This document shows positions 1-58,681 of a stretch of 58,681 nt of DNA, piece after piece. The notes under the pieces were generated by a model. It did no database searches. It worked only from the letters and a program-made list of their open reading frames with translations, and was not told the DNA's origin. This DNA comes from a virus, in the IMG/VR virus record IMGVR_UViG_3300025687_000049, positions 1 through 58,681 of that record; one strand, 5' to 3'. The position numbers and the translations under genes were made by a program. How positions within the stretch are numbered: position 1 is the first letter of the stretch; the number at the start of each line of letters is the position of its first letter.

Positions 1-683
1 TAATCAATAGAGTTGGTGTTGTAGTTGGCAACTTGCGTCCAAACTGCTGGCGCTATTTGATCTGTAAAAACATCGCCATCACCATAAAGAGGAAAGCCCC
101 GAGTAGTCGCAGGCTCCGCTGCTAACAGTTCATAATAGGAGTGCTGTCCGCCAACCACAAAACCACTGAATGTACTAGCCTCCACGCTACTAAAATCGGA
201 TTCATTACCAGCAAGGTCACGCGCAGTAATTTTATACCACGTCTGTATTGATGCATCGAACGCTGAGTCTGTATAAGAATTACCCGGAGCACCAACTGTT
301 GCTATAGGAACACCAAAACCAGAGTCAGCAGATGTGGTCGATTTATATATTCGATAGTCCTGAATATCCGGCTCAGTATTACTTGTCCAAATTACCTGTA
401 TAGAGTTAGTCTGCTGGTTCGTTAAAAGAAGTCCGGCAGGGGCTAAGGGAGGGTCTACATCTACATCAGGATGTTTTGCACCTATACCCTGTAAAATACT
501 TACTGACACTTTCGGCTGCCTAATCTCATACTCGCCCAACTCAGCGTTAAGAAAAAACTCATTTGTTTCAAAAACGTCCTGAAATCTGTCTTGGAATACC
601 CATTCATCACCTACTAATTTGTAGACTTCAAGGTATCTTGAATCTGAACCATTGCCGCCGCTCTTTGTTACGCTATTTGGCAT
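1..683 (-). CDS. Fibronectin-III tail-fibre/adhesin protein, 5' part, runs off window edge
   Basis: Starts at the ATG complementary to 681-683, with the purine-rich AAGGAGA-type site just upstream, and stays open to the window edge, so only the N-terminal about 227 residues are present. The N-terminal about 80 residues look like a virion-attachment segment. Residues about 85-170 have the beta-sandwich pattern of a fibronectin type III domain (PPLAPAG, IQVIWTSNTEPDIQDYRIY). It is almost identical to the N-terminus of the complete 448-residue protein at 41716-43062, which continues into a lectin-like C-terminal domain, so this copy probably did too. Likely a receptor-recognition or accessory fibre protein. 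Confidence 0.75.
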   Translation of the reverse strand, partial: MPNSVTKSGGNGSDSRYLEVYKLVGDEWVFQDRFQDVFETNEFFLNAELGEYEIRQPKVSVSILQGIGAKHPDVDVDPPLAPAGLLLTNQQTNSIQVIWTSNTEPDIQDYRIYKSTTSADSGFGVPIATVGAPGNSYTDSAFDASIQTWYKITARDLAGNESDFSSVEASTFSGFVVGGQHSYYELLAAEPATTRGFPLYGDGDVFTDQIAPAVWTQVANYNTNSID

Positions 684-775
684 TATTTTCTCCTTTCATT
701 GTATTTAGTCACCACATTGGTCCAGGAAGTAGAACCCGACATAGTGGGGCGCGTTCGCTTCCTCGTCAACGATGC
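1..775. repeat. Long near-identical duplication, copy 1 (partner 42380-43153)
   Basis: Position 1 aligns with 42380 and the match runs to the shared CCTCGTCAACGATGC near 775, beyond which the copies are unrelated. Differences are scattered substitutions, for example around 148, 183 and 226-250, plus a small changed block around 715-722. It covers the fibre gene start and the tail end of the preceding gene. The left boundary is hidden by the window edge. Confidence 0.95.
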
Positions 776-802
776 AGGGTACCCCATATTTACCTTCGTA
801 AT
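705..802 (-). other. Open frame without start codon: remnant C-terminus of an upstream fibre-region gene
   Basis: Between two fibre genes the minus strand keeps an open frame whose translation includes VDEEANAPHYVGFYFL and ends just before the fibre gene. The same peptide is encoded at the equivalent place in the second copy (43062-43160). No ATG, GTG or TTG opens the frame here; the preceding gene stops at 805. Either a 3' remnant left by recombination, or part of the preceding gene reached by frameshifting. No function can be given. Confidence 0.35.
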
Positions 803-804
803 AA

Positions 805-1167
805 TTAAGACCAGGTAAGGTCGAACGTGAACTGGATGCTATCACTAGCAGCCAAAGCTATGCCAGTAAAGTCTGATTTCAAAAGCAGATTTCCAGTTGT
901 TGACGCATCAAACACCCCTGCATTAGTAATAGTTTTTACACCATCTGCAGTGATAGTACCGACGAATCGGTTTTGGTTAGAGGCAGGTTGGGATGCTGTG
1001 GCTACGACCCTAGCTTCAGATGCCTCCGTAAATAACGTTGTATCCCCTTTAGCTGCTGTACCTGCACCGGTACCCCAAGCCACATACCAGTTAGTGGGGG
1101 CAGAGGAAGTCCCATCAACCAAATCTGCAATTAGGGTCTCCCCTACATCTGTAAATATATCAGCCAT
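805..1167 (-). CDS. Small tail-fibre-region protein (120 aa), hypothetical
   Basis: A 120-residue protein rich in Ala, Thr, Gly and Asp with alternating hydrophobic and polar residues, as in small beta-sandwich virion proteins; it contains NWYVAWGTGAG and ends FTFDLTWS. An AGGAGAATTAA-type site precedes the ATG. Its size, position and VAWG-type core resemble the 161-residue protein at 43413-43898 (SFWVALHT core), which sits in the same place relative to the second copy of the fibre gene. Probably a structural or fibre-associated protein; the family was not recognised. Confidence 0.7.
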   Translation of the reverse strand: MADIFTDVGETLIADLVDGTSSAPTNWYVAWGTGAGTAAKGDTTLFTEASEARVVATASQPASNQNRFVGTITADGVKTITNAGVFDASTTGNLLLKSDFTGIALAASDSIQFTFDLTWS

Positions 1168-1176
1168 TTAATTCTC

Positions 1177-1413
1177 CTAAACCTTAATTCCAGTGGCTGG
1201 TGCGACTACAGTCTCAACAGTACCATCTGCTCGTGTAATAACCATAGTCAACGTACCAGTCGCCTTACTAGTGGTTTGTGAATGCCCCCCAGAACCCTTC
1301 TCGGAGTCTGGGTTGCGTTGTGTATAGATCCGACCAGTTGCACCATAAGGTGCTACTCTCTTCTCTCCTCTAAAGAATGCTTTAACATCCCCTATCAATT
1401 CTCTAACCTTCAT
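1177..1413 (-). CDS. Small hypothetical protein (78 aa)
   Basis: Two ATGs lie in tandem after an AGGAG site; the second gives the better spacing and is used here. The N-terminus is charged and helical (KVRELIGDVKAFFRGEKRV) and the C-terminus is a short beta-rich tail (TLTMVITRADGTVETVVAP). It lies 8 bases from the next gene in the run of small genes between lysis genes and fibre. No family recognised. Confidence 0.6.
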   Translation of the reverse strand: MKVRELIGDVKAFFRGEKRVAPYGATGRIYTQRNPDSEKGSGGHSQTTSKATGTLTMVITRADGTVETVVAPATGIKV

Positions 1414-1421
1414 CATCTCTC

Positions 1422-1763
1422 CTATACCATCTTTGAAAAAGATACAATTGAATTACTTGCCCCTGCTCGAACATAGGACACATGAGTTTGTTCCGGGAGA
1501 AGGGTTAGACTAACCCCCCCACCGGGGATCAATACAGCTCCCGTATCTCCTGCTGTCACGGTATCGCCGGACGCACCGAACTTCACCCACACAGCTTCTG
1601 TAGCAGATACCATGACAATCTGTGTCCCTGTAGGTAACGCATTCCCATTACTAGGGGTAGTCGTTGCGGTACCGTTATGATTGGTGGTAGGCCGCATGAC
1701 TTGGATAGGTGCGGAGTCTTTGTCTTGAGGTAGCTTCGCATCTACATGTTTATATTCAGTCAA
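1422..1763 (-). CDS. Small beta-rich virion-type protein (113 aa)
   Basis: After a low-complexity Thr/Asn/Ser N-terminus, residues about 45-110 form a beta-rich domain (GTQIVMVSATEAVWVKFGASGDTVTAGDTGAVLIPGG read in two parts) of the kind seen in small phage decoration or fibre-associated proteins. Its start overlaps the end of the holin-like gene by 8 bases, so it is translated from the same late mRNA. Function inferred from position only. Confidence 0.6.
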   Translation of the reverse strand: MTEYKHVDAKLPQDKDSAPIQVMRPTTNHNGTATTTPSNGNALPTGTQIVMVSATEAVWVKFGASGDTVTAGDTGAVLIPGGGVSLTLLPEQTHVSYVRAGASNSIVSFSKMV

Positions 1764-2112
1764 CTGATTTCTCCCTTTGTGTATCTTTGCGCCACTCGAC
1801 TATCTTTTTTGCCGCTGGCTTAATACCATAGATGGCAAGTGATATACTCACCCACCCAATTATATACCATTCCGGGGCTTTAGCTAAGTTTGCAAACCCA
1901 GCTTCTGAGAATTCCTGAGCACCAGGAACGAAAGCCATGATCGCAGGGATGCTCCAGATCAGTACCACGTACTCATCTTTCCACCCAGCATTCTCAATCA
2001 CCTTACCTGCATTTTCAATCTTAGCTGCAGTCTCGGCTTCTTTTATACGCCCACGCCGATCTATCCATGCGGGGAATATACTAGCAAGTGCTTGGATTAT
2101 TGGGGCTATCAT
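1756..2112 (-). CDS. Holin-like membrane protein (3TM gene-transfer-release holin type)
   Basis: 118 residues. An N-terminal hydrophobic segment (about 1-17) leads into a charged helix (DRRGRIKEAETAAKIENAG), followed by two clear membrane segments at about 50-66 (VLIWSIPAIMAFVPG) and 82-100 (WYIIGWVSISLAIYGI) and a basic tail. This layout matches the family named Holin of 3TMs, for gene-transfer release. Its ATG overlaps the stop of the endolysin gene by 4 bases, giving a compact lysis cassette. It would form the inner-membrane lesion that lets the endolysin reach the periplasm. Confidence 0.65.
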   Translation of the reverse strand: MIAPIIQALASIFPAWIDRRGRIKEAETAAKIENAGKVIENAGWKDEYVVLIWSIPAIMAFVPGAQEFSEAGFANLAKAPEWYIIGWVSISLAIYGIKPAAKKIVEWRKDTQREKSVD

Positions 2113-2510
2113 ATTCTCACCTCGAAGTGAAAGAGATCATCGAAGTTGTTGTCTACGATGTCTCCATTTTGATCCCAATCCCCTCCCCACCGTAGATCGA
2201 TATCTCGATGCTTCGCATACTCTATCGCACGTCCAGCTATGTATGATAGTTGTTGCCTCAGTTCACAGTCATCATGTGGGTAAGGGTATGGTTGTAGGTC
2301 TACTGCCGTAGAGGGGAACGAGTTGTGTTTCCCGTTAGGCCACCGTACTTTAGTGTACACTGGGTATAGGGCATTCTGTGTTGCTTCATCCCGGTGACCG
2401 GTGGTCAGTGCTATATCACATACTGAAGCTAGTATGTAGTCTACGATCTCTTGGAGAGGTTCGACCAGCTGAGCCCTTACTCTCCGGCTCCGTGGTCCCC
2501 AATGTCTCAT
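2109..2510 (-). CDS. Endolysin, peptidase M15 (VanY/L-Ala-D-Glu endopeptidase type)
   Basis: 133 residues with the zinc-peptidase pattern of phage M15 enzymes: GHRDEATQNALY near 39-49, the zinc ligands His62 and Asp71 in GKHNSFPSTAVDLQPYP, RWGGDWD near 107-113, and the third ligand in FHFEVRI (His128). It cleaves peptide bonds of peptidoglycan stem peptides. There is no signal peptide, so it needs the holin encoded immediately downstream, with which it overlaps by 4 bases. It also overlaps the upstream ejection-protein gene by 4 bases, showing tight translational coupling. Confidence 0.88.
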   Translation of the reverse strand: MRHWGPRSRRVRAQLVEPLQEIVDYILASVCDIALTTGHRDEATQNALYPVYTKVRWPNGKHNSFPSTAVDLQPYPYPHDDCELRQQLSYIAGRAIEYAKHRDIDLRWGGDWDQNGDIVDNNFDDLFHFEVRI

Positions 2511-4126
2511 GGCATCATCTCAGCTAGTTGCTCCTCAAGGGAGCTGGTGAAGTCAATCCAGGACCAGGTGTCTCCTTCAGCAAGGAGCTTTGCAGTCTCA
2601 CCCCATCCACCATTCTGGTCTATCAGCTGACCGAACGACGCGGCAGCTACACGTTGCCTAGCTTGTGTTGCAGTGAGCTTGAGTCCCTTTTCGAGCTGCC
2701 CATCTGTGACTTGGAGAATCTCTTGCGCTACCTTAGCACCGCGGTCACGTATCTGCCCGATCCCATCTTCCATAAGCTGGTCGATAAGCTGAGCCGGCTC
2801 TATAGGTCCTTTGTTCTGAAGTTTAGTGTAGATGAACTTCTCGATAGCCTCACCCTTAGCGTTGAGTTTCTTTTGTCCACTCTTGTATGTGATCATGTAC
2901 GTAGCTTGAAACTCTGGGATAGACTTCATCTGCCTCCAGGCAGACTCCACAGCACTTAAGTCGAAGTCGATAATGTGCGGGTTGCCCTGCCTGGGGCTCT
3001 TAGCTGCCTCTAAGAGAACTCCTACCACTCGGTTCCGCTCAGCCATGATATCAATCCCAGCCTCCTGCGCTTCCTTTTGAGTCTTTGTTAAGGCACCACC
3101 ACCCAAGGAGCGAGCTACACTGCGTTTCCCTGTCTTAGGTGAGGCAGGACCTTGCACGATATCTAGGAAGGCTCCCCAGGTCTCACTACGACTAATATCC
3201 ATACCCTCATTTTGTGCGGCAAGGTTTATCTTAGCTTTGGTCCCTGCGGAAGTAATCTGACGAGTCTCTACACCAGCACCACCAGCTATAGCTCGTTGAG
3301 CGAGCTGCTTACCGACATCCTGTGGTTGTCTCTGCAGACCTAGCATATTAGTGATACCACGAATGATAGCACGTGCGGCACTACGCCCACCTTCGGGACC
3401 AAGCATCTTACCGAAGCCGGCCGCAGCAAACATACTGCCAATCTTACCGGAGTGTAGACTACGCCCAAGCCCAGACAACACCTTACCACCTATTACGGTA
3501 GCAGTTGCTGCGGAAGCGGCATTCTTTGCTCGAGACTCTTTCATGGTTACAGCCTTACTTCCTTCGATAACCCCTACCAAGGCAGCTTGACCTCCTAAGG
3601 TTGCCCCTAGCTTGGTGAGGAAGTTCAATCCCTTAGAGACTATGTTAAGCCCTTGAATAATCTGCCCACCGGGAACCATGAATGCAGCAAGTGTAGGGAT
3701 AGCTTGCCCCAGGTCTTCCATGCCGAAGCCTTTGTCGTCCAGCTCGGCCCACAGCTTACGGTCCCGCTCTTCCATAGCAGCTAGGACTGCTGCTTCCTCA
3801 GGGGACGAAGCCATCTGTTCTAGTCCTCGAGTGAGGGCAGTTGTTTCTCTACCAAGTCCTTGTAGGAATCGTGAGGGACCGCTATCAGCTACAGCCTCCG
3901 CTTGTCCTTCGGAGAGACCTATACCTTCTAGGAAGCCTGATAAGTTTCTCTCAATTTCGGGGCGCTCATCAACCTCCGCGGCTGGTGCTGCACCGGCAGC
4001 AGCTATCTGTTCCTGCAGCATAGCCTGTCCTTCTGACGTGCTCAAAAAAGCGCTAAATTGCTCTTCAGTTGCGTCAGCCTCTATCTCAAAGGTACCTTGC
4101 TCGGTCTCTATCTGGAATGTAGCCAT
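2507..4126 (-). CDS. Internal virion / DNA-ejection protein (539 aa)
   Basis: 539 residues. Starts with a compact repeated-beta segment (FQIETEQGTFEIEAD) found at the N-terminus of other phage virion proteins. An Ala/Gly-rich region at about 150-240 has several hydrophobic stretches (IPTLAAFMVPGG, AALVGVIEG, TATVIGGKVLSGL) that could insert into a membrane, followed by long charged helices. With the next two genes it fills the position that ejection proteins occupy in T7- and P22-like podophages. No lytic transglycosylase motif is visible. Role inferred from size, composition and order. Confidence 0.6.
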   Translation of the reverse strand: MATFQIETEQGTFEIEADATEEQFSAFLSTSEGQAMLQEQIAAAGAAPAAEVDERPEIERNLSGFLEGIGLSEGQAEAVADSGPSRFLQGLGRETTALTRGLEQMASSPEEAAVLAAMEERDRKLWAELDDKGFGMEDLGQAIPTLAAFMVPGGQIIQGLNIVSKGLNFLTKLGATLGGQAALVGVIEGSKAVTMKESRAKNAASAATATVIGGKVLSGLGRSLHSGKIGSMFAAAGFGKMLGPEGGRSAARAIIRGITNMLGLQRQPQDVGKQLAQRAIAGGAGVETRQITSAGTKAKINLAAQNEGMDISRSETWGAFLDIVQGPASPKTGKRSVARSLGGGALTKTQKEAQEAGIDIMAERNRVVGVLLEAAKSPRQGNPHIIDFDLSAVESAWRQMKSIPEFQATYMITYKSGQKKLNAKGEAIEKFIYTKLQNKGPIEPAQLIDQLMEDGIGQIRDRGAKVAQEILQVTDGQLEKGLKLTATQARQRVAAASFGQLIDQNGGWGETAKLLAEGDTWSWIDFTSSLEEQLAEMMP

Positions 4127-5472
4127 TAATTAATTCGCTTTACCTTGAAGGTGATTGGTGCCGGAGCTTCACTCTCTGTAGAGTCACCACCGGTATCCTT
4201 GCGTGGAGTATTAGCCCGACTGAAAGCACTCTGGTGTCTCACTGCCATACCACCATCATCGATTAGTTGCTCGAATTCTTCAAGAAGGTCAAAGAATTTC
4301 TCTTCCTCTGCCTCGAAGCTCTGCCACTTCTCTAGCCCTATCTGACCATTCAAACCCCCACTTAGTGCACGAGTCCTATGTTGCTTGGCTTTAAAGGCGG
4401 CATCTTCGAATCTCTCTCGAAGTAACACCTTCAGGGCATCAGGATCCCCGTTACCGGTTATCATCTGAATAGCCATCTCAACGTCTTGGTCAGACAAACG
4501 CCCACCAGGGTCGAGACTCTTAGCTAAGGTGTACGCCATATTCAGTACTAAGCCACGTGCTACAGCACTTTCTATACCTAACTGACGCGCATTCTGTAAG
4601 TACCCAGTCTTAGAGATGACTCTGTTGAACCGACTCTGGTCTACTTTCGCATCCTCTTCAGACTGGACTAAGTCCCCAGCTATACGAGCAACCCCAGTGA
4701 AGAAGGACCCTCCTTCAGCAAGAGCATCACCACCCGCGGTGAAGGCTAGTGGTGACTTCAGCATCTGCTTCAGGAATGACTGACCATTACGCATGAGTAC
4801 AGCACCATTTACAAGATCAACTTCGATCCGATCTAGACTACTCTTATTCAAACCACCGGTAGAGTTTGTACTATAATCTTCCAGCTTCAACGCATCTAAA
4901 CCACTACCGACTACATAAGTATGGGTACTGTCCTGTGCCTGACGACGTTGTAACTCAGCATCTATCTCTTCCGGAGTAGCCTTGGGATCTAGCTTAGCTA
5001 CCGGGGTAGTGTCTCCCATAGCATTACGCCTGAAGATGTACGGGGTCTTACTATCCCGGGCTGTCTCAAGAGCGTTCTTGAGCTCAAACTCTTTTTCATC
5101 GATCCCTTGTTTCAAGCGAGTCTGCTCCAGAGCTTGGCTCTGAAGTTTGATGATGTTGTCGTTGGCTTGGAGAGCTATCTTAGGATCTATTCCCGCTAAC
5201 TGCTCACGTACCTTGACTTGCTGCCGGAGCTGGAAGTCTGTTTCTGACTCCCCCTCCTTTCGTTCAACACTCTTCAGGGCACCAGCCAGGGCTTGTTCTT
5301 TTGCCCGGGCAGCACGTATCTCAGGTGAACTGAAGATAGCATTGATTACCTGTTGTGAATTTGCAGCTCTCTGTTGCTCGGGATTCCCGGTACGGAGCTG
5401 CTGTATCATATTGTCGGCCTGAGCTTTTAGCTCTTCGCTCCCAAGGAATTCGAATCCACCGATGTTAGCCAT
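4126..5472 (-). CDS. Internal virion / DNA-ejection protein (448 aa)
   Basis: A 448-residue, largely helical, charged protein (QTRLKQGIDEKEFELKNA and similar) without membrane segments; the C-terminus is Pro/Ser/Thr-rich and probably disordered. Stop and start codons of neighbours touch (ATGA-type at 4126). It is the middle gene of a three-gene block between lysis and tail genes. Most likely packaged in the head and ejected with DNA; no sequence family recognised. Confidence 0.55.
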   Translation of the reverse strand: MANIGGFEFLGSEELKAQADNMIQQLRTGNPEQQRAANSQQVINAIFSSPEIRAARAKEQALAGALKSVERKEGESETDFQLRQQVKVREQLAGIDPKIALQANDNIIKLQSQALEQTRLKQGIDEKEFELKNALETARDSKTPYIFRRNAMGDTTPVAKLDPKATPEEIDAELQRRQAQDSTHTYVVGSGLDALKLEDYSTNSTGGLNKSSLDRIEVDLVNGAVLMRNGQSFLKQMLKSPLAFTAGGDALAEGGSFFTGVARIAGDLVQSEEDAKVDQSRFNRVISKTGYLQNARQLGIESAVARGLVLNMAYTLAKSLDPGGRLSDQDVEMAIQMITGNGDPDALKVLLRERFEDAAFKAKQHRTRALSGGLNGQIGLEKWQSFEAEEEKFFDLLEEFEQLIDDGGMAVRHQSAFSRANTPRKDTGGDSTESEAPAPITFKVKRIN

Positions 5473-5481
5473 TTACCCTCC

Positions 5482-6930
5482 CTACAAGAATGAGGCTGAT
5501 ACATTCCCGGCATTACTGTTAATGCTAGGAGTGTTTGGTGTTAAGATGCTCGCTACTCCGGTAGGAGATCCTGTTGGGGATCCCCCGAACCTATTAGCCA
5601 GAGCACTGAATGCTGAGCCGATCCCACCTTGTGGAGCTAGTGCCCCAGATAGTTGAGCTAGGGCTGTTGCCGTGCTGTTGTCTTGTGGCATACCTATACC
5701 AGAAGCTCCCATGCGGGTAGATGCCTGGTTAGTCATGAAGCTACCAACTAAGCTAGCATTCTCTCGAGCGTCCTGGTTCACGCTAGTAGCACCACCAAGT
5801 GCGGCCAGTAAGTTCTGCAGAGCCAGTGATTGGTTCTGGTTGTTCAGTACGTTCGGAGCATTACTCTGACCTAAGGTCTGTTGTGCCTGTGAGAAGCCCT
5901 GCCCTTGGAGTAGGTTAGCCAAGCCAGAGACCTGGTTGAACCGGTTCGTTGCTCCACTCAGGAGTTGATCCTGTAGACCAGCTAGGCCTGAGCCTGTGCC
6001 GGCGAGGGTTTGACCTAAGCCTAGCTGTGCTTGTTGTGCATTCCGACCTTCCTGTCCTGCCATGATCTGGCGTTGTAAGTCAGCCTGACCTAATCCTCTA
6101 GCAAAGGCTTCTGTCTGTAGAGCCCCTCCAGTCGTCCCTAAGCGCCCTGTGGCGAATAGGTTGTCTAGGTTACCAGCGATAAGCCTATCCTCTTCTGGAC
6201 GTGCCTGGTCGCGGAGTAGGGATAACATTTGGTCACGTGAGGCTTCCTGTGTACCAGGTAAGGCACCGAAGGCGTTTTGTGCCTGTCCCATTACCTGCTG
6301 TTGTAAACCTTGAGCGAAGGGATTAGTGAACTGATCGGAAGCTTGTTGTCCTACTTGACCGAAGAGAGCACCCGTCCCTTGCAGGAGTTGATTCAGTGTC
6401 CCCTGACCTTGCTGACCTTGGTTAAGGAAGTTAGCGAAGGCTTGCTGTACGAACGGATCCATACCTTGAGCCTGCGCTGCTTGCTGAGCACTCCCTCCAG
6501 CGAGGCCTACCAGACCTGATCGGATACCTTCCAAATCACCAGCACTGGTGTTGATGCTACCGAGGTCACTACCCGTCAGACCACGTGTACCAGGTATCTG
6601 ACGCTGCCCAGGAGGGAGTGGGTTACCTTTCCCATCATAGTGTATACCGGTGGAAGGATCATATCCAAAAGGAGTTCCTGGTTCGGATAGATTAGCCGTG
6701 GAGCTGGTAACTCCAGTAGGAGCACTCCCAGTACCACCAGGAGATCCACCAAAGGTAACACTTGCCCCACCGGGACCAAAGAAGTCTATAGGGGAGAATG
6801 CATTAAGAGCGATAGACCGCCGAATCTTAGCATCTTTCTTCGCGTCTTTGGCAGCCTTGGATCCAGAAGACATACTTAAGCCCCCTGCGATAACCGAGCC
6901 TGCTGCACCTGCTACTGCTGCCCATGCCAT
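5482..6930 (-). CDS. Gln/Gly/Ala-rich internal virion protein (482 aa)
   Basis: Opens with MAWAAVAGAAGSVIAGG, a hydrophobic Ala/Gly segment that could span a membrane, then a Gly/Pro/Ser-rich stretch and a long Gln-, Leu- and Gly-rich helical region (QQAAQAQGMDPFVQQAF, GLQQQVMGQAQNAFG). This composition is typical of podophage ejection proteins such as the smaller P22/T7 internal proteins. It is the first gene of the ejection block on the late transcript. Confidence 0.6.
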   Translation of the reverse strand: MAWAAVAGAAGSVIAGGLSMSSGSKAAKDAKKDAKIRRSIALNAFSPIDFFGPGGASVTFGGSPGGTGSAPTGVTSSTANLSEPGTPFGYDPSTGIHYDGKGNPLPPGQRQIPGTRGLTGSDLGSINTSAGDLEGIRSGLVGLAGGSAQQAAQAQGMDPFVQQAFANFLNQGQQGQGTLNQLLQGTGALFGQVGQQASDQFTNPFAQGLQQQVMGQAQNAFGALPGTQEASRDQMLSLLRDQARPEEDRLIAGNLDNLFATGRLGTTGGALQTEAFARGLGQADLQRQIMAGQEGRNAQQAQLGLGQTLAGTGSGLAGLQDQLLSGATNRFNQVSGLANLLQGQGFSQAQQTLGQSNAPNVLNNQNQSLALQNLLAALGGATSVNQDARENASLVGSFMTNQASTRMGASGIGMPQDNSTATALAQLSGALAPQGGIGSAFSALANRFGGSPTGSPTGVASILTPNTPSINSNAGNVSASFL

Positions 6931-6932
6931 AT

Positions 6933-7391
6933 TTACTTATCCTCTAAACGTAGTTGCACCTGGTGTTCCAGGGCATTTTCTGGGGGGACTACAAAATGTT
7001 CCCACAGTTTCTCTTGATCTGTCTCTTCGGTAGCGTGGATGTTTATAAACACTGTTTCCTCTAATGCTAACAAAATCTTTTTCTCTCCAGGCTCACTAAT
7101 ATATACCTCACCAGCTTCAAGGATATATTCCCCGTCAGACTGTTTGACTAGGACTCGTCCTTTTGCAACGATATTGATACAGGCGAAACGGTGTATCTGT
7201 CCGGTAACCCAGTGGCGGTCGGGTAGAGTGAACTTTCTAGCGTAAGCACCGTTGCAATGATAATGTTCCGTCCAGCCCTCAGTAGAGCACGTCTTACCTT
7301 CTCGTATGGCCGCAGCCTCGAGAGCAAGGAGTTGATTTGTGTGCTCACTCTTTGTCTTTACCTGTGTCTTTGGTACTTCTGCTAGAAGCAT
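6933..7391 (-). CDS. Cupin-fold protein (152 aa)
   Basis: The start chosen is the ATG at 7391 because GGAGAG lies a short distance upstream. Residues about 40-125 show a single cupin-like barrel: EHYHCNGAYARKF, a His-containing turn (IHRFACINIVAKG) and GEYILEAGEVYISEPGEKK, ending in FINIHAT. Similar cupin proteins occur among podophage tail genes, where they may be structural or bind a small ligand. The metal-binding His pattern is only partial, so enzyme activity is doubtful. It overlaps the small membrane-protein gene by 47 bases. Confidence 0.6.
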   Translation of the reverse strand: MLLAEVPKTQVKTKSEHTNQLLALEAAAIREGKTCSTEGWTEHYHCNGAYARKFTLPDRHWVTGQIHRFACINIVAKGRVLVKQSDGEYILEAGEVYISEPGEKKILLALEETVFINIHATEETDQEKLWEHFVVPPENALEHQVQLRLEDK

Positions 7392-7593
7392 TTTTTTCTC
7401 TCCGTTCTTGCCAGCGATCATACAGTGTCCACGCACCTGCGCAGATAGCGATCACTGTGGATAGTGTTATCAGAACTTGGTTAAGGTCTGCTAACCAGGC
7501 TATCCATCCTGTAGTAGCACTTGAGGCTGCTACGGTTGCGGCTACTTCAGCCTTTTGTTGTATGAGTTGTTGCACTGCATTCCTACTGCTCAT
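7345..7593 (-). CDS. Small single-span membrane protein, second holin candidate (82 aa)
   Basis: Residues about 28-58 (WIAWLADLNQVLITLSTVIAICAGAWTLY region) form one long or two short membrane segments, flanked by a polar N-terminus and a very basic/charged C-terminus (RWQERREKNASSR). This matches class II/III holins or pinholins of podophages. It stops inside the start of the cupin gene and touches the lectin-domain gene upstream. Whether it or the protein at 1756-2112 is the main holin cannot be decided from sequence. Confidence 0.55.
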   Translation of the reverse strand: MSSRNAVQQLIQQKAEVAATVAASSATTGWIAWLADLNQVLITLSTVIAICAGAWTLYDRWQERREKNASSRSTKDTGKDKE

Positions 7594-8402
7594 TAGATGC
7601 TTACGTAATCGGCAAAGAGTCTCCGATTCCTCCGTCTCTGTGATTTAGTTCTAAATACACTCCCTGGTATTAGGGCATTGTGGATTTGTAAAGCTTGGGT
7701 AGCGTCCACTTTGAAGTCATAGGTAAGCATTTCATACATCACAACATTTTCTATGCTTCTGTCATTTACACCACCACGACCACCTATACATGCAGACGTT
7801 GCAAAAGAATCCCACCAATAGTTGTCGTTAACTCCATCATCACCTGAGGTGTGTGTTACAGGAACGGCTACACCATCCATGTAGATAGTCGGACTAGTAG
7901 TGGTATCCGCTCCTGGTACGACTATTACACTATGCGCATTTAAGTCATTAAACCCACCAACATCTGTGTCCCAGTATTCGTCGTTCGCGCCAGAATCTTG
8001 TACCTGCCAACGGACCGTCCCATCAGCATTGCTGACGCCGAAGTGTATATATCGGCTGTCGAAGCCAAAGTAGAAACCTGCCCAAAACGTAGGGTAGTTG
8101 ACCGTTCCTATTCGGCGGAACACGCACACGAACGTACCTTTATTACTTAGACCCAGACCAGCAGCCTCTAGCTGCCCTCCCCCATTGAGGAGCATCCCGT
8201 AGCCATCCCCAGCGGGATTAGCCTCATATTGGTACTCCATAGTGAAGGTATTAAATGAGCTATCCTCGACGAGGTCGGTGGCAATAGCCGCAGTACCTTC
8301 GTCACTAACTCCACCTGAAGCGTCACTAAAACGCCACCAGCGGTAAGGTCCTACCAGGAGGCCATCTGTGATCGCGTTGATTGTATCATACGGTTCTGCC
8401 AT
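7593..8402 (-). CDS. Concanavalin/LamG-like fibre or receptor-binding protein (269 aa)
   Basis: A 269-residue beta-rich protein with the jelly-roll pattern of LamG/concanavalin-like lectins: YRWWRFSDASGG, GTFVCVFRRIG, HSVIVVPGADTTTSPTIYMDG, ACIGGRGGVNDRSIENVVMYE. It follows the larger fibre protein with 1-base stop/start overlap, so it may be the tip or a glycan-binding partner of that fibre. Confidence 0.6.
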   Translation of the reverse strand: MAEPYDTINAITDGLLVGPYRWWRFSDASGGVSDEGTAAIATDLVEDSSFNTFTMEYQYEANPAGDGYGMLLNGGGQLEAAGLGLSNKGTFVCVFRRIGTVNYPTFWAGFYFGFDSRYIHFGVSNADGTVRWQVQDSGANDEYWDTDVGGFNDLNAHSVIVVPGADTTTSPTIYMDGVAVPVTHTSGDDGVNDNYWWDSFATSACIGGRGGVNDRSIENVVMYEMLTYDFKVDATQALQIHNALIPGSVFRTKSQRRRNRRLFADYVSI

Positions 8403-9640
8403 TATGCTAGTTCCATTATACTCACGTTACTGTAAGCTGTACCAGCACTGATCGTCTCTGAGGATCCTGTGGTTACCCGTACACGGACTACTTCTGTACC
8501 GTTTGGTAGGTCTAACAAACCACCACACCGAACAGTCTGTTCTGGTGTATCATTGTCGGTATCGTTGTAGAAGCGGGTACGTAGTTTAGTCGTACCATCC
8601 ACCTGGATCTCGATAGTGATTGGCTGGTCATCATTGATAGCTGCGATCGTGATGCTAGATTCTATCCAGATCCGAGTTACAGCTGTGGCTGTGTATTGTC
8701 CTGTAGTTGTACTGAAGCTCCCTCGCGTTAGGCTACTGACCTCAGCTGCGTTGAATACTACCGTGGCAGCAACACCAGCAGTAAGGGCTTGGGTAGATGA
8801 TCTATACCATTTACCTTCCCCTAAAGTGGATCCGACTAAGGAGTCGATTGGTACCTTGCGGTGTGCCGCTGCACTGGAGTCATAGAATACGATAACATCA
8901 TTGGCTACGTCTAGAGTGGTTTCTTCTGTCAACCCACCCACATCCAGTGCGAAGGATCGAGAAGCGTCGATAGTACCCCCACCAGTAAGACCTTCCCCTG
9001 CAGTGAGGGTTATTGTGCTGTGGTCTATATTGTCGTTAGCATCATAATCACCGAGCCCAGCTAACGTCAGTAGACTATTTAGGGTAGTGATCGTGGCTTT
9101 CTTTACAGTGTTACTATCACTGATATCAGCAAAGGAGATTAAGTCTGCAGCTACCGGTGTAGCAGCAGTGAGTTCATTGTAGTCCAGGTCAACAGTACGG
9201 GAGGTGGTTAGCTCACCACCACCAGACAAACCATTGCCGGCTACAATACTTACACCAGATACACCGGTAGAGGTTATCGTAGTCCCGGAAATAGTAAGGC
9301 CTGTCCCTACGGTTAAGAAGGCAGCGGCACCTGCTGAGTCATCCCAGAAGATAAGCCTATCTGCATTAGGATCGGCTAAGGCCTGTAGGTCCTCGATAAC
9401 CCCGGCATCATTCTGAGCCCAAGCGGTCAGTCGGGCAGGGGTAATCACCACGGTATTCGATACACCAGCCTGAGCTTCACCAGCGGTGGCTATGTCAGTG
9501 GAGTCGAACTTGGTGGCAATTGCCGTTTGTATGGCAGAAAACTCCTGGTCGATGTCACTCCCTTTGATTAGTTTAAGGGGGTTACCTGTGGACAGGGCGT
9601 CTTTTGCACTGTAATCATTGACTTGTGAGTAGTCAGCCAT
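8402..9640 (-). CDS. Tail fibre protein (412 aa)
   Basis: The N-terminal about 60 residues (VNDYSAKDALSTGNPLKLIKGSDIDQEF in part) match the particle-attachment region seen in podophage and siphophage fibres. The shaft repeats short Gly/Thr/Ser-rich units (GTGLTISGTTITS, GNGLSGGGELTTSRTVDLDY, GEGLTGGGTIDASRSFALD), as in trimeric beta-structured fibres. The C-terminal about 120 residues form a separate beta domain. Its placement after the tail-nozzle gene supports a fibre role. Confidence 0.75.
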   Translation of the reverse strand: MADYSQVNDYSAKDALSTGNPLKLIKGSDIDQEFSAIQTAIATKFDSTDIATAGEAQAGVSNTVVITPARLTAWAQNDAGVIEDLQALADPNADRLIFWDDSAGAAAFLTVGTGLTISGTTITSTGVSGVSIVAGNGLSGGGELTTSRTVDLDYNELTAATPVAADLISFADISDSNTVKKATITTLNSLLTLAGLGDYDANDNIDHSTITLTAGEGLTGGGTIDASRSFALDVGGLTEETTLDVANDVIVFYDSSAAAHRKVPIDSLVGSTLGEGKWYRSSTQALTAGVAATVVFNAAEVSSLTRGSFSTTTGQYTATAVTRIWIESSITIAAINDDQPITIEIQVDGTTKLRTRFYNDTDNDTPEQTVRCGGLLDLPNGTEVVRVRVTTGSSETISAGTAYSNVSIMELA

Positions 9641-11178
9641 TAAGCGATCCTTCCAATCTTGGTAAAGAGTTCGAGCTGTTGTAAGGCAAACTGGCCTGTC
9701 ACTGAAGTCTCAATCTTTATCCGGTAATACTGACCCACACCACGTGCGGGGACTTTAATGATCTGCAGGAATAAGCCTCCTGACCATTCTCCCAAAGCCC
9801 ACTCAGCTATGTTCCATTCGGATGCTGAGGGATCATTTATAGCTCTGCTTATTGCCTGATCATTCTCACGGAAGTCGGTAGCCCACTTGTATTCGATACC
9901 GGCGTTGTTCCGTACAAATAAGATGGATCCGATTCTCTTGAGCATCTTGAGCCGGTTGCCCAGCTCTTCTCCAAGGTCCATCCAAGGGGAGGCATACTCG
10001 TAACGTATGAGGTCACCGTTGTCTGAGTCTGCTCCGTAGGTCCACACTTCTCCAGGAGAGCCGAAGAGGATATCACCGTTCTGTCTAACGCAGAAGGCTG
10101 TGGGGAATAAGTCCCAGGTGGTGCATGGGAAGATTAACTCACCTTCCTCATCTTTAAATTTGTTTCGTATATCGAAGACGTATGTGGTCTTCTGTACCGG
10201 CACACTCAATAAGTAGAAGCCTTCTTCTGGAGAGTATGCTGATCGTAGGTCTAGGTCATCCTCTAAGGCTATGTCGGTAAGGAAGTCATCTCTGACATAC
10301 TTTGATACATTTGCGATAGGGTTACTCTTCTCGAAGACTACTCGACCAAGGGATTGAAGACCATTACGTGACAGGAATACTAAGTCGGTCTCACCGATAG
10401 CCTGTAGGGTCCAGTGTGACTTACAACCAGTACCTTCGATTACGTCTATAACGACGAGTTGCGTTGGAGATATGCCGAGCTGAGACCCTTGGCTGTCGTC
10501 CCAGATGACGATGTGGTTTCGGCCGAAGACGACGAACGACCCGTTGAAAGCCGCGATCGCAGTGACTTCATCCATTCCACCAGTCCAAACGTTCGACATG
10601 TCGATACTTCCTGCACCAGCACCCCCCCAGTCCGCTTCGTCCAACGTAGCAGTATACTTAATAGTCTGACCGTCAGAATCGAGAGCCCAGACACGACCAA
10701 AAGCACAGAGGCCAATGCCATTATGGGAAGTAGGAGCAGTACCACTAGACTCAGTAATAGTTGCAAATGTGGATCCCGAATAGACGATAGGTTTTTGACC
10801 ATGTTGAAATCCTATAACTTTGTTGTTAAAGTTCTGGAACCACCATCGACCGTCCGCGTCGGTTACCGCTCCTGACACATCATTCCCTTCTGGATCTGAC
10901 AGGGAGTTTCCTATCCCACCATTCCAGGAGACTAACATCTCTACTGTACCATCCCCTTGGAGGTACTCGTGTATTGCCTCTACGTCTGGGGAGGATGTAA
11001 TTGCGGTGGTGGATGTGACACTATAGCCATTCCTTGCAGCCAGCCGGCGAGCATCATCCAGGACACAGTTTAGGGCATTGGTAGCCCACACTGGATCCAA
11101 GATGGTACCTTTCTGCTGCAGATTCAGTCCCCGTACTCCAGGGGTTACTGCATCTATAGGGAGTAGCTGCTGCGACAT
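9640..11178 (-). CDS. Tail tube nozzle / stabilization protein (T7 gp12-, P22 gp10-like)
   Basis: 512 residues. It begins LLPIDAVTPGVRGLNLQQKG and continues with repeating beta-propeller-like units (GQKPIVYSG, AFGRVWALD, AAFNGSFVVFGRNHIVIWD, LVFLSRNGLQSLG), the pattern of podophage nozzle proteins that extend the short tail and touch the fibres. It sits directly after the tail-tube/adaptor gene with a 1-base overlap, the order found in T7- and P22-like phages. Confidence 0.78.
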   Translation of the reverse strand: MSQQLLPIDAVTPGVRGLNLQQKGTILDPVWATNALNCVLDDARRLAARNGYSVTSTTAITSSPDVEAIHEYLQGDGTVEMLVSWNGGIGNSLSDPEGNDVSGAVTDADGRWWFQNFNNKVIGFQHGQKPIVYSGSTFATITESSGTAPTSHNGIGLCAFGRVWALDSDGQTIKYTATLDEADWGGAGAGSIDMSNVWTGGMDEVTAIAAFNGSFVVFGRNHIVIWDDSQGSQLGISPTQLVVIDVIEGTGCKSHWTLQAIGETDLVFLSRNGLQSLGRVVFEKSNPIANVSKYVRDDFLTDIALEDDLDLRSAYSPEEGFYLLSVPVQKTTYVFDIRNKFKDEEGELIFPCTTWDLFPTAFCVRQNGDILFGSPGEVWTYGADSDNGDLIRYEYASPWMDLGEELGNRLKMLKRIGSILFVRNNAGIEYKWATDFRENDQAISRAINDPSASEWNIAEWALGEWSGGLFLQIIKVPARGVGQYYRIKIETSVTGQFALQQLELFTKIGRIA

Positions 11179-11888
11179 TATGTACGTACCAGTTCTATAC
11201 TATCACCCTGCCCATCAGAGTCTCTAGAGATAGCGGCATCCAGAGAGTCACGGAAGCGTTTCTCGTTAAACAGACCACTAGCTCCTAGCTCCTCGCCACG
11301 CTCCTCAAGCGCATACCAAGTAGCTCCAACAATGAGTGGGCGGATAGGAATCTTAATTATCTCAGATAGATCGGATGGTTCAAAGCGGGGTTGGGGGATA
11401 ACGAGCGTATGCTGAATAGTCCGCTCGGAAGAAGGGCGAGGCCAAACATATAACTCAAGGACATCCCCGGAGGTGTTGTCTAGCGCGAAGTAGAGGGGGT
11501 CATTCCGATTGTCAGGATCAACAGTATCTCGGTATAGGAGTTCTGCTAGGTCGATCTCGGTAAGTGGATCCGGATTGGTTGAGTCAGTGATGTCAAAAAC
11601 AAGGGGGATTATCTCGCCCCTGTCTTGTTGTAAAATCCTCACTACTCGTGAGCGTTCATTAGCCTCAGTGATAGCCACACTGTTGGTGTTGGCAGCTATC
11701 GTGGAGGTGTTGGTCTGACGGAGTGCTCGCCAGTTGTGAGCATCCTCAATCTCCTCTTTGATATCCTGAACGAACGATCCCACTAGGAGTTCGTAGGTCT
11801 CAGTGATAGAGGTGGCTGCTGCTGGTACTTGCTCTTCCCCAATCTTCTCTAGGACTCGGTTAATCGCTTGGAGGTATGTCGTCGCCAT
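11178..11888 (-). CDS. Tail tubular protein A / head-tail adaptor (T7 gp11-, P22 gp4-like)
   Basis: 236 residues. The N-terminus is typical for this family: TYLQAINRVLEKIGEEQV, then AHNWRALRQ, and later VWPRPSS and PIRPLIVGATWYALEERGEELG. The protein forms a ring between the portal and the nozzle. Gene order coat, adaptor, nozzle, fibre agrees. Its first 29 bases overlap the end of the small gene at 11860-12033. Confidence 0.82.
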   Translation of the reverse strand: MATTYLQAINRVLEKIGEEQVPAAATSITETYELLVGSFVQDIKEEIEDAHNWRALRQTNTSTIAANTNSVAITEANERSRVVRILQQDRGEIIPLVFDITDSTNPDPLTEIDLAELLYRDTVDPDNRNDPLYFALDNTSGDVLELYVWPRPSSERTIQHTLVIPQPRFEPSDLSEIIKIPIRPLIVGATWYALEERGEELGASGLFNEKRFRDSLDAAISRDSDGQGDSIELVRT

Positions 11889-12033
11889 TAGGGTCCTCTG
11901 ATTTGAGTGCTTCTGTTGCCTTGTGTTCTAAGGTCAACAATACTTTTGCATCATCCTGGCTCTTCACCATACCATTCGCAAATGCGAACGCTACTAAAGC
12001 CAAGACGTTTCTGTAATCGTGTTCATTGAACAT
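11860..12033 (-). CDS. Small acidic hypothetical protein (57 aa)
   Basis: ATG at 12033 is preceded by GGGAGAG. The protein starts MFNEHDYRNVLALVAFAFANG and continues as a charged helix (KVLLTLEHKATEALKSEDP), ending inside the start of the adaptor gene in another frame. Small genes between coat and adaptor are common in podophages. Function unknown. Confidence 0.6.
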   Translation of the reverse strand: MFNEHDYRNVLALVAFAFANGMVKSQDDAKVLLTLEHKATEALKSEDPNGDDIPPSD

Positions 12034-12067
12034 GTAAAATCTCTCCCAAGATATTGTGAAAGGGGTT

Positions 12068-12113
12068 GCCCCCTCCGCAGCTACTGCCCGTAGGCAATTC
12101 GTTAAGAGGGGGC
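12068..12113 (-). terminator. Strong hairpin after the coat gene (possible attenuator)
   Basis: GCCCCCTC (12068-12075) pairs perfectly with GAGGGGGC (12106-12113); the loop contains a second small stem (CTAC/GTAG). It lies between the coat stop and the next gene. There is no T run on the transcript side, so it is more likely a partial terminator or mRNA 3'-end stabiliser that keeps coat expression above the tail genes. Confidence 0.55.
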
Positions 12114-12131
12114 TAGTCCTAAGGTAACCGA

Positions 12132-13088
12132 TTAAGTAGTCGGTACTACAAACGCATTTACGCTGTCATCACGCAGAACCTTCACACCGTAGATCATGTC
12201 AGTTACGAACAGATCGGCCAGGTATTCCAGCTTGTACTGAGACTGCGAACGCACACCCAACTGCTCAACCAATACGAGAGCGTCTCGTTGGAAGAAGATG
12301 CCGGAAACGTTGTCGGCATTGCCGAGTCCGTCTTCAACAAGAGGTGTACGGTTGGTTACGTAGAATTCAACGCCATAAGCGTCCCCTACGATACCGTTTC
12401 GGATGGTGTTACCAGCACCTACTTCGCCTACGAAGGCTTGTTCAGTGAAACGAGCAGTACCCGTTAAGTCGAACTTCGCAATCGTTGGGATCACAGCATA
12501 GCGACCCGCGCTAGGCGCATCCACGTCGTCCAGGAGTTTAACCTGGGTGCGGATACCTGCATCAGAGATGTCAGTCGTACCGGCTTCATCCCAAGTCGTA
12601 CCGTCACCTTCGTAGATGGTGTCGAACGTAGAAGCAGTCGTCAACGTATTCGTTGAAGACGTGTAGGTGAGGGAAGCAGAACCGGTGTTGAACGCTTCTA
12701 CCAACAGGTCCGAATCCACCTGCAGAGCAATGGCATAACCACCGTCATCAGTATAGAATCGACGCAAGCTCTCGAGTGCTTGGACATCAACGATGTCTTC
12801 GATCAAACGAGCGTAGTGCTTGTGTTTGTTGATGGAAATGCTCAGACCTGCGTCCGTGCCGTGTTGGATCAGAGAAACCTGAGTCTCAGCAGCTTTATCA
12901 GAAGCTGACCCGCGAGTCGGGGTAGGGATCTTGATCGTGTCGCCCTTCTTACCACGGTGGTTCAGTTTGCGAACGAGGTTTGCCATAACAAGATTGCTCT
13001 TGTATGCAGCAATAACTTCGTCGGACCAAAGCTCCGGGATAAAGTTGGGCACCTCGGTGGAGATGATATGGTTTGTACCAAGTGCCAT
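12132..13088 (-). CDS. Major capsid protein (318 aa)
   Basis: 318 residues starting MALGTNHIISTEVPNFIPELWSDEVIAAYKSNLV, a start typical of HK97-fold coat proteins in podophages of the SIO1/P22-like type, with KKGDTIKIPTP and a late TDMIYGVKVLRDDSVNAFVVPT end. It follows the scaffold gene. Codon choice is the most regular of the late genes, as expected for a highly expressed protein. A strong hairpin follows the gene. Confidence 0.85.
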   Translation of the reverse strand: MALGTNHIISTEVPNFIPELWSDEVIAAYKSNLVMANLVRKLNHRGKKGDTIKIPTPTRGSASDKAAETQVSLIQHGTDAGLSISINKHKHYARLIEDIVDVQALESLRRFYTDDGGYAIALQVDSDLLVEAFNTGSASLTYTSSTNTLTTASTFDTIYEGDGTTWDEAGTTDISDAGIRTQVKLLDDVDAPSAGRYAVIPTIAKFDLTGTARFTEQAFVGEVGAGNTIRNGIVGDAYGVEFYVTNRTPLVEDGLGNADNVSGIFFQRDALVLVEQLGVRSQSQYKLEYLADLFVTDMIYGVKVLRDDSVNAFVVPTT

Positions 13089-13122
13089 TATTTAATATCC
13101 TTGAAATTAAGGGTTTGAAAAG

Positions 13123-13929
13123 TTAGTCATCAACCCGCTTCTCTGCATACGCTCGGAGGATTTCCGCGCTACGTGCAGCATACTCGTCAGGATTACGCAT
13201 CTTTAATTCTACCAACTTACGTCGGGAGAAACGTTTCCCCGTATTCACGGTTGTGCCTGTGGATGAACTCTCTGTACCAGCAGCTTTAGCCGCGGCAAGT
13301 TCGTTCTGCTTGTTGGAATCCTGAGAAGGTGATTGTTGAACACCACCTTTGAATTCCGTGAGAAGGTCATCTAAAGCTTCGACATCCTGGTTCTGGACAG
13401 CGGCCTGTGCGATCCGAGTTCTGTAACTCTTCTCTTGCAGCCATGACTGGAACTGAGGACTATTAGCCACATCTGCAGCGTCTGGGTGACGCTCTTGTAT
13501 GGAGTTGGTCGTAACTTGTCCTTCTAGACGGTCTAGACGCGCCTGCATTTGAGCGTATGTCTCATCTGCTCCACGACGATGTTCGTAGTAGCGGTCCAGG
13601 ACCTCCTCTGGGTTGCTCAGCAATTCAGTCGGATCGATCTCAAATCGGCTGGACTGTTCTGCGTTCCCCAGGTCGGCTACTCGTTTCTCTTCCAGTGATA
13701 GAAAGCGATCCGTCATGCTCCGATAATCACCGAGTTCGTTCCGCATTCGACCCAATTCCGATTCAAGGTTTTGGTATGCGTGTGCGATCTCTTCTGCAGA
13801 TTTATCTTTGAACTTATCCGGGATGGATCGAGCGTTCTGCTGCTCTTCCTGGGGTTTCTGATTCTCTGCTTCGGATTCCTGATTAAGGTCCACTTGTACA
13901 TCGACCGGTTGGTCAACTAAAATACCCAT
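13123..13929 (-). CDS. Scaffolding protein (268 aa)
   Basis: A highly charged, Gln/Glu-rich, mostly helical protein with RSIPDKFKDKSAEEIAHAYQNLESELGRMRNEL (in part) near the N-terminus, a phrase characteristic of podophage scaffold proteins, and a basic C-terminus (GKRFSRRKLVELKMRNPDEY) that would bind the coat protein. It lies directly before the coat gene in transcription order. Confidence 0.85.
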   Translation of the reverse strand: MGILVDQPVDVQVDLNQESEAENQKPQEEQQNARSIPDKFKDKSAEEIAHAYQNLESELGRMRNELGDYRSMTDRFLSLEEKRVADLGNAEQSSRFEIDPTELLSNPEEVLDRYYEHRRGADETYAQMQARLDRLEGQVTTNSIQERHPDAADVANSPQFQSWLQEKSYRTRIAQAAVQNQDVEALDDLLTEFKGGVQQSPSQDSNKQNELAAAKAAGTESSSTGTTVNTGKRFSRRKLVELKMRNPDEYAARSAEILRAYAEKRVDD

Positions 13930-13994
13930 TGATGCTCCTTTTTCCCGTCTTGTTCAAAGATTAAGGGAATTTGAGTGTGTTGATTGAAGGGGGT

Positions 13995-14309
13995 TTACGA
14001 GTCCTGCTGATTGTTGTAATGCTGGCTGCGCCCGGATGCACCGGGAGCTGGGCCATAATCACCGTGGTCAGCGTAGGTCTTTTCTTCCTTAGCCTTCTGC
14101 TTTTTATGCATCGTATCGAAACGAGCTATCGCTTCGGGTGATGCGGATTCGCCCATAGCTAGACTGGACCAATGTGGTTTTGCAGTCTGTAGTATGACGC
14201 GGTGAGAGACTCCGTGACACTCAGAGCAGATGGACATTCTGTCTTCTACTCTACAATAGTGCTCTTCGACGGAGCCACATTCTTCGCAACGAAAGTCATG
14301 GAGTATCAT
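13995..14309 (-). CDS. FmdB-like zinc-ribbon protein (104 aa)
   Basis: The N-terminus has two CXXC pairs (Cys8/Cys11 and Cys28/Cys31) around HDFRCEECGS and SICSECHG, a zinc ribbon of the FmdB type. The C-terminal half is charged and disordered (KKQKAKEEKTYADHGDYG). Such small proteins are often encoded between portal and scaffold in podophages; the function is not known. Confidence 0.65.
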   Translation of the reverse strand: MILHDFRCEECGSVEEHYCRVEDRMSICSECHGVSHRVILQTAKPHWSSLAMGESASPEAIARFDTMHKKQKAKEEKTYADHGDYGPAPGASGRSQHYNNQQDS

Positions 14310-14310
14310 G

Positions 14311-14646
14311 TTAGAGCCCTAGATTTACAGAGATCTCATCGAACTCTTGATCCAGGGTTGGATCTTCAGCTACTTCTACATTCTCTTCCGCAGTTTGAGT
14401 CAGTCTTGCTGCCAGGATCTCCTCGAGATTAAGCACTAGGTTTAGTGCGTCTCTTGATCCCCGGGCATATACATACTGATCCCAGTTGTTCGCATTCTCG
14501 ATAATTGCTGCAACGCTCTCTGCGTTCCCAGTCAAGAATCGGACTAGGAGGTCGTAACCTCGGGAGGCTAAAAGCTCTTCCCATATCTCTAGTTCTTGTT
14601 TGTCTTCCGGCGTAAGCGCCGCAAGTATGTCTTGTGATAAATCCAT
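14311..14646 (-). CDS. Hypothetical acidic protein between portal and zinc-ribbon genes (111 aa)
   Basis: Helical and acidic (DILAALTPEDKQELEIWEELLASRGYDLLVRFL in part), ending DPTLDQEFDEISVNLGL. It has good spacing to both neighbours in the head gene block. Similar small helical proteins occur downstream of podophage portal genes. No family recognised. Confidence 0.65.
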   Translation of the reverse strand: MDLSQDILAALTPEDKQELEIWEELLASRGYDLLVRFLTGNAESVAAIIENANNWDQYVYARGSRDALNLVLNLEEILAARLTQTAEENVEVAEDPTLDQEFDEISVNLGL

Positions 14647-14666
14647 CAGTCTCTCCCTAATGTATT

Positions 14667-16709
14667 TTAATTAGTGCCTTGTTTAGCTTTTTGGGCTACC
14701 TGCCTACGTTGTAGCTCAAGGCGCTCTCGGTTGATGTCATTTTGTTCTGCATTGTTCTGAACCTCAGCCTGAGCAACACCCAGCTTCCCGACTTCTACGT
14801 TGGTACGTATTTCCTCGGTCGTAGCTTTGCGTTCTTGGACCACTGCCCGGGCCAGTAACTCTCGAATCTCAGCCAGAATCTTCTGATTCTCGACCGTGAT
14901 ACTCTCAAGTTCCAGACCTTTGATCTTCTGTTCCATCTCAGCAAGTCGTTGCTGTGATTCTTGCTCTTGGGCTTGTTGCTGCTCGAGACGTTCTTTGTCG
15001 GACTCAAGTGCAGCCATGATAGCAGCTTTGTTAATCACAGAAGACATCTCAACGAATCCTTGTGCAGCGGTCAGTTTAGCACCGACTGCATGCTCAGGAA
15101 GCATCCCGATTAACTGTGTGATATTGAGCTGCTCGATCTCTCGTGCTATAATACCCAGCTGACCTTTTACGATAAACTTGGTATCTTCCCAAGGGTATCG
15201 GCTAGGGGTAAACTGCAGGTACCGTAGTGCCATGCATTTGATTAGGGGGAGAATGAGGTTGCGTTCGATGTTGTTGACACTGCGCTTACTTCGTTTAACG
15301 AAGGCACCTAGCATCATGCTACCACTGTTGGCTGCATTCCCACCGGACTGTGTGTTACCCCGTAAGGTGGTGGCTGTATCGAAGGCACCGGTACCCATCT
15401 GTACCATCTGAGTCAATTCCCCAGTATGGTTGAAGGTGTTCGGATCTACCTGACCGATACCCACCGGCTGGAGGATCTCTGACGGAGGACCATTGGTCAA
15501 CCATACTTTGCCGGGCTTGATCTCTGGTTTGAATCCACGTGGTATCCGACCTGAGTCCATCCCGAGCATGGGAGCGGATACGAAACCTAGCGCATCCATT
15601 CGAGCCCTCATCTCACCATCAAGAGCTTTCTGTGGGTTGTAGCCCTTCTCAGAAACACCACGTCCCCAGAAGTGGCCTGGAACCTTCTCCCAAGGGAATG
15701 CGATCACTGATCGATCAACCTTGACAAAAGGGTTAGCCATTGCCCGAAGCAGGATGCTCTCATTACCGATTGTGACGATAGCCTCTACTAGGGGTCCTTC
15801 ATCACCATCAGCCTCATAGTCCTCAGCGAGTAGCTGATCTACCAGGTTATCGGATCCACCATTCGCCTCCTCGAGGAGGAAGAGAGGTACCTTTCCGTGG
15901 TACTCTAGGATATGCATTGCATCTGTGTCGGAGTCATTGACGGTAACTGCTTCTGCGAAGTCAGCTTCGTCTCCTGTCCGCGGAGATGTGATTGCTAGGA
16001 TATAGCCCAATGCGTCCTGTCTGTAAGTTCCTTGACGGATCTTCTCCAACGTACCGACCACCGGTTTGTTCCGGTACTCAATACCACACCCCAACATTCC
16101 AGCTATTGAAGTAGCTGCAGGGTCTGGGATGAATTGGTCTGGACGTACTGACTCAGGGGTTACGATAACAGTCTCGTTATCCTCGCCGACCAATCGACCT
16201 TCGTCATTGCGCTTTATGACCTTCTCGTTGTATGTATCAACGTTGATCTTTACGATTCCGGTGCCGAAAAGGGCGGCATTGGTGATAGCTTCGCTTAGGA
16301 CGGACTTGGTGTCTACCAGCTCCATATCCTCACGCAGCTGATCACGCATCAGCAGTGCATCGACTTTCTCCTCATCCTGGATATCATCGACCACATCAAA
16401 CCAGACTTCTCGTGAAAGGAGTGTTTCTTCCACTTCCGCCACTGAAGTCTCTACTGCTTGAGCTAGAGCGGGGGCAATAAGCCGTGACCGCTCTGAGCTA
16501 CGATTCTTATCTTGTGCGGCCCAATAGCCGCGCCACATACGCCAATATTCAGCCCATCGAGCTGCTTCAGGAAGGCGGTTGCGGTAATCACGCCAAGGAC
16601 CTACCCTACCAATAACCCAGGAGGTCAGCCGGTTGCCAGGAACATTCTCTGCTCCCTTACCACCGGAATCAATCTCTCGCGGATTGTCTACGAGTATTTC
16701 AATGCCCAT
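14667..16709 (-). CDS. Portal protein (680 aa)
   Basis: 680 residues. Features include an N-terminal region rich in Trp and Arg (RWAEYWRMWRGYWAAQDKNR), RSRLIAPALAQAVETSVAEVEE, the wing/stem region with FAWEKVPGHFWGRGVSEKG-type sequence (FPWEKVPGHFWGRGVSE here), QMGTGAFDTATTLRG, and a long Gln/Glu-rich coiled coil at about 580-680, the barrel or crown that projects into the head. It forms the dodecameric DNA channel at the unique vertex and docks the terminase. Confidence 0.88.
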   Translation of the reverse strand: MGIEILVDNPREIDSGGKGAENVPGNRLTSWVIGRVGPWRDYRNRLPEAARWAEYWRMWRGYWAAQDKNRSSERSRLIAPALAQAVETSVAEVEETLLSREVWFDVVDDIQDEEKVDALLMRDQLREDMELVDTKSVLSEAITNAALFGTGIVKINVDTYNEKVIKRNDEGRLVGEDNETVIVTPESVRPDQFIPDPAATSIAGMLGCGIEYRNKPVVGTLEKIRQGTYRQDALGYILAITSPRTGDEADFAEAVTVNDSDTDAMHILEYHGKVPLFLLEEANGGSDNLVDQLLAEDYEADGDEGPLVEAIVTIGNESILLRAMANPFVKVDRSVIAFPWEKVPGHFWGRGVSEKGYNPQKALDGEMRARMDALGFVSAPMLGMDSGRIPRGFKPEIKPGKVWLTNGPPSEILQPVGIGQVDPNTFNHTGELTQMVQMGTGAFDTATTLRGNTQSGGNAANSGSMMLGAFVKRSKRSVNNIERNLILPLIKCMALRYLQFTPSRYPWEDTKFIVKGQLGIIAREIEQLNITQLIGMLPEHAVGAKLTAAQGFVEMSSVINKAAIMAALESDKERLEQQQAQEQESQQRLAEMEQKIKGLELESITVENQKILAEIRELLARAVVQERKATTEEIRTNVEVGKLGVAQAEVQNNAEQNDINRERLELQRRQVAQKAKQGTN

Positions 16710-17108
16710 TTAATATCCTGCCTGCGGAGAGCAACCTTTCACGCGGTTGTCTTTTCGTGTTAGTATCTGAAGATTGCTGGTGCAGTGTAGTCCGCCTAAG
16801 GCAATCGGTGTCATGTGATCTACTTCAAACTCCTCCTCTCCGAGAGAAGCTAGTAGGTATATCAGGGAGAAGTCTTCTGCAGAGCAGCACCCGCATAATT
16901 GGTCTCGGACTCTCGCTCTACGTATTGCCGCGTTGCGGCGGGTAGTCAGGGGACTATTCTTATCTGTCCTTGGGTTTTTGGCTCTATAGGAGTTGAGGTA
17001 CTCCTTCTTACAGGCTTTGCAGCTGTTGATGTGTCCATCGGCCATTTTAGAGTGTTTTCTAAACTCTGTGTGAGGCTTCTCTACCCCACAATCTTTGCAT
17101 ACCTTCAT
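16710..17108 (-). CDS. HNH endonuclease (132 aa)
   Basis: The start taken is the ATG that overlaps the terminase stop as TGATG. A Cys-rich zinc ribbon (VCKDCGVEKPHTEFRKHS ... CKACKKEY) is followed by the HNH core CGCC ... FEVDHMTPIALGGLH and NLQILTRKDNRVKG. This layout is found in free-standing phage HNH endonucleases, often located next to terminase genes, where they act as homing enzymes or assist packaging cleavage. It sits between the terminase and portal genes. Confidence 0.82.
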   Translation of the reverse strand: MKVCKDCGVEKPHTEFRKHSKMADGHINSCKACKKEYLNSYRAKNPRTDKNSPLTTRRNAAIRRARVRDQLCGCCSAEDFSLIYLLASLGEEEFEVDHMTPIALGGLHCTSNLQILTRKDNRVKGCSPQAGY

Positions 17109-18448
17109 CAGTACCCACTTACTAAGTCTTGAGGTTCCCATAGATCTTCGAAATCATCCATGTCAGCCCATACTGTTGATGCTAATTGGTCCACGTAAGC
17201 GACTGCATCAGGACCATCATCATGTGACAAAGGGTCACCGAGGTCTGAGCACTGGTCAAGGAACCACTGATTCCACGGTCCCTCTACAAGCTTGACCATC
17301 CCTCTCTGAGCCCTACCTTGTAGTGCCCAAACTATTCGATCTAACTTCTTCTGGTTACCGTGCTTTAAGTCATGTGGGGTAATGAACCGGTTAAGCCGGC
17401 GCATCTCATCTTCAAGATACGGGAGGACAGCGTTCTTAAGCGCCCCTTGTTCAATACCTAAGGTACATCCCGGGTGTTGTGAGCAGGTGCGAACGATACG
17501 TAGGGCTACTTCCCTTACGTCCCAATGACCGTGCTCTATGTTCAGCACGTACCATCCTTCTGGTCCTACCCATGTAACAGCAATAACGGTCTCATCAGAC
17601 CGCGGCTTGTGTTTACCATCCGACTTCGCATATCCAGCTAAGTCTACGGTGACTACAACATTACCTTGTGGGAGTTTCTTGTCTTTTACGATCTCAAACC
17701 ACTCGGGTTTAAGATGTTTTCCGGATCCTGATACGAAGCTGGCTTCCAGCTCCTGCCGGATGTGGTCTCTTGATCCACCTCGGCCGGCGAGTACCCTCTT
17801 GAGCTCGTTGCGAGCCAGGAGTGGGTTGTCTACGGACTTAAAGTGGAAAGCTTCCCACTCATCCCATGGACTATCCATCCCCATCTCAACTGGATCCCAG
17901 TTAGGAGGGGTAGGCTTGTCGATCGCACCCATAAAGAGTTTGTAAAAGTGGTTTTTCCCCTTCGGCGTACCGATGAAGAGTGCATCTCCTTCTACATCCA
18001 TCAAGGCAGGTTCTATGATCTCTTCCCAGACCATTTCCTTCATATCCGCGTACTCATCGAGTACAACGTATGAATAACCCTCACCACGTAGAGAATCTGG
18101 GTTATCCGCCCCTTTGATGAATATTTGTCTACCCGAGATTAGCTCGATCCACCCATCATTTACGTTTTCACGTTTGATGAACCCTCCCTGCTTCTGGTAC
18201 CCGAGTAGAGTACGCAATTTAGGCCACATCACACGACGGGCCTGGTCAGCAGTGGGGGCTACATAGTAGACCTTGTTTTCTGGGGTTAGTTTGTACCCTT
18301 TGTGGGTGTTTTGGAGGGCTGCAAGCCCGAGCATGGCAGCTGCGAAATGCGACTTTCCAAAACGTCTTCCCGCTGCAACCACCTTAAAGCGAGCCTTACT
18401 ATTGTAAATAGAGACTTGCCCGGGGTGCAGGGATACGTCAAGCTCCAT
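17108..18448 (-). CDS. terL: Terminase large subunit
   Basis: 446 residues. ATPase: Walker A GRRFGKS at 27-33, Walker B YVVLDEYAD with the catalytic Glu at 132, and the coupling segment FIGTPKGKNHFYKL. Nuclease (RNase H fold): VTVDLAGY near 265 and the late acidic motif HDDGPDAVAY near 420. It pumps DNA into proheads through the portal and cuts it at the ends. Gene order small terminase candidate, disordered small proteins, terL, HNH, portal is coherent. Confidence 0.92.
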   Translation of the reverse strand: MELDVSLHPGQVSIYNSKARFKVVAAGRRFGKSHFAAAMLGLAALQNTHKGYKLTPENKVYYVAPTADQARRVMWPKLRTLLGYQKQGGFIKRENVNDGWIELISGRQIFIKGADNPDSLRGEGYSYVVLDEYADMKEMVWEEIIEPALMDVEGDALFIGTPKGKNHFYKLFMGAIDKPTPPNWDPVEMGMDSPWDEWEAFHFKSVDNPLLARNELKRVLAGRGGSRDHIRQELEASFVSGSGKHLKPEWFEIVKDKKLPQGNVVVTVDLAGYAKSDGKHKPRSDETVIAVTWVGPEGWYVLNIEHGHWDVREVALRIVRTCSQHPGCTLGIEQGALKNAVLPYLEDEMRRLNRFITPHDLKHGNQKKLDRIVWALQGRAQRGMVKLVEGPWNQWFLDQCSDLGDPLSHDDGPDAVAYVDQLASTVWADMDDFEDLWEPQDLVSGY

Positions 18449-18660
18449 TACCTACGGGTAATGCCCATCGCTTTATCAGCAGCGGCTCGAGCGGCCGCGG
18501 CCGCATCTTGGCGACTAGAGATAGCACGTGATGCTTTCCCCGCTTGCCCACCAACATAACGCGAAGATGCTTGACGAGCATTCGCATTATTGAGCTTTCG
18601 CTTAGCACTATCGGTCATCTCGACCGGTTTGTGCTCTGATCCATCAACTTTCTTAACCAT
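18448..18660 (-). CDS. Small basic protein upstream of terminase (70 aa)
   Basis: Basic and Ala-rich with predicted helix (SRQDAAAAARAAADKAMG). Its stop is shared with the terminase start and its start with the stop of the previous gene, so it is translationally coupled in the packaging block. Function unknown; could be a DNA-binding or packaging accessory. Confidence 0.6.
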   Translation of the reverse strand: MVKKVDGSEHKPVEMTDSAKRKLNNANARQASSRYVGGQAGKASRAISSRQDAAAAARAAADKAMGITRR

Positions 18661-18836
18661 TAAGTACGTCCCTTACCTCGGCTAGTACTTTGGTTGTCGG
18701 ATTGACCAGACTTACCCTGAAAAGACGGGGGCTTATGTAAGCGGTGCTTGGTCGGGCCTTTACCGGAGATGTTTCCACCACCAGATTGAATTCCAGAGCC
18801 ACTAGCGTCCGGAGTTTGGTTTGATTGATTAGCCAT
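18660..18836 (-). CDS. Disordered Ser/Gly/Gln/Lys-rich small protein (58 aa)
   Basis: The start is the second of two in-frame ATGs because GAGGAT lies 4 bases upstream. Composition is low complexity (SGSGIQSGGGNISGKGP) with a basic end. It overlaps the preceding gene by 8 bases. It resembles the product at 20298-20477 (QSGGGNASGGNSS). Function unknown. Confidence 0.55.
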   Translation of the reverse strand: MANQSNQTPDASGSGIQSGGGNISGKGPTKHRLHKPPSFQGKSGQSDNQSTSRGKGRT

Positions 18837-19209
18837 TTGTATCCTCATGGTCTATGATTTCGGCCTCTTCTATCTCTAGATCGGAGGTCGATAGGTTTTT
18901 GATCCGAATAATAATTTCGGGATTATCCTCTCCAGCATCTGATTCGGTCTTAGCGTTCGAAACGAACTTGTCAAAAATCAGTTTTGCCGCCTGCACATTC
19001 CCTTCGAGAGCCTCTGCAGCCATACTTGCGAAGATAGCCTTGATCGTTTCAGGATCTACAGCTTCTCGTAAGGCTAGCTCAGCCTGCTCTTTCAGCTCAG
19101 TGATGCGGTTCTTAGCGCCCTTAGGACGACCTTTGGGGTTACCAGAAACCCCCTTGACGAATTGTCCTGAGGAAGATCGGATCACCTCCTTATTTGTATT
19201 GTCTTTCAC
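18829..19209 (-). CDS. Putative terminase small subunit, DUF5681-type N-terminus (126 aa)
   Basis: Starts best at GTG 19209 after GGGAGAGG. Contains SSSGQFVKGVSGNPKGRPKG (split: GQFVKG and GNPKGRPKGAKNR), the hallmark of the DUF5681 domain, followed by a helical segment (ELKEQAELALREAVD) and an acidic tail. DUF5681 proteins are frequently encoded just upstream of terL and are taken to be small terminase subunits that bind DNA. Assignment rests on this motif and position. Confidence 0.65.
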   Translation of the reverse strand: MKDNTNKEVIRSSSGQFVKGVSGNPKGRPKGAKNRITELKEQAELALREAVDPETIKAIFASMAAEALEGNVQAAKLIFDKFVSNAKTESDAGEDNPEIIIRIKNLSTSDLEIEEAEIIDHEDTNG

Positions 19210-19249
19210 AGCCTCTCCCAAAGCTTGCGTAGCCAGCGCCAGAAGCGAA

Positions 19250-19591
19250 TTAAGAGGCCTCTAATACCGGGGGGAGCGGGGCTACTCCGTCTGTAACGGT
19301 AAAACCCACCGTATTTGACAGGGCACTCTCATCACCATCGATATCTATAGCAGTCAGCGCGATAACATTGCGCCCATCCGGGAAATTATCTAATGGAGCC
19401 TCGTATTGATTCTCCCCAACCAAGGTACCGACAACAATATAGAAAAAATCAGTCTCTTTAGAGATATTCTCGTTGTCAGAACGGTACAGATTGTAGTTTA
19501 AGGGTCCGTTTACCGGAGTCCCATCGACATTCTCAGTAGGTGCGGTCCAGCGTACTGTCCCTGGGTTCACACCCTTTTCAATATTAGCCAC
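19250..19591 (-). CDS. Single fibronectin-III domain protein (113 aa)
   Basis: One FN3-like beta sandwich: TVRWTAPTENVDGTPV, LNYNLYRSD, VIALTAIDIDGDESALSNTV. Fibronectin domains are common on phage surfaces and bind host carbohydrates weakly. It ends in a short Pro-rich tail. It shares a stop/start junction with the KTSC gene. Confidence 0.65.
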   Translation of the reverse strand: MANIEKGVNPGTVRWTAPTENVDGTPVNGPLNYNLYRSDNENISKETDFFYIVVGTLVGENQYEAPLDNFPDGRNVIALTAIDIDGDESALSNTVGFTVTDGVAPLPPVLEAS

Positions 19592-19887
19592 TATTTTCTC
19601 CTTGAGAAGATGTTACGTATCCTACGTCCGATAGCCCCTAACTTGTAGGATCCTAACGGTTTACCGACCCTAAAGGCGGTTTTATCCTTGATTCTTGCGT
19701 GGTAGAACTTACCTTTCGACCTAGCAGTGAGGAAATCGAGCGAAAGCTCCTTTGGAATACCACCCCATACGTATTCTGGGTACTGTTTACGCTTATTGAA
19801 CTCTATATGCAGCTCTTGCGTAATTGTATTGTAACCAATCCGGCGTATTGCCTCACTATTGGTTATGTCTGTGTACAGGAGTGGCAT
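19591..19887 (-). CDS. KTSC-domain protein (98 aa)
   Basis: Residues about 10-70 match the KTSC pattern: SEAIRRIGYNTITQELHIEFN, YVWGGIPKEL, ARSKGKFYHARIKDK. KTSC is a short domain named from lysyl-tRNA synthetase-associated proteins and is frequent in phages; its function is unclear, possibly nucleic-acid binding. The C-terminus is strongly basic (GRRIRNIFSRRK). Confidence 0.65.
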   Translation of the reverse strand: MPLLYTDITNSEAIRRIGYNTITQELHIEFNKRKQYPEYVWGGIPKELSLDFLTARSKGKFYHARIKDKTAFRVGKPLGSYKLGAIGRRIRNIFSRRK

Positions 19888-19956
19888 GTTAGGCAGGCTT
19901 CCTTGCCGCAGTCAAATGTTTTGACATTGATCGTGCGTGGATCCAGTGACGAGAAC

Positions 19957-20295
19957 TCAGCGATCGGCATTCAGCACGAAGCCCTCTTGATCAAGTGCTT
20001 GTGCTGCCTTACGCAGCCTGGCTGTTGGCGCAGGCTTCCTCGCCCGACTGAGAAGAGCCTTAATGACTTCGTCGTCGATAAGGTCTTCAAAAAGAATTTC
20101 CGGTAGGCCTATTGCACCTTCCGGGAGGGGTAGATCATCAATTGCTCGACCTGAGGAAAGAATCGTCGTCTTCGAGCGGGTCTTGGATAAGGCTTCCATC
20201 TCCAGTCGATTCACATGCCTCAAGATTGGTGCGTTCGAGGATCTCGTTGACTTGTTCCAGAATTCTTTGCTGGACGACTCTTCGCTGTCGCTCAC
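19957..20295 (-). CDS. Hypothetical protein, uncertain start (up to 112 aa)
   Basis: The open frame begins at GTG 20295; ATG 20199 is an alternative. The C-terminal about 65 residues (LPLPEGAIGLPEILFEDLIDDEVIKALLSRARKPAP in part) look coding, with an acidic helix then a basic one. The N-terminal part shares DNA with the gene at 20138-20323 in another frame, so the real start may lie downstream. Function unknown. Confidence 0.5.
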   Translation of the reverse strand: MSDSEESSSKEFWNKSTRSSNAPILRHVNRLEMEALSKTRSKTTILSSGRAIDDLPLPEGAIGLPEILFEDLIDDEVIKALLSRARKPAPTARLRKAAQALDQEGFVLNADR

Positions 20296-20323
20296 GTCTA
20301 CGATCTGCGGACGTTTTTCCCAT
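20138..20323 (-). CDS. Basic helical small protein (61 aa)
   Basis: Starts MGKTSADRRRERQRRVVQQ, an Arg-rich helix, followed by ILEQVNEILERTN and an acidic end. It could bind nucleic acid. It lies wholly within the frame shadow of the gene at 19957-20295, and no clear ribosome site precedes the ATG, so it may be translated by coupling to the upstream gene that ends at 20298. Confidence 0.45.
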   Translation of the reverse strand: MGKTSADRRRERQRRVVQQRILEQVNEILERTNLEACESTGDGSLIQDPLEDDDSFLRSSN

Positions 20324-20477
20324 GAGGGATGTTCTTTTGGTAATCGTTGTTCTCAGAGTCACGTCCACTACGGAATGCGTCGGACTTCCGATCTGTAGCA
20401 GAGCTATTCCCACCAGAAGCGTTACCACCTCCAGACTGGTTCATGTGATCTGTTGACTGTCCTTTTCGGGATGCCAT
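20298..20477 (-). CDS. Small disordered basic protein, first gene of late transcript (59 aa)
   Basis: ATG at 20477 is preceded by AAAGGAAA. Composition is Ser/Gly/Asn/Lys/Arg-rich (NQSGGGNASGGNSSATD, KNIPHGKNVRRS) without a folded core. It is the first gene downstream of the leftward promoter at 20802-20829. Similar in style to the product at 18660-18836. Function unknown. Confidence 0.55.
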   Translation of the reverse strand: MASRKGQSTDHMNQSGGGNASGGNSSATDRKSDAFRSGRDSENNDYQKNIPHGKNVRRS

Positions 20478-20607
20478 AGTTAGTTTCCTTTGGGGTTGGG
20501 ATCTCTCGGGGGTTTTAACCCGGAGATCAAGTTCGCATGTGCGTTTAGTATGGGGAGTTGGGAAGTGCAGGTAATGATCGATAAGTACCGACATATGTGG
20601 AGTCAAT

Positions 20608-20624
20608 GTCCCCTTTGCGGGGAC
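20608..20624. other. Hairpin in the late leader
   Basis: GTCCCC (20608-20613) pairs with GGGGAC (20619-20624) around a 5-base loop. It lies between the leftward promoter and its first gene, so it would form in the late mRNA leader. Confidence 0.45.
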
Positions 20625-20801
20625 TTGGAGTACATTCGGTACATGAGGTACCTCCAGGAACTCCAGACAGACTTATCCTATAAATTTAAGTAATACGTAT
20701 TTGTGAAACAAATACAAAACCCGAAGGGTGAAACTTAAGCGTAAGCGTAACCGTTCGTTATATCATAGATACAACTCACTTTACATACACTGAATATTAC
20801 T

Positions 20802-20829
20802 ATTATCGGAAAAACAGAACACTTGTCAA
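20802..20829 (-). promoter_or_regulatory. Leftward promoter for virion genes (phage sigma-type, copy 1 of 3)
   Basis: Read on the minus strand: GGGGTTGACA, a 16-base spacer, then GATAAT followed by AGTAATATTCAG. The -35 and -10 would also suit host sigma-70, but the extended blocks GGGGTTRAC and CGATAATAGTAATATT recur at two other places in the window with the same spacing. It points at the minus-strand virion genes beginning at 20477. Confidence 0.75.
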
Positions 20830-21215
20830 CCCCTAAAAGTGAAACTTTTTTGTAACAAAGTGTTACAGACTGAAACATATTGAAATAAATACCTACTTCT
20901 AACACCTAGAAGTTATCCAGTTTTTCTCCACTTTGGGTTACGAAAAACAGGATTCCATATATTTACTCTATTTTTTGTATACAAATCAACTACTTAACCC
21001 CCAACCTAAGAAAGTCTACTCCCCTGTAATTATCTTATTCTGCCTGACCAGAATTAGGTTCATATGTCGATCGAATTGTATAGCCTGACTTGACTTTTTC
21101 ATTTCTCGTTCCCTAGTGCTGCTACCGCAGAAAAAACCGCCTGGGTATAAGGGATGCCCCTCCTTAGAACAAAATGATCTAAGAAATTTCTTGACATGGG
21201 GAAGAGACTGTGGCT
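20830..21215. other. Intergenic AT-rich stretch, candidate replication-origin region
   Basis: No convincing gene. The stretch is A/T-rich (for example around 20880-21005), holds direct short repeats of AACTTT/GTTACA type, and one TTATCCAGT that resembles a DnaA box in 7 of 9 bases. A minus-strand open frame covers its right part but lacks a ribosome site and family likeness. Its position between divergent transcripts would suit an origin, but nothing here proves it. Confidence 0.35.
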
Positions 21216-21299
21216 CAACTGTTCTGCAATAGCGCGGTTGCACATCAACTAGTATCTGTGTTTCACGTGGAACATATCCGCAACTGTTGGGTTGCACAT
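21216..21299 (+). repeat. Direct repeat of a two-box unit flanking the parS-like site
   Basis: CAACTGTT followed by GGTTGCACAT occurs at 21216-21223/21236-21245 and again at 21281-21288/21290-21299. The parS-like palindrome at 21259-21274 lies between the two units. Could be iterons or operator half-sites for an unknown DNA-binding protein. Confidence 0.7.
21259..21274. promoter_or_regulatory. parS-like ParB-binding palindrome
   Basis: The 16-mer TGTTTCACGTGGAACA matches the bacterial chromosomal parS consensus (TGTTNCACGTGAAACA) at all but one base and is palindromic except for that base pair. Chromosomal ParB proteins load onto such sites as CTP-dependent clamps. No parA or parB gene is visible in the window, so host ParB would be the binder. 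It lies about 110 bases upstream of the early promoter. Confidence 0.7.
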
Positions 21300-21318
21300 T
21301 GAATGTAAGTAGAATGTA

Positions 21319-21342
21319 GGGGGGAAGAGGGGGGTAGGGGGG
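21319..21342 (+). other. Three consecutive G6 runs upstream of the early promoter
   Basis: Runs of exactly six G at 21319-21324, 21329-21334 and 21337-21342, separated by AAGA and TA. The strand could form a G-quadruplex by splitting runs; the other strand is C-rich. It lies about 40 bases upstream of the -35 element of the early promoter. Confidence 0.7.
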
Positions 21343-21380
21343 ATATACCTTTTAGTTATAAGCTTATAACAACACGGTAT

Positions 21381-21408
21381 TAGACATCCTCAACAAAAGG
21401 CGTATAAT
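21381..21408 (+). promoter_or_regulatory. Rightward early sigma-70 promoter
   Basis: TAGACA (21381-21386), 16-base spacer, TATAAT (21403-21408). Nearest good host-type promoter to the early genes; transcription would begin near 21415 and pass through the hairpin-rich leader into the first early gene at 21939. Confidence 0.7.
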
Positions 21409-21414
21409 GATTAC

Positions 21415-21938
21415 ATCAGCTCGGGGATTACACCTCGACTCGGTAAGCACGGTAGGCCTCGCGGTCAGATCCACATAGCCAGAGTAGCAGTTGATCAGGG
21501 TCCCTCGAACGTAGCACAAATCGAGGTCTGGCGAGTAGGTCACCTTAGGATTACAGAGTTTATCCGAAGTGGCACATAGGATGAAAGCCGGGGGTTAAAA
21601 TAATAGCGTGTTGGTAGGTAGAACTACCAGTTGGATATAAGGATACATCCAATTCTGCCGGGCATCGCTGAGCATGTTGTCCCTAGTCTTCACTTAGGAG
21701 CGTAAGCTTCCAGTGTGTGAGGATCCTAGCGATTTAGTGATTCAACGGTGAAGATTCATATCATATCTCTCCAAAAACCTACTGATGACTCGAGAGAGAA
21801 CGGCTAGCAATAGCTGTTGATGCCGTGGTTGGCATCGAAACAAACGCAGCAATGCGGGGATGGAGTGGTTGGGATGCTTTCTAAGTATGCCGATCAGACC
21901 ATCCCAAAATTGTATAGGTAACCATTGAGAATGATATT
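21415..21938 (+). ncRNA. Highly structured 0.5-kb early leader, candidate non-coding RNA
   Basis: No credible gene, but at least seven perfect or near-perfect hairpins: CCTCGA/TCGAGG (21503-21526), TGGTAG/CTACCA (21612-21629), TTGGAT/ATCCAA (21631-21652), a two-part stem at 21687-21723 with a GTAA loop, GATGCC/GGCATC (21819-21836), CGCA/TGCG with a GCAA loop (21845-21856) and TTGGGATG/CATCCCAA (21869-21907). Two loops are of the stable GNRA type. It starts directly after the early promoter. It may be a leader that controls early gene expression or a stable RNA. No tRNA T-loop signature was seen. Confidence 0.5.
21869..21938 (+). promoter_or_regulatory. Hairpin-leader cassette 1 (before 21939)
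   Basis: An 8-bp stem (21869-21876/21900-21907) followed by GTATAGGTAACCATTGAGA and the start region. This copy has three extra bases before the ATG. Confidence 0.6.
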
Positions 21939-22127
21939 ATGACTACACAATTACACACCAAAGTGGATCTATTTGCCGGCACTCAGTACGAGGGCTTGAC
22001 ATACAACCAGATCCGTAGGATGCTTACACCTGCTCAGGTTCGAGTGCTACAGCAATTGAATAAGCGAGGAAAAAAGATCGCATCTCACCAGAATGCAATG
22101 CAACGTGTAATCCAGTCCTATCGGTAG
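21939..22127 (+). CDS. Early small protein (62 aa)
   Basis: First gene of the early operon, starting after leader cassette 1. Sequence is polar and basic toward the end (LNKRGKKIASHQNAMQRVIQSYR) with YNQIRRMLTPAQVRVLQQ in the middle, which could form a helix-turn-helix-like pair. It may be a host-takeover or DNA-binding protein; no family recognised. The stop codon lies in the loop of the next hairpin. Confidence 0.65.
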   Translation: MTTQLHTKVDLFAGTQYEGLTYNQIRRMLTPAQVRVLQQLNKRGKKIASHQNAMQRVIQSYR

Positions 22128-22160
22128 ATAGGTCTGTTTAGGTAAACCAGGAGACTAAAT
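22117..22160 (+). promoter_or_regulatory. Hairpin-leader cassette 2 (before 22161)
   Basis: CCTATC-GGTA-GATAGG hairpin (22117-22132) containing the stop of the previous gene, then GTTTAGGTAAACCAGGAGA and the start. Confidence 0.7.
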
Positions 22161-22412
22161 ATGACTATTAAGACTACTAAAATCGAAGTGAAAAGGTTTG
22201 AAGCCCAGCAAATTTGCAGCGCACTATTTGACCGTGCTCGCCAATCAATTGAGGAAGAAAACTTCCATAATTGCGCTGAAGAGCTCGAGATCGCAGCAAA
22301 ATTTGTCCGGGCAATCAATCCTTCCTATCGCAAGACATACCGAGATGCGATAGATATCATATACTTCCAGAGAGCTTGCAGAATGGAGGATATAGACTAC
22401 GTAGAGCCTTAG
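22161..22412 (+). CDS. Early small protein (83 aa)
   Basis: Helical, amphipathic (RFEAQQICSALFDRARQSIEEEN, ELEIAAKFVRAINPSYRKTYRDAIDIIYFQR in part), reminiscent of a small tetratricopeptide-like hairpin but too short to assign. Starts at the ATG of leader cassette 2. Function unknown. Confidence 0.65.
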   Translation: MTIKTTKIEVKRFEAQQICSALFDRARQSIEEENFHNCAEELEIAAKFVRAINPSYRKTYRDAIDIIYFQRACRMEDIDYVEP

Positions 22413-22444
22413 GGCTCTCGTTTAGGATAACCAAGGAGATATAT
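22403..22444 (+). promoter_or_regulatory. Hairpin-leader cassette 3 (before 22445)
   Basis: AGAGCC-TTAG-GGCTCT hairpin (22403-22418); the TAG stop of the previous gene is in the loop. Leader GTTTAGGATAACCAAGGAGA follows. Confidence 0.7.
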
Positions 22445-22618
22445 ATGAATATTGTACGAGAAACAGAAGCGGATTTTTCACTTGACAGCTTCGAGATTGA
22501 GCATTTACGGGAAAATCTGCCGGTGATCGGCGTATGTGAGCTGACAGACTTCGAAGCCTTTCACTTAGGCTTGATCGATGAAGATCTACTGTTCAGGCTA
22601 CGTACTGAACTCCTCTAG
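22445..22618 (+). CDS. Early small acidic protein (57 aa)
   Basis: Start set by leader cassette 3 (an upstream in-frame ATG has no ribosome site). Acidic: ETEADFSLDSFEIEHL, LTDFEAFHLGLIDEDLL. Small acidic early proteins of lytic phages often bind and block host enzymes; that role is only a guess here. Confidence 0.65.
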   Translation: MNIVRETEADFSLDSFEIEHLRENLPVIGVCELTDFEAFHLGLIDEDLLFRLRTELL

Positions 22619-22652
22619 GGAGTTCGGTTTAGGAATAACCACGGAGATTGAT
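22607..22652 (+). promoter_or_regulatory. Hairpin-leader cassette 4 (before 22653)
   Basis: GAACTCC (22607-22613) pairs with GGAGTTC (22619-22625); the TAG stop of the previous gene is in the loop. Leader GTTTAGGAATAACCACGGAGA follows in two parts. Confidence 0.7.
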
Positions 22653-23153
22653 ATGAAAGAGACACAACAATGGGAACAGCTTCAAGATACCCTTAATGGG
22701 GAGCAGAATTTCTGTATAATCGAGGAGCGAAAAGCGCCGATATTGTATGCGGTACTGCTACAGATCAAAAAGATCGATGGCATACCTGTTACACATCGGA
22801 ATGGGAAGGAAGGTCCCGAGGTTATTGTTGGTAATGGGTACTATGTCCAGAAATACCTGGAACTGCTATCCGATAGACCAAAATATACCAGAGCTGACTT
22901 CCAAGTCCAGATGGGACTTTTACTAGGCTACTCGTTTGAAGATTGTGTGGAGTTTGCAAAGAATCCACCCGATTGTGATTGCGAGAAATGCGGAGGTCCT
23001 AACGATCGCATTGAGCTTGGTCCAGTAGAGTATGAAGGTACAAGACCATACCAAAAGGCCACCTACCAAGGTGCCGCATATGGGACCTTATATCACCCGG
23101 ATCCTGAGCTGATAAAGCACAGTCCAGGGATACAAAATTGGTCAAAACCCTAG
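22653..23153 (+). CDS. Early hypothetical protein with a C-terminal Cys cluster (166 aa)
   Basis: Start set by leader cassette 4. N-terminal half is an alpha/beta mix (CIIEERKAPILYAVLLQIKKIDG). Residues about 100-125 (LLGYSFEDCVEFAKNPPDCDCEKCGG in part) contain four closely spaced Cys that may bind a metal. No family recognised. Confidence 0.65.
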   Translation: MKETQQWEQLQDTLNGEQNFCIIEERKAPILYAVLLQIKKIDGIPVTHRNGKEGPEVIVGNGYYVQKYLELLSDRPKYTRADFQVQMGLLLGYSFEDCVEFAKNPPDCDCEKCGGPNDRIELGPVEYEGTRPYQKATYQGAAYGTLYHPDPELIKHSPGIQNWSKP

Positions 23154-23160
23154 TGTTTTA

Positions 23161-23200
23161 GCCCTCTAACGGGGGCGTTTAGGTAACCAAGGAGATAGAT
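23161..23200 (+). promoter_or_regulatory. Hairpin-leader cassette 5 (before 23201)
   Basis: GCCCTC-TAAC-GGGGGC hairpin (23161-23176, one wobble pair), 7 bases after the previous stop; leader GTTTAGGTAACCAAGGAGA follows. Confidence 0.65.
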
Positions 23201-23809
23201 ATGTACCAGAAAGAAATGCGGAAAATCCAAGCCGGGTTTGCTGCTCAACCAGGTGAGACACTAGAACAAACAGTTAGGTTTGTACTCGCCACCATCCAAC
23301 AACAATTTTCTACTGTGGAGGACATTCTCCATACATGGGCGTTGCAGGGTGAAATGGCTCCCACTATGTGGGGCGCTAAGAGAAAGGGTGTTCGCTATAT
23401 TGAGAAGCATTCCCAGGAATTGGCCGCTAAATTGAAGGGGTGCGACACTGTGGAAGCAGTGGATACACTCTTGACAGTCCCCGGGCTGAACACGGTAAAG
23501 GCAAGCTTTGTTGCCCAGTGTCTCGGCTTTGGTGTTGGGTGTATAGATACCCACAATGCGAGGATCCATGGCGTAAACGTCAAATCCTACGCGGTTACTA
23601 AGAACTTGACAGCGAAGACTAGACTTGCTAAAATCAAGTCTTACATTGCATTATGTCAAGGACTAGGAGGATCCGCGGTGTTGTGGGACTCATGGTGCGA
23701 GCTTATCGCCGATAAGCAGAGCGCACACTTCGATGACGCGGAGGCTGTGAGTGCATACCATTCACACTGCATACTAAAGCATGTAAAACATGATCCTGCC
23801 AGATGGTAG
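23201..23809 (+). CDS. Helix-hairpin-helix (HhH-GPD-like) DNA-glycosylase-type protein (202 aa)
   Basis: Residues about 85-125 read LLTVPGLNTVKASFVAQCLGF then GVGCIDTHNARI. This matches the HhH-GPD layout of endonuclease III-type glycosylases (LPGVGRKTA ... IAVDTHV): a Pro-Gly hairpin, a Lys near the catalytic Lys position, and the Asp of the DTH motif. No iron-sulfur cluster Cys set is seen. It may recognise modified or damaged bases in host or phage DNA. Expressed early from cassette 5. The family link rests on this motif alone. Confidence 0.5.
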   Translation: MYQKEMRKIQAGFAAQPGETLEQTVRFVLATIQQQFSTVEDILHTWALQGEMAPTMWGAKRKGVRYIEKHSQELAAKLKGCDTVEAVDTLLTVPGLNTVKASFVAQCLGFGVGCIDTHNARIHGVNVKSYAVTKNLTAKTRLAKIKSYIALCQGLGGSAVLWDSWCELIADKQSAHFDDAEAVSAYHSHCILKHVKHDPARW

Positions 23810-23838
23810 GATCGTCTAGGATAACCAAGGAGAATGAT
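23792..23838 (+). promoter_or_regulatory. Hairpin-leader cassette 6 (before 23839)
   Basis: Nine-pair stem GATCCTGCC (23792-23800) with GGTAGGATC (23805-23813), loop AGAT; the stop of the previous gene is inside the stem. Leader GTCTAGGATAACCAAGGAGA follows. Confidence 0.75.
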
Positions 23839-24072
23839 ATGAAACTGACCGCAGAAAACCTTCGCAATATGCAAAGCAACCTGTTTACCATCGATGACGA
23901 TCTAGGGGAGACTATCAAACGTATCCCTAATGAATACGCCTATGTGGTGTTCATTGCTGCAAATACTGTCCTCGAGTCCTTAGCCGTGATGGTTGAGGAG
24001 GCAGAAGAGGAAGAGCTGACAGCTTTCGAGCTTCGAGAGCTGGAAGCCCAAGAGAAGGGAGGTGGAGAATGA
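23839..24072 (+). CDS. Early acidic small protein (77 aa)
   Basis: Start set by cassette 6. Helical with a very acidic C-terminal third (VEEAEEEELTAFELRELEAQ). Overlaps the next small gene by 4 bases (ATGA). No family recognised. Confidence 0.65.
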   Translation: MKLTAENLRNMQSNLFTIDDDLGETIKRIPNEYAYVVFIAANTVLESLAVMVEEAEEEELTAFELRELEAQEKGGGE

Positions 24073-24185
24073 GCCACGATGACGACAATGTCCCTTTCTG
24101 GGACGCGGTGTTGATGGTCACTAGTAGTTATGTTAGTGTGATCATTGTTGTGCTGTTTACAGCATGGTTACTAGGGCAGCTTTAA
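24069..24185 (+). CDS. Single-span membrane micro-protein (38 aa)
   Basis: MSHDDDNVPFWDAVLMV followed by a hydrophobic stretch (SVIIVVLFTAWLLG) that would span the inner membrane. GGGAGGTGGAG precedes the ATG, which overlaps the previous stop. The stop codon is in the loop of the next hairpin. Possibly an early inner-membrane exclusion or host-control peptide. Confidence 0.6.
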   Translation: MSHDDDNVPFWDAVLMVTSSYVSVIIVVLFTAWLLGQL

Positions 24186-24218
24186 GCTGTCCGTCTAGGA
24201 ATAAACCAGGAGATTGAT
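24174..24218 (+). promoter_or_regulatory. Hairpin-leader cassette 7 (before 24219)
   Basis: GGGCAGC (24174-24180) pairs with GCTGTCC (24186-24192) around TTTAA, which carries the stop codon. Leader GTCTAGGAATAAACCAGGAG follows. Confidence 0.7.
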
Positions 24219-24503
24219 ATGACCGAAAATGACCAAAGACTGTATGGAACCATAATCGACACCCTCGACGATAACCAGATCCTTGATCTAGTGCTTGTCA
24301 TGGGAGTTATGCCGTGGTATAGTGGTATCCCTCACAGTGTATATGTGAGTCTAAAAGAGTTCCTTGCCGACCAGGGACTAGATACCACCAAGTACGTGGT
24401 GAAAGCCTCTGTAGATTGGGAGGAAGTTGAAGCCGCTCGACCCGAAGATGGTAGTCCATGGGTAACCGTGGAAGCAGCTGATATTAGCGTAGAAGTCGAA
24501 TAG
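24219..24503 (+). CDS. Early acidic protein (94 aa)
   Basis: Acidic alpha/beta small protein (LYGTIIDTLDDNQILDLVLVMG; VDWEEVEAARPEDGSPW). Start set by cassette 7. No family recognised. Confidence 0.65.
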   Translation: MTENDQRLYGTIIDTLDDNQILDLVLVMGVMPWYSGIPHSVYVSLKEFLADQGLDTTKYVVKASVDWEEVEAARPEDGSPWVTVEAADISVEVE

Positions 24504-24510
24504 ACTACAC

Positions 24511-24590
24511 CGCGGAGAATTCCACTCCGTGGGCTACCTACATCCTAAGCATGATGTAAAACTGCTGTATAGATAACCAGGAGAAATGAT
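24511..24590 (+). promoter_or_regulatory. Hairpin-leader cassette 8 (before 24591), two hairpins
   Basis: First stem CGCGGAG/CTCCGTG (24511-24531), second TACATC/GATGTA (24539-24558). Leader GTATAGATAACCAGGAGAA follows. The only cassette besides number 11 with two stems. Confidence 0.6.
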
Positions 24591-25007
24591 ATGACTAAGT
24601 TAACACGCGAATTGATCGAAAAAGAATACGCTAGAATTGAGGAAAAGAAGCGTAATCTCGAGGTCTTCGAGCCTCGTCCGATCCAAGCACAGTACGATGC
24701 TTTGTTCCAAGCCTTATATGACGTGGATCCGAACATCAACATTAAGGCCAATAGTAACGACGGTGAGTTCGATATCCGCTTCGCTGGAGACAGTGGGGTG
24801 TACCGGTGGGTATACTCAACTTTACGTGAGCATGGCTGGGAGCCAGAAGATCGTATCTCCGATGATACGCGGAACTACTTCACTACGTGGTACAGAAAAG
24901 AGGGCCTTCCATCTTTGTATGTAACCTTCTCGAGCACCGTATGCCAGCGTGTCCAGGTAGGAACCCGGACGGTAGAAGAGCCAATCTATGAGCTTGTGTG
25001 TGAGTAG
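24591..25007 (+). CDS. Early hypothetical protein (138 aa)
   Basis: N-terminal charged helix (LIEKEYARIEEKKRNLEVFE) followed by an alpha/beta domain (VDPNINIKANSNDGEFDIRFAGD, YVTFSSTVCQRVQVG). Start set by cassette 8. No family recognised. Confidence 0.65.
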   Translation: MTKLTRELIEKEYARIEEKKRNLEVFEPRPIQAQYDALFQALYDVDPNINIKANSNDGEFDIRFAGDSGVYRWVYSTLREHGWEPEDRISDDTRNYFTTWYRKEGLPSLYVTFSSTVCQRVQVGTRTVEEPIYELVCE

Positions 25008-25012
25008 TTAAC

Positions 25013-25053
25013 CTGGGCTCCGGCCCAGTTTAGGAATAACCAAGGAGAATGAT
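25013..25053 (+). promoter_or_regulatory. Hairpin-leader cassette 9 (before 25054)
   Basis: CTGGGC-TCCG-GCCCAG hairpin (25013-25028) with a UNCG-type tetraloop closed by C-G, an especially stable RNA motif. Leader GTTTAGGAATAACCAAGGAG follows. Confidence 0.75.
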
Positions 25054-25206
25054 ATGGAAAGTAACCAAAACGAAAACCTTTTGTATGCAATTAAGCAGAT
25101 TGCGGCCCAGTTCTCTGGTGAGCGTAGGTTCACTGGGAGCGTAGAGTTCACTGTAGATCTGCGTCTCATAATCAACGCCCAGGACATCGAGGAGGAAAGC
25201 AATTGA
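25054..25206 (+). CDS. Early small protein (50 aa)
   Basis: MESNQNENLLYAIKQIAAQF, then a beta pair (FTGSVEFTVDLRLIINAQD) and an acidic end. Start set by cassette 9. Its stop TGA overlaps the next start (TTGA). Confidence 0.6.
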   Translation: MESNQNENLLYAIKQIAAQFSGERRFTGSVEFTVDLRLIINAQDIEEESN

Positions 25207-25352
25207 GCGATTTTGTAGCAGCCTTTTTTATGATGATCTTTCTGTGTGCAGGCTTGCTAGTCTTATGGCTAGCGAGTATACTGAACTCAGTGACCCTCGT
25301 ATTTATAGGCCTAGCCATCATAGCAATCAGCACAAAAGGAGCTAAGGGATAG
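25203..25352 (+). CDS. Two-span membrane micro-protein, TTG start (49 aa)
   Basis: Begins at TTG 25203 after GAGGAAAG, coupled to the previous stop. Two hydrophobic segments: FVAAFFMMIFLCAGLLVLWL and VTLVFIGLAIIAIS, with a basic end (STKGAKG). A small inner-membrane protein of unknown role. Confidence 0.55.
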   Translation: MSDFVAAFFMMIFLCAGLLVLWLASILNSVTLVFIGLAIIAISTKGAKG

Positions 25353-25391
25353 GGGCGAAAGCCCCCGTCTAGGAATAACCAGGAGATAGAT
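25352..25391 (+). promoter_or_regulatory. Hairpin-leader cassette 10 (before 25392)
   Basis: GGGGC-GAAA-GCCCC hairpin (25352-25365) with a GNRA tetraloop, starting at the previous stop codon. Leader GTCTAGGAATAACCAGGAGA follows. Confidence 0.75.
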
Positions 25392-25571
25392 ATGAAAGAG
25401 CAGTTAACAAATAAAGAGATCGTTAATTGGCTGGTATCAAATGATATTGGCCTGAGCGATGTGATCGACGCAGTGATTGACGTAAATGGGATCATTGGTG
25501 TAGGATTGATAACCCTCGCAGAGGGATTGTCGCAGTATGTCCAGGACCAGATAACACCACAAGGAGATTAA
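25392..25571 (+). CDS. Early small protein (59 aa)
   Basis: MKEQLTNKEIVNWLVSNDIG, LSDVIDAVIDVNGIIGVGL: amphipathic helices with a hydrophobic middle. Start set by cassette 10. Function unknown. Confidence 0.6.
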   Translation: MKEQLTNKEIVNWLVSNDIGLSDVIDAVIDVNGIIGVGLITLAEGLSQYVQDQITPQGD

Positions 25572-25572
25572 G

Positions 25573-25692
25573 ATGGGTGGTCACTTGTATTGGAGCTGTG
25601 CCGTATGGGTTGTACAGTACGGTGGGTTCACACAATATCAGTTGGATGTTGCCACTACGTGGGCACTCCAGATCCTTTCTGAGGAGGCGTAG
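25573..25692 (+). CDS. Early micro-protein (39 aa)
   Basis: ATG at 25573 after AAGGAGATTAAG, one base past the previous stop. Aromatic and polar (HLYWSCAVWVVQYGGFTQYQ). Ends directly at the next ATG. Too short to classify. Confidence 0.5.
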   Translation: MGGHLYWSCAVWVVQYGGFTQYQLDVATTWALQILSEEA

Positions 25693-25881
25693 ATGAAGAC
25701 GCTACTGGTAGTGCTGTGTGCGTTTAATACGCACTGTGAGCACGAGTGGGAAGCGGTGTATGCCGCGGATAACTTAAGGGAGTGCAGAGCACAAGGGAAG
25801 GCTCAATTCCCTGAATACGAGCGCCTATGGCTCTGCGTGAAAGATATTCAAGTTAAAGATGAATGGAGCGAGTTCGAATGA
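25693..25881 (+). CDS. Early small protein with Cys pairs (62 aa)
   Basis: MKTLLVVLCAFNTHCEHEWE then a charged helix and LWLCVKDIQVKDEW. The hydrophobic N-terminus could be a short membrane or export segment. GAGGAGGCGTAG precedes the ATG. Overlaps the next gene by 4 bases. Confidence 0.55.
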   Translation: MKTLLVVLCAFNTHCEHEWEAVYAADNLRECRAQGKAQFPEYERLWLCVKDIQVKDEWSEFE

Positions 25882-26072
25882 ATGATATAGTACACATCAC
25901 ACAGATGATATCCCTATGTGGGCAACGATTGGACCGTATCCAATCAGACGAGCAGCGGGTACGGATCCTACAGGAGCTGGATGACCTTCTCTTCGAAGCA
26001 GAAGGGTATCTCAAGGATGAACTTTACCACTACGAGGAGACCATCGACGGTCAGCACGGCTCACCTTTCTAG
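25878..26072 (+). CDS. Early small helical protein (64 aa)
   Basis: ATG 25878 overlaps the previous stop (ATGA). Helical and acidic: RLDRIQSDEQRVRILQELDDLL, EGYLKDELYHYEE. Last gene before the sigma factor. No family recognised. Confidence 0.55.
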   Translation: MNDIVHITQMISLCGQRLDRIQSDEQRVRILQELDDLLFEAEGYLKDELYHYEETIDGQHGSPF

Positions 26073-26134
26073 GTACCCATATAGGGAACCTTCGTACCCG
26101 AAAAGGGTACGTCTAGATAACCTTGGAGAATGAT
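26072..26134 (+). promoter_or_regulatory. Hairpin-leader cassette 11 (before the sigma-factor gene)
   Basis: An imperfect stem GGTACCC/GGGAACC (26072-26090, one mismatch) and a 7-bp stem CGTACCC/GGGTACG (26093-26111) with loop GAAAA. Leader GTCTAGATAACCTTGGAGAA sets the ATG at 26135. Confidence 0.7.
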
Positions 26135-26824
26135 ATGACAGAACTGAGTAGTTTTCAGCTCTACAGCATTGACCTAGATGCCGCGGAGATTGAACACAAG
26201 ACCAAACACCAGCTCGCCGGCTTACATGCTGAAGCCTTGAAGGGAAACCAGAAGGCGTGGCATGATCTTTGGTTGTACGGGACCAAACTGGTCCTGAAGA
26301 TATGCAACAAGCTCTCGTCTATGGACTTACTCCGTTGTGAGTACGAAGAGGCTGTAGCTGAGGGGAATGCTGCGATCGGAGAGGCACTGACCCGGTGGAA
26401 CCCTAAGAAGTCCAGCTTCGGTACCTGGGTATGGATCCGGGTTCGAGGTGCAATCCTCGATGAGTCGAAGAAGTGGTCTCCTGAACCAGGTGTAGTCCCT
26501 GCCGAGGTGACTCTATCAGATGACCAGGAGCATGGTGATGACGAGTACAACAATTCTCTCTATGATCTGGCTGACGAGGAATATCTGGGTGAAGATCCTG
26601 CTCTGGATCTCGATAAAGCCCGGTTGAGAAGAGTCCTTCCAGCACTACCTGAGAGGGAGTTGAAGTACGTAACCCTGTACTACTTTGAGGACCAGACTCT
26701 CAATGAGATAGCCGATCTGGAGGGTATTAGCCGGAATATGGTACACAAGATTCTTAAGCGAGCTGAGGCTCGTTTAGGTGAATTGTTATTGGGGGGGTTA
26801 ACAATCTCCGCGTTCGAGCGATAA
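26135..26824 (+). CDS. RNA polymerase sigma-70-family factor
   Basis: 229 residues. Region 2-like segment at about 75-115: EGNAAIGEALTRWNPKKSS, FGTWVWIRVRGAILDESKK, which carries the promoter-melting aromatic/basic surface of FliA/SigB-type factors. An acidic linker follows. Region 4 at about 160-220: LPERELKYVTLYYFEDQTL then EIADLEGISRNMVHKILKRA, a helix-turn-helix for the -35 element. Region 1.1 is absent, as in alternative sigma factors. It would redirect host core RNA polymerase. A copy of the repeated promoter overlaps its own stop codon. Confidence 0.88.
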   Translation: MTELSSFQLYSIDLDAAEIEHKTKHQLAGLHAEALKGNQKAWHDLWLYGTKLVLKICNKLSSMDLLRCEYEEAVAEGNAAIGEALTRWNPKKSSFGTWVWIRVRGAILDESKKWSPEPGVVPAEVTLSDDQEHGDDEYNNSLYDLADEEYLGEDPALDLDKARLRRVLPALPERELKYVTLYYFEDQTLNEIADLEGISRNMVHKILKRAEARLGELLLGGLTISAFER

Positions 26825-26825
26825 T
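26798..26825 (+). promoter_or_regulatory. Rightward phage-sigma-type promoter (copy 2 of 3)
   Basis: GGGG then TTAACA (26798-26803), 16-base spacer, GATAAT (26820-26825) followed by AGTAATATTAG. The same extended blocks and spacing occur at 30461-30488 and, reversed, at 20802-20829. It would drive primase, helicase and downstream genes. Confidence 0.75.
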
Positions 26826-26864
26826 AGTAATATTAGTATTAGTATAAGTGTAATTAGTAGTTTA

Positions 26865-26924
26865 GGGATGCCCCAAAGCATCCCATAATTATAAGTAATT
26901 ACATAAAGTTTAGGAGATATAGAT
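26865..26924 (+). promoter_or_regulatory. Hairpin-leader cassette 12, shortened (before 26925)
   Basis: GGGATGC/GCATCCC hairpin (26865-26884), then TTTAGGAGATATAG and ATG. It lacks the AATAACC part of the leader. It follows the phage-sigma-type promoter. Confidence 0.6.
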
Positions 26925-27224
26925 ATGTCTGATAGACATGAATTGTTTGAAGAACTGGAAGCCTTTCACCCTTTGTGGTTCAAGGTATACCATAATCTAG
27001 AAGAGGCTGTTGAAGCAGCCTCAATAGAGACTCCATACATCATCGACTTATGGGAAGACTACCTACTGACAACGGAACGTATCGTAGATGGAGTCCCAGA
27101 CATCAAGAAGTACATCGAGGAGTGTCAAGAAGCGGAGCAGAATGCTCCTGAGTTTCAGAGAGCTGTATCGACTATCCGGTATGTTAACCGGATCGATGAT
27201 AACAAGTTCTACTTCTCGGAGTAG
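26925..27224 (+). CDS. Hypothetical protein (99 aa)
   Basis: Acidic, helical: HELFEELEAFHPLWFKVYHNLEEAVEAAS in part, ending YVNRIDDNKFYFSE. First gene after the promoter at 26798-26825 and directly before the primase gene. Function unknown. Confidence 0.6.
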   Translation: MSDRHELFEELEAFHPLWFKVYHNLEEAVEAASIETPYIIDLWEDYLLTTERIVDGVPDIKKYIEECQEAEQNAPEFQRAVSTIRYVNRIDDNKFYFSE

Positions 27225-27237
27225 AGGATATTTGTTT

Positions 27238-28065
27238 ATGAGTAAACATGCTGTAAAGTTATTAGCGCAAGGACTGTCAATAGGGGAGGATACCGGATTT
27301 GTAGAGTGTCCATTCTGTATGGCTGCACATGAAGAGAAATTCAGTGTTACCCGTACGGTAACCGGACTACTGTATAACTGCTTCCGAGCATCATGTGGCG
27401 CTTCTGGGTTTATCCCTACCGGATACTGGGATGACGGACCAGCCGCAAGGACCACACCGAAGCCTAAGAACAGACCTTACATAAACGCCCTCTACCTACT
27501 GACAGATATGGATACTACGTTCTTTAAGGAAGAATGGGGTGTAGATCCCATAGACTTCAAGGTAACATCAAAAGATGAGTATGCCTTACCTATCCTACAT
27601 CCTGTAGGGTTCCCCCGGGGATGGGTAATACGGCAACCGGTTTGGAAAGGGGTAACCTCCTGCCCAAGAAAGGGAGTCCCGAATAAACCAAAGGCGCTGA
27701 ACTATAAAGATCGGCATGACCACAGTCGTCTATCCTGGTCACCATGGAGCAGGGTCGTTAACCCTCACCAGGTAGTGGTAGTAGAGGATATAATCTCTGC
27801 CTGGAAGATAGGGCAGTGTTATCGGGATGCTCGTGGTGTCGCCCTCAACGGAGCTAAGATGGGGTATCCTGAGGCAGCTGAGATTGCGAAGGAGAACCCT
27901 ACTTGCGTCACGATATGGTTAGACCCTGATGTAACAAACCAGGCGTACAAGATCCTCCACAGGTGGGGATTGAGTTTCAACTATTGCCGGGTAGTGACCA
28001 GTGATGCAGATCCAAAGGATATGACCCCAAAGCAAATAGAGGAGATATTACATGTGGAGTGGTAA
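27238..28065 (+). CDS. DNA primase (zinc finger plus TOPRIM)
   Basis: 275 residues from ATG 27238. N-terminal zinc motif with Cys24, Cys27, Cys48 and Cys53 (CPFC ... CFRASC) preceded by GEDTGFVECP, as in T7 gp4A-type primases. TOPRIM fold: VVVVEDIISAWKIG with catalytic Glu near 182, VALNGAKMG, and VTIWLDPDVTN with the metal-binding Asp pair near 228. In T7 this is fused to a helicase; here the helicase is a separate gene downstream. It makes RNA primers at the phage fork. Confidence 0.85.
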   Translation: MSKHAVKLLAQGLSIGEDTGFVECPFCMAAHEEKFSVTRTVTGLLYNCFRASCGASGFIPTGYWDDGPAARTTPKPKNRPYINALYLLTDMDTTFFKEEWGVDPIDFKVTSKDEYALPILHPVGFPRGWVIRQPVWKGVTSCPRKGVPNKPKALNYKDRHDHSRLSWSPWSRVVNPHQVVVVEDIISAWKIGQCYRDARGVALNGAKMGYPEAAEIAKENPTCVTIWLDPDVTNQAYKILHRWGLSFNYCRVVTSDADPKDMTPKQIEEILHVEW

Positions 28066-28276
28066 ACTATTTGTATCAAAAAAACAGAAGAGAAAGGAGT
28101 TGGAAAGTAGACTAGGTCCGAGAGAGTTTATATCGTGGTCGATCGATCGTGGATATGGGTCTTGGTATCAAGACATATACAGTATCCCAGTCCTATGGGG
28201 TGATCTATGTCATGATGACGAGCCACGTTTTCTGACTAGACGAACAGCAAACTTCTACCCCCCCATCAATGCGTAA
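28052..28276 (+). CDS. Hypothetical protein between primase and helicase (74 aa)
   Basis: ATG 28052 after AGGAGATATTAC, overlapping the primase end by 14 bases. Basic N-terminus (KKQKRKELESRLGPRE) and an aromatic-rich C-terminal half. Function unknown; position suggests a replication accessory. Confidence 0.6.
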   Translation: MWSGKLFVSKKQKRKELESRLGPREFISWSIDRGYGSWYQDIYSIPVLWGDLCHDDEPRFLTRRTANFYPPINA

Positions 28277-28288
28277 GGAGGATATTGG

Positions 28289-29506
28289 ATGTTAGATGGT
28301 AAGGTGATCGAGGCTGTACTACAGTCTCGGGATGCCTACGAGAAGGTGCGGCAGCACATAGACATAGAGGAGCTTTCGCTCCAGGGACAGACGTGGTTCC
28401 CGTTAATCAAAGGGTGGTACGAAGGAGACCCTAAGGCACGTAGTGTGGATCGATCGATCCTGTTAGAGAAGGGGAAGAGAGAACTTCCCGAGGCACATAT
28501 AGATACCCTGGTTGGGTGGTTAAACGACCTCCCTGAGGTTGACTCTCCGACCAACGTAGTCAAAGACTTACTGGAGTTGAAGAGATACCAGAAAGGGAAT
28601 GCATTAAGCCAAGCGATACAAGCGAGACAAAATGACAAGATTGATACTCTCCTTACCGAGTACAGTGAGCTTAGAAACGCAACTTCACTCGGTACTTCGG
28701 AAATCCATTGGACCATGGACGACGAGGACATGGATTCCTTGCTCGATAAAAGAAACCTTATCAAGGTTGGACCTTCCCGCCTCAACGATAAGTTACTGGG
28801 TGGAGTCATACCAGGGACATCCATCCTCATCTTCGGAAGACCTGAAGCTGGTAAGACTCTCTTCACAGTCAACATGGTTGCAGGATTCCTTAAATACGGA
28901 CATCGGGTCCTGTACATTGGAAATGAGGAAGGTACCTACAGAACCAGGAAGCGAATCGTCAACAATCTGGCTGACGCTGACAATGACGCTTATGAACTCG
29001 ATCCCGAAGGTGTTCTTGCCAAAGCTAAGTCCAGAGGCCTTGATGAGTTATACATCCTCACCATGCATCCAGGATCCATCCCCGAGATCGAAGACATCGT
29101 CAAAGATGTTAAGCCGGCTGTGGTCGTTGTGGATCAAATACGGAACCTGGACCTACCTGGTAAGGGAGGGGATAGTATTACCTCGAAGCTGGGGGAACTC
29201 GGAACACAAATGAGGAACATGGCTGGTCGCCATAAGTTTGTATCTGTGAGTGTAACCCAGGCTGGAGATAAGACAGAAAGACATGGACAGGAGCCACCAC
29301 CTTGGCTTACAATGAGCGATATTGCAGACAATCGTACAAGCTTGGCTGCACAGTTCGATGTGATCTTAGGGGTTGGGTGTACCCAGGCACTGAGAGATTC
29401 TAATACAAGAGCTATCAGTATATGTAAAAACAAGATGTCCGACCAGGAGGATTCCCATGAAGGGTTCATCGTCCAGGTTGATGTCAGAAAAAGTAAGGTG
29501 AGGTAA
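28289..29506 (+). CDS. Replicative DNA helicase (DnaB/RecA-fold)
   Basis: 405 residues. RecA-type ATPase core: Walker A GRPEAGKT near 183-190, VLYIGNEEGTYRTRKRI, Walker B VVVVDQIRNL near 276-285, and a QAG-type sensor (VSVTQAGDKTERHG). N-terminal about 150 residues form a helical domain like the primase-interacting part of DnaB. It unwinds the phage fork with the separate primase. The +1 frame at its 3' end stays open for 37 codons. Confidence 0.85.
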   Translation: MLDGKVIEAVLQSRDAYEKVRQHIDIEELSLQGQTWFPLIKGWYEGDPKARSVDRSILLEKGKRELPEAHIDTLVGWLNDLPEVDSPTNVVKDLLELKRYQKGNALSQAIQARQNDKIDTLLTEYSELRNATSLGTSEIHWTMDDEDMDSLLDKRNLIKVGPSRLNDKLLGGVIPGTSILIFGRPEAGKTLFTVNMVAGFLKYGHRVLYIGNEEGTYRTRKRIVNNLADADNDAYELDPEGVLAKAKSRGLDELYILTMHPGSIPEIEDIVKDVKPAVVVVDQIRNLDLPGKGGDSITSKLGELGTQMRNMAGRHKFVSVSVTQAGDKTERHGQEPPPWLTMSDIADNRTSLAAQFDVILGVGCTQALRDSNTRAISICKNKMSDQEDSHEGFIVQVDVRKSKVR

Positions 29507-29618
29507 TGAGGCTTACATTTACTTCCAAGGACCGGAAGTATTTGGAATAAGTGGTTGTGGTAGTGATTTCTATGAATACAGAGAATTAGAGAAGGAGTTA
29601 GAAAATAATGGCGGATAA
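29505..29618 (+). other. Start-less open frame between helicase and MazG genes
   Basis: In the +1 frame relative to the helicase, a gene-like frame (EAYIYFQGPEVFGISGCGSD, FYEYRELEKELENNGG) runs from the helicase stop to overlap the MazG ATG. It has no ATG, GTG or TTG. It could be a C-terminal extension of the helicase made by a +1 frameshift at AGG-TAA, or an unrelated decayed frame. Confidence 0.3.
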
Positions 29619-29961
29619 CACTTATTACTCGGAGTATGTGCGGGATATGTTTCACAACACTCCGACTGCAGATGATGATGCTAGGATCCTGAGTAACTTC
29701 GGGTCTCTACATGCAGCATGTGGATTAGCTGGAGAGGCAGGAGAGGTCCTGGATCTATTCAAGAAGTGGATCTTTACCCAGAAGAAGTATGATCGTGATG
29801 CATTGATCAAGGAGCTGGGTGATGTAGAGTTTTATCTGCAAGCCCTGCGGAATGAGCTGAAGATAACCCGGGACGAGATCTTGGATGCCAACATGCTAAA
29901 ACTGGCTGCACGACATCCAGAAGGGTTCGAAAATTCAAATTACTATACAGGTGACAAATGA
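29608..29961 (+). CDS. MazG-like nucleotide pyrophosphohydrolase (117 aa)
   Basis: All-alpha NTP pyrophosphatase pattern: LHAACGLAGEAGEVLDLFKKW (EXXE metal motif) and ALIKELGDVEFYLQAL (EXXD motif). It hydrolyses nucleoside triphosphates to monophosphates; phage versions are thought to adjust nucleotide or alarmone pools. Located between helicase and polymerase, overlaps the next gene by 4 bases. Confidence 0.82.
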   Translation: MADNTYYSEYVRDMFHNTPTADDDARILSNFGSLHAACGLAGEAGEVLDLFKKWIFTQKKYDRDALIKELGDVEFYLQALRNELKITRDEILDANMLKLAARHPEGFENSNYYTGDK

Positions 29962-30161
29962 AAGCAGAAATTCCAGCAGAGTTAGTTAGTGCCTTGGTTG
30001 GGCAAGCGATTGTCTTGTGGCAAGAGGCCTATGCTACTGATCCGGATCTCCGGGATGGGTTGTATACGTACGAGCCTTATACACTGGCTGAGACCGTCTT
30101 TTGTATGGGGTATATAGCAGGGAACTTGAATATACAACCAGGTTCAGGAGAAGTCCATTGA
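29958..30161 (+). CDS. Hypothetical protein (67 aa)
   Basis: Helical (ELVSALVGQAIVLWQEAYATD) then LAETVFCMGYIAGNLNIQPG. Coupled to MazG by ATGA and to the next gene by TTGA. Function unknown. Confidence 0.6.
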   Translation: MKAEIPAELVSALVGQAIVLWQEAYATDPDLRDGLYTYEPYTLAETVFCMGYIAGNLNIQPGSGEVH

Positions 30162-30487
30162 GCGAGATTACCTTGGAACAAGCTCAGGACATCATGTCTC
30201 ATGTTGTATCCCAGAAGGTTCGCTGGGGGAATATGTACGACGGAAGTGATGTCGGGGTGAGCAAGATGCTAGATGCACTTATTGTCTTGGCTAAGGAAGA
30301 CACAGCTGGTGCTAGTGAGGCACGAGCCTCCCTTGCTACAGCTAACCGTCAGCTGGGGGCGGCTAAGGCCCGGGAGACTAAGGATCGTAAACAGATCGAA
30401 ACCCTGAAGGCGGAAGTAGACAGCTTAACCAGATTGGTTGAGAGATTGTCTGAGAAGGGGTTAACGGATGATCAAGAAACACGATAA
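30158..30487 (+). CDS. Coiled-coil protein, TTG start (109 aa)
   Basis: TTG 30158 follows AGGAGAAG and overlaps the previous stop. The second half is a continuous coiled coil (ARASLATANRQLGAAKARE, IETLKAEVDSLTRLVERLSEKG). The -10 element of a phage-sigma-type promoter overlaps its stop codon. Function unknown. Confidence 0.6.
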   Translation: MSEITLEQAQDIMSHVVSQKVRWGNMYDGSDVGVSKMLDALIVLAKEDTAGASEARASLATANRQLGAAKARETKDRKQIETLKAEVDSLTRLVERLSEKGLTDDQETR

Positions 30488-30488
30488 T
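30461..30488 (+). promoter_or_regulatory. Rightward phage-sigma-type promoter (copy 3 of 3)
   Basis: GGGG then TTAACG (30461-30466), 16-base spacer, GATAAT (30483-30488) followed by AGTAATATTGAG. It lies immediately before the DNA polymerase gene. Confidence 0.75.
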
Positions 30489-30510
30489 AGTAATATTGAG
30501 AGGAGTATTC

Positions 30511-32424
30511 ATGGACATCCCATGGTTTGTGTCAGACCCGAGTACCGCGTATTATCATAGGGGCAACTATCTAGTACTGGACCTGGAGATCGATACGAGT
30601 TATGGGGACTTCGGTCATCCAGTACACGAGGAGAATCAGATGCTGCTCGCCTGCTGGAGTCTCGGACCCGAACACCCTGCTTTCGAGGAAGAAGGTAAGG
30701 TGTACTCCACCTGGGGGAACGAGTATCAAATGGGTACTCTTCTCAATCACTTGAAGTATGCGAAACTATTGGTGGCGCACAACGCTAAGTATGAACTAGG
30801 TTGGCTCAGTCGATGCGGTTTTGACATCGGCAGCATACTGGTCTATTGTACAAAGATAGGTGAGTATGTGTTGCGCGGCAACCTAGTCAACGTTAGTACG
30901 AGTCTGAATGACTGTTGTGTACGCCGCGGGTGGCCGGCTAAGGATCCTGTAGTCGATCACATGATGTCTAGAGATGTCAACCCGGTAGATATCCCTAGAC
31001 CGTGGCTCCAGGGCAGGTGTATCCAGGATGTCCAAGTAACTGAGCGCCTGTTTAAGCATCAACTGATGCTCCTGGAGTCCACCAATAGGCTCCACCTCGT
31101 ATACACCCGGTGTCTGCTGACTCCTGTCTTAGCTGACATGGAGTTTAAGGGGATGAAACTAGATGGTGATCTAGTTCGAGCAGCCCACGCTGAGGAGACC
31201 TCTAAGGCAGAGAAACTTCGCGTGGAGCTGCAGTCCTATGCAGACATAAACTGGAATAGTGATAAACAGTTCGGTGCCTTCTTGTATGAGGAGATGGGAT
31301 TCGAAGAACCCAAAGACAAGAAAGGAGAGCCGATACGCACAGTAGGTGGTGCCTACAAGGTAGACATCAACACGTTGGCTAAACTCAAGGGACGAACACC
31401 GGAACAACGTAAGTTCCTGAAGGTGTACCAGGACTACACCAAGACGACATCCAGGTTATCGAAATACCTGGACTTTTATCTGACAGTCGTTGAGCACCAT
31501 GGTGGTGTATTCTACGCAACATTCAACCAGACCGTGACTAAGACCCACAGACTATCTAGTAGTGGGATGACAATTGAGTTGGTCGGTATGTTGGATAATA
31601 AAGGGAAGGTTAGGTTCGGTGGGACACAGTTCCAGAACCAGCCTAACGAGTACAAGAAATTCTTTTGTGCCAAAGTGCCTGGATGGTTATTCACGGAGGA
31701 GGATGGTTCAGGTCTAGAGTTCAGGACTGCTGGGCTGGTAGGAGATGACCAGCAGATCAAGGATGACATCAACAATCCTGAATTCGATCCACATAGACGT
31801 ACAGCTAGCATCATCAACAAGGTGCAGGAAGAGGACGTTACCTACGATCAGAGACGCAAGGCGAAGGCGCATACCTTCAAGCCTCTATTCGGTGGGCAGT
31901 CTGGTACTCCAGACGAGAAACGTTACTACACCTCGTTCAATGAGCGATACTCTGGGCTAGTTAAGACCCAGGAGCTGTGGTTAGCGGAGGCGCTTGCAAC
32001 TAAGCGAGTGGTACTTCCTTGGGGTATGCAATTTTACTACCCCTACATTAAGATGGATAAGGGCGGATATGTTAATGAGCGGACAAAGGTGTTTAACGCA
32101 CCGATACAGTCGTTCGCTACAGCTGAGATCATACCGATACAAGCGGTATACTTATGGCACTATGTGCGCCATGAGGAAGGGATAGAGCTGGTCAACACCG
32201 TCCATGATAGTGTGTTAGCTGAGGTTAGCCCAGAAGCCTTAGAGATGTACAAGGAGTGTGTATTAACCTCTTGGCAGGATGTGTACACATACCTAAAGAA
32301 AATGTACAGGTTCAGTCTAGAGGGGCTTCCCTTAGGGACTGAGATAAGTTGGGGGACTCATTGGGGAACCCATGATAATGAAGAAGCTTACAATGTCTGG
32401 GAAGACCAGATCGAAGCAGCATAA
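30511..32424 (+). CDS. DNA polymerase, family A (T7 gp5-like)
   Basis: 637 residues from ATG 30511 after GAGAGGAG. Proofreading domain: Exo I LVLDLEIDT near 20, Exo II HNAKYELG near 90, Exo III QDVQVT near 172. Polymerase: motif A EEDGSGLEFRTAG near 396 (the catalytic Asp is present), motif B RRKAKAHTFKPLFGG near 448, motif C VNTVHDSVLAEV near 561. The O-helix residue equivalent to E. coli Phe762 is Phe, and motif C has HDS rather than HDE, as in many phage enzymes. It replicates phage DNA. Confidence 0.92.
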   Translation: MDIPWFVSDPSTAYYHRGNYLVLDLEIDTSYGDFGHPVHEENQMLLACWSLGPEHPAFEEEGKVYSTWGNEYQMGTLLNHLKYAKLLVAHNAKYELGWLSRCGFDIGSILVYCTKIGEYVLRGNLVNVSTSLNDCCVRRGWPAKDPVVDHMMSRDVNPVDIPRPWLQGRCIQDVQVTERLFKHQLMLLESTNRLHLVYTRCLLTPVLADMEFKGMKLDGDLVRAAHAEETSKAEKLRVELQSYADINWNSDKQFGAFLYEEMGFEEPKDKKGEPIRTVGGAYKVDINTLAKLKGRTPEQRKFLKVYQDYTKTTSRLSKYLDFYLTVVEHHGGVFYATFNQTVTKTHRLSSSGMTIELVGMLDNKGKVRFGGTQFQNQPNEYKKFFCAKVPGWLFTEEDGSGLEFRTAGLVGDDQQIKDDINNPEFDPHRRTASIINKVQEEDVTYDQRRKAKAHTFKPLFGGQSGTPDEKRYYTSFNERYSGLVKTQELWLAEALATKRVVLPWGMQFYYPYIKMDKGGYVNERTKVFNAPIQSFATAEIIPIQAVYLWHYVRHEEGIELVNTVHDSVLAEVSPEALEMYKECVLTSWQDVYTYLKKMYRFSLEGLPLGTEISWGTHWGTHDNEEAYNVWEDQIEAA

Positions 32425-32446
32425 ATAATATAGACGAGGAAAAGAA

Positions 32447-33046
32447 ATGTCTTTTGAAGATATAGAAGGTACCGTAAATGAATACCAGATCAAAGGTGGT
32501 ACCGGTAAGAATGGTAAGCCCTATGCTTTCCATAACGTGATCGTAGATGGTGTGATGTATCAGAATGGGTTTGACCCAATCGATCCTGCACCGAAGCAAG
32601 GGGACCTGGTGAAGATCCGGTTCACAACAGAGCAGAATGGTAAGTACACCAACCGAACCATCAAGGCCTTCAAGATTGTGGCTGGTGCTGCTGACAATCC
32701 TAATAAGGGGAATACAAAAGTACCTTCGGGGGGTGGTGACCTTGGTGCTGCTTGGGGTAACGCTAGTAATGTTGCTGCAACCGTATTCGCTGCACTGGTG
32801 GAGGCTGAGGCTATCCCACTGTCTGCGAAGGGTACGAAGGGTAACACCGCTAAGCGATTCGATGAAGCGATCGAGATCTTCGACAAGCTGCGAGTCAAGC
32901 TGTTCAAAGACAGCCAAGATATCCAGAGAGTGTTGGATCAACATGCTGACTTCGGTGAGGTAGAGACGAACGAACCTCAGCCTATCCCGGATGGCACAGT
33001 CCCGGACGAGGATGGTGATGACTTCGAGGACGACATCCCTTTCTAG
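32447..33046 (+). CDS. Single-stranded DNA-binding protein
   Basis: 199 residues. N-terminal OB-like beta domain (EGTVNEYQIKGGTGKNGKPY, FHNVIVDGVMYQNG, KIRFTTEQNGKYTNRTIKAF) and an acidic tail ending DDFEDDIPF, the classical SSB C-terminal tip that recruits partner proteins. A helical insert (about 95-165) is unusual for small SSBs. It coats single strands at the phage fork. Confidence 0.78.
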   Translation: MSFEDIEGTVNEYQIKGGTGKNGKPYAFHNVIVDGVMYQNGFDPIDPAPKQGDLVKIRFTTEQNGKYTNRTIKAFKIVAGAADNPNKGNTKVPSGGGDLGAAWGNASNVAATVFAALVEAEAIPLSAKGTKGNTAKRFDEAIEIFDKLRVKLFKDSQDIQRVLDQHADFGEVETNEPQPIPDGTVPDEDGDDFEDDIPF

Positions 33047-33048
33047 CT

Positions 33049-33195
33049 CTGGTTGATACAGGGTATGCTGCCGGTGGGGTTGAAATCCACCAAGGTAAGG
33101 TCACACTGGCAGCTCCCATATTCAACTGGATGCTAGGCAAAGAATGGGAAGAGGTGAAGTTATGGCACAAAATAAGAAAGGTCCTACTGTGCTAG
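33049..33195 (+). CDS. Small phage protein with apparent CTG start (48 aa)
   Basis: The frame LVDTGYAAGGVEIHQGKVTLAAPIFNWMLGKEWEEVK (in part) follows a pattern I know from many small phage proteins (TPYA.. G.V ..G.V..AAPI..W..GK..E.V). It opens 2 bases after the SSB stop, with no ATG, GTG or TTG; CTG 33049 is the only near-cognate start. It overlaps the exonuclease start by 34 bases. It may be translated by stop-coupled re-initiation. Confidence 0.45.
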   Translation: MVDTGYAAGGVEIHQGKVTLAAPIFNWMLGKEWEEVKLWHKIRKVLLC

Positions 33196-34076
33196 TAGAT
33201 GCTGACGGGCTGCTCTATGCAGCTGCCGCGGTAGGTGAGGAGAACGTATGGGACTGTATCTTTGAGGACAGTGAGGGGAATCATACCTTCGCCTCCTTAC
33301 GGTACGTGGTAGACATTAAGAAGCATGCAGAGGATCTGAATCTAACGCTAGTCGAGAAGACTGCACGGAAGATCCCTGGTGATGTGACACACTGTCTCCA
33401 TGCAGCGAAGATGACCATGAAGCAGATCCAGGAGCGTTACGGTAAGCGCCTTGAGGTTTACGTGAAGGGAGATGGTACAAACTATAGGGACCAGATATCC
33501 ACCCTCGTAGAGTACAAGGCAAACCGTACACAGGAGAAGCCCCTGTACCTAGAGGAGGTGCGGCAGTATATGATGACGGTGTGGAATGCTATCCCGGTTA
33601 ACGGGAAAGAAGCTGACGATATGATTGCTACACGAGCGTATGAATCAAGCCAGCCATACGTCATCTGCTCACCAGATAAGGATCTTGATCAGATACCAGG
33701 ACTACACTGGAACTACAGAAAGAATGTTGAGTACACGATCTCACAGTTCGAGGCTGACTTCTTCTTCTGGCAGCAATGTCTGTCTGGGGATTCTGCAGAC
33801 CACATAAAAGGGTGCTGGAAGATAGGTCCGGGTATTGCAGAGAAGCTACTCCAAGAGTGGCTCCAGGATGATCCTTCGGAGAGAGACATCTGGGACAACA
33901 TAGTGGAGGTGTATGCAGATAGTATGGGTCTCCCTGGATGTCCCTACGTTGGAATGCCCCCTGAGTTGGTGGCTCTAGAGAACGCACGACTGGTCTGGAT
34001 GCAGACCGAAAACCTAAGACTATGGACTCCTCCAGGTGAGGATCCTGAATACCTTGAAGGAGGTTTAGATGACTAA
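33162..34076 (+). CDS. 5'-3' exonuclease (T7 gp6 / FEN-type)
   Basis: 304 residues from ATG 33162 after GAGGTGAAG. FEN-like nuclease features: LVDADGLLYAAA at the N-terminus (metal Asp), the acidic cluster VNGKEADDMIATRA, CSPDKDLDQIPG, and the H3TH region SGDSADHIKGCWKIGPGIAEKLL. It removes RNA primers and degrades host DNA in related phages. Confidence 0.85.
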   Translation: MAQNKKGPTVLVDADGLLYAAAAVGEENVWDCIFEDSEGNHTFASLRYVVDIKKHAEDLNLTLVEKTARKIPGDVTHCLHAAKMTMKQIQERYGKRLEVYVKGDGTNYRDQISTLVEYKANRTQEKPLYLEEVRQYMMTVWNAIPVNGKEADDMIATRAYESSQPYVICSPDKDLDQIPGLHWNYRKNVEYTISQFEADFFFWQQCLSGDSADHIKGCWKIGPGIAEKLLQEWLQDDPSERDIWDNIVEVYADSMGLPGCPYVGMPPELVALENARLVWMQTENLRLWTPPGEDPEYLEGGLDD

Positions 34077-34488
34077 GTTATACCTAGCCGGACCAATGCA
34101 GAACCGCCCTAAATTCAACTTCCCTTTGTTCGAAGAAGCAGCGGAGGTGCTACGAGCGAAGGGGTTTGATATCCTATCCCCTGCTGAGCTGGACCGTGAG
34201 CAAGGGGATACAGTAGCTGAGGCACTGGCTAGTGATGATGGGGATATCACAAAGCTTACCTCAACCTGGGGTGACTTCCTCAGCCGTGATGTTAAGATCG
34301 TAGCTGACGAGGTAGGTGGGATTGTATTCCTCCCAGAGTGGGAGGAGTCTAAGGGAGCGCGACTCGAAGCGTATGTTGCACTGGCTTGTGGACACGACGA
34401 GTTCTGGCACTACATCCCTGCAATCAAGACAGCTAAGGGTCTCTCACGTGAGCGTGTAGTGGAGGGTGTACGTGGAAACATATCCTAA
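34069..34488 (+). CDS. DUF4406 / nucleoside 2-deoxyribosyltransferase-like protein (139 aa)
   Basis: LYLAGPMQNRPKFNFPLFEE, AEVLRAKGFDILSPAELD and a later VGGIVFLPEWEESKGARLEAYVA (in part) follow the DUF4406 pattern, a Rossmann-like relative of nucleoside deoxyribosyltransferases in which the Glu of the last motif is the nucleophile. It may act on nucleosides or nucleotides. Overlaps neighbours on both sides. Confidence 0.68.
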   Translation: MTKLYLAGPMQNRPKFNFPLFEEAAEVLRAKGFDILSPAELDREQGDTVAEALASDDGDITKLTSTWGDFLSRDVKIVADEVGGIVFLPEWEESKGARLEAYVALACGHDEFWHYIPAIKTAKGLSRERVVEGVRGNIS

Positions 34489-34903
34489 TATCATAGAAGG
34501 TCAGGTCGATAACGAGAATGTGGTTCTTGAGCTCAAGAAGTGTGTGCAACGTGAGACTGGTTTTGGTCTCTGGAGAGTAGACTTTGACTTCTTTCATGAA
34601 GAGCTAAACCAGCTAACCCAGAAGATAGAAGATCGTGTGATAAAGACACGAGTGTCTAATGCATGGGGTATCATCCATCGCCCGGGTGGTAATGAGGTAC
34701 TCTCTCATACACACAACAAATGGTGGACGGGGATCTACTATCCGAAAGCACATACGGCTCCGCTACTTATCGGTGAAGAGAGGGCTGAGATCTACCCTGA
34801 GCCAGGGTTGTTTGTGGTACTAGAGCCGGGGGAGTTGCATGGGGTAGCTGCTAATGAAAGCACACTCGATAGATACTCAGTGGTGTTTACGTGGCTAGGG
34901 TAG
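34472..34903 (+). CDS. 2-oxoglutarate/Fe(II) dioxygenase-like protein, GTG start (143 aa)
   Basis: GTG 34472 is chosen because GGAGGG lies 5-6 bases upstream. The C-terminal half follows the double-stranded beta-helix pattern of phage 2OG-Fe(II) oxygenases: SHTHNKWWTGIYYP (HXH), EPGLFVVLEPGELHGV (distal His) and DRYSVVFTW (2OG-binding Arg). Possible substrates are protein, nucleotide or DNA base; none can be fixed. It sits between the DUF4406 and endonuclease I genes. Confidence 0.6.
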   Translation: METYPNIIEGQVDNENVVLELKKCVQRETGFGLWRVDFDFFHEELNQLTQKIEDRVIKTRVSNAWGIIHRPGGNEVLSHTHNKWWTGIYYPKAHTAPLLIGEERAEIYPEPGLFVVLEPGELHGVAANESTLDRYSVVFTWLG

Positions 34904-35409
34904 GGAGGAAGTTTAGTGATAGAAGATGGGAAGCAGACGATGGAACAATCTGGGCCTCTAAATTCGAGCATGATGTCTATTACCGACTCGCAGGTGATGG
35001 ATATCGCATCAGAAAATGCGACGAAAGTGATTCCGTTGCTTACCAATCATCCATCAAATCGAGCGTATGCCTGGAATGTGGCAGTTCTAACTGCGTACAG
35101 CTTAGGACATATACCCCTGATCTATATGTGGTGGGGGGTGGCCGGGGAATTATCCGACCGGGATCTGTTGTGGAGTGTAAGGGCAAATTTACTGGGGATA
35201 AAAGGAACCTATTCCGTCAAGTCGCGGCACAATGGGAAGGCTCTAATCTCTGTATCATCTTCCAAGGAAATCGTCTCCCCGGACTCAAGTCCAGCAGCAT
35301 AGAGTGGTGCCAGAAGTTCTGTAAGGATGTACGACCCGGGCTGTGGCATGCCCAGACTAAGAAGTCTGATGCATGGGTAGAGTGGTTCCCTAAAGGAAAA
35401 GATGCATGA
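34891..35409 (+). CDS. Endonuclease I, Holliday-junction resolvase (T7 gp3-like)
   Basis: 172 residues, GTG start overlapping the previous gene by 13 bases. PD-(D/E)XK core as in T7 endonuclease I: ASKFEHDVYYRL (first Glu), RTYTPDLYVV, and SVVECKGKFTGDKRN (EXK), later GLWHAQTKKSDAWVEWFP. A short Cys-rich loop (CLECGSSNC) is inserted before the TPD motif, absent from T7. It resolves branched DNA before packaging. Confidence 0.82.
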   Translation: MARVGRKFSDRRWEADDGTIWASKFEHDVYYRLAGDGYRIRKCDESDSVAYQSSIKSSVCLECGSSNCVQLRTYTPDLYVVGGGRGIIRPGSVVECKGKFTGDKRNLFRQVAAQWEGSNLCIIFQGNRLPGLKSSSIEWCQKFCKDVRPGLWHAQTKKSDAWVEWFPKGKDA

Positions 35410-35669
35410 ATGAGAAGAGAGCGAAGCGGTTAAGAAAAGCCCTACTCCCTGGTCGAGAAGATACCGGGATGAGTAGAGGGGCATTTATGAGGGGTGTAAA
35501 GGATTACACTGACACAAACGTTAAGGGGTTTGTATTAGAGTTTCCGGAGGTGGAGCCAGGTCAAGGTAGGCCTGAGTTCAGGTGGACTACCCAGACCACC
35601 CGCCTTACAGATGACTCACCCCGAGCTATGTACAAGAGATTTAAGAGGGCAGTAAATGGGCAGCACTGA
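35406..35669 (+). CDS. Hypothetical basic protein (87 aa)
   Basis: Basic N-terminus (MNEKRAKRLRKALLPGREDTG) and FKRAVNGQH end. ATGA overlap with endonuclease I and 14-base overlap with the next gene. Several phages encode a protein of this style near nucleases. Function unknown. Confidence 0.6.
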   Translation: MNEKRAKRLRKALLPGREDTGMSRGAFMRGVKDYTDTNVKGFVLEFPEVEPGQGRPEFRWTTQTTRLTDDSPRAMYKRFKRAVNGQH

Positions 35670-36057
35670 TTTTAACATAGGTATTACAGAGGAGGATCCC
35701 CATGGAGTTTCTCAACACGAGCCAGGTGCTAAACTTGATAAAGGAAAACCAGACGCTAGTCTGCTCCTTATGTTCGGGAAAGCTTTGGTGGCAGTATCAG
35801 AAGTCGGCACCTTCGGCGCGGCCAAATATACTCGCGGAGGCTGGCAGCATGTTCTTGCCGGGGAGGAGCGATATACAGCCGCTCTCCTGCGACATGTGTT
35901 TGAAGAAAATTACTCCAGCTACGACGATGACTCAGGTCTTCTTCATGCTGCTCACGCGGCTTGGAATGCCCTCGCACGACTCGAGCTTATGCTCAGAGAA
36001 GCAGACGGGTATGGTGTTCCACCAATACGTACAGTAGACTCGAGCTTGGAACGCTGA
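35656..36057 (+). CDS. dATP/dGTP diphosphohydrolase-type protein (DUF5664, MazZ-like)
   Basis: Contains GAKLDKGKPDASLLLMFGKAL, EVGTFGAAKYTRGGWQHV, RYTAALLRHVFEE and GLLHAAHAAWNALARLEL, the conserved phrases of the DUF5664 family, named for dATP/dGTP diphosphohydrolases. In Z-genome phages a related enzyme helps make 2-aminoadenine DNA; no purZ gene is seen here, so ordinary pool control is more likely. Confidence 0.75.
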   Translation: MGSTDFNIGITEEDPHGVSQHEPGAKLDKGKPDASLLLMFGKALVAVSEVGTFGAAKYTRGGWQHVLAGEERYTAALLRHVFEENYSSYDDDSGLLHAAHAAWNALARLELMLREADGYGVPPIRTVDSSLER

Positions 36058-36194
36058 TGGCAAATCAACGTGAGATAGATGAAGCTGTACTATATGTCAA
36101 GGAAGCCATGAGTCTGTTGCATGTCATCGATGATGAATATGCAATTGAATGCCTGGAGCAGGCCTTGGAATTCTTACTGGGAGATGGTGAATGA
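36057..36194 (+). CDS. Small acidic helical protein (45 aa)
   Basis: MANQREIDEAVLYVKEAMSL then CLEQALEFLLGDGE. Start overlaps the previous stop (TGATG) and its stop overlaps the next start (ATGA), so it is translationally coupled. Function unknown. Confidence 0.55.
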   Translation: MANQREIDEAVLYVKEAMSLLHVIDDEYAIECLEQALEFLLGDGE

Positions 36195-36934
36195 AGGTTC
36201 TCATATATGATGTCGAGACCGTACCAACAGAAGCCTATGTCTGGAGTGCTTGGAAGCAGAACGTGGCTCCATCTCAAGTCATTGAGCACGGCAGAGTTGT
36301 CTGCTGGGCGGCTAAGTGGCGAGGGGATAAGCAGAAAGATGTTATGTTCGGAGCGGAGTGGACTCCTGGTCAAGATAGCACCAGGTTCATTCGTGACCTA
36401 CATAGTTTGATGGAAGAGGCTGATGCAGTCATCACCTACAACGGTAATAAGTTCGATGATGTAGTGATGAACACTGCCTTCGCTGGGCTGGGGTTAACTC
36501 CCCCACCACCACGTAAGTCGATCGACCTCTACCGAGTAGTGGTGAAGAACTTCCGTTTGTTCCATAACCGTATGGACTCTGTAGCAGCATGGCTAGGGAT
36601 CAAAGGTAAGACCGATACCGGTGGCTTCGACTTGTGGGTTCGTGTGATGAACGAGGATCCGGCAGCGCAGAAGTTGATGGAGAAGTATAACCGGCAGGAC
36701 ATCAAAGTCCTTGAGGATATATACAAGCGTCTCCTCCCTTGGATACCAAACCATCCTACAGATGTATTAGGTCATGAGTGCCCGAGCTGTGGTTCACACA
36801 AGCTCCAGCGACGAGGGTACTACAAGACTAAGGTGTCTGAGTTTCAACGTTTCCAGTGCCAGGACTGTGGTAGCTGGTCACGCAAGAGACTGGCAGACAA
36901 GGGAATAATCAGACCAGAGATAGTAGCAATATAA
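36191..36934 (+). CDS. DnaQ-like 3'-5' exonuclease/RNase H fold protein with C-terminal zinc ribbon (247 aa)
   Basis: Exo I VLIYDVETVPT near the start, Exo II AVITYNGNKFDDVVMN (NXXXFD), and EKYNRQDIKVLEDIYKRLLPW as Exo III. The last about 55 residues carry CPSCGSHKLQRRGYY ... FQCQDCGSW, a zinc ribbon like those in transposases. It is separate from the proofreading domain of the polymerase, so it may process other DNA or RNA ends. Confidence 0.75.
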   Translation: MKVLIYDVETVPTEAYVWSAWKQNVAPSQVIEHGRVVCWAAKWRGDKQKDVMFGAEWTPGQDSTRFIRDLHSLMEEADAVITYNGNKFDDVVMNTAFAGLGLTPPPPRKSIDLYRVVVKNFRLFHNRMDSVAAWLGIKGKTDTGGFDLWVRVMNEDPAAQKLMEKYNRQDIKVLEDIYKRLLPWIPNHPTDVLGHECPSCGSHKLQRRGYYKTKVSEFQRFQCQDCGSWSRKRLADKGIIRPEIVAI

Positions 36935-37128
36935 TGTTAACACCAACAGAACGAGTACAGTTACGACGACAGATCACAGCAGATACCTTGGAGATCGTAG
37001 CAGATGAGGTACATGCGATCCACACTGAGGCTAGTGTCCGGGGAGCTTCTGCTGAGTTAAGGCAGATACTTCTATCCTTATACGATAACCTATCACACAG
37101 AGCAAAGGATTATAAAGATGGCAATTGA
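36934..37128 (+). CDS. Hypothetical helical protein (64 aa)
   Basis: MLTPTERVQLRRQITADTLE, then helix to YDNLSHRAKDYKDGN. Coupled to both neighbours by overlaps. Function unknown. Confidence 0.55.
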   Translation: MLTPTERVQLRRQITADTLEIVADEVHAIHTEASVRGASAELRQILLSLYDNLSHRAKDYKDGN

Positions 37129-37696
37129 GATGGCACAGCCGGCAGATGGTAGTGAGATACATCTGAAGGACAAGCCGATACAGAAACAAAACCTGAACCT
37201 GGATAACGACGAAGATATCCTGAAGGCTACTGACCGTAGTGGTGGGAAGTGGCGCTTTTACATGGACGGTAAGCTAATCGCAGAGAGTCCCGACCCGGGG
37301 GAAGTGAACGCTTCTATCGTAGGTCAGTGGGCTGATGCAGTGCGTAAACGTTGCAAGCGGACCCTCACTCAAGAAGACATCGATCGGAAGCTTGAGGCGA
37401 AGAAGGAGAAGCAGTCCAGTGGAGGAATTATACTCCCTGATGGAGTGGATGTTACGGATGCAGATAGCCCTGCTGATAGTGACATACAAGACGATGCCCC
37501 TGTTGGTACTCTGGACGACGATCCAGATAGCTACGTCAACAATAAGATCTCTGCAGCGGAGAAGAGAGTTAAAGCAATCAAGGTTAAGAGGATCGAAATG
37601 GAAGAACTCTACCAAGACCTAGATCGAGAGGAGACTGCTGCGGCCGCAGAGCTGGCTAAGTGGACACGGATGAAAGAGGTAATCAATGAAGATTAA
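37118..37696 (+). CDS. Coiled-coil protein (192 aa)
   Basis: Charged throughout. Residues about 140-190 form a coiled coil (ISAAEKRVKAIKVKRIEMEE, LDREETAAAAELAKWTRM). The middle is acidic and disordered (DVTDADSPADSDIQDDAPVG). No family recognised. It overlaps the PagL-like gene start by 11 bases. Confidence 0.6.
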   Translation: MAIEMAQPADGSEIHLKDKPIQKQNLNLDNDEDILKATDRSGGKWRFYMDGKLIAESPDPGEVNASIVGQWADAVRKRCKRTLTQEDIDRKLEAKKEKQSSGGIILPDGVDVTDADSPADSDIQDDAPVGTLDDDPDSYVNNKISAAEKRVKAIKVKRIEMEELYQDLDREETAAAAELAKWTRMKEVINED

Positions 37697-38204
37697 GAAG
37701 ACTGTGTATGCGGGGGTGGCTTTTGTCATCACCCTCATATTCTTATTTGCAGCGGAGAAGTCTTATGGCGACGACAATAGAAATAGCCACGTGGTTACTA
37801 CTGGCCTTTCTGGTGGCATTATCAATTATCCTAGCGGTCGTACGCAAACGCTCGGATACATCTACAACAACCGGTGGCAAGCAGAGTACGAGCGCCTCGG
37901 AGGAGGGGATAGATGGAACAACGTCTCCTCTTTTTCCGTGGTTCGACGAGTCCCGTTTGGATCAACAGGACTTGCAGCATCTATCGGGGCTTCGTATTTC
38001 GATCGAACACTGGCTCCACGCGATAAGGCTGGGAAACCTCCCGTATCTGATCGGCTATCGTACAGACTTAGCATCGATTACACGTGGACGCTTTCGAGCA
38101 TCACTAACATACGAGTTGGGTTCGTACACAATAGTACTGCGGGACGCTCAGAGCGGAACCGAGGTATTGATCGACTCAATCTCTCATTCGACTGGAGAGT
38201 CTAA
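37686..38204 (+). CDS. PagL-like outer-membrane lipid A 3-O-deacylase
   Basis: 172 residues. Signal peptide at 1-28 (KIKKTVYAGVAFVITLIFLF, then cleavage near SYG). The rest alternates polar/hydrophobic as in an eight-strand beta barrel and ends in an aromatic-rich strand. The motif FVHNSTAGRSERNRGID follows PagL: His148, Ser150 two residues on, and an acidic residue 14 after the His (Asp162, Glu in Pseudomonas PagL). PagL removes the 3-O acyl chain of lipid A. A phage copy may alter the host surface and block further adsorption. Confidence 0.65.
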   Translation: MKIKKTVYAGVAFVITLIFLFAAEKSYGDDNRNSHVVTTGLSGGIINYPSGRTQTLGYIYNNRWQAEYERLGGGDRWNNVSSFSVVRRVPFGSTGLAASIGASYFDRTLAPRDKAGKPPVSDRLSYRLSIDYTWTLSSITNIRVGFVHNSTAGRSERNRGIDRLNLSFDWRV

Positions 38205-38211
38205 TGGATGA
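37765..38211 (+). CDS. Overlapping +1-frame membrane protein inside the PagL-like gene (148 aa)
   Basis: ATG 37765 has a near-perfect AGCGGAGAAG site 4 bases upstream. The N-terminus is a convincing membrane helix (IEIATWLLLAFLVALSIILAVV then RKRSD), followed by a polar domain. It overlaps almost the whole mature part of the PagL-like gene and the first 8 bases of the reductase gene. Two overlapping genes is one reading; a chance open frame is the other. Confidence 0.45.
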   Translation: MATTIEIATWLLLAFLVALSIILAVVRKRSDTSTTTGGKQSTSASEEGIDGTTSPLFPWFDESRLDQQDLQHLSGLRISIEHWLHAIRLGNLPYLIGYRTDLASITRGRFRASLTYELGSYTIVLRDAQSGTEVLIDSISHSTGESNG

Positions 38212-40084
38212 ATATCAAGGATTTATACACAAGAGTAGGTACGCACGGTATCTCGATGACAAAGGAAGGAGAGAGTCTTGGGAAGAAACTGTTGACCGAT
38301 ACATTGATTTTTGGCGTAGCCGTTATCCAGATAACGAAGACATCCAAGGAGGTCTCAGTGAGGCGCGTGAAGCCATCCTCAATCTGGAAGTGATGCCATC
38401 GATGCGTTGTCTTATGACAGCAGGACGGGCCTTAGATCGAGACAACATAGCTGGGTACAATTGTGCCTACACCCCTGTTGATCACCCTGCAGTCTTTGCA
38501 GAGATCCTATTCATCCTACTGAATGGTACTGGGGTAGGGTTCAGTGTAGAGAGACAGGAGATAGCAAAGCTGCCTGAGGTAGCGGAGGAGTTACATGAGT
38601 CTGAAACCACCATCGTCGTTCGTGATAGCAAACTCGGTTGGGCAGAGGGTTTTAAGCAACTTGTCTCGCTCCTCTACGCTGGATCCATTCCGGGATACGA
38701 TCTTAGTAAAGTACGAGCTGCTGGTGAAAGACTTAAAACATTCGGAGGTAGAAGCTCTGGACCGGCTCCTTTGCGAGCTTTGTTCGATTATACAATCGCT
38801 CTCTTCAGAGGGGCAGCTGGAAGACGACTCAATAGCCTTGAGGTACACGACCTCGTCTGCAAGATCGCCACTGTCGTTGTTGTCGGAGGTGTACGGAGGT
38901 CAGCTCTAATCTCCCTCAGCAACTTAACAGACCAGCGTATGAGACATGCGAAGGATGGTAACTTTTATGACAGCAATCCCCAAAGGACTATTAGTAACAA
39001 TTCGGTTGCCTACACAGAGAAACCTGACGTTGAAATTTTCATGGACGAGATGCTTGCCCTCTATAGGAGCAAGTCTGGGGAGCGGGGGGTCTTTAACCGC
39101 GTTGCTGCAGATTACCAGGTGGACAGGACGGGACGACGAGAGACTGGACACAATTGGGGATGCAATCCTTGCTCGGAAATTATACTTCGCCCTGCTCAAT
39201 TCTGTAACCTTACGGAAATCGTGGTACGGGCTGAGGACTCTCCGACTGACCTGGAAAGGAAAGCACGGATCGCTACGTTCCTGGGTACTCTACAATCCAC
39301 GCTTACTGACTTCAGATTCCTAAGAAAGATATGGCAAACGAACTGCGAGGAAGAACGTTTACTTGGTGTGTCCATGACTGGTATCCTGGATCACCCCGTC
39401 TTGGGAGACGTGAAGAACGTATCGTTGCCGAATTTGTTAGGCGGTCTGAAGCAAGCCTGCATAAAGGAGAACCTGGTATGGAGCGAGATTCTAGGGATAG
39501 CCCGGAGTTCTGCAATTACATGTGTGAAGCCATCTGGAACAGTGAGTCAGCTGACGAATACCGCATCTGGGATCCATGCGAGACATGCCCCTTTCTATGT
39601 GAGGAGAGTCCGGGCGGACGTGAAGGATCCTCTAGCTCAGTGGATGATTGACCAGGGGTTCCCTTACGAGCAGGATGTGGTGTCCCCTAGTAATGTGGTA
39701 TTCGAGTTCCCGATAGCATCACCAGACTCTCGTACTTCGATCGGTGCGTTAGAGCACCTGGAGTTGTGGAAGGTGTATCAGGATAATTGGTGTGACCATA
39801 AGCCTAGTGTGACTGTGAGTTACACTCCGGACGAGTTCCCCAAGATCAGTGCTTGGTTGTATGAGCACTTCAATGTAGTGAGCGGTATCAGCTTCCTACC
39901 GAAGGATGATCATGTGTACCAACAAGCCCCTTACGAGGCGATAACTGAGGTGGAGTACAAGGCTAGGGTGATGAATATGCCGAAGGTCGATTGGTCTGAG
40001 TTCACTGAGGAACAGGACCTCACTAGAGGTAGCCAGGAGCTAGCTTGCTCCGGTGATGTATGTGAAGTCGTAGATATAACTTAA
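38204..40084 (+). CDS. nrdJ: Class II adenosylcobalamin-dependent ribonucleoside-triphosphate reductase
   Basis: 626 residues. Monomeric RTPR type (Lactobacillus leichmannii-like): first redox Cys in AGYNCAYTP, then NPCSEIIL with the thiyl-radical Cys and CNLTEI near 318-336, GVSMTGIL, CVKPSGTVSQLT, and a C-terminal Cys pair ACSGDVCEV near 614-619 for re-reduction. It makes dNTPs from NTPs and needs vitamin B12 coenzyme, with no oxygen or activating subunit. Shorter than the bacterial enzyme, as usual in phages. Its ATG overlaps the PagL-like stop. Confidence 0.9.
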   Translation: MDEYQGFIHKSRYARYLDDKGRRESWEETVDRYIDFWRSRYPDNEDIQGGLSEAREAILNLEVMPSMRCLMTAGRALDRDNIAGYNCAYTPVDHPAVFAEILFILLNGTGVGFSVERQEIAKLPEVAEELHESETTIVVRDSKLGWAEGFKQLVSLLYAGSIPGYDLSKVRAAGERLKTFGGRSSGPAPLRALFDYTIALFRGAAGRRLNSLEVHDLVCKIATVVVVGGVRRSALISLSNLTDQRMRHAKDGNFYDSNPQRTISNNSVAYTEKPDVEIFMDEMLALYRSKSGERGVFNRVAADYQVDRTGRRETGHNWGCNPCSEIILRPAQFCNLTEIVVRAEDSPTDLERKARIATFLGTLQSTLTDFRFLRKIWQTNCEEERLLGVSMTGILDHPVLGDVKNVSLPNLLGGLKQACIKENLVWSEILGIARSSAITCVKPSGTVSQLTNTASGIHARHAPFYVRRVRADVKDPLAQWMIDQGFPYEQDVVSPSNVVFEFPIASPDSRTSIGALEHLELWKVYQDNWCDHKPSVTVSYTPDEFPKISAWLYEHFNVVSGISFLPKDDHVYQQAPYEAITEVEYKARVMNMPKVDWSEFTEEQDLTRGSQELACSGDVCEVVDIT

Positions 40085-40095
40085 GGAGATTAGGG

Positions 40096-40299
40096 ATGGG
40101 TATTAAGGTAACGATTGCAGATGAAGACGCCGCGACTATCACGAGGGAAACACTATTAGATGCTTTGGAGTTTACTGGAGATAAGAAGACACGCAAAGCA
40201 CTACTCCGCGCAGTCCGGTACTTCTCTAACAAGGCAGAATGGGATGACCTAGAGGAGGTGTTGGGTAAGGAATGGATAAGGTGGGACAAAGGGTGGTAA
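40096..40299 (+). CDS. Small hypothetical protein, last early gene (67 aa)
   Basis: AAGGAGATTAGGG precedes the ATG. Alpha-helical, charged (ITRETLLDALEFTGDKKTRK, EWDDLEEVLGKEWIRWDKGW). Last gene before the terminator pair. Function unknown. Confidence 0.6.
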   Translation: MGIKVTIADEDAATITRETLLDALEFTGDKKTRKALLRAVRYFSNKAEWDDLEEVLGKEWIRWDKGW

Positions 40300-40343
40300 G
40301 AACGTTGCCCAGTTTGGTGTATCTGGGGAGTTCTAGGGACACA

Positions 40344-40378
40344 CAAAAAAGCCCCCGTTGATGTAATCGCAGGGGGCT
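40344..40378 (-). terminator. Rho-independent terminator for the leftward late transcript
   Basis: AGCCCCC (40350-40356) pairs with GGGGGCT (40372-40378); on the minus strand the stem is followed by six T. It ends transcription of the fibre genes coming from the right. Confidence 0.85.
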
Positions 40379-40397
40379 AGGGAGAGACGGTTAAGAA

Positions 40398-40432
40398 CCT
40401 CAGCATTTAGAAATAAGTGCTGGGGTTTTTTT
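40398..40432 (+). terminator. Rho-independent terminator for the rightward early transcript
   Basis: CCTCAGCA (40398-40405) pairs with TGCTGGGG (40418-40425) followed by seven T. It closes the early/replication transcript, next to the leftward terminator and 3 bases from the stop of the first fibre gene. Confidence 0.88.
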
Positions 40433-40435
40433 ATA

Positions 40436-41716
40436 CTAAAACCATTTGTTCACACGAGAAAATAAGAATCTTATGAATGTCCGAATAGTTCCTGGCGTTC
40501 CTGGCCCACCAGCTTGGAATTGTTGTGTACCCGAAGAAGTCCCTACACCACTGGTCGTTGCTGTGTGCCTAGTGTTTAAGGATTCCTGAGACACAGCACC
40601 TCCCGTACCAGAGATACTTTTCGTAACAGCAACACCTCGGGTAACACTAGAGGAACCCGCGGCACTATTAGTAAAGGGAGCCTTGGCTATACCCTTACCT
40701 ACAGTAGATGTGCCAACACCACTGAATACTCCTGATACAAGATTGGAAACTTGCCTACCTAAGGTAGAGGTTCCGATCCCGCTGATTGCGACACTAACTA
40801 ATGAGACGAGCGTAGTCCCCATAGAGACAGTACCTGTGGCTGCGTAGGAGAGTGCTCTAACAAACTGTTGTCCATAAGTGAGTGCGGGAGTACCTACTCC
40901 GGTAACAGAGAACGGAGATTTAGCCACCCCCTTAGCTACGGCATTAGTTCCGATACCACTGATCGATAGGGTCCTAAAGAACGACCCTAATTTACTGTAG
41001 GTAGATGTCCCAGAGCCTGTGATTGCTCTGGTCAATGCCACACCTTTTACAATACCTGAGCTGCCTACTCCGGTAATTGTTAGGGTCTTTGTGTATTCAG
41101 TCGCCCCGCCGCCACCCGAGTCTTTTAAAGAGAACCCCGCGATAGGTCCATCCCTTCCTGTGGCTTGGGTTATAGTGCCCGAGTCACCAGTTACAGCACT
41201 GGCGTTGATGCGATAACCATAGAATGAATCCGCTAGGCTGTCCGTATCAACCTGAGTGTACCCGGTGGGCACGCTAACAGTAGTCGGCGCGTCCGCCTGA
41301 TACATCAAGAAATCAACGGAGTCAGCAGCAAAGTCAGCTGCCGGTGAGTAAACATCTAAAGATGTCGCTGGGTCTGTAACTGAACCCGTAAACGCAACAT
41401 CCACCTCACCTACGTTTGCAAACTCAATTACAACCCACTCCTTGATTTGATCCGTTCCATCATTAGATAAAGTTATTAACGTATCACCAGCGGCAACCCC
41501 AAATGCCCAAGCCGCTACAACAATTCTGCCCGCATCTGATTGCTGTGATATTGACCACGTATTAGATTTATCATCTGAAATCGAATACGTGCGACCGGCA
41601 GAAGCGGATTGCCGCCCAAGCATTACCAGTGCGCTTCCAGATGTTACCCCTGTAAGAGTAAACCCCCCCTCTACTGTTTGTACCGTCCCTGTCTGAACAA
41701 CCGATGGGGTTGCCAT
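40436..41716 (-). CDS. Repetitive beta-rich tail-fibre/adhesin protein (426 aa)
   Basis: Residues 1-205 form a beta domain (GGFTLTGVTSGSALVMLGRQS, IVVAAWAFGVAAGDTLITL). From about 210 the sequence repeats short units ending in GVGTST or GIGTST followed by hydrophobic-Gly/Ala (VKGVALTRAITGSGTSTYSK, VAKGVAKSPFSVTGVGTPAL), then a basic aromatic end (FIRFLFSRVNKWF). It follows the FN3 fibre gene with a 1-base overlap. A distal fibre part or adhesin is likely. Confidence 0.65.
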   Translation of the reverse strand: MATPSVVQTGTVQTVEGGFTLTGVTSGSALVMLGRQSASAGRTYSISDDKSNTWSISQQSDAGRIVVAAWAFGVAAGDTLITLSNDGTDQIKEWVVIEFANVGEVDVAFTGSVTDPATSLDVYSPAADFAADSVDFLMYQADAPTTVSVPTGYTQVDTDSLADSFYGYRINASAVTGDSGTITQATGRDGPIAGFSLKDSGGGGATEYTKTLTITGVGSSGIVKGVALTRAITGSGTSTYSKLGSFFRTLSISGIGTNAVAKGVAKSPFSVTGVGTPALTYGQQFVRALSYAATGTVSMGTTLVSLVSVAISGIGTSTLGRQVSNLVSGVFSGVGTSTVGKGIAKAPFTNSAAGSSSVTRGVAVTKSISGTGGAVSQESLNTRHTATTSGVGTSSGTQQFQAGGPGTPGTIRTFIRFLFSRVNKWF

Positions 41717-43062
41717 TATCTAGCGTCCACGTAGGCTTGCGCTTGTACTAACGTAATGTTTTCCATAACAACTACATGCCTATTCCACATTGATGTTGCT
41801 GGTCCTACCCTAGATTGCGAGCTGTTGTGCCTGAACAAAAACCCGTCTATCTGTAGGTCGTTTTCGTAGATAACCGGGCACTCGTCATACACCTTTATTG
41901 CCGCCCCCGCTTGTGAGTCCTGTATCCAAAGGCTTAGAGTGTCGTTGTCAAAATCAAGAAACGCCCAATAGTAAATCCAACGATCAGGCAAAATATCCAG
42001 ACTTCCAACCTTCGGCTCCAGCGTATCACCAGAACCCACCGTGCCAGCCGTGACGCCTTCCGCAGAACCGTACAACCGGACATTTGGCGTTCCAACAACT
42101 CCCTCAACGTTGTTGTAAGACGTTCTAATTTCAACCGCTCGTCCAGGTCCGGCATCACCGTAAAGGATGAACTCTTTGTGCGTATTCATACCGCCAACGC
42201 TACCATCAGGGTCTTTCTGCGCCCAAACGTCTCCCCACTTGTTTTCCCAATAAAAGAATGCTGTTCCTGAATTTGCGGCTATATTCAAATCTGGATTTTG
42301 CCCATTACCCAAACCCATGTTTACACCGTTCCCGTCATTGACGCCGAACTTCTGAATAGCGGCTTCCTCAACCGGGTCATAATCAATAGAGTTGGTGTTG
42401 TAGTTGGCAACTTGCGTCCAAACTGCTGGCGCTATTTGATCTGTAAAAACATCGCCATCACCATAAAGAGGAAAGCCCCGAGTAGTCGCAGGCTCCGCTG
42501 CTAACATTTCATAATAGGAGTGCTGTCCGCCAACCACAAAACCACTGAATGTACTAGCCTTCACGCTACTAAAATCGGATTCATTACCAGCAAGGTCACG
42601 TGCGGTTATTTTATACCAAGTCTGTATAGACGTATCGAACGCTGAGTCTGTATAAGAATTACCCGGAGCACCAACTGTTGCTATAGGAACCCCAAAACCA
42701 GAGTCAGCAGATGTGGTCGATTTATATATTCGATAGTCCTGAATATCCGGCTCAGTATTACTTGTCCAAATTAACTGTATAGAGTTAGTCTGCTGGTTCG
42801 TTAAAAGAAATCCGGCAGGGGCTAAGGGAGGGTCTACATCTACACCAGGATGTTTTGCGCCTATACCCTGTAAAATACTTACTGACACTTTCGGCTGCCT
42901 AATCTCATACTCGCCCAATTCAGCGTTAAGAAAAAACTCATTTGTTTCAAAAACGTCCTGAAATCTGTCTTGGAATACCCATTCATCACCTACTAATTTA
43001 TAGACTTCAAGGTATCTTGAATCTGAACCATTGCCGCCGCGCTTTGTTACGCTATTTGGCAT
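41716..43062 (-). CDS. Tail-fibre/adhesin with FN3 and lectin-like domains (448 aa)
   Basis: N-terminal attachment region (about 1-80), an FN3 domain at about 85-170 (PPLAPAGFLL, IQLIWTSNTEPDIQDYRIYK, TWYKITARDLAGNESDFSSV) and a C-terminal concanavalin-like domain (WVQ-type strands; DRWIYYWAFLDFDNDTLSLW, VVVMENITLVQAQAYVDAR). Its first about 227 residues are nearly identical to the partial gene at 1-683. Likely a host-recognition protein. Confidence 0.72.
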   Translation of the reverse strand: MPNSVTKRGGNGSDSRYLEVYKLVGDEWVFQDRFQDVFETNEFFLNAELGEYEIRQPKVSVSILQGIGAKHPGVDVDPPLAPAGFLLTNQQTNSIQLIWTSNTEPDIQDYRIYKSTTSADSGFGVPIATVGAPGNSYTDSAFDTSIQTWYKITARDLAGNESDFSSVKASTFSGFVVGGQHSYYEMLAAEPATTRGFPLYGDGDVFTDQIAPAVWTQVANYNTNSIDYDPVEEAAIQKFGVNDGNGVNMGLGNGQNPDLNIAANSGTAFFYWENKWGDVWAQKDPDGSVGGMNTHKEFILYGDAGPGRAVEIRTSYNNVEGVVGTPNVRLYGSAEGVTAGTVGSGDTLEPKVGSLDILPDRWIYYWAFLDFDNDTLSLWIQDSQAGAAIKVYDECPVIYENDLQIDGFLFRHNSSQSRVGPATSMWNRHVVVMENITLVQAQAYVDAR

Positions 43063-43153
43063 TATTTTCTCCTTTCATTGTATTTAGTCACCACTTGGGA
43101 CAGGAAGTAGAACCCGACATAGTGTGGCGCGTTCGCTTCCTCGTCAACGATGC
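42380..43153. repeat. Long near-identical duplication, copy 2 (partner 1-775)
   Basis: Same order and orientation as copy 1, offset 42379, with about 20 visible substitutions. The right end of similarity is at the CCTCGTCAACGATGC sequence. Here the copy is internal to a complete fibre gene. Confidence 0.95.
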
Positions 43154-43337
43154 CGTCGCCCCCCACGTTGGGTAGTTTGTTCCATCTACGGAAGGGATGA
43201 GGTAAAGCTCAACGCCTGCATCTGTGCCTGAAAATATGGCTGAAGCCAATACCCGCTCGGCATCACACTCAACGTAAAGGGTAGTTGTGTTGGCGCTGTC
43301 CAAGAAACACACAAGGTATTGGTTGGGAGCGGGTCTG
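43062..43337 (-). pseudogene. Frameshifted small fibre-region gene
   Basis: One frame reads LDSANTTTLYVECDAERVLA, GVELYLIPSVDGTNYPTWG, the second continues GDGIVDEEANAPHYVGFYFL to a stop overlapping the fibre ATG. The switch is at a run of six C (43159-43164); seven would restore one frame. The 5' end also lacks a clear start. A real decay product or a homopolymer/junction sequence error. In the unbroken form it would be a small beta-rich virion protein. Confidence 0.6.
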
Positions 43338-43388
43338 CGTCAAGTTCTGCTCTTATAGCTGTATAATCCCTGTAATTTACCTATAGTA

Positions 43389-43405
43389 AGGCCCTATACG
43401 GGCCT
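43389..43405. other. Small palindromic hairpin in the 43.3-43.4 kb intergenic region
   Basis: AGGCCC (43389-43394) pairs with GGGCCT (43400-43405). No T run follows, so a terminator role is not supported. Apart from this and the broken gene, 43338-43412 shows nothing. Confidence 0.35.
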
Positions 43406-43412
43406 ATCCATA

Positions 43413-43898
43413 TTAATCTAATGTAATTGATAATTGTCCTGCTGAGAATCTAGGAGTAATCCCAGAGGTAACAGCTAGAGAGCTAGACAACGCTCCGAAG
43501 AATAGTACTTCTGAAGCAGGTGAAGCTGAGTCAGAAGTACCAATTGAGTAGTGTGTTACTGTCTGAGAAGCTGGAGAACCTCCACTGTGTTGACCAAAAG
43601 CAAGCTCCGCTGCGTTTGATACTGAGTTTCCAGATACAGTCCATCCACCGTTAGGAGAGCCTGAAGAAGCTCTAATAACTTCCACTCGTGCGTATCCTGG
43701 GTAGGAAGCTTCATTGACTGCTTGGTTTGCTGGGGCTTCATTAGGGGAATCTGGAATAGCTGTATGTAAAGCTACCCAAAAAGACCCCGCTGATGTAGAG
43801 CCTTGAAGACCCGTGGCATCTCCAATATCTAGAGTTGTATCTAGGTTTTGGAATAATAATTCTAAAATATCTGTTTCTAATGCGTCAGTTGCTGACAT
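43413..43898 (-). CDS. Small tail-fibre-region protein (161 aa)
   Basis: N-terminal helix (TDALETDILELLFQNLDTTLD), then SAGSFWVALHTAIPDSPNEA, a phrase common in phage fibre-associated proteins, then a beta-rich Ser/Gly/Thr region (GWTVSGNSVSNAAELAFGQHS) and GITPRFSAGQLSITLD at the end. AAGGAGATTAACT precedes the ATG. Occupies the same relative place as the protein at 805-1167. Confidence 0.65.
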   Translation of the reverse strand: MSATDALETDILELLFQNLDTTLDIGDATGLQGSTSAGSFWVALHTAIPDSPNEAPANQAVNEASYPGYARVEVIRASSGSPNGGWTVSGNSVSNAAELAFGQHSGGSPASQTVTHYSIGTSDSASPASEVLFFGALSSSLAVTSGITPRFSAGQLSITLD

Positions 43899-43913
43899 AG
43901 TTAATCTCCTTGA

Positions 43914-44273
43914 TTATGAGGTACTGATTGTTATATCTCGTTCTACTTTAACACGGCCTAAAAGAAGAGTATAAACATTTCCTAATGTGTCTACTTCTTG
44001 TAGGTCGTAAAAATATGTACCTGGTGTAATTGTCGCCGTTACTGTTGAGCTAATTGCTACAATAACGATCCCGTTTGTTGCGTTCGTTCCAGAAGCTACT
44101 ACAGATACCTGTGCAGCTCCTGGATCTGAATCTGTTCTATTTGCTTTTAAAGTAACCCAGTAAGTGTTTCCAGTTATATCTATTGGAGTACCACTTTCGT
44201 CTGTCATAGTATACTTTATAGTCCAGTCATCCCCCCTAGCGAAAGGCTTAAGATTTAATTGTTTATACGCCAT
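43914..44273 (-). CDS. BppU-like small structural protein, paralog A (119 aa)
   Basis: LKPFARGDDWTIKYTMTDES, IDITGNTYWVTLKAN, TPGTYFYDLQEVDTLGNVYT, LLLGRVKVERDIT. This is the beta domain seen at the N-terminus of baseplate/fibre proteins of the BppU type (RGD, DITG, YDLQ). Closely similar to paralog B at 44582-44941. Likely a tail-tip or fibre attachment piece. Confidence 0.62.
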   Translation of the reverse strand: MAYKQLNLKPFARGDDWTIKYTMTDESGTPIDITGNTYWVTLKANRTDSDPGAAQVSVVASGTNATNGIVIVAISSTVTATITPGTYFYDLQEVDTLGNVYTLLLGRVKVERDITISTS

Positions 44274-44458
44274 TAAAAGCCTCCACTTTCTTCTATGCTG
44301 TCTACTACTACAGTAATTTCTTCGGCGGATACGCCTACGATGAGTTCATCCACAATTACTTCTTCGACTACAGTAACTTCTTCGACTAATATGCTTACAA
44401 TAAGTTCATCAACAATTACTTCTTCAACTAATATGCCTACAATAAGTTCATCTGTCAT
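44273..44458 (-). CDS. Val/Glu repeat peptide (61 aa)
   Basis: Made of repeated units of the form DELIVGILVEEV (three copies with changes) joined by VTVVEE, ending ESGGF. The DNA shows matching tandem copies of about 42 bases. The strict repeat suggests an amplified segment that may form a beta stack. Shares its stop/start with paralog A. Confidence 0.5.
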   Translation of the reverse strand: MTDELIVGILVEEVIVDELIVSILVEEVTVVEEVIVDELIVGVSAEEITVVVDSIEESGGF

Positions 44459-44581
44459 AGTACTTATTCATTGATATAGTTAGAGGCCATGTGCTGCTAC
44501 AATATATCGTATATCGCCCCCTTTGTAGGTTGATTGACCCGCCGGAATCTACCATTACCATATTTTTGTTTTCCAAAAGTA

Positions 44582-44941
44582 TTAGGTACTTCTTGTAATG
44601 TCCTTAGCTACTGTTACTTTTCCTAGTAAAATAGTCTGAACATTTCCTTGGTCGTCTACCTGCTGTAAGTCATAATGATAGCTACCTGGTATTAAATCAT
44701 ATGTTGTAGCCTTTGGAAAAGTCATATAAATGATTCCATTGGATGCGTCTGGTGAACCTGCACTTATAGGACCTATTTGGGCATCTCCAGGGTCTGCTGA
44801 ATCAGCGTCCTTTTTAAGAGTCATCCAATAGGAATATCCTGTTATATCTAAAGTCGCGCCCTGCCCATCACGTAAGGTAAATTTAAGGGTCCAGTCGTCG
44901 CCTCTTGCAAAAGGACTAAGTTCTCTTCTTGTAAAAGGCAT
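44582..44941 (-). CDS. BppU-like small structural protein, paralog B (119 aa)
   Basis: LSPFARGDDWTLKFTLRDGQ, LDITGYSYWMTLKKD, IPGSYHYDLQQVDDQGNVQT, ILLGKVTVAKDIT. Same domain and length as paralog A, so a tandem duplication. First gene after the promoter at 44995-45023. Confidence 0.62.
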   Translation of the reverse strand: MPFTRRELSPFARGDDWTLKFTLRDGQGATLDITGYSYWMTLKKDADSADPGDAQIGPISAGSPDASNGIIYMTFPKATTYDLIPGSYHYDLQQVDDQGNVQTILLGKVTVAKDITRST

Positions 44942-44994
44942 TCATTTGTTCTCCGGACTTAAATAGTTCTTCTATAACCATAATATTAAACAAA

Positions 44995-45023
44995 ATTATA
45001 ACAAGCACCCACGTGAGTGTCAA
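44995..45023 (-). promoter_or_regulatory. Consensus sigma-70 promoter with a palindromic spacer
   Basis: Minus strand: TTGACA, 17-base spacer, TATAAT, a perfect match to consensus at ideal spacing. The spacer contains CACTCACGTGGGTG, palindromic at 12 of 14 bases, placed where a repressor would block RNA polymerase. It drives paralog B and the genes to its left, and lies just past the end of the lipoprotein gene. Confidence 0.82.
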
Positions 45024-45043
45024 GGTATAAATTTTTTTAACTC

Positions 45044-45286
45044 CTAAGGATAAACTACTTTTACCCAATCCCTACAAAACTGCATAGGGCTCTGAGAAAA
45101 TTGCCATCCGTTAGACTTTAGATAGGACCAATCTTTTGTAGGTACTGGGTATCCTAGAGTCTCTGGAGACTTCAGGCAAGTATTATATAGTTGTTGTCTA
45201 TCTTTTTCACATATGTCAAAGTGACATAAAGAAGAGGAAGTACTACACCCTGTTAAAGATAATATTAATATAATTTTGTTAAGCAT
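45044..45286 (-). CDS. Small lipoprotein (80 aa)
   Basis: MLNKIILILSLTGCSTSSS is a type II signal peptide with lipobox LTGC, so the mature protein (about 66 residues) is lipid-anchored. It has several further Cys (CHFDICEKD, NTCLKS, QFCRDW). Small phage lipoproteins of this size include receptor-blocking exclusion proteins (T5 Llp) and outer spanins (Rz1); neither sequence is recognisable. Overlaps the next gene by 22 bases. Confidence 0.65.
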   Translation of the reverse strand: MLNKIILILSLTGCSTSSSLCHFDICEKDRQQLYNTCLKSPETLGYPVPTKDWSYLKSNGWQFSQSPMQFCRDWVKVVYP

Positions 45287-45849
45287 TCTATTTTTTCCAT
45301 AGCGTCAGACCCGCCTACTAATTCTGATAAAAACCTAGTGTATACTGGTAGTAGCTTACTATCTATAGATTCAAGGTTCTGTTCATGCTTAGGATAAAGG
45401 TCCTCGAACCACTTTAAATTTAATTGTTGTTCGGTACCATAACAATAAGTAATCATTCCTAAGCAATCTTGAAATACTAGGGTAGTGTAAAATAAAATAG
45501 TCTCAGGAGTACTTGAATTAAGTCTAGAGAGCAAATTACAGAAACTAAGTAAAGAAGCTAATAAGTCTTTCCTTAGTATAATAACATCAGCAATTGGTCC
45601 TAATAGATACCCACTTTTATTAACTAGTAATACTTTATCATCATGCTTTTCAATACAAGAAGTAAACTCCTCGCTCGATAGTACAGGTTGAAACTTAGTT
45701 TCATGTATAATTGCCTTTATTCCGGGACCTTTACCAAATCCTTGCAAGTAAGCTGGGGACAGTTCCCCATAGCATGGAAGATCTAACTCTTCTGCTTTGT
45801 CTAAGGCGTATTTAGTGGCCCCTGTCCTTGCGTGCGTACAGATAATCAT
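45265..45849 (-). CDS. Sulfotransferase-like P-loop protein (194 aa)
   Basis: The N-terminus MIICTHARTGATKYALDKAE resembles the 5'-phosphosulfate-binding loop of sulfotransferases (R-T/S-G-A/S-T), and VIILRKDLLASLLSFCN resembles their 3'-phosphate-binding segment (R at start, S near the end). The remainder is helical. Could sulfate a host or phage component, but a general kinase-like P-loop protein is possible. Confidence 0.4.
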   Translation of the reverse strand: MIICTHARTGATKYALDKAEELDLPCYGELSPAYLQGFGKGPGIKAIIHETKFQPVLSSEEFTSCIEKHDDKVLLVNKSGYLLGPIADVIILRKDLLASLLSFCNLLSRLNSSTPETILFYTTLVFQDCLGMITYCYGTEQQLNLKWFEDLYPKHEQNLESIDSKLLPVYTRFLSELVGGSDAMEKIECLTKLY

Positions 45850-46211
45850 CTTCTTCTAGTATCCCCTACAATGGTTGGCTCTGCAAATTTTCTCAAGGCA
45901 TCCGCTTTATTACTAGCAGAGATACTGACGCCATTTAGCGCCTCATATAAATTATGCATCGCTACTATAGCTTCTCTTAGATCTACGGCTTTTTGTACTT
46001 GAGAAGCCGTAGCTACTGGACTTCCCAAATCATCATTTAATCCGAAAATTTCTATCGCAAAAGCTTCATCACTACCTCCAACAGTTTGATAAATTGTTAA
46101 TAGTCTTTGATAAAGCTCTTCTACTAAAAAGAGTTGTTGTAGTAAATTATTAGCAGATTTACCAACTGCGTCTGAAATGGACTCGAAAGTCCAGTCACTA
46201 TAATAGGTCAT
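45846..46211 (-). CDS. Hypothetical helical protein (121 aa)
   Basis: Long amphipathic helices (GKSANNLLQQLFLVEELYQRLL; KAVDLREAIVAMHNLYEALNG) without membrane segments. Overlaps both neighbours by 4-14 bases, so part of one transcript with the GNAT and sulfotransferase-like genes. Function unknown; a small virion or fibre-chaperone role is possible. Confidence 0.55.
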   Translation of the reverse strand: MTYYSDWTFESISDAVGKSANNLLQQLFLVEELYQRLLTIYQTVGGSDEAFAIEIFGLNDDLGSPVATASQVQKAVDLREAIVAMHNLYEALNGVSISASNKADALRKFAEPTIVGDTRRR

Positions 46212-46776
46212 ATGTGTACTCCACGTTTTTATATATTGGGTGCTCAGAGCGTCGTTGCTCTAAGTGTTCTGGTGTTATAGTTATTTTACTTAATACTATT
46301 TTTTCATCTAGTCTGGATTTTCTTTTGGGCTCCTTAGCTTTAGTTATACTTCTCCACTTAGTAGCAGCATTATTAACATTATCAGTATTTACTACTTCAA
46401 GAAAACAACTATCTAACTTTAAAACATCAAAATACCAATATCCATGTAAAAAAGAAGTAGCAGTTTGGCACCCTTGACCTCTGTATTTTGGATGAATTCC
46501 TCCAAGAACTGCCTCTGCTACATTTCTCTCAAATTTATTCCATCTAAACCCTACTGGAGTGCCCTCCCTTTCTAGTATAGTACATAAATGAGTTTCGGAA
46601 GTTACCTTATCTGGATTAAAGGCTTTTCCTAAATGCAACATATTAGACATAGAGTTTCTAACTTGCATTAAAGTCATATCTCCTACTGGGAAGTCAGACA
46701 TAGACTCATAAAGAAACTCTTCATCAGAGTATTTCAGCCTTCTCAGTGCAAACCCGTTACTAGATTTTATCATCAT
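46198..46776 (-). CDS. GNAT-family N-acetyltransferase (192 aa)
   Basis: GNAT core at about 70-145: VGFRWNKFERNVAEAVLGGI, then HPKYRGQGCQTATSFLHG, whose RGQG corresponds to the acetyl-CoA pyrophosphate loop (R/QXXGXG/A), and SCFLEVVNTDNVNNAATKW as the last strand-helix pair. It would acetylate an amine on a protein, sugar or small molecule. Its start overlaps the J stop by 4 bases. Confidence 0.7.
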   Translation of the reverse strand: MMIKSSNGFALRRLKYSDEEFLYESMSDFPVGDMTLMQVRNSMSNMLHLGKAFNPDKVTSETHLCTILEREGTPVGFRWNKFERNVAEAVLGGIHPKYRGQGCQTATSFLHGYWYFDVLKLDSCFLEVVNTDNVNNAATKWRSITKAKEPKRKSRLDEKIVLSKITITPEHLEQRRSEHPIYKNVEYTYDLL

Positions 46777-49700
46777 GCTTTTCCTGCTGCTACGTGTAAT
46801 TGTAAAATTTGTGCTGCTATAGTGACTGTCTCTCCAGAGGCGGTATGAGTAATAGTAACAGATGGATATTTAGTATTATTACCACTTATTGCACCCGCAG
46901 ACCATCCGGTAGACACTCCTGTAAAAGCTCCAGTTATAGTATCAGAGTTACTTGAGGTGACATTTGTCATAGTCCATCTCCAGGTAACGCTTGCTATAAC
47001 TCCATTAGCAATAGCAGATATTACTACATCTTGAGTGTCTGTTCCCCCTTCTGAACATTGGGGCTCATATATAACTCCATCGTTAGTTATCCAAGTAGTT
47101 TCATAATTTGACGCTTGAAGATGAGTTACTATATCATCGTTTAAAACGTCAACGTCATCTATAAGGGTACCCCCAGAATCGAATAAGTTAGTGCCGGCAG
47201 TAGCGCCTACAGTAGCTGCCAAATCTCCGGCGTAAAGCCCCCCGCCCGTAAACCGAAGCGCATTTGGAACGCCGGTAAGATCGATTTCATCGTCGTTCAT
47301 CAACGCCATGACGGTGACGTTATCGACATACAGAACACCGCTAGAGCCATCGCCCTGAATGCCAATATAGTCTGTGCCTCCGCTGATGGGTGTGGGCACT
47401 GAGTAGGTGAATAAGTAGGGAACCCACGATGTCGTCGGCGTAAAAGCTTGCCAGCCGCTGTTCCCGTTATCGTTCGTCGAATAGGCCACTTCAAAGGAAG
47501 TTGCGCCGCCGCTTGACGCGGCTTTGGCGTAACAAGTTACGAGAATTCGCCTGCCCCCAAATGCGAGCGCGATTTCCGTCGGGATCACGAAATAAACGCC
47601 GCCTGTAGTGCCAGCCGCATTCGTTGATTTTGTTGCCGTGACAATCCTTGCCGCTGAACTCCCTGAAAATTTTTCTGTTGTTTCTCTAGTCAGCGTGTGA
47701 CCAGCGGGCGCTGTCCACCCGGTAAACTCTGCACCATCCTCAAAACCGTTACGCCACAAACCACCCGTTGATTGACCCACCACTGAGGCGGGAGTGCCAT
47801 TGACGCTGGAAATGAGATTGCCGCCAGAATCGAGGCCAGTGCTGATTCGCCCATCGGTCAACTCAGTCGGGCGGTTCGTAACATCTGATGTCCAGCTAAC
47901 ATCATCCTGATCGGCAAGCGCTCCGGTATTTCGGGTGGCTCTGGATCGTTTTATGCACCATTCAATTTCTAAATTGCCAGTTGCTCCGACATTGTTGGCA
48001 GCATCCAGCACAATAGATGCGTACCTGCACGTCGACGTAGGTACGTATGTGCCCGAGAAAACTGCATAGGTTGTACTTAAATCCCACTCATTGCTTGTTG
48101 CATATGCAGTATTTGGAGAAGTGAGTGCAACTGCACGCGTCTGCACTTGCAGCAAATCTGCTGAATCGGCACCAGCCTGGCCAGTTGTAGATACAATTGC
48201 ACGCTTACCGCTGGCTAGATCTGAGTCATACTCCCGCACAGCCATGACGAACCTAGTGCCATCACCTGAAACGGTTTTGCGTACTAGCGCGGAAATTTCA
48301 TATTCCGTATTGGGTTCTGGAATGAAAAAAGCCCCCGCATACTGTAGGCCAGCATCGGCAGGTATGATGATCACATCTCTTGAGGCGTCTTTGTATTGTG
48401 CAGGCGCGGCTGATCCGTATCCGTACCAACTCGCCGGTGCAGGGTTTCCAGTTGGCCCAACTCGCGGAATCTCGAATGTCGGGTTTTGGTTTTCTGCCGA
48501 TAGCGCGTTAACAACAAGCTGGTCGTTTCGCACGTCAATATCTGAAAGTATATCGCCTGCTTCATTTTTTAAATCAGTGCCCGCAGTAGCGCCTTCTAAT
48601 CCTGGTGATACAATCGTGAAACGTAAATTGTCCATGTAAAAAGATGCGGTATTTGTACCGATTGCCCCAATCACAACGCGAATACGATCCCACGGGGTTG
48701 ATCCAATACTTCCACCGCTGTAGGTCTTATCATTTAATGATAATTTGAAATAAACTCGCTGCCAGGCACCTATTACAGTGGTGTCGATTGATTCTTGTTT
48801 ATATATGAAATTAACAGAAGTACCACCATGACTTAATCTCACTTGTATGCCTACACCACTGCCAGAGGTATAAGAGGCAAGGTATATGTCAAAAGAACCA
48901 ATAACAATTGAATCAGCAGGTAATGAAATTGCGGAATCCCTATATAAATAGGATGACCCCGACCCCGTGGTACTTATATATACAGAATGAGGTCCCGTAA
49001 GGATATATGTAGAATTAGTGTTCTTGCTTATTGAGCCCCCACCAACTGGTAAATAACCGTCAGGATAGGTGCCAGTCCAATCAGCAAATGCAGGGTTAAA
49101 CCCTAAAGCGCTTGCATCATCGAAATTCGTTATAGTCCCGTCCGATATAACATTACCGTTAGCGTTTACCAGGTCAGTGCCTGCGGTAGCACCAACTGTA
49201 GCGTTGTCGTCTGGGGCGTTTGTTGTGCCAGATATATTCGCCCATACCTGCGCCTCATTTTCTATGTTTGGCGAAAGTATCGCAAAGCGCAAATTGTCAA
49301 AAATGACGGTACCTGTAAACGCTGAAAGACCAGCACCGGTATAGGACGCCATAAAAAAAATGCGTACAGCGTCGTATAAAGTAGGGGTACCACCAGTAGG
49401 TCCCTGAGTTTTGTCATTTTTTGAAATTTTAAAATAAACTCTCTGCCAAACTCCTGTGTTAGACGGATTAGGAACAGGTGCTCCTAGTCGATAGAAAGCG
49501 CTACCATCCACTAAATCTATCAATAACCCAGGAGTGCCGCTCGTGTATGATTCAATATAGACATCATAGGACCCAATAAGAATAGAATTTACATCAAATT
49601 CCATAAGTATTGCTGGACTCATTACATTACTCGTCCTGTACATACCTGCGTCTGTACCATCACAGGTGAATTTAACAGCGTTAGAGCCGGTTAAAACCGT

Positions 49701-52700
49701 TGTATTTTCCTTGCTTACATCCGAAATTGCGCCGACACCCCAAGCATTATACCCAGCAGGGAAGGTCCCGCTCCAATCTGAAAACGCAGGATTAAATCCA
49801 AGCGCTGTTGCGTCATCAAAATTCGTTATCGTCGAGTCTGAAATGACGTTGCCTTCAGCGTCATACAGATCTTTACCAGCGATAGCCCCTTCTAGTCCCG
49901 GGGATACAACCGCAAAGCGTAAATTGTCATAATAGACAGTTCCTTGAAAGTAGGTATCCCCTCCTATATTATATGAAGGCATTATTACTATTCTAAATTC
50001 TTGAAATCTAGTTGTAGGTAGTACACCCACCCCGAGAGCAGTTGAATAATCCCTGTTAGATAGCTTGAAATAAACTCTCTGCCATGATCCTATAATAGAA
50101 GTGTCTGCTAGTGAGTAGGAAGCAACACCTCCGGTTCCTGCTGCCGCCTTGGGTTCTGTATACATCCCACACCAAATTTTAGGGGCACCCCCACTGGTAT
50201 AAGAAGTTATTAACATATCACAAGATCCTACAATCACTGTATCTGGGTCTAGGGATATATCAATACTATCTGATAGCCATCTTTCCCAGCCCAGGTTGTT
50301 ACTATCGTTATTTACCCCTCTAATAGAGTAAGGTCCCGTGAGTTTATATAATGGATCAGTATTACGATCCATATACCCAGTACCTGGATTTGTCCAGACC
50401 GTATAACCATCTGGTGGCGATGTTGAGACCGACCAATCAGTGAAAGCCCCATTAAACCCCCAAGCACTGGCATCGTCAAAGTTTCTAATAAACGCGTCGT
50501 CTATGACGTTACCTTCAGCATCAAATATATCTGAACCTGTAGTAGCCCCGTATTCCCGAACAACCGCCCATTCAATTTCTAATGGACGAGCATCATTACC
50601 GTCTAGTATACAAAGGGATGCCCACTTTGCTGCACTTCCAGGAGTATAGATTCCAGTGAACACCGCAAAGGTACTAGTAAGGGAAGGAGTGGATATAACG
50701 GAAACTATATTATCATATGCCTGAATTTGACTCTCTGCACTTGCAGAACCACCTATTGCAGTTTTTCCAGTAGTAAGTGCACTTTCAATATCTGCTATTT
50801 GAATATAGGAGGCTGAAGAGGCTCCTGCGGGGTCTCTCATCATTACACTAATTTCATATTTTGCCCCTGGAGATACTGGAAAAGCTGTATTACAGGCTCG
50901 GACCCCTGACCCAGGAAGTTCCATAACGTCTCTAGTTGTATCTGATACGTATGTTATGTTGCCAGCAGAGGCTTGTCTGAACCAAGATGCTGGGGCTAGG
51001 TCGCCTGCTGGATTGCGTCTTTGCAGTTGCATAGACGCGTTTTGATTGATAGCAGACAGTGCTGAAGTAACCAGCTGGTCATTTCGAAGATCAATATCAG
51101 CTAGAACAGTACCAGCTTCATTGAAGACGTTATTACCTAATTGCGCCCCGTATGTGGGCGCGGCTGTTAATGATATAGCTTCTCCAAATAATCCTCCACC
51201 TTCAATTAGGTCTCCAGTAGTTGTTTTTATCCATCCTATCGCTACATAGTCTATATCAGGAGTGAAAGTTATTCCAGTGCCGTTATTGTCGTAGTACCAC
51301 TGATTATTTTCCTCATACACGAAAGCGATGTCAGTAGAAGTAGAAAAGACTGTAAATGTATTTCCAGGTAAAGTTGTATTTACACAAATAAATCCGTATT
51401 TACTTTCTACTCCCGTTAGGAAGGTAAAAGTTGCCGTAGTATGAGGAACATTTATAACATCTCCATTCCACAGAAAAGAAGGAATTGCAGAACCTGTAAG
51501 ATCTACTGTGCCGTCTGTATTTACTCCAAATATAGCCCCTTCTCCTGAGTTTGAAGAGTTATTTCTATCTGTATTTAGCTTAAGAGCCATAGTACGAGCA
51601 ACCCCAGGTAAACTAGTATACGTTTGAAGCGTATACGTAGCTGGAGAAGCTGATTTAGTTATTTTTGCCAGAATATAGTCATTAATAGGATCAAGAGTAT
51701 ATGTCTGCTTATAAATACTAGTAGAGGATGGGAATGCCTTGTAAATAGTTTCTTTAGTTCTTATATATGTAGCAGTCACATTAGACACAGTGCCGTACCA
51801 AGCCGAAGCCCCTGATCCTAGTCTTATTACGTCACCAGGAGAAAGAGACCCCGATAAATCAGAGCTCGTAGGAATGATTCTAGTATATACAGTTATTCCT
51901 GGAGAGCCGTTGGTGTAGTCTACTATATCAATATCAGCTGAAGTAGTAGCTCCTAGAGTAGTGAAGGCTGTGGTTCCTAGTAATTGTAAATACTGCTTAT
52001 TTAAGGGCGCTCCTGTAGCATTTAAAGCTGTGGAATCCGTAGGTATAGTTAGTCTAACTAGGGTATTGCTTGCGAAGGAATACATTAGATAGGCATCACT
52101 ATCTAATGACATACTGGAAAAATCAAGGGAAGGAATACTAGTTAAAGCTACAGAAACCCCATATGGAGACACTATTGTAAAATCAGAAGTTTGAAAAGAG
52201 AGTATACCATTAGAATTTACAGAAATTGAAGTTTCTAATGTACCACCTGTGGCCACTCCTCCAATTCTAGTAATCCCTGAGGAACCACTTCCAAGAGTAG
52301 GAGCTGTATCGAAAGAAGCAGAAGCCCAAGCAGACTTTCTGCCTAATACATTTACAGTACGTACAAATACTTCAGTATTAGCTAGAGAAACATAGTTCCT
52401 TATAATTAATCCGTTGGCTTTTTTTACTTGTTGGACTAAGTAGGAGTTATCTTCGGTAAAATTATGTTTAACTTCATAATAGTCAATATAACTATAAAAA
52501 TCATCCTGTCCGGGTGTTCTTGGAGCAGTCCACTCTATTTGAGCCTGATACATATTTATAGAGGAAGTATCCTCATCTAATCCAGAAGAAGCTCTGCTAA
52601 TTGATAATTCTATATTAGTAGGTTCAGGTACCTTTACTCCATCAAAAGTAGGTAAAGGAGTGCTGGTAGGTACTGTAACTTCGTACCCTCTATCTACAGC

Positions 52701-55520
52701 CCTAAATTTATCATCTAAATACTGATGTGCTGTTATACTTACACTTTTATCATCATTCTCTAATATACTAAGAACTCTATATTTTTTAGCCCCAAGATTA
52801 GAATTAGACTTAGTTCTATTAGTGATAGTAAAGATTACTTCACCACTAGGAGCAGAAGAAAAAGCAGAATCTACAGTTACTGAAGATAAATTAGTAGAGG
52901 ACCCAACAGTAAAACTTCTACTTTCAACAGAAACCAATGAGTTCCAGTCTAGCTGTATATAGTTTCCATCATCATCAATGGCATTACTAGCCTCTTCTTC
53001 AGTATCTATAGTAACTAATGAACCAGGAGACCCAGCTTGATAGGCTTGAAGTATTTGGTCTCCTTGAGAGTAAGTAACCCCATTTATAACTGCAGAGTCT
53101 TGTTGTAAGTATGCGGAAGCATTAGGAAACACAAGATGTAGATCATATGTATCGGCTGTTAGAGGTAAAGATCTATCAAAATAAACAGTAGTAGTAGTGT
53201 GGCTATTAGATCTAGCCAATCTACCTGAGGCGATTGCATTTGTTTTATTATAGTCTTGAACATAAATTAGATCTCCAACCCGTACAAAGGACGCGTTAAT
53301 ACCTGATGAAAATTTAACAATCTCTGTTTCCAGACGTTCTGTTAATAACATCCATTTACCAAGGCGAGTAGCCTGCCCTTCAGAAGTACAACCCACAGCC
53401 AGAACATCTTTCTTAAGGATTTTATTTTCCTCAATAATAGACTCAGAATCTTCTACTGTAGTAGATTCCTTTTTATAAAAGTTTGTAGGGTTATTCCATG
53501 TTACATTAACTTGATTTATTCTTTGTCTTTTTGAAGTACTTTCATACGAAAACTCCCCTCCAAGTACATTCGAATTAGCAAAAGTATAAATAGGGGCTTT
53601 AGGAGCGTCTTGAGAAGCCCCTATTTCTCCATTAGACCATCTAAGTATACCCCTAAAGATAGAGGCCAGGTCATTTAATACCTTGAAGGCTTCCTGCCTA
53701 GACTGCAAGTATAAATTACAGGTAAATCTTGGTTCTAACCCACCTTTTCCATCTGGAACTAGTTCATCACAATAACGTCCTATTCTATATAAATCATATT
53801 TAGATATGTTCTGAGCCTGTAAATACTCTCCTAATCCATACCTATTATTAGACAGAATATCATAATATATCCAGGCAGGATTACTAGTAAAAACTTTGTC
53901 ATAGTTAGGATGAGTTTTATCCGTGTTCCAAGAAGCGTCAGCAATATCCCCTCTAAATTTGCCGTCCCATCTAACCTCGGACCCAGTATCTGCCCCAGTA
54001 GTTACATTTCTAGTATAGGCAGCGACTCCCCCGTTTTCGTGAGCAGCAAGATAATTAGTTGGAACTTGAACTTTTATTCCGTCCACTAAGTAAGAACGAG
54101 CGGGAATATTATCAAACTCACTTGATTTAAATTTAACTCCCGCATAAGCAGTATGTGGGTAATTTAATTTATCATTATTATAAGCGAATATAGCCTGTAA
54201 ATAGGATTGATGCTGAGAATTAGTAGAATCCCTAATAGAAATTTCATCTCCTGTTACTCTTTTTATTCTTATTCTAAAATCATCAAAAGGCTGAAATTTT
54301 TCTACAGCGAAACCGAACTCTTTAATAAATTCAGAAGTACTTTTTGTAGTTACTACCCCAGAATTAGTCTGTCCTTGTGCAATAGCCCACTTATCCACTT
54401 GTTCCTCAAGAACTGTTGAGTCCTTTAAACTCTTAGCAGGTCTTGTTTCAATTTCATCATCAGAAACCCCAAATACTGGCACAGAATTAGAGCTATTTGC
54501 TATAGTTCCGTCTGAATTATACCATATTTCTCCACGCTTGTACTCAAAAAATATTTGAAACTCTACAGAATTAGCTAATTTATCACCATCTATTTGATAG
54601 CGTATCATAGAAGGGAATTGTAAGACTACTTTAAGATAATCAATAGAACCCGCATCCGCTATACCCATACTAGTTGAAGCAGTTTTAATAGTTGGGTCTT
54701 GCCCAGAAATAGTTCCAGGACTAAACGAGGCCAGAGTCCTAGAGGATTGTTTTATCTCATCATTAAATTTCGAGGCAAAAGAAGTTCCTGTTCCTCCAAT
54801 AGTAGTATCAGCTATAGATTGCTCACGGCTTCCAACTCTAAACATTACTCCAGCAGTTTCAAAATTTCTTTTGCCAATAAGTACAGAAGATGTACTAGAG
54901 CCTACTGGAAGAATCACAGCTGGAGAATTTGTTAGAGCGTTAGTAGTGCCAGAAGCTAATACCAAAGTAGTACTATTAGAAACAGATGCTATAGTTCTAG
55001 TCTCTTGGACATATACTGTTCTGGGGTTACCCGCCCCAACTGGGCCTGGAAGAGGAGAATCTACTTGTACTCTACTATTAGCCCCCGAAGAAACCGCTCC
55101 AAGCGCTGATATTTTTCGCTTATAAGATTCTCCGTTTGGGCCACCGGTAATAGTTATTAGTTTACCTACGTCTGAAGAAGCCCAAGTATGATTTGGAGTA
55201 TAAAGAACCCTTCTATGCTTATTTGTATAAACATAACAATTTGATATTGTTATAGCCCTTTCAAAAGTTACAACTCTAGAAGACTGGGTTAAATCCAACT
55301 CAGTTAAATCAAACCCTGATTCAGGATTAAAGGTAACAGTAGTGTATGGCGCCCCTGATATTGTAGCAGACCCTGATACTGGACCAAGAGACTCTCTTTC
55401 TTCGCTATCTATAATAGGTGTGCCGTCCAAGTATACGGAAGCTTCTCCATACACAAGGCCTTTTACCTCTCCTTCGGAGATCAGATCATAGATTATAGCA
55501 GTTTGAGTTTGTTTGGTCAT
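46773..55520 (-). CDS. Giant J-like central tail-tip / host-specificity protein (2915 aa)
   Basis: Starts MTKQTQTAIIYDLISEGEVK then GLVYGEASVYLDGTPIID, the lambda gpJ N-terminus. Tail-hub region at about 560-860 includes ASIFRGILRWSNGEIGASQD and GEFSYESTSKRQRINQVNVTW. An FN3 domain lies at about 960-1065. After a beta-rich middle, residues about 1660-2310 hold three tandem modules opening NVISD.TITNFDDA.ALGFNPAF and resembling carbohydrate-binding beta sandwiches. Linkers of the form AGT.L.N..G..I.D occur between modules. Lambda J has 1132 residues, so this is 2.6 times larger. It forms the tail tip and contacts the receptor. Confidence 0.85.
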   Translation of the reverse strand: MTKQTQTAIIYDLISEGEVKGLVYGEASVYLDGTPIIDSEERESLGPVSGSATISGAPYTTVTFNPESGFDLTELDLTQSSRVVTFERAITISNCYVYTNKHRRVLYTPNHTWASSDVGKLITITGGPNGESYKRKISALGAVSSGANSRVQVDSPLPGPVGAGNPRTVYVQETRTIASVSNSTTLVLASGTTNALTNSPAVILPVGSSTSSVLIGKRNFETAGVMFRVGSREQSIADTTIGGTGTSFASKFNDEIKQSSRTLASFSPGTISGQDPTIKTASTSMGIADAGSIDYLKVVLQFPSMIRYQIDGDKLANSVEFQIFFEYKRGEIWYNSDGTIANSSNSVPVFGVSDDEIETRPAKSLKDSTVLEEQVDKWAIAQGQTNSGVVTTKSTSEFIKEFGFAVEKFQPFDDFRIRIKRVTGDEISIRDSTNSQHQSYLQAIFAYNNDKLNYPHTAYAGVKFKSSEFDNIPARSYLVDGIKVQVPTNYLAAHENGGVAAYTRNVTTGADTGSEVRWDGKFRGDIADASWNTDKTHPNYDKVFTSNPAWIYYDILSNNRYGLGEYLQAQNISKYDLYRIGRYCDELVPDGKGGLEPRFTCNLYLQSRQEAFKVLNDLASIFRGILRWSNGEIGASQDAPKAPIYTFANSNVLGGEFSYESTSKRQRINQVNVTWNNPTNFYKKESTTVEDSESIIEENKILKKDVLAVGCTSEGQATRLGKWMLLTERLETEIVKFSSGINASFVRVGDLIYVQDYNKTNAIASGRLARSNSHTTTTVYFDRSLPLTADTYDLHLVFPNASAYLQQDSAVINGVTYSQGDQILQAYQAGSPGSLVTIDTEEEASNAIDDDGNYIQLDWNSLVSVESRSFTVGSSTNLSSVTVDSAFSSAPSGEVIFTITNRTKSNSNLGAKKYRVLSILENDDKSVSITAHQYLDDKFRAVDRGYEVTVPTSTPLPTFDGVKVPEPTNIELSISRASSGLDEDTSSINMYQAQIEWTAPRTPGQDDFYSYIDYYEVKHNFTEDNSYLVQQVKKANGLIIRNYVSLANTEVFVRTVNVLGRKSAWASASFDTAPTLGSGSSGITRIGGVATGGTLETSISVNSNGILSFQTSDFTIVSPYGVSVALTSIPSLDFSSMSLDSDAYLMYSFASNTLVRLTIPTDSTALNATGAPLNKQYLQLLGTTAFTTLGATTSADIDIVDYTNGSPGITVYTRIIPTSSDLSGSLSPGDVIRLGSGASAWYGTVSNVTATYIRTKETIYKAFPSSTSIYKQTYTLDPINDYILAKITKSASPATYTLQTYTSLPGVARTMALKLNTDRNNSSNSGEGAIFGVNTDGTVDLTGSAIPSFLWNGDVINVPHTTATFTFLTGVESKYGFICVNTTLPGNTFTVFSTSTDIAFVYEENNQWYYDNNGTGITFTPDIDYVAIGWIKTTTGDLIEGGGLFGEAISLTAAPTYGAQLGNNVFNEAGTVLADIDLRNDQLVTSALSAINQNASMQLQRRNPAGDLAPASWFRQASAGNITYVSDTTRDVMELPGSGVRACNTAFPVSPGAKYEISVMMRDPAGASSASYIQIADIESALTTGKTAIGGSASAESQIQAYDNIVSVISTPSLTSTFAVFTGIYTPGSAAKWASLCILDGNDARPLEIEWAVVREYGATTGSDIFDAEGNVIDDAFIRNFDDASAWGFNGAFTDWSVSTSPPDGYTVWTNPGTGYMDRNTDPLYKLTGPYSIRGVNNDSNNLGWERWLSDSIDISLDPDTVIVGSCDMLITSYTSGGAPKIWCGMYTEPKAAAGTGGVASYSLADTSIIGSWQRVYFKLSNRDYSTALGVGVLPTTRFQEFRIVIMPSYNIGGDTYFQGTVYYDNLRFAVVSPGLEGAIAGKDLYDAEGNVISDSTITNFDDATALGFNPAFSDWSGTFPAGYNAWGVGAISDVSKENTTVLTGSNAVKFTCDGTDAGMYRTSNVMSPAILMEFDVNSILIGSYDVYIESYTSGTPGLLIDLVDGSAFYRLGAPVPNPSNTGVWQRVYFKISKNDKTQGPTGGTPTLYDAVRIFFMASYTGAGLSAFTGTVIFDNLRFAILSPNIENEAQVWANISGTTNAPDDNATVGATAGTDLVNANGNVISDGTITNFDDASALGFNPAFADWTGTYPDGYLPVGGGSISKNTNSTYILTGPHSVYISTTGSGSSYLYRDSAISLPADSIVIGSFDIYLASYTSGSGVGIQVRLSHGGTSVNFIYKQESIDTTVIGAWQRVYFKLSLNDKTYSGGSIGSTPWDRIRVVIGAIGTNTASFYMDNLRFTIVSPGLEGATAGTDLKNEAGDILSDIDVRNDQLVVNALSAENQNPTFEIPRVGPTGNPAPASWYGYGSAAPAQYKDASRDVIIIPADAGLQYAGAFFIPEPNTEYEISALVRKTVSGDGTRFVMAVREYDSDLASGKRAIVSTTGQAGADSADLLQVQTRAVALTSPNTAYATSNEWDLSTTYAVFSGTYVPTSTCRYASIVLDAANNVGATGNLEIEWCIKRSRATRNTGALADQDDVSWTSDVTNRPTELTDGRISTGLDSGGNLISSVNGTPASVVGQSTGGLWRNGFEDGAEFTGWTAPAGHTLTRETTEKFSGSSAARIVTATKSTNAAGTTGGVYFVIPTEIALAFGGRRILVTCYAKAASSGGATSFEVAYSTNDNGNSGWQAFTPTTSWVPYLFTYSVPTPISGGTDYIGIQGDGSSGVLYVDNVTVMALMNDDEIDLTGVPNALRFTGGGLYAGDLAATVGATAGTNLFDSGGTLIDDVDVLNDDIVTHLQASNYETTWITNDGVIYEPQCSEGGTDTQDVVISAIANGVIASVTWRWTMTNVTSSNSDTITGAFTGVSTGWSAGAISGNNTKYPSVTITHTASGETVTIAAQILQLHVAAGKA
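48590..50545 (-). repeat. Three tandem modules inside the J-like gene
   Basis: Units of about 660-700 bases, recognised by the shared linker/start blocks near 49078-49190, 49776-49882 and 50434-50541. Proteins of the units share NFDDA, ALGFNPAF, DWSGT/DWTGT, AVKF or ALYIS strands and DNLRFA.VSP ends. DNA identity between the linkers is high. Related half-linkers occur at 47070-47220, 48530-48590 and 51000-51160. Confidence 0.75.
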
Positions 55521-56249
55521 TTAAAATATTCCGTCAATAGATATATTAAGGAAAGAATTTAAGTTAGCATAAAAATTTTCCCAGGCTTCTTCTTCTGTAG
55601 TATTATCAGAGAAATTTAATTCCCCGTTCTCATTACCAGTAATAGGATTTAATGTAGGCAATGAGTAAGTAAGTAAATTATTAGTTGGAAGAGTCAGATT
55701 AACGTGAATTGGAGCCCCACCAACTAGCATTCTCCCATATAGTAAAGGAACAGGCTGACCTTGTTTAAGTGTGGGTTCTGGCCCGTCAAAAATTCCAAGA
55801 TCCTTTTCCTCTTTATCGGAGTCCGGTGTTTTCGCTAATAGCTGAGTTACTCCTTGAAGAGCTAAGCTTACCCCAGTGGAAGCAGCTAATAATCCGAAGC
55901 CCCCCTTAATAGTTTTAGGTTCAAACCCTAGGGCTACACCCACAATAATAAGAACTACGCCTGCTAGTATTTTGCCCCAGCCTTTTCCAGACCCAGCTGG
56001 AATTAAAGAAATATAAACTTCTTCTGACCCTAGATTATTCAGCAATAGCTCATAAGGCTCTTCTACCTCAAAAGTAGGGCCAACTACACCTATGTCCATT
56101 CCGAGCCTAGCCGCTTCTATAAGAAATGCTCTAAACTCGGGCTCTTGACACTCTATTAGTTTAAATATATCGGCCACAGAGGAGGCCTGTATCTCCCACA
56201 GTTCTCCAAATTTAGCTAATGGTCCAAGTAGGTGGACTTTTCTATCCAT
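55521..56249 (-). CDS. Tail assembly protein I-like (242 aa)
   Basis: Lambda gpI pattern: HLLGPLAKFGELWEIQASSV at the N-terminus, two hydrophobic stretches (ILAGVVLIIVGVALGF; FGLLAASTGVSLALQGV) and the closing QGQPVPLLYGRMLVGGAPIH, conserved in this family. Needed for tail-tip assembly with K and J. Lies between the K- and J-like genes in lambda order. Confidence 0.78.
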   Translation of the reverse strand: MDRKVHLLGPLAKFGELWEIQASSVADIFKLIECQEPEFRAFLIEAARLGMDIGVVGPTFEVEEPYELLLNNLGSEEVYISLIPAGSGKGWGKILAGVVLIIVGVALGFEPKTIKGGFGLLAASTGVSLALQGVTQLLAKTPDSDKEEKDLGIFDGPEPTLKQGQPVPLLYGRMLVGGAPIHVNLTLPTNNLLTYSLPTLNPITGNENGELNFSDNTTEEEAWENFYANLNSFLNISIDGIF

Positions 56250-56583
56250 CCAAATCTCCTGGGTTTAACCAATAAAAATCCATAGATGGATAAGATACTA
56301 TTAAATAAGGTATTTTTATAAAATTACACACTTGTATATCATGTTTGCTTGGCTGAGCTTCTTCTTGATCTGGGTGAGAGTGTACTATTGCTACTATAGA
56401 ATCCGTCTTCATTGTTATTGTCATATATTCCACAGAGTTGAATAGAAATCCTTCTTCGGTGTCTTCTGCATGGTTTTCACAAGGAAACCATAGCTCTTCG
56501 CCCCCTAGCTTAGCTAGTAGACCACAGGACTCTCTTGGGTATTCCGACTCTGCGTGTTTAAAAATTGCGTCTATGTGTTTCAC
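56242..56583 (-). CDS. Tail tip JAMM (Mov34/MPN-type) protein, K-like (113 aa)
   Basis: EYPRESCGLLAKL and AIVHSHPDQEEAQPSKHDIQ give the JAMM motif (HXHX7SX2D) with the upstream Glu, a zinc metallopeptidase signature. Lambda gpK has a JAMM domain followed by an NlpC/P60 domain; only the JAMM part is present here. It may trim peptide or isopeptide links during tail assembly or DNA entry. Overlaps both neighbours. Confidence 0.85.
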   Translation of the reverse strand: MKHIDAIFKHAESEYPRESCGLLAKLGGEELWFPCENHAEDTEEGFLFNSVEYMTITMKTDSIVAIVHSHPDQEEAQPSKHDIQVCNFIKIPYLIVSYPSMDFYWLNPGDLDG

Positions 56584-58286
56584 TGGAATATTCTCGCAGT
56601 AGGGAAGCTACCATACGGTAAAACCCTAGAATCGTCTAACTTAGTAGACGGTTGAGTCCCTGATGCTGATATAGCACCACTAGCAGTAGCTGTCCAAGCA
56701 GGGCTAACATCAGAGGTTAGCCCCTCTGTAGCCTCAAAATCTCCAGAACTATAGTAAAAAGTAACCGTTCCAGAAGTGGTTCCAGTAACAGAAGATACTC
56801 TACCGCGAGAGCCCTGTATGGCCCCAATTACACTATCTCCTGGAGATAGTGTACCAGAGCCTGAAGTATAACTAATAGATGCTAGAGCGTTTGCTTTGAA
56901 GCGCTTTCCGCAGGAAGATAACCTTTTTCCGCATCTATCTCCGTGCTCCCACAAAGACCCAAAGTCGGGGGCATTAACCAGTCCATATGCCTGACTTCTT
57001 CCTATATTTTTCCATACTTTGGAAGAGTACAAGAAGTAAGTATTATATTTATCGTTAGTAAATACAGCAGTATATTCGTTAGAGCCCGTATAGGTATTGT
57101 ATACTCTTATACGTTGCCAATCAGCAGAACTATCAGAAGGAGTAGTATTTTGACCTGTAGCTGATTGCCAATAGTTAAATTCTGATGGGGATAGCGTGTG
57201 TGCCGAACCGGTCCCGCCTGCTACAAGATTTACTCGCCCCGTGCCACCCCCTGCTATAGCATTAGCTCTAGTGTTATAAAGATATATTGTGTTGGCAGAA
57301 GCATCATTCACATAATAATAGTTTCCATCTGTCAGATTTCCTATGCTGGCTCCGCCACCATTTTCATAAGTTACCATATCTCCAGTTTCAAACTTATGCC
57401 CAGTTAATGTAATGGTGTCAGGGCCAGTATTTACATCTCCAGCAGCGAATGTAACAGTAGAACTAAGGCTTCCGTCTGACTGAATCTTTTCTAGTCCTGA
57501 TTCTACGGTACTATAATAAGATTGATCTGAGGCTGTACCGGCCCAAAAAGTTACAGAAACTGAATCAGAGATTATATACTCGTCATCTTGGGTTACGTAG
57601 ATATTATAAGCATTTCCGGCTATTTCTATTTGAGAGTCTGTTCTCCAGGTACAACCACCAACCTTTTCCCACTCATTTAGATCTTCTCCTGCGGCAGTAT
57701 ATCTCCAAGGACATACGTTACCGATGATGTTACGTCTAGGAAGTAGTATTCCTGAGAAGTCAATTGGTAATACGGTAATGAAAGAGACGCTGGAAGAGTT
57801 CTCTTCCTGAATTCGATCTAAGTAATACACATCAATAGGCATCTCTATGGGAGGATTAGAATAGCTAGCTTCTCCATATAAGTACTTTTGAAGGGTTCTT
57901 CTTCTACGAACCTTATTTCCTAGTAAGTCCTGATATGATAAAGTGCCTATTAAACTTTGTAAGCTATTATTTCCAGTTGTAGTTCTAAGTACATTAGCTA
58001 TGGTAAGAACAGGTTGTGGAAATTGACCTTGAGACTTATACTCTATTCCCTCTAATCTACATGGCACAGGGTAGTATTCTCTAATAATCCCATTGTCTTC
58101 AAAATCCGGAAACTGGAGTACATTGGATATAGGTGGAGAGGAATTTGGGCTCTCATCCACATAGTCTCCTGTTCCTTTTATATAGTTAGTAAGATAAATA
58201 AAATCAGTGTCATTTATTTGAATCTCGAATAACTCTATATAAGGAGAATTGCCAGAATTAAGTTTTTGAAAATCTTCTACTATCAC
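56580..58286 (-). CDS. Minor tail protein L-like, greatly expanded (568 aa), GTG start
   Basis: Start GTG 58286, overlapping the M-like stop (GTGA). The N-terminal half is the L-like beta domain (YIELFEIQINDTDFIYLTNY; PVPCRLEGIEYKSQGQFPQP). Lambda gpL has about 230 residues and a Cys-ligated iron-sulfur cluster; here Cys192 (NVCPWRY) and Cys212 (GCTWR) are separated from Cys452 and Cys459 (DRCGKRLSSCGKRF) by about 240 inserted residues, and a further about 80 residues lie before the final LPYGSFPTARIF. The inserts are beta-rich and may decorate the tail tip. Confidence 0.75.
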   Translation of the reverse strand: MIVEDFQKLNSGNSPYIELFEIQINDTDFIYLTNYIKGTGDYVDESPNSSPPISNVLQFPDFEDNGIIREYYPVPCRLEGIEYKSQGQFPQPVLTIANVLRTTTGNNSLQSLIGTLSYQDLLGNKVRRRRTLQKYLYGEASYSNPPIEMPIDVYYLDRIQEENSSSVSFITVLPIDFSGILLPRRNIIGNVCPWRYTAAGEDLNEWEKVGGCTWRTDSQIEIAGNAYNIYVTQDDEYIISDSVSVTFWAGTASDQSYYSTVESGLEKIQSDGSLSSTVTFAAGDVNTGPDTITLTGHKFETGDMVTYENGGGASIGNLTDGNYYYVNDASANTIYLYNTRANAIAGGGTGRVNLVAGGTGSAHTLSPSEFNYWQSATGQNTTPSDSSADWQRIRVYNTYTGSNEYTAVFTNDKYNTYFLYSSKVWKNIGRSQAYGLVNAPDFGSLWEHGDRCGKRLSSCGKRFKANALASISYTSGSGTLSPGDSVIGAIQGSRGRVSSVTGTTSGTVTFYYSSGDFEATEGLTSDVSPAWTATASGAISASGTQPSTKLDDSRVLPYGSFPTARIFQ

Positions 58287-58681
58287 GGCTCATACACTCT
58301 TCGTAGCGTGGCATTAACGGAAATTATTCCTTCTTGTGGATAGGCTGCTGACCAAGTATCACATACAACCCCTATCGCGTGATATATAGTTACATCTACA
58401 TTTGACTCTGAAGATATTCCTGAGTCATATAAGTATAACAAAGAAGCCCCATTAGATTCCGCTGAATCTATAGCATAACCACCGTCGTTACTAGCTGACC
58501 CTGTTACTGTAATCCAATCTTCTTCGTATAGCCCAGTAAATACAGTTCCTGAGTTTCTAGAAATTCTTTCTGGCCCTTGTTGAAATGTTACATTACAATC
58601 CGCTGAAGAAGAACCTGGAGGAGAAAACGCAAAACTAGTAACTCCAGCAGTACTATCAAAGAAGTCTGTTAAAAGATTTAT
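58283..58681 (-). CDS. Minor tail protein M-like, C-terminal part, runs off window edge
   Basis: The reading frame is open to the window end and gives 132 residues ending VNATLRRVYEP. LLTDFFDSTAGVTSFAFSPP resembles the C-terminal strand pattern of M-type minor tail proteins (linking tape measure to L), which precede L in lambda order. The last about 100 residues form a beta-rich extension. Incomplete, so assignment is tentative. Confidence 0.55.
   Translation of the reverse strand: MNLLTDFFDSTAGVTSFAFSPPGSSSADCNVTFQQGPERISRNSGTVFTGLYEEDWITVTGSASNDGGYAIDSAESNGASLLYLYDSGISSESNVDVTIYHAIGVVCDTWSAAYPQEGIISVNATLRRVYEP

What the first reader, a model, noticed from the sequence alone, without database searches (positions are those of the whole stretch)
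21869..26924. Array of hairpin-leader cassettes before early genes
Twelve early genes are preceded by a hairpin (sequence different each time, pairing kept, often with the previous stop codon in the loop or stem, some with GNRA or UNCG loops), then a conserved leader GTYTAGG-AATAACC, then AAGGAGA and a GATATG start. Conserved structure with changing sequence implies selection on the RNA fold. Possible roles: RNase processing sites that create separate mRNAs with protected ends, intercistronic attenuators, or a shared translation switch recognised through the invariant leader.
Basis: seen in the sequence. Interest (0 to 1): 0.85.

Follow-up and report, generated by a model that had tools for sequence, protein, structure and literature searches.

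The report
Phage early genes separated by hairpins
In an uncultured virus of bacteria, nearly every early gene is set off from the one before it by a small RNA hairpin followed by the same short ribosome-landing sequence, an unusually uniform form of gene punctuation whose exact job is not yet known.

Summary
In a 5-kb early region of a sigma-factor-encoding tailed phage, 12 gene starts carry a leader (GTYTAGG-(A)(A)-TAACC-(A)AGGAGA-...-ATG) found nowhere else in the window. All nine sites with the full GTYTAG leader have a hairpin directly abutting it, 24-26 nt before the start codon; the two GTATAG variants and one truncated leader have a hairpin further upstream. Chance gives such a hairpin at about 6.6% of positions (P about 4e-9). 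All 11 non-overlapping gene boundaries have a hairpin; the overlapping or abutting boundaries inside modules do not. Hairpin sequences are unrelated (28% identity), and departures from Watson-Crick pairing are G-U rather than A-C, so the selected object is the plus-strand RNA. There is no U-tract, so these are not intrinsic terminators. The stems are too short and simple for typical RNase III sites. I read them as intercistronic punctuation: the hairpin ends one module and insulates the next ribosome-binding site. The closest published analogue is the SAS/ESAS of cluster K mycobacteriophages, where RNA hairpins are not supported; here they are. No relative with the array was found, so cross-species covariation and any trans-acting factor remain untested.

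The parts
21381..21408 (+). Probable early promoter (TAGACA-16-TATAAT) heading the array
   Evidence: 11 of 12 consensus match; hexamers conserved in relative L023
21409..21868 (+). Structured non-coding 5' region before the array
   Evidence: No plus-strand gene called here; folding z-score -3.86 for 21409-21938; its first ~85 nt conserved in L023
21869..21907 (+). Hairpin before g1: TTGGGATG...CATCCCAA, long loop, 4 nt before the leader
   Evidence: Read from sequence; loop too long to count as abutting
21912..21938 (+). Leader g1, variant GTATAGGTAACCATTGAGA
22117..22132 (+). Hairpin CCTATC(GGTA)GATAGG; g1 stop codon inside
22136..22160 (+). Leader g2 GTTTAGGTAAACCAGGAGA
22403..22418 (+). 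Hairpin AGAGCC(TTAG)GGCTCT; g2 stop codon in loop
22420..22444 (+). Leader g3 GTTTAGGATAACCAAGGAGA
22604..22628 (+). Hairpin ACTGAACTCCT(CTA)GGGAGTTCGGT; g3 stop codon inside
22627..22652 (+). Leader g4 GTTTAGGAATAACCACGGAGA
23161..23176 (+). Hairpin GCCCTC(TAAC)GGGGGC
23177..23200 (+). Leader g5 GTTTAGGTAACCAAGGAGA
23790..23815 (+). Hairpin ATGATCCTGCC(AGAT)GGTAGGATCGT; g5 stop codon in 3' arm
   Evidence: z -5.2 against shuffles
23814..23838 (+). Leader g6 GTCTAGGATAACCAAGGAGA
24174..24192 (+). Hairpin GGGCAGCT(TTA)AGCTGTCC; g7 stop codon inside
24193..24218 (+). Leader g8 GTCTAGGAATAAACCAGGAGA
24510..24532 (+). Hairpin CCGCGGAG(AATTCCA)CTCCGTGG after g8 stop, not abutting a leader
24539..24558 (+). 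Hairpin TACATC(CTAAGCAT)GATGTA, 8 nt before the g9 leader
24567..24590 (+). Leader g9, variant GTATAGATAACCAGGAGA
25013..25028 (+). Hairpin CTGGGC(TCCG)GCCCAG, UNCG loop closed by C-G
25028..25053 (+). Leader g10 GTTTAGGAATAACCAAGGAGA
25352..25365 (+). Hairpin GGGGC(GAAA)GCCCC, GNRA loop; g11 stop codon at its 5' foot
25367..25391 (+). Leader g12 GTCTAGGAATAACCAGGAGA
26093..26111 (+). Hairpin CGTACCC(GAAAA)GGGTACG
   Evidence: z -3.6 against shuffles
26111..26134 (+). Leader g16 GTCTAGATAACCTTGGAGA, before the sigma factor gene
26135..26824 (+). g16, sigma-70-like factor (regions 2 and 4)
   Evidence: PF04545 7e-10 and PF04542 5e-6; phrog_351 3e-16
26865..26884 (+). Hairpin GGGATGC(CCCAAA)GCATCCC after the sigma gene, about 24 nt before the g17 leader
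26908..26924 (+). Truncated leader g17 GTTTAGGAGATATAGAT

Best explanation
The cassettes are intercistronic punctuation in one long early mRNA. Each module runs: standard leader with strong Shine-Dalgarno, one to four tightly coupled ORFs, then a 3' hairpin. At the RNA level the hairpin closes the upstream module, often around its stop codon. It keeps the upstream coding RNA from pairing with the next leader, so that a ribosome can load about 25 nt downstream independently of the preceding gene. Shown: position, restriction to non-overlapping boundaries, plus-strand RNA bias, and slightly greater predicted leader accessibility. Inferred: that insulation (and perhaps 3' end protection) is the selected function, and that the GTYTAGG part of the leader is read by something other than 16S rRNA.
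For: 9/9 abutting hairpins (P). 11/11 non-overlapping boundaries in the array have a hairpin, mean score 9.1 against 5.4 at coupled boundaries and in the rest of the genome. Wobbles are G-U, not A-C: summed stem score 84 against 63. Leader-to-start distance is 24-26 nt in all nine full cassettes plus g9. The native upstream segment leaves the leader more unpaired than shuffled ones (0.61 against 0.55, P 0.004). Leaders are conserved while flanks on both sides are not (0.77 against 0.28 and 0.32), and the genes are not paralogues.
Against: The accessibility gain is small, and for the Shine-Dalgarno alone it is not significant (P 0.08). Leader conservation beyond AAGGAGA is not explained by 16S pairing. 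No expression data, and no relative with the array to test conservation.
Confidence: 0.45

Rival explanations
1. RNA processing sites: an endonuclease (host RNase E/G or a phage enzyme) cuts in the single-stranded leader just 3' of the hairpin, leaving each upstream mRNA with a protective 3' hairpin and each downstream mRNA with its own 5' leader.
For: A hairpin followed at once by a conserved single-stranded segment; stable C-G-closed tetraloops. T4 RegB cuts GGAG in early intergenic regions (PMC3014915), and intergenic CUUCGG hairpins occur in many phages (PMC8948821).
Against: Stems of 5-11 bp without internal loops are poor RNase III substrates (from general knowledge). No RegB-like match in the window, though that search had no positive control, and no RNase III-like match, with controls ringing. 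No conserved RNase E-like cleavage motif was shown.
Confidence: 0.25
2. A shared translation or decay switch: a phage or host protein or RNA recognises GUYUAGG...UAACC beside the hairpin and turns the whole early set on or off.
For: The leader is conserved beyond the ribosome-binding site and limited to early genes.
Against: No strong antisense partner in the window outside the leaders' own complements (best + strand duplex -18.6 kcal/mol against -34.9 for the leader complement). The 0-2 nt length variation inside the leader is awkward for a rigid binding site. No regulator identified.
Confidence: 0.15
3. Recombination boundaries: leaders are short homologies through which early genes are shuffled as modules, like the promoter-stem-loop cassettes (PeSLs) of T4-type phages.
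For: Unrelated orphan genes share only the leader; the hairpin lies with the upstream gene and the leader with the downstream one.
Against: Pure shuffling does not require hairpins or explain G-U-containing stems; no relatives with rearranged order were found.
Confidence: 0.1
4. Each leader is a promoter (phage single-subunit RNA polymerase or sigma-dependent).
For: TTTAGGTAACC resembles the SP6-type promoter core (from memory); ESAS of phage Adephagia contain putative SigA-like promoters (PMC11373665).
Against: No PF00940 RNA polymerase in the window while the same search finds it in Vibrio phage 1.204.O; length varies by 0-2 nt inside the motif; sigma-70-like sites in the region are not above chance.
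Confidence: 0.03
5. Intrinsic terminators or attenuators.
For: Stable stems at or just after stop codons.
Against: Only 2-4 T in the first 8 nt of the leader; terminator-like sites 13 found against 12.4 expected.
Confidence: 0.02

Closest known systems
Start-Associated Sequences and Extended SAS (SAS/ESAS) of cluster K mycobacteriophages and cluster EF Microbacterium phages
   Same: 10-19 copies of a conserved asymmetric motif including the Shine-Dalgarno just upstream of start codons of non-structural genes, about half (cluster K) with an inverted repeat directly upstream; motif conserved beyond 16S pairing (PMC3203893, PMC7302621)
   Different: Different motif. ESAS inverted repeats share a consensus and their changes do not support RNA pairing; here stems are unrelated in sequence, always paired at full leaders, and G-U tolerant. 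ESAS contain putative promoters in Adephagia; no promoter signal here
Stable intercistronic hairpins of T4 (CUUCGG) and the GTTCGG hairpin before the sigma gene of phage 7-11
   Same: Short stable tetraloop hairpins between phage genes, in 7-11 before a sigma gene (PMC8948821)
   Different: No conserved leader at every site is described for those; here every non-overlapping boundary of the array is marked
Two-part hairpins before early genes of Vibrio phages 1.204.O and 526E57-1 (resembling T7-type RNase III sites)
   Same: Hairpins about 26-33 nt before several early starts, with compensatory changes between the two phages
   Different: Longer helices with internal loops, present at some boundaries only, no uniform leader; these phages encode an RNA polymerase
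PeSL promoter-stem-loop cassettes of T4-type phages
   Same: Repeated regulatory cassettes with a stem-loop between small early genes
   Different: Contain an early promoter; none seen here. The PeSL papers are not held; known from citing text and memory

Membership tests
SAS/ESAS (cluster K) | Consensus GGGATAGGAGCCC at start codons | tested here: not met
   Leader is GTYTAGG-(AA)TAACC-AAGGAGA
SAS/ESAS (cluster K) | Conserved motif overlapping the ribosome-binding site of a subset of non-structural genes | tested here: met
   12 sites, early region only
SAS/ESAS (cluster K) | Upstream inverted repeats with a shared sequence consensus | tested here: not met
   Upstream identity 28% against 25% expected
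Intrinsic terminator | G+C-rich hairpin followed by U-tract | tested here: not met
   Hairpin yes, U-tract no
RNase III processing site (T7 type) | Long, often internally looped helix | tested here: not met
   5-11 bp simple stems; contrast with Vibrio phages
RNase III processing site (T7 type) | Cleavage in vivo | not testable with these tools
   Needs RNA end mapping
Phage single-subunit RNA polymerase promoter | Cognate polymerase gene in the phage | tested here: not met
   PF00940 absent from the window, positive control in 1.204.O; the record may be incomplete
PeSL | Early promoter joined to the stem-loop | tested here: not met
   Promoter-like sites at chance level
T4 RegB target | GGAG in early translation initiation regions, with a RegB gene | tested here: inconclusive
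   GGAG present at most leaders; no RegB match, but no positive control for that search

The most novel reading that the evidence does not exclude
The hairpin plus GUYUAGG...UAACC leader is a recognition site for a dedicated early-phase factor, a phage or host RNA-binding protein, nuclease or small RNA, that acts on all twelve early cistrons at once: an early-mRNA regulon defined by RNA shape plus a short invariant tag.
Probability: 0.18. Interest if true: 0.75.

Novelty: new variant of a known kind. Interest (0 to 1): 0.5.

Why it matters
Repeated start-associated motifs have been reported in phages since 2011 without a known role, and the mycobacteriophage cases show no RNA pairing signal. 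This array gives a cleaner case: the pairing is recurrent and statistically strong, and hairpins coincide with non-overlapping boundaries. The question of whether phages use RNA punctuation to make early genes independently translatable, or to mark them for joint control, could be tested with small reporter constructs.

Tried and rejected
Relatives: the sigma factor, helicase and polymerase gave none with the array in IMG/VR. Portal relatives down to about 40% identity either stop before the early region or lack the motif. L023 ends about 85 nt after the array promoter. Distant blastn against phages gave nothing better than E about 6. One gapped pattern scan returned an error. Rfam: no match. 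A CCTAAG resemblance in Vibrio phage 1.204.O proved to be the 3' side of a longer helix, not a homologous leader. Integron attC analogy considered and rejected: no paired R boxes seen flanking the stems. No covariance model was built because the stems are not homologous and MAFFT misaligns them.

Full report
What the window is. The record is an IMG/VR virus contig of 58,681 bases. Late genes run on the minus strand: terminase, portal and major capsid protein. A plus-strand block carries primase, DnaB-like helicase, family A DNA polymerase and 5'-3' exonuclease. The polymerase is nearest to Stenotrophomonas phage StenR_269 and the VpV262 group, and the portal is distantly related to HMO-2011-type marine phages. 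At 21.4-27.2 kb lies a run of about 17 small, mostly orphan genes that includes a sigma-70-like factor as its sixteenth gene. A near-consensus promoter (21381-21408) precedes it and is conserved in relative L023. 'Early' is inferred from this layout.

The leaders. Twelve starts carry the leader, all on the plus strand and only in this region. The distance from the leader's first G to the start codon is 24-26 nt at ten sites, despite 0-2 extra A between TAGG and TAACC. The flanks show no visible common ancestry: mean identity is 28% in the 22 nt before the leader, 77% in the last part of the leader, and 32% after the start codon; the proteins are not paralogues.

The hairpins. For each position I took the best uninterrupted stem (G-U allowed, loop 3-8) whose 3' end lies within 5 nt before to 1 nt after the leader G. 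All nine full GTYTAG leaders score 7.5 or more, and none of the three variant leaders does. The same score is reached at 6.6% of positions elsewhere in the region and 3.8% in the whole window, giving binomial P of about 4e-9, or 5e-7 at a laxer cut. The score threshold was chosen after seeing the data, hence the range. Simple folding of 40 nt is less striking (mean z -1.9; P 0.001 against random windows), partly because shuffling keeps the G+C content of the stems.

Direction and level. Allowing G-U rather than A-C as the non-Watson-Crick pair raises the summed stem score from 63 to 84. A DNA-level cruciform or protein site would not prefer G-U on one strand, so the plus-strand RNA is the likely selected form. 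The number of such pairs is small (about six against one).

Boundaries. Every boundary with a gap of 20 nt or more in the array has a hairpin (11/11; 26% expected in coding sequence at a similar search width, P 5e-7). Boundaries within modules (g6/g7, g10/g11, g12-g15) do not have one that belongs to the junction; the one high score there lies inside the next gene. [quoted passage not shown] So the hairpin belongs physically to the upstream gene's end and the leader to the downstream gene's start. A stop-to-start gap of 29-34 nt in those five is close to the sum of a terminating and an initiating ribosome's footprints (general knowledge; an inference).

Mechanism. Replacing the upstream 40 nt by shuffles lowers predicted leader accessibility (0.61 to 0.55, P 0.004), the Shine-Dalgarno alone not significantly. 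This agrees with insulation but does not prove it. Terminators are disfavoured by the missing U-tract. A phage-polymerase promoter is unlikely: no such polymerase gene was found, with a positive control, and the motif length varies. RNase III is unlikely on stem length. Single-strand cleavage in the leader and recognition by a factor remain open.

Known relatives in kind. The best published parallel is SAS/ESAS of cluster K mycobacteriophages, where the authors found little support for RNA hairpins and later work places putative promoters in ESAS. T4-type CUUCGG hairpins and the hairpin before the sigma gene of phage 7-11 are parallels for the stem alone. Two Vibrio phages that share a homologue of g4 have longer, internally looped hairpins before some early genes, with compensatory changes between the two phages; this shows that pairing before early genes can be under selection, but the elements are not the same.

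Limits. All functional steps are inferred.

Noticed in passing
window 21409-21938: About 460-530 nt without a called gene, folding much better than shuffles (-182.8 against -154.7 kcal/mol, z -3.86); its first ~85 nt and the promoter are conserved in L023. Possibly a non-coding RNA or long structured 5' leader.
   Followed up: partly
window 21355-21370: Palindrome GTTATAAGCTTATAAC just upstream of the early promoter, nearly unchanged in L023; possible operator.
   Followed up: no
window 23834-23841, 24586-24593, 26130-26137: AATGATATGA at several leaders gives an out-of-frame ATG-ATA-TGA whose stop overlaps the real start codon.
   Followed up: no
L025 1567-6725: Stenotrophomonas phage StenR_269 has its own intergenic repeat GTTTAACGTTAAAC, about five copies, some close to starts.
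   Followed up: no
L151 2954-3022 and 6053-6119; L236 7578-7638 and 10484-10543: Vibrio phages 1.204.O and 526E57-1 have two-part hairpins before early genes with compensatory base changes between them, resembling T7-type RNase III sites.
   Followed up: partly
L014 3300-5900: A portal relative (50% identity) has a dense cluster of tRNA-like repeats beside its structural genes; no tRNA was found in the window.
   Followed up: no
window 23201-23809: g5 has homologues of unknown function in roseophages, Paracoccus and Microcystis phages.
   Followed up: no
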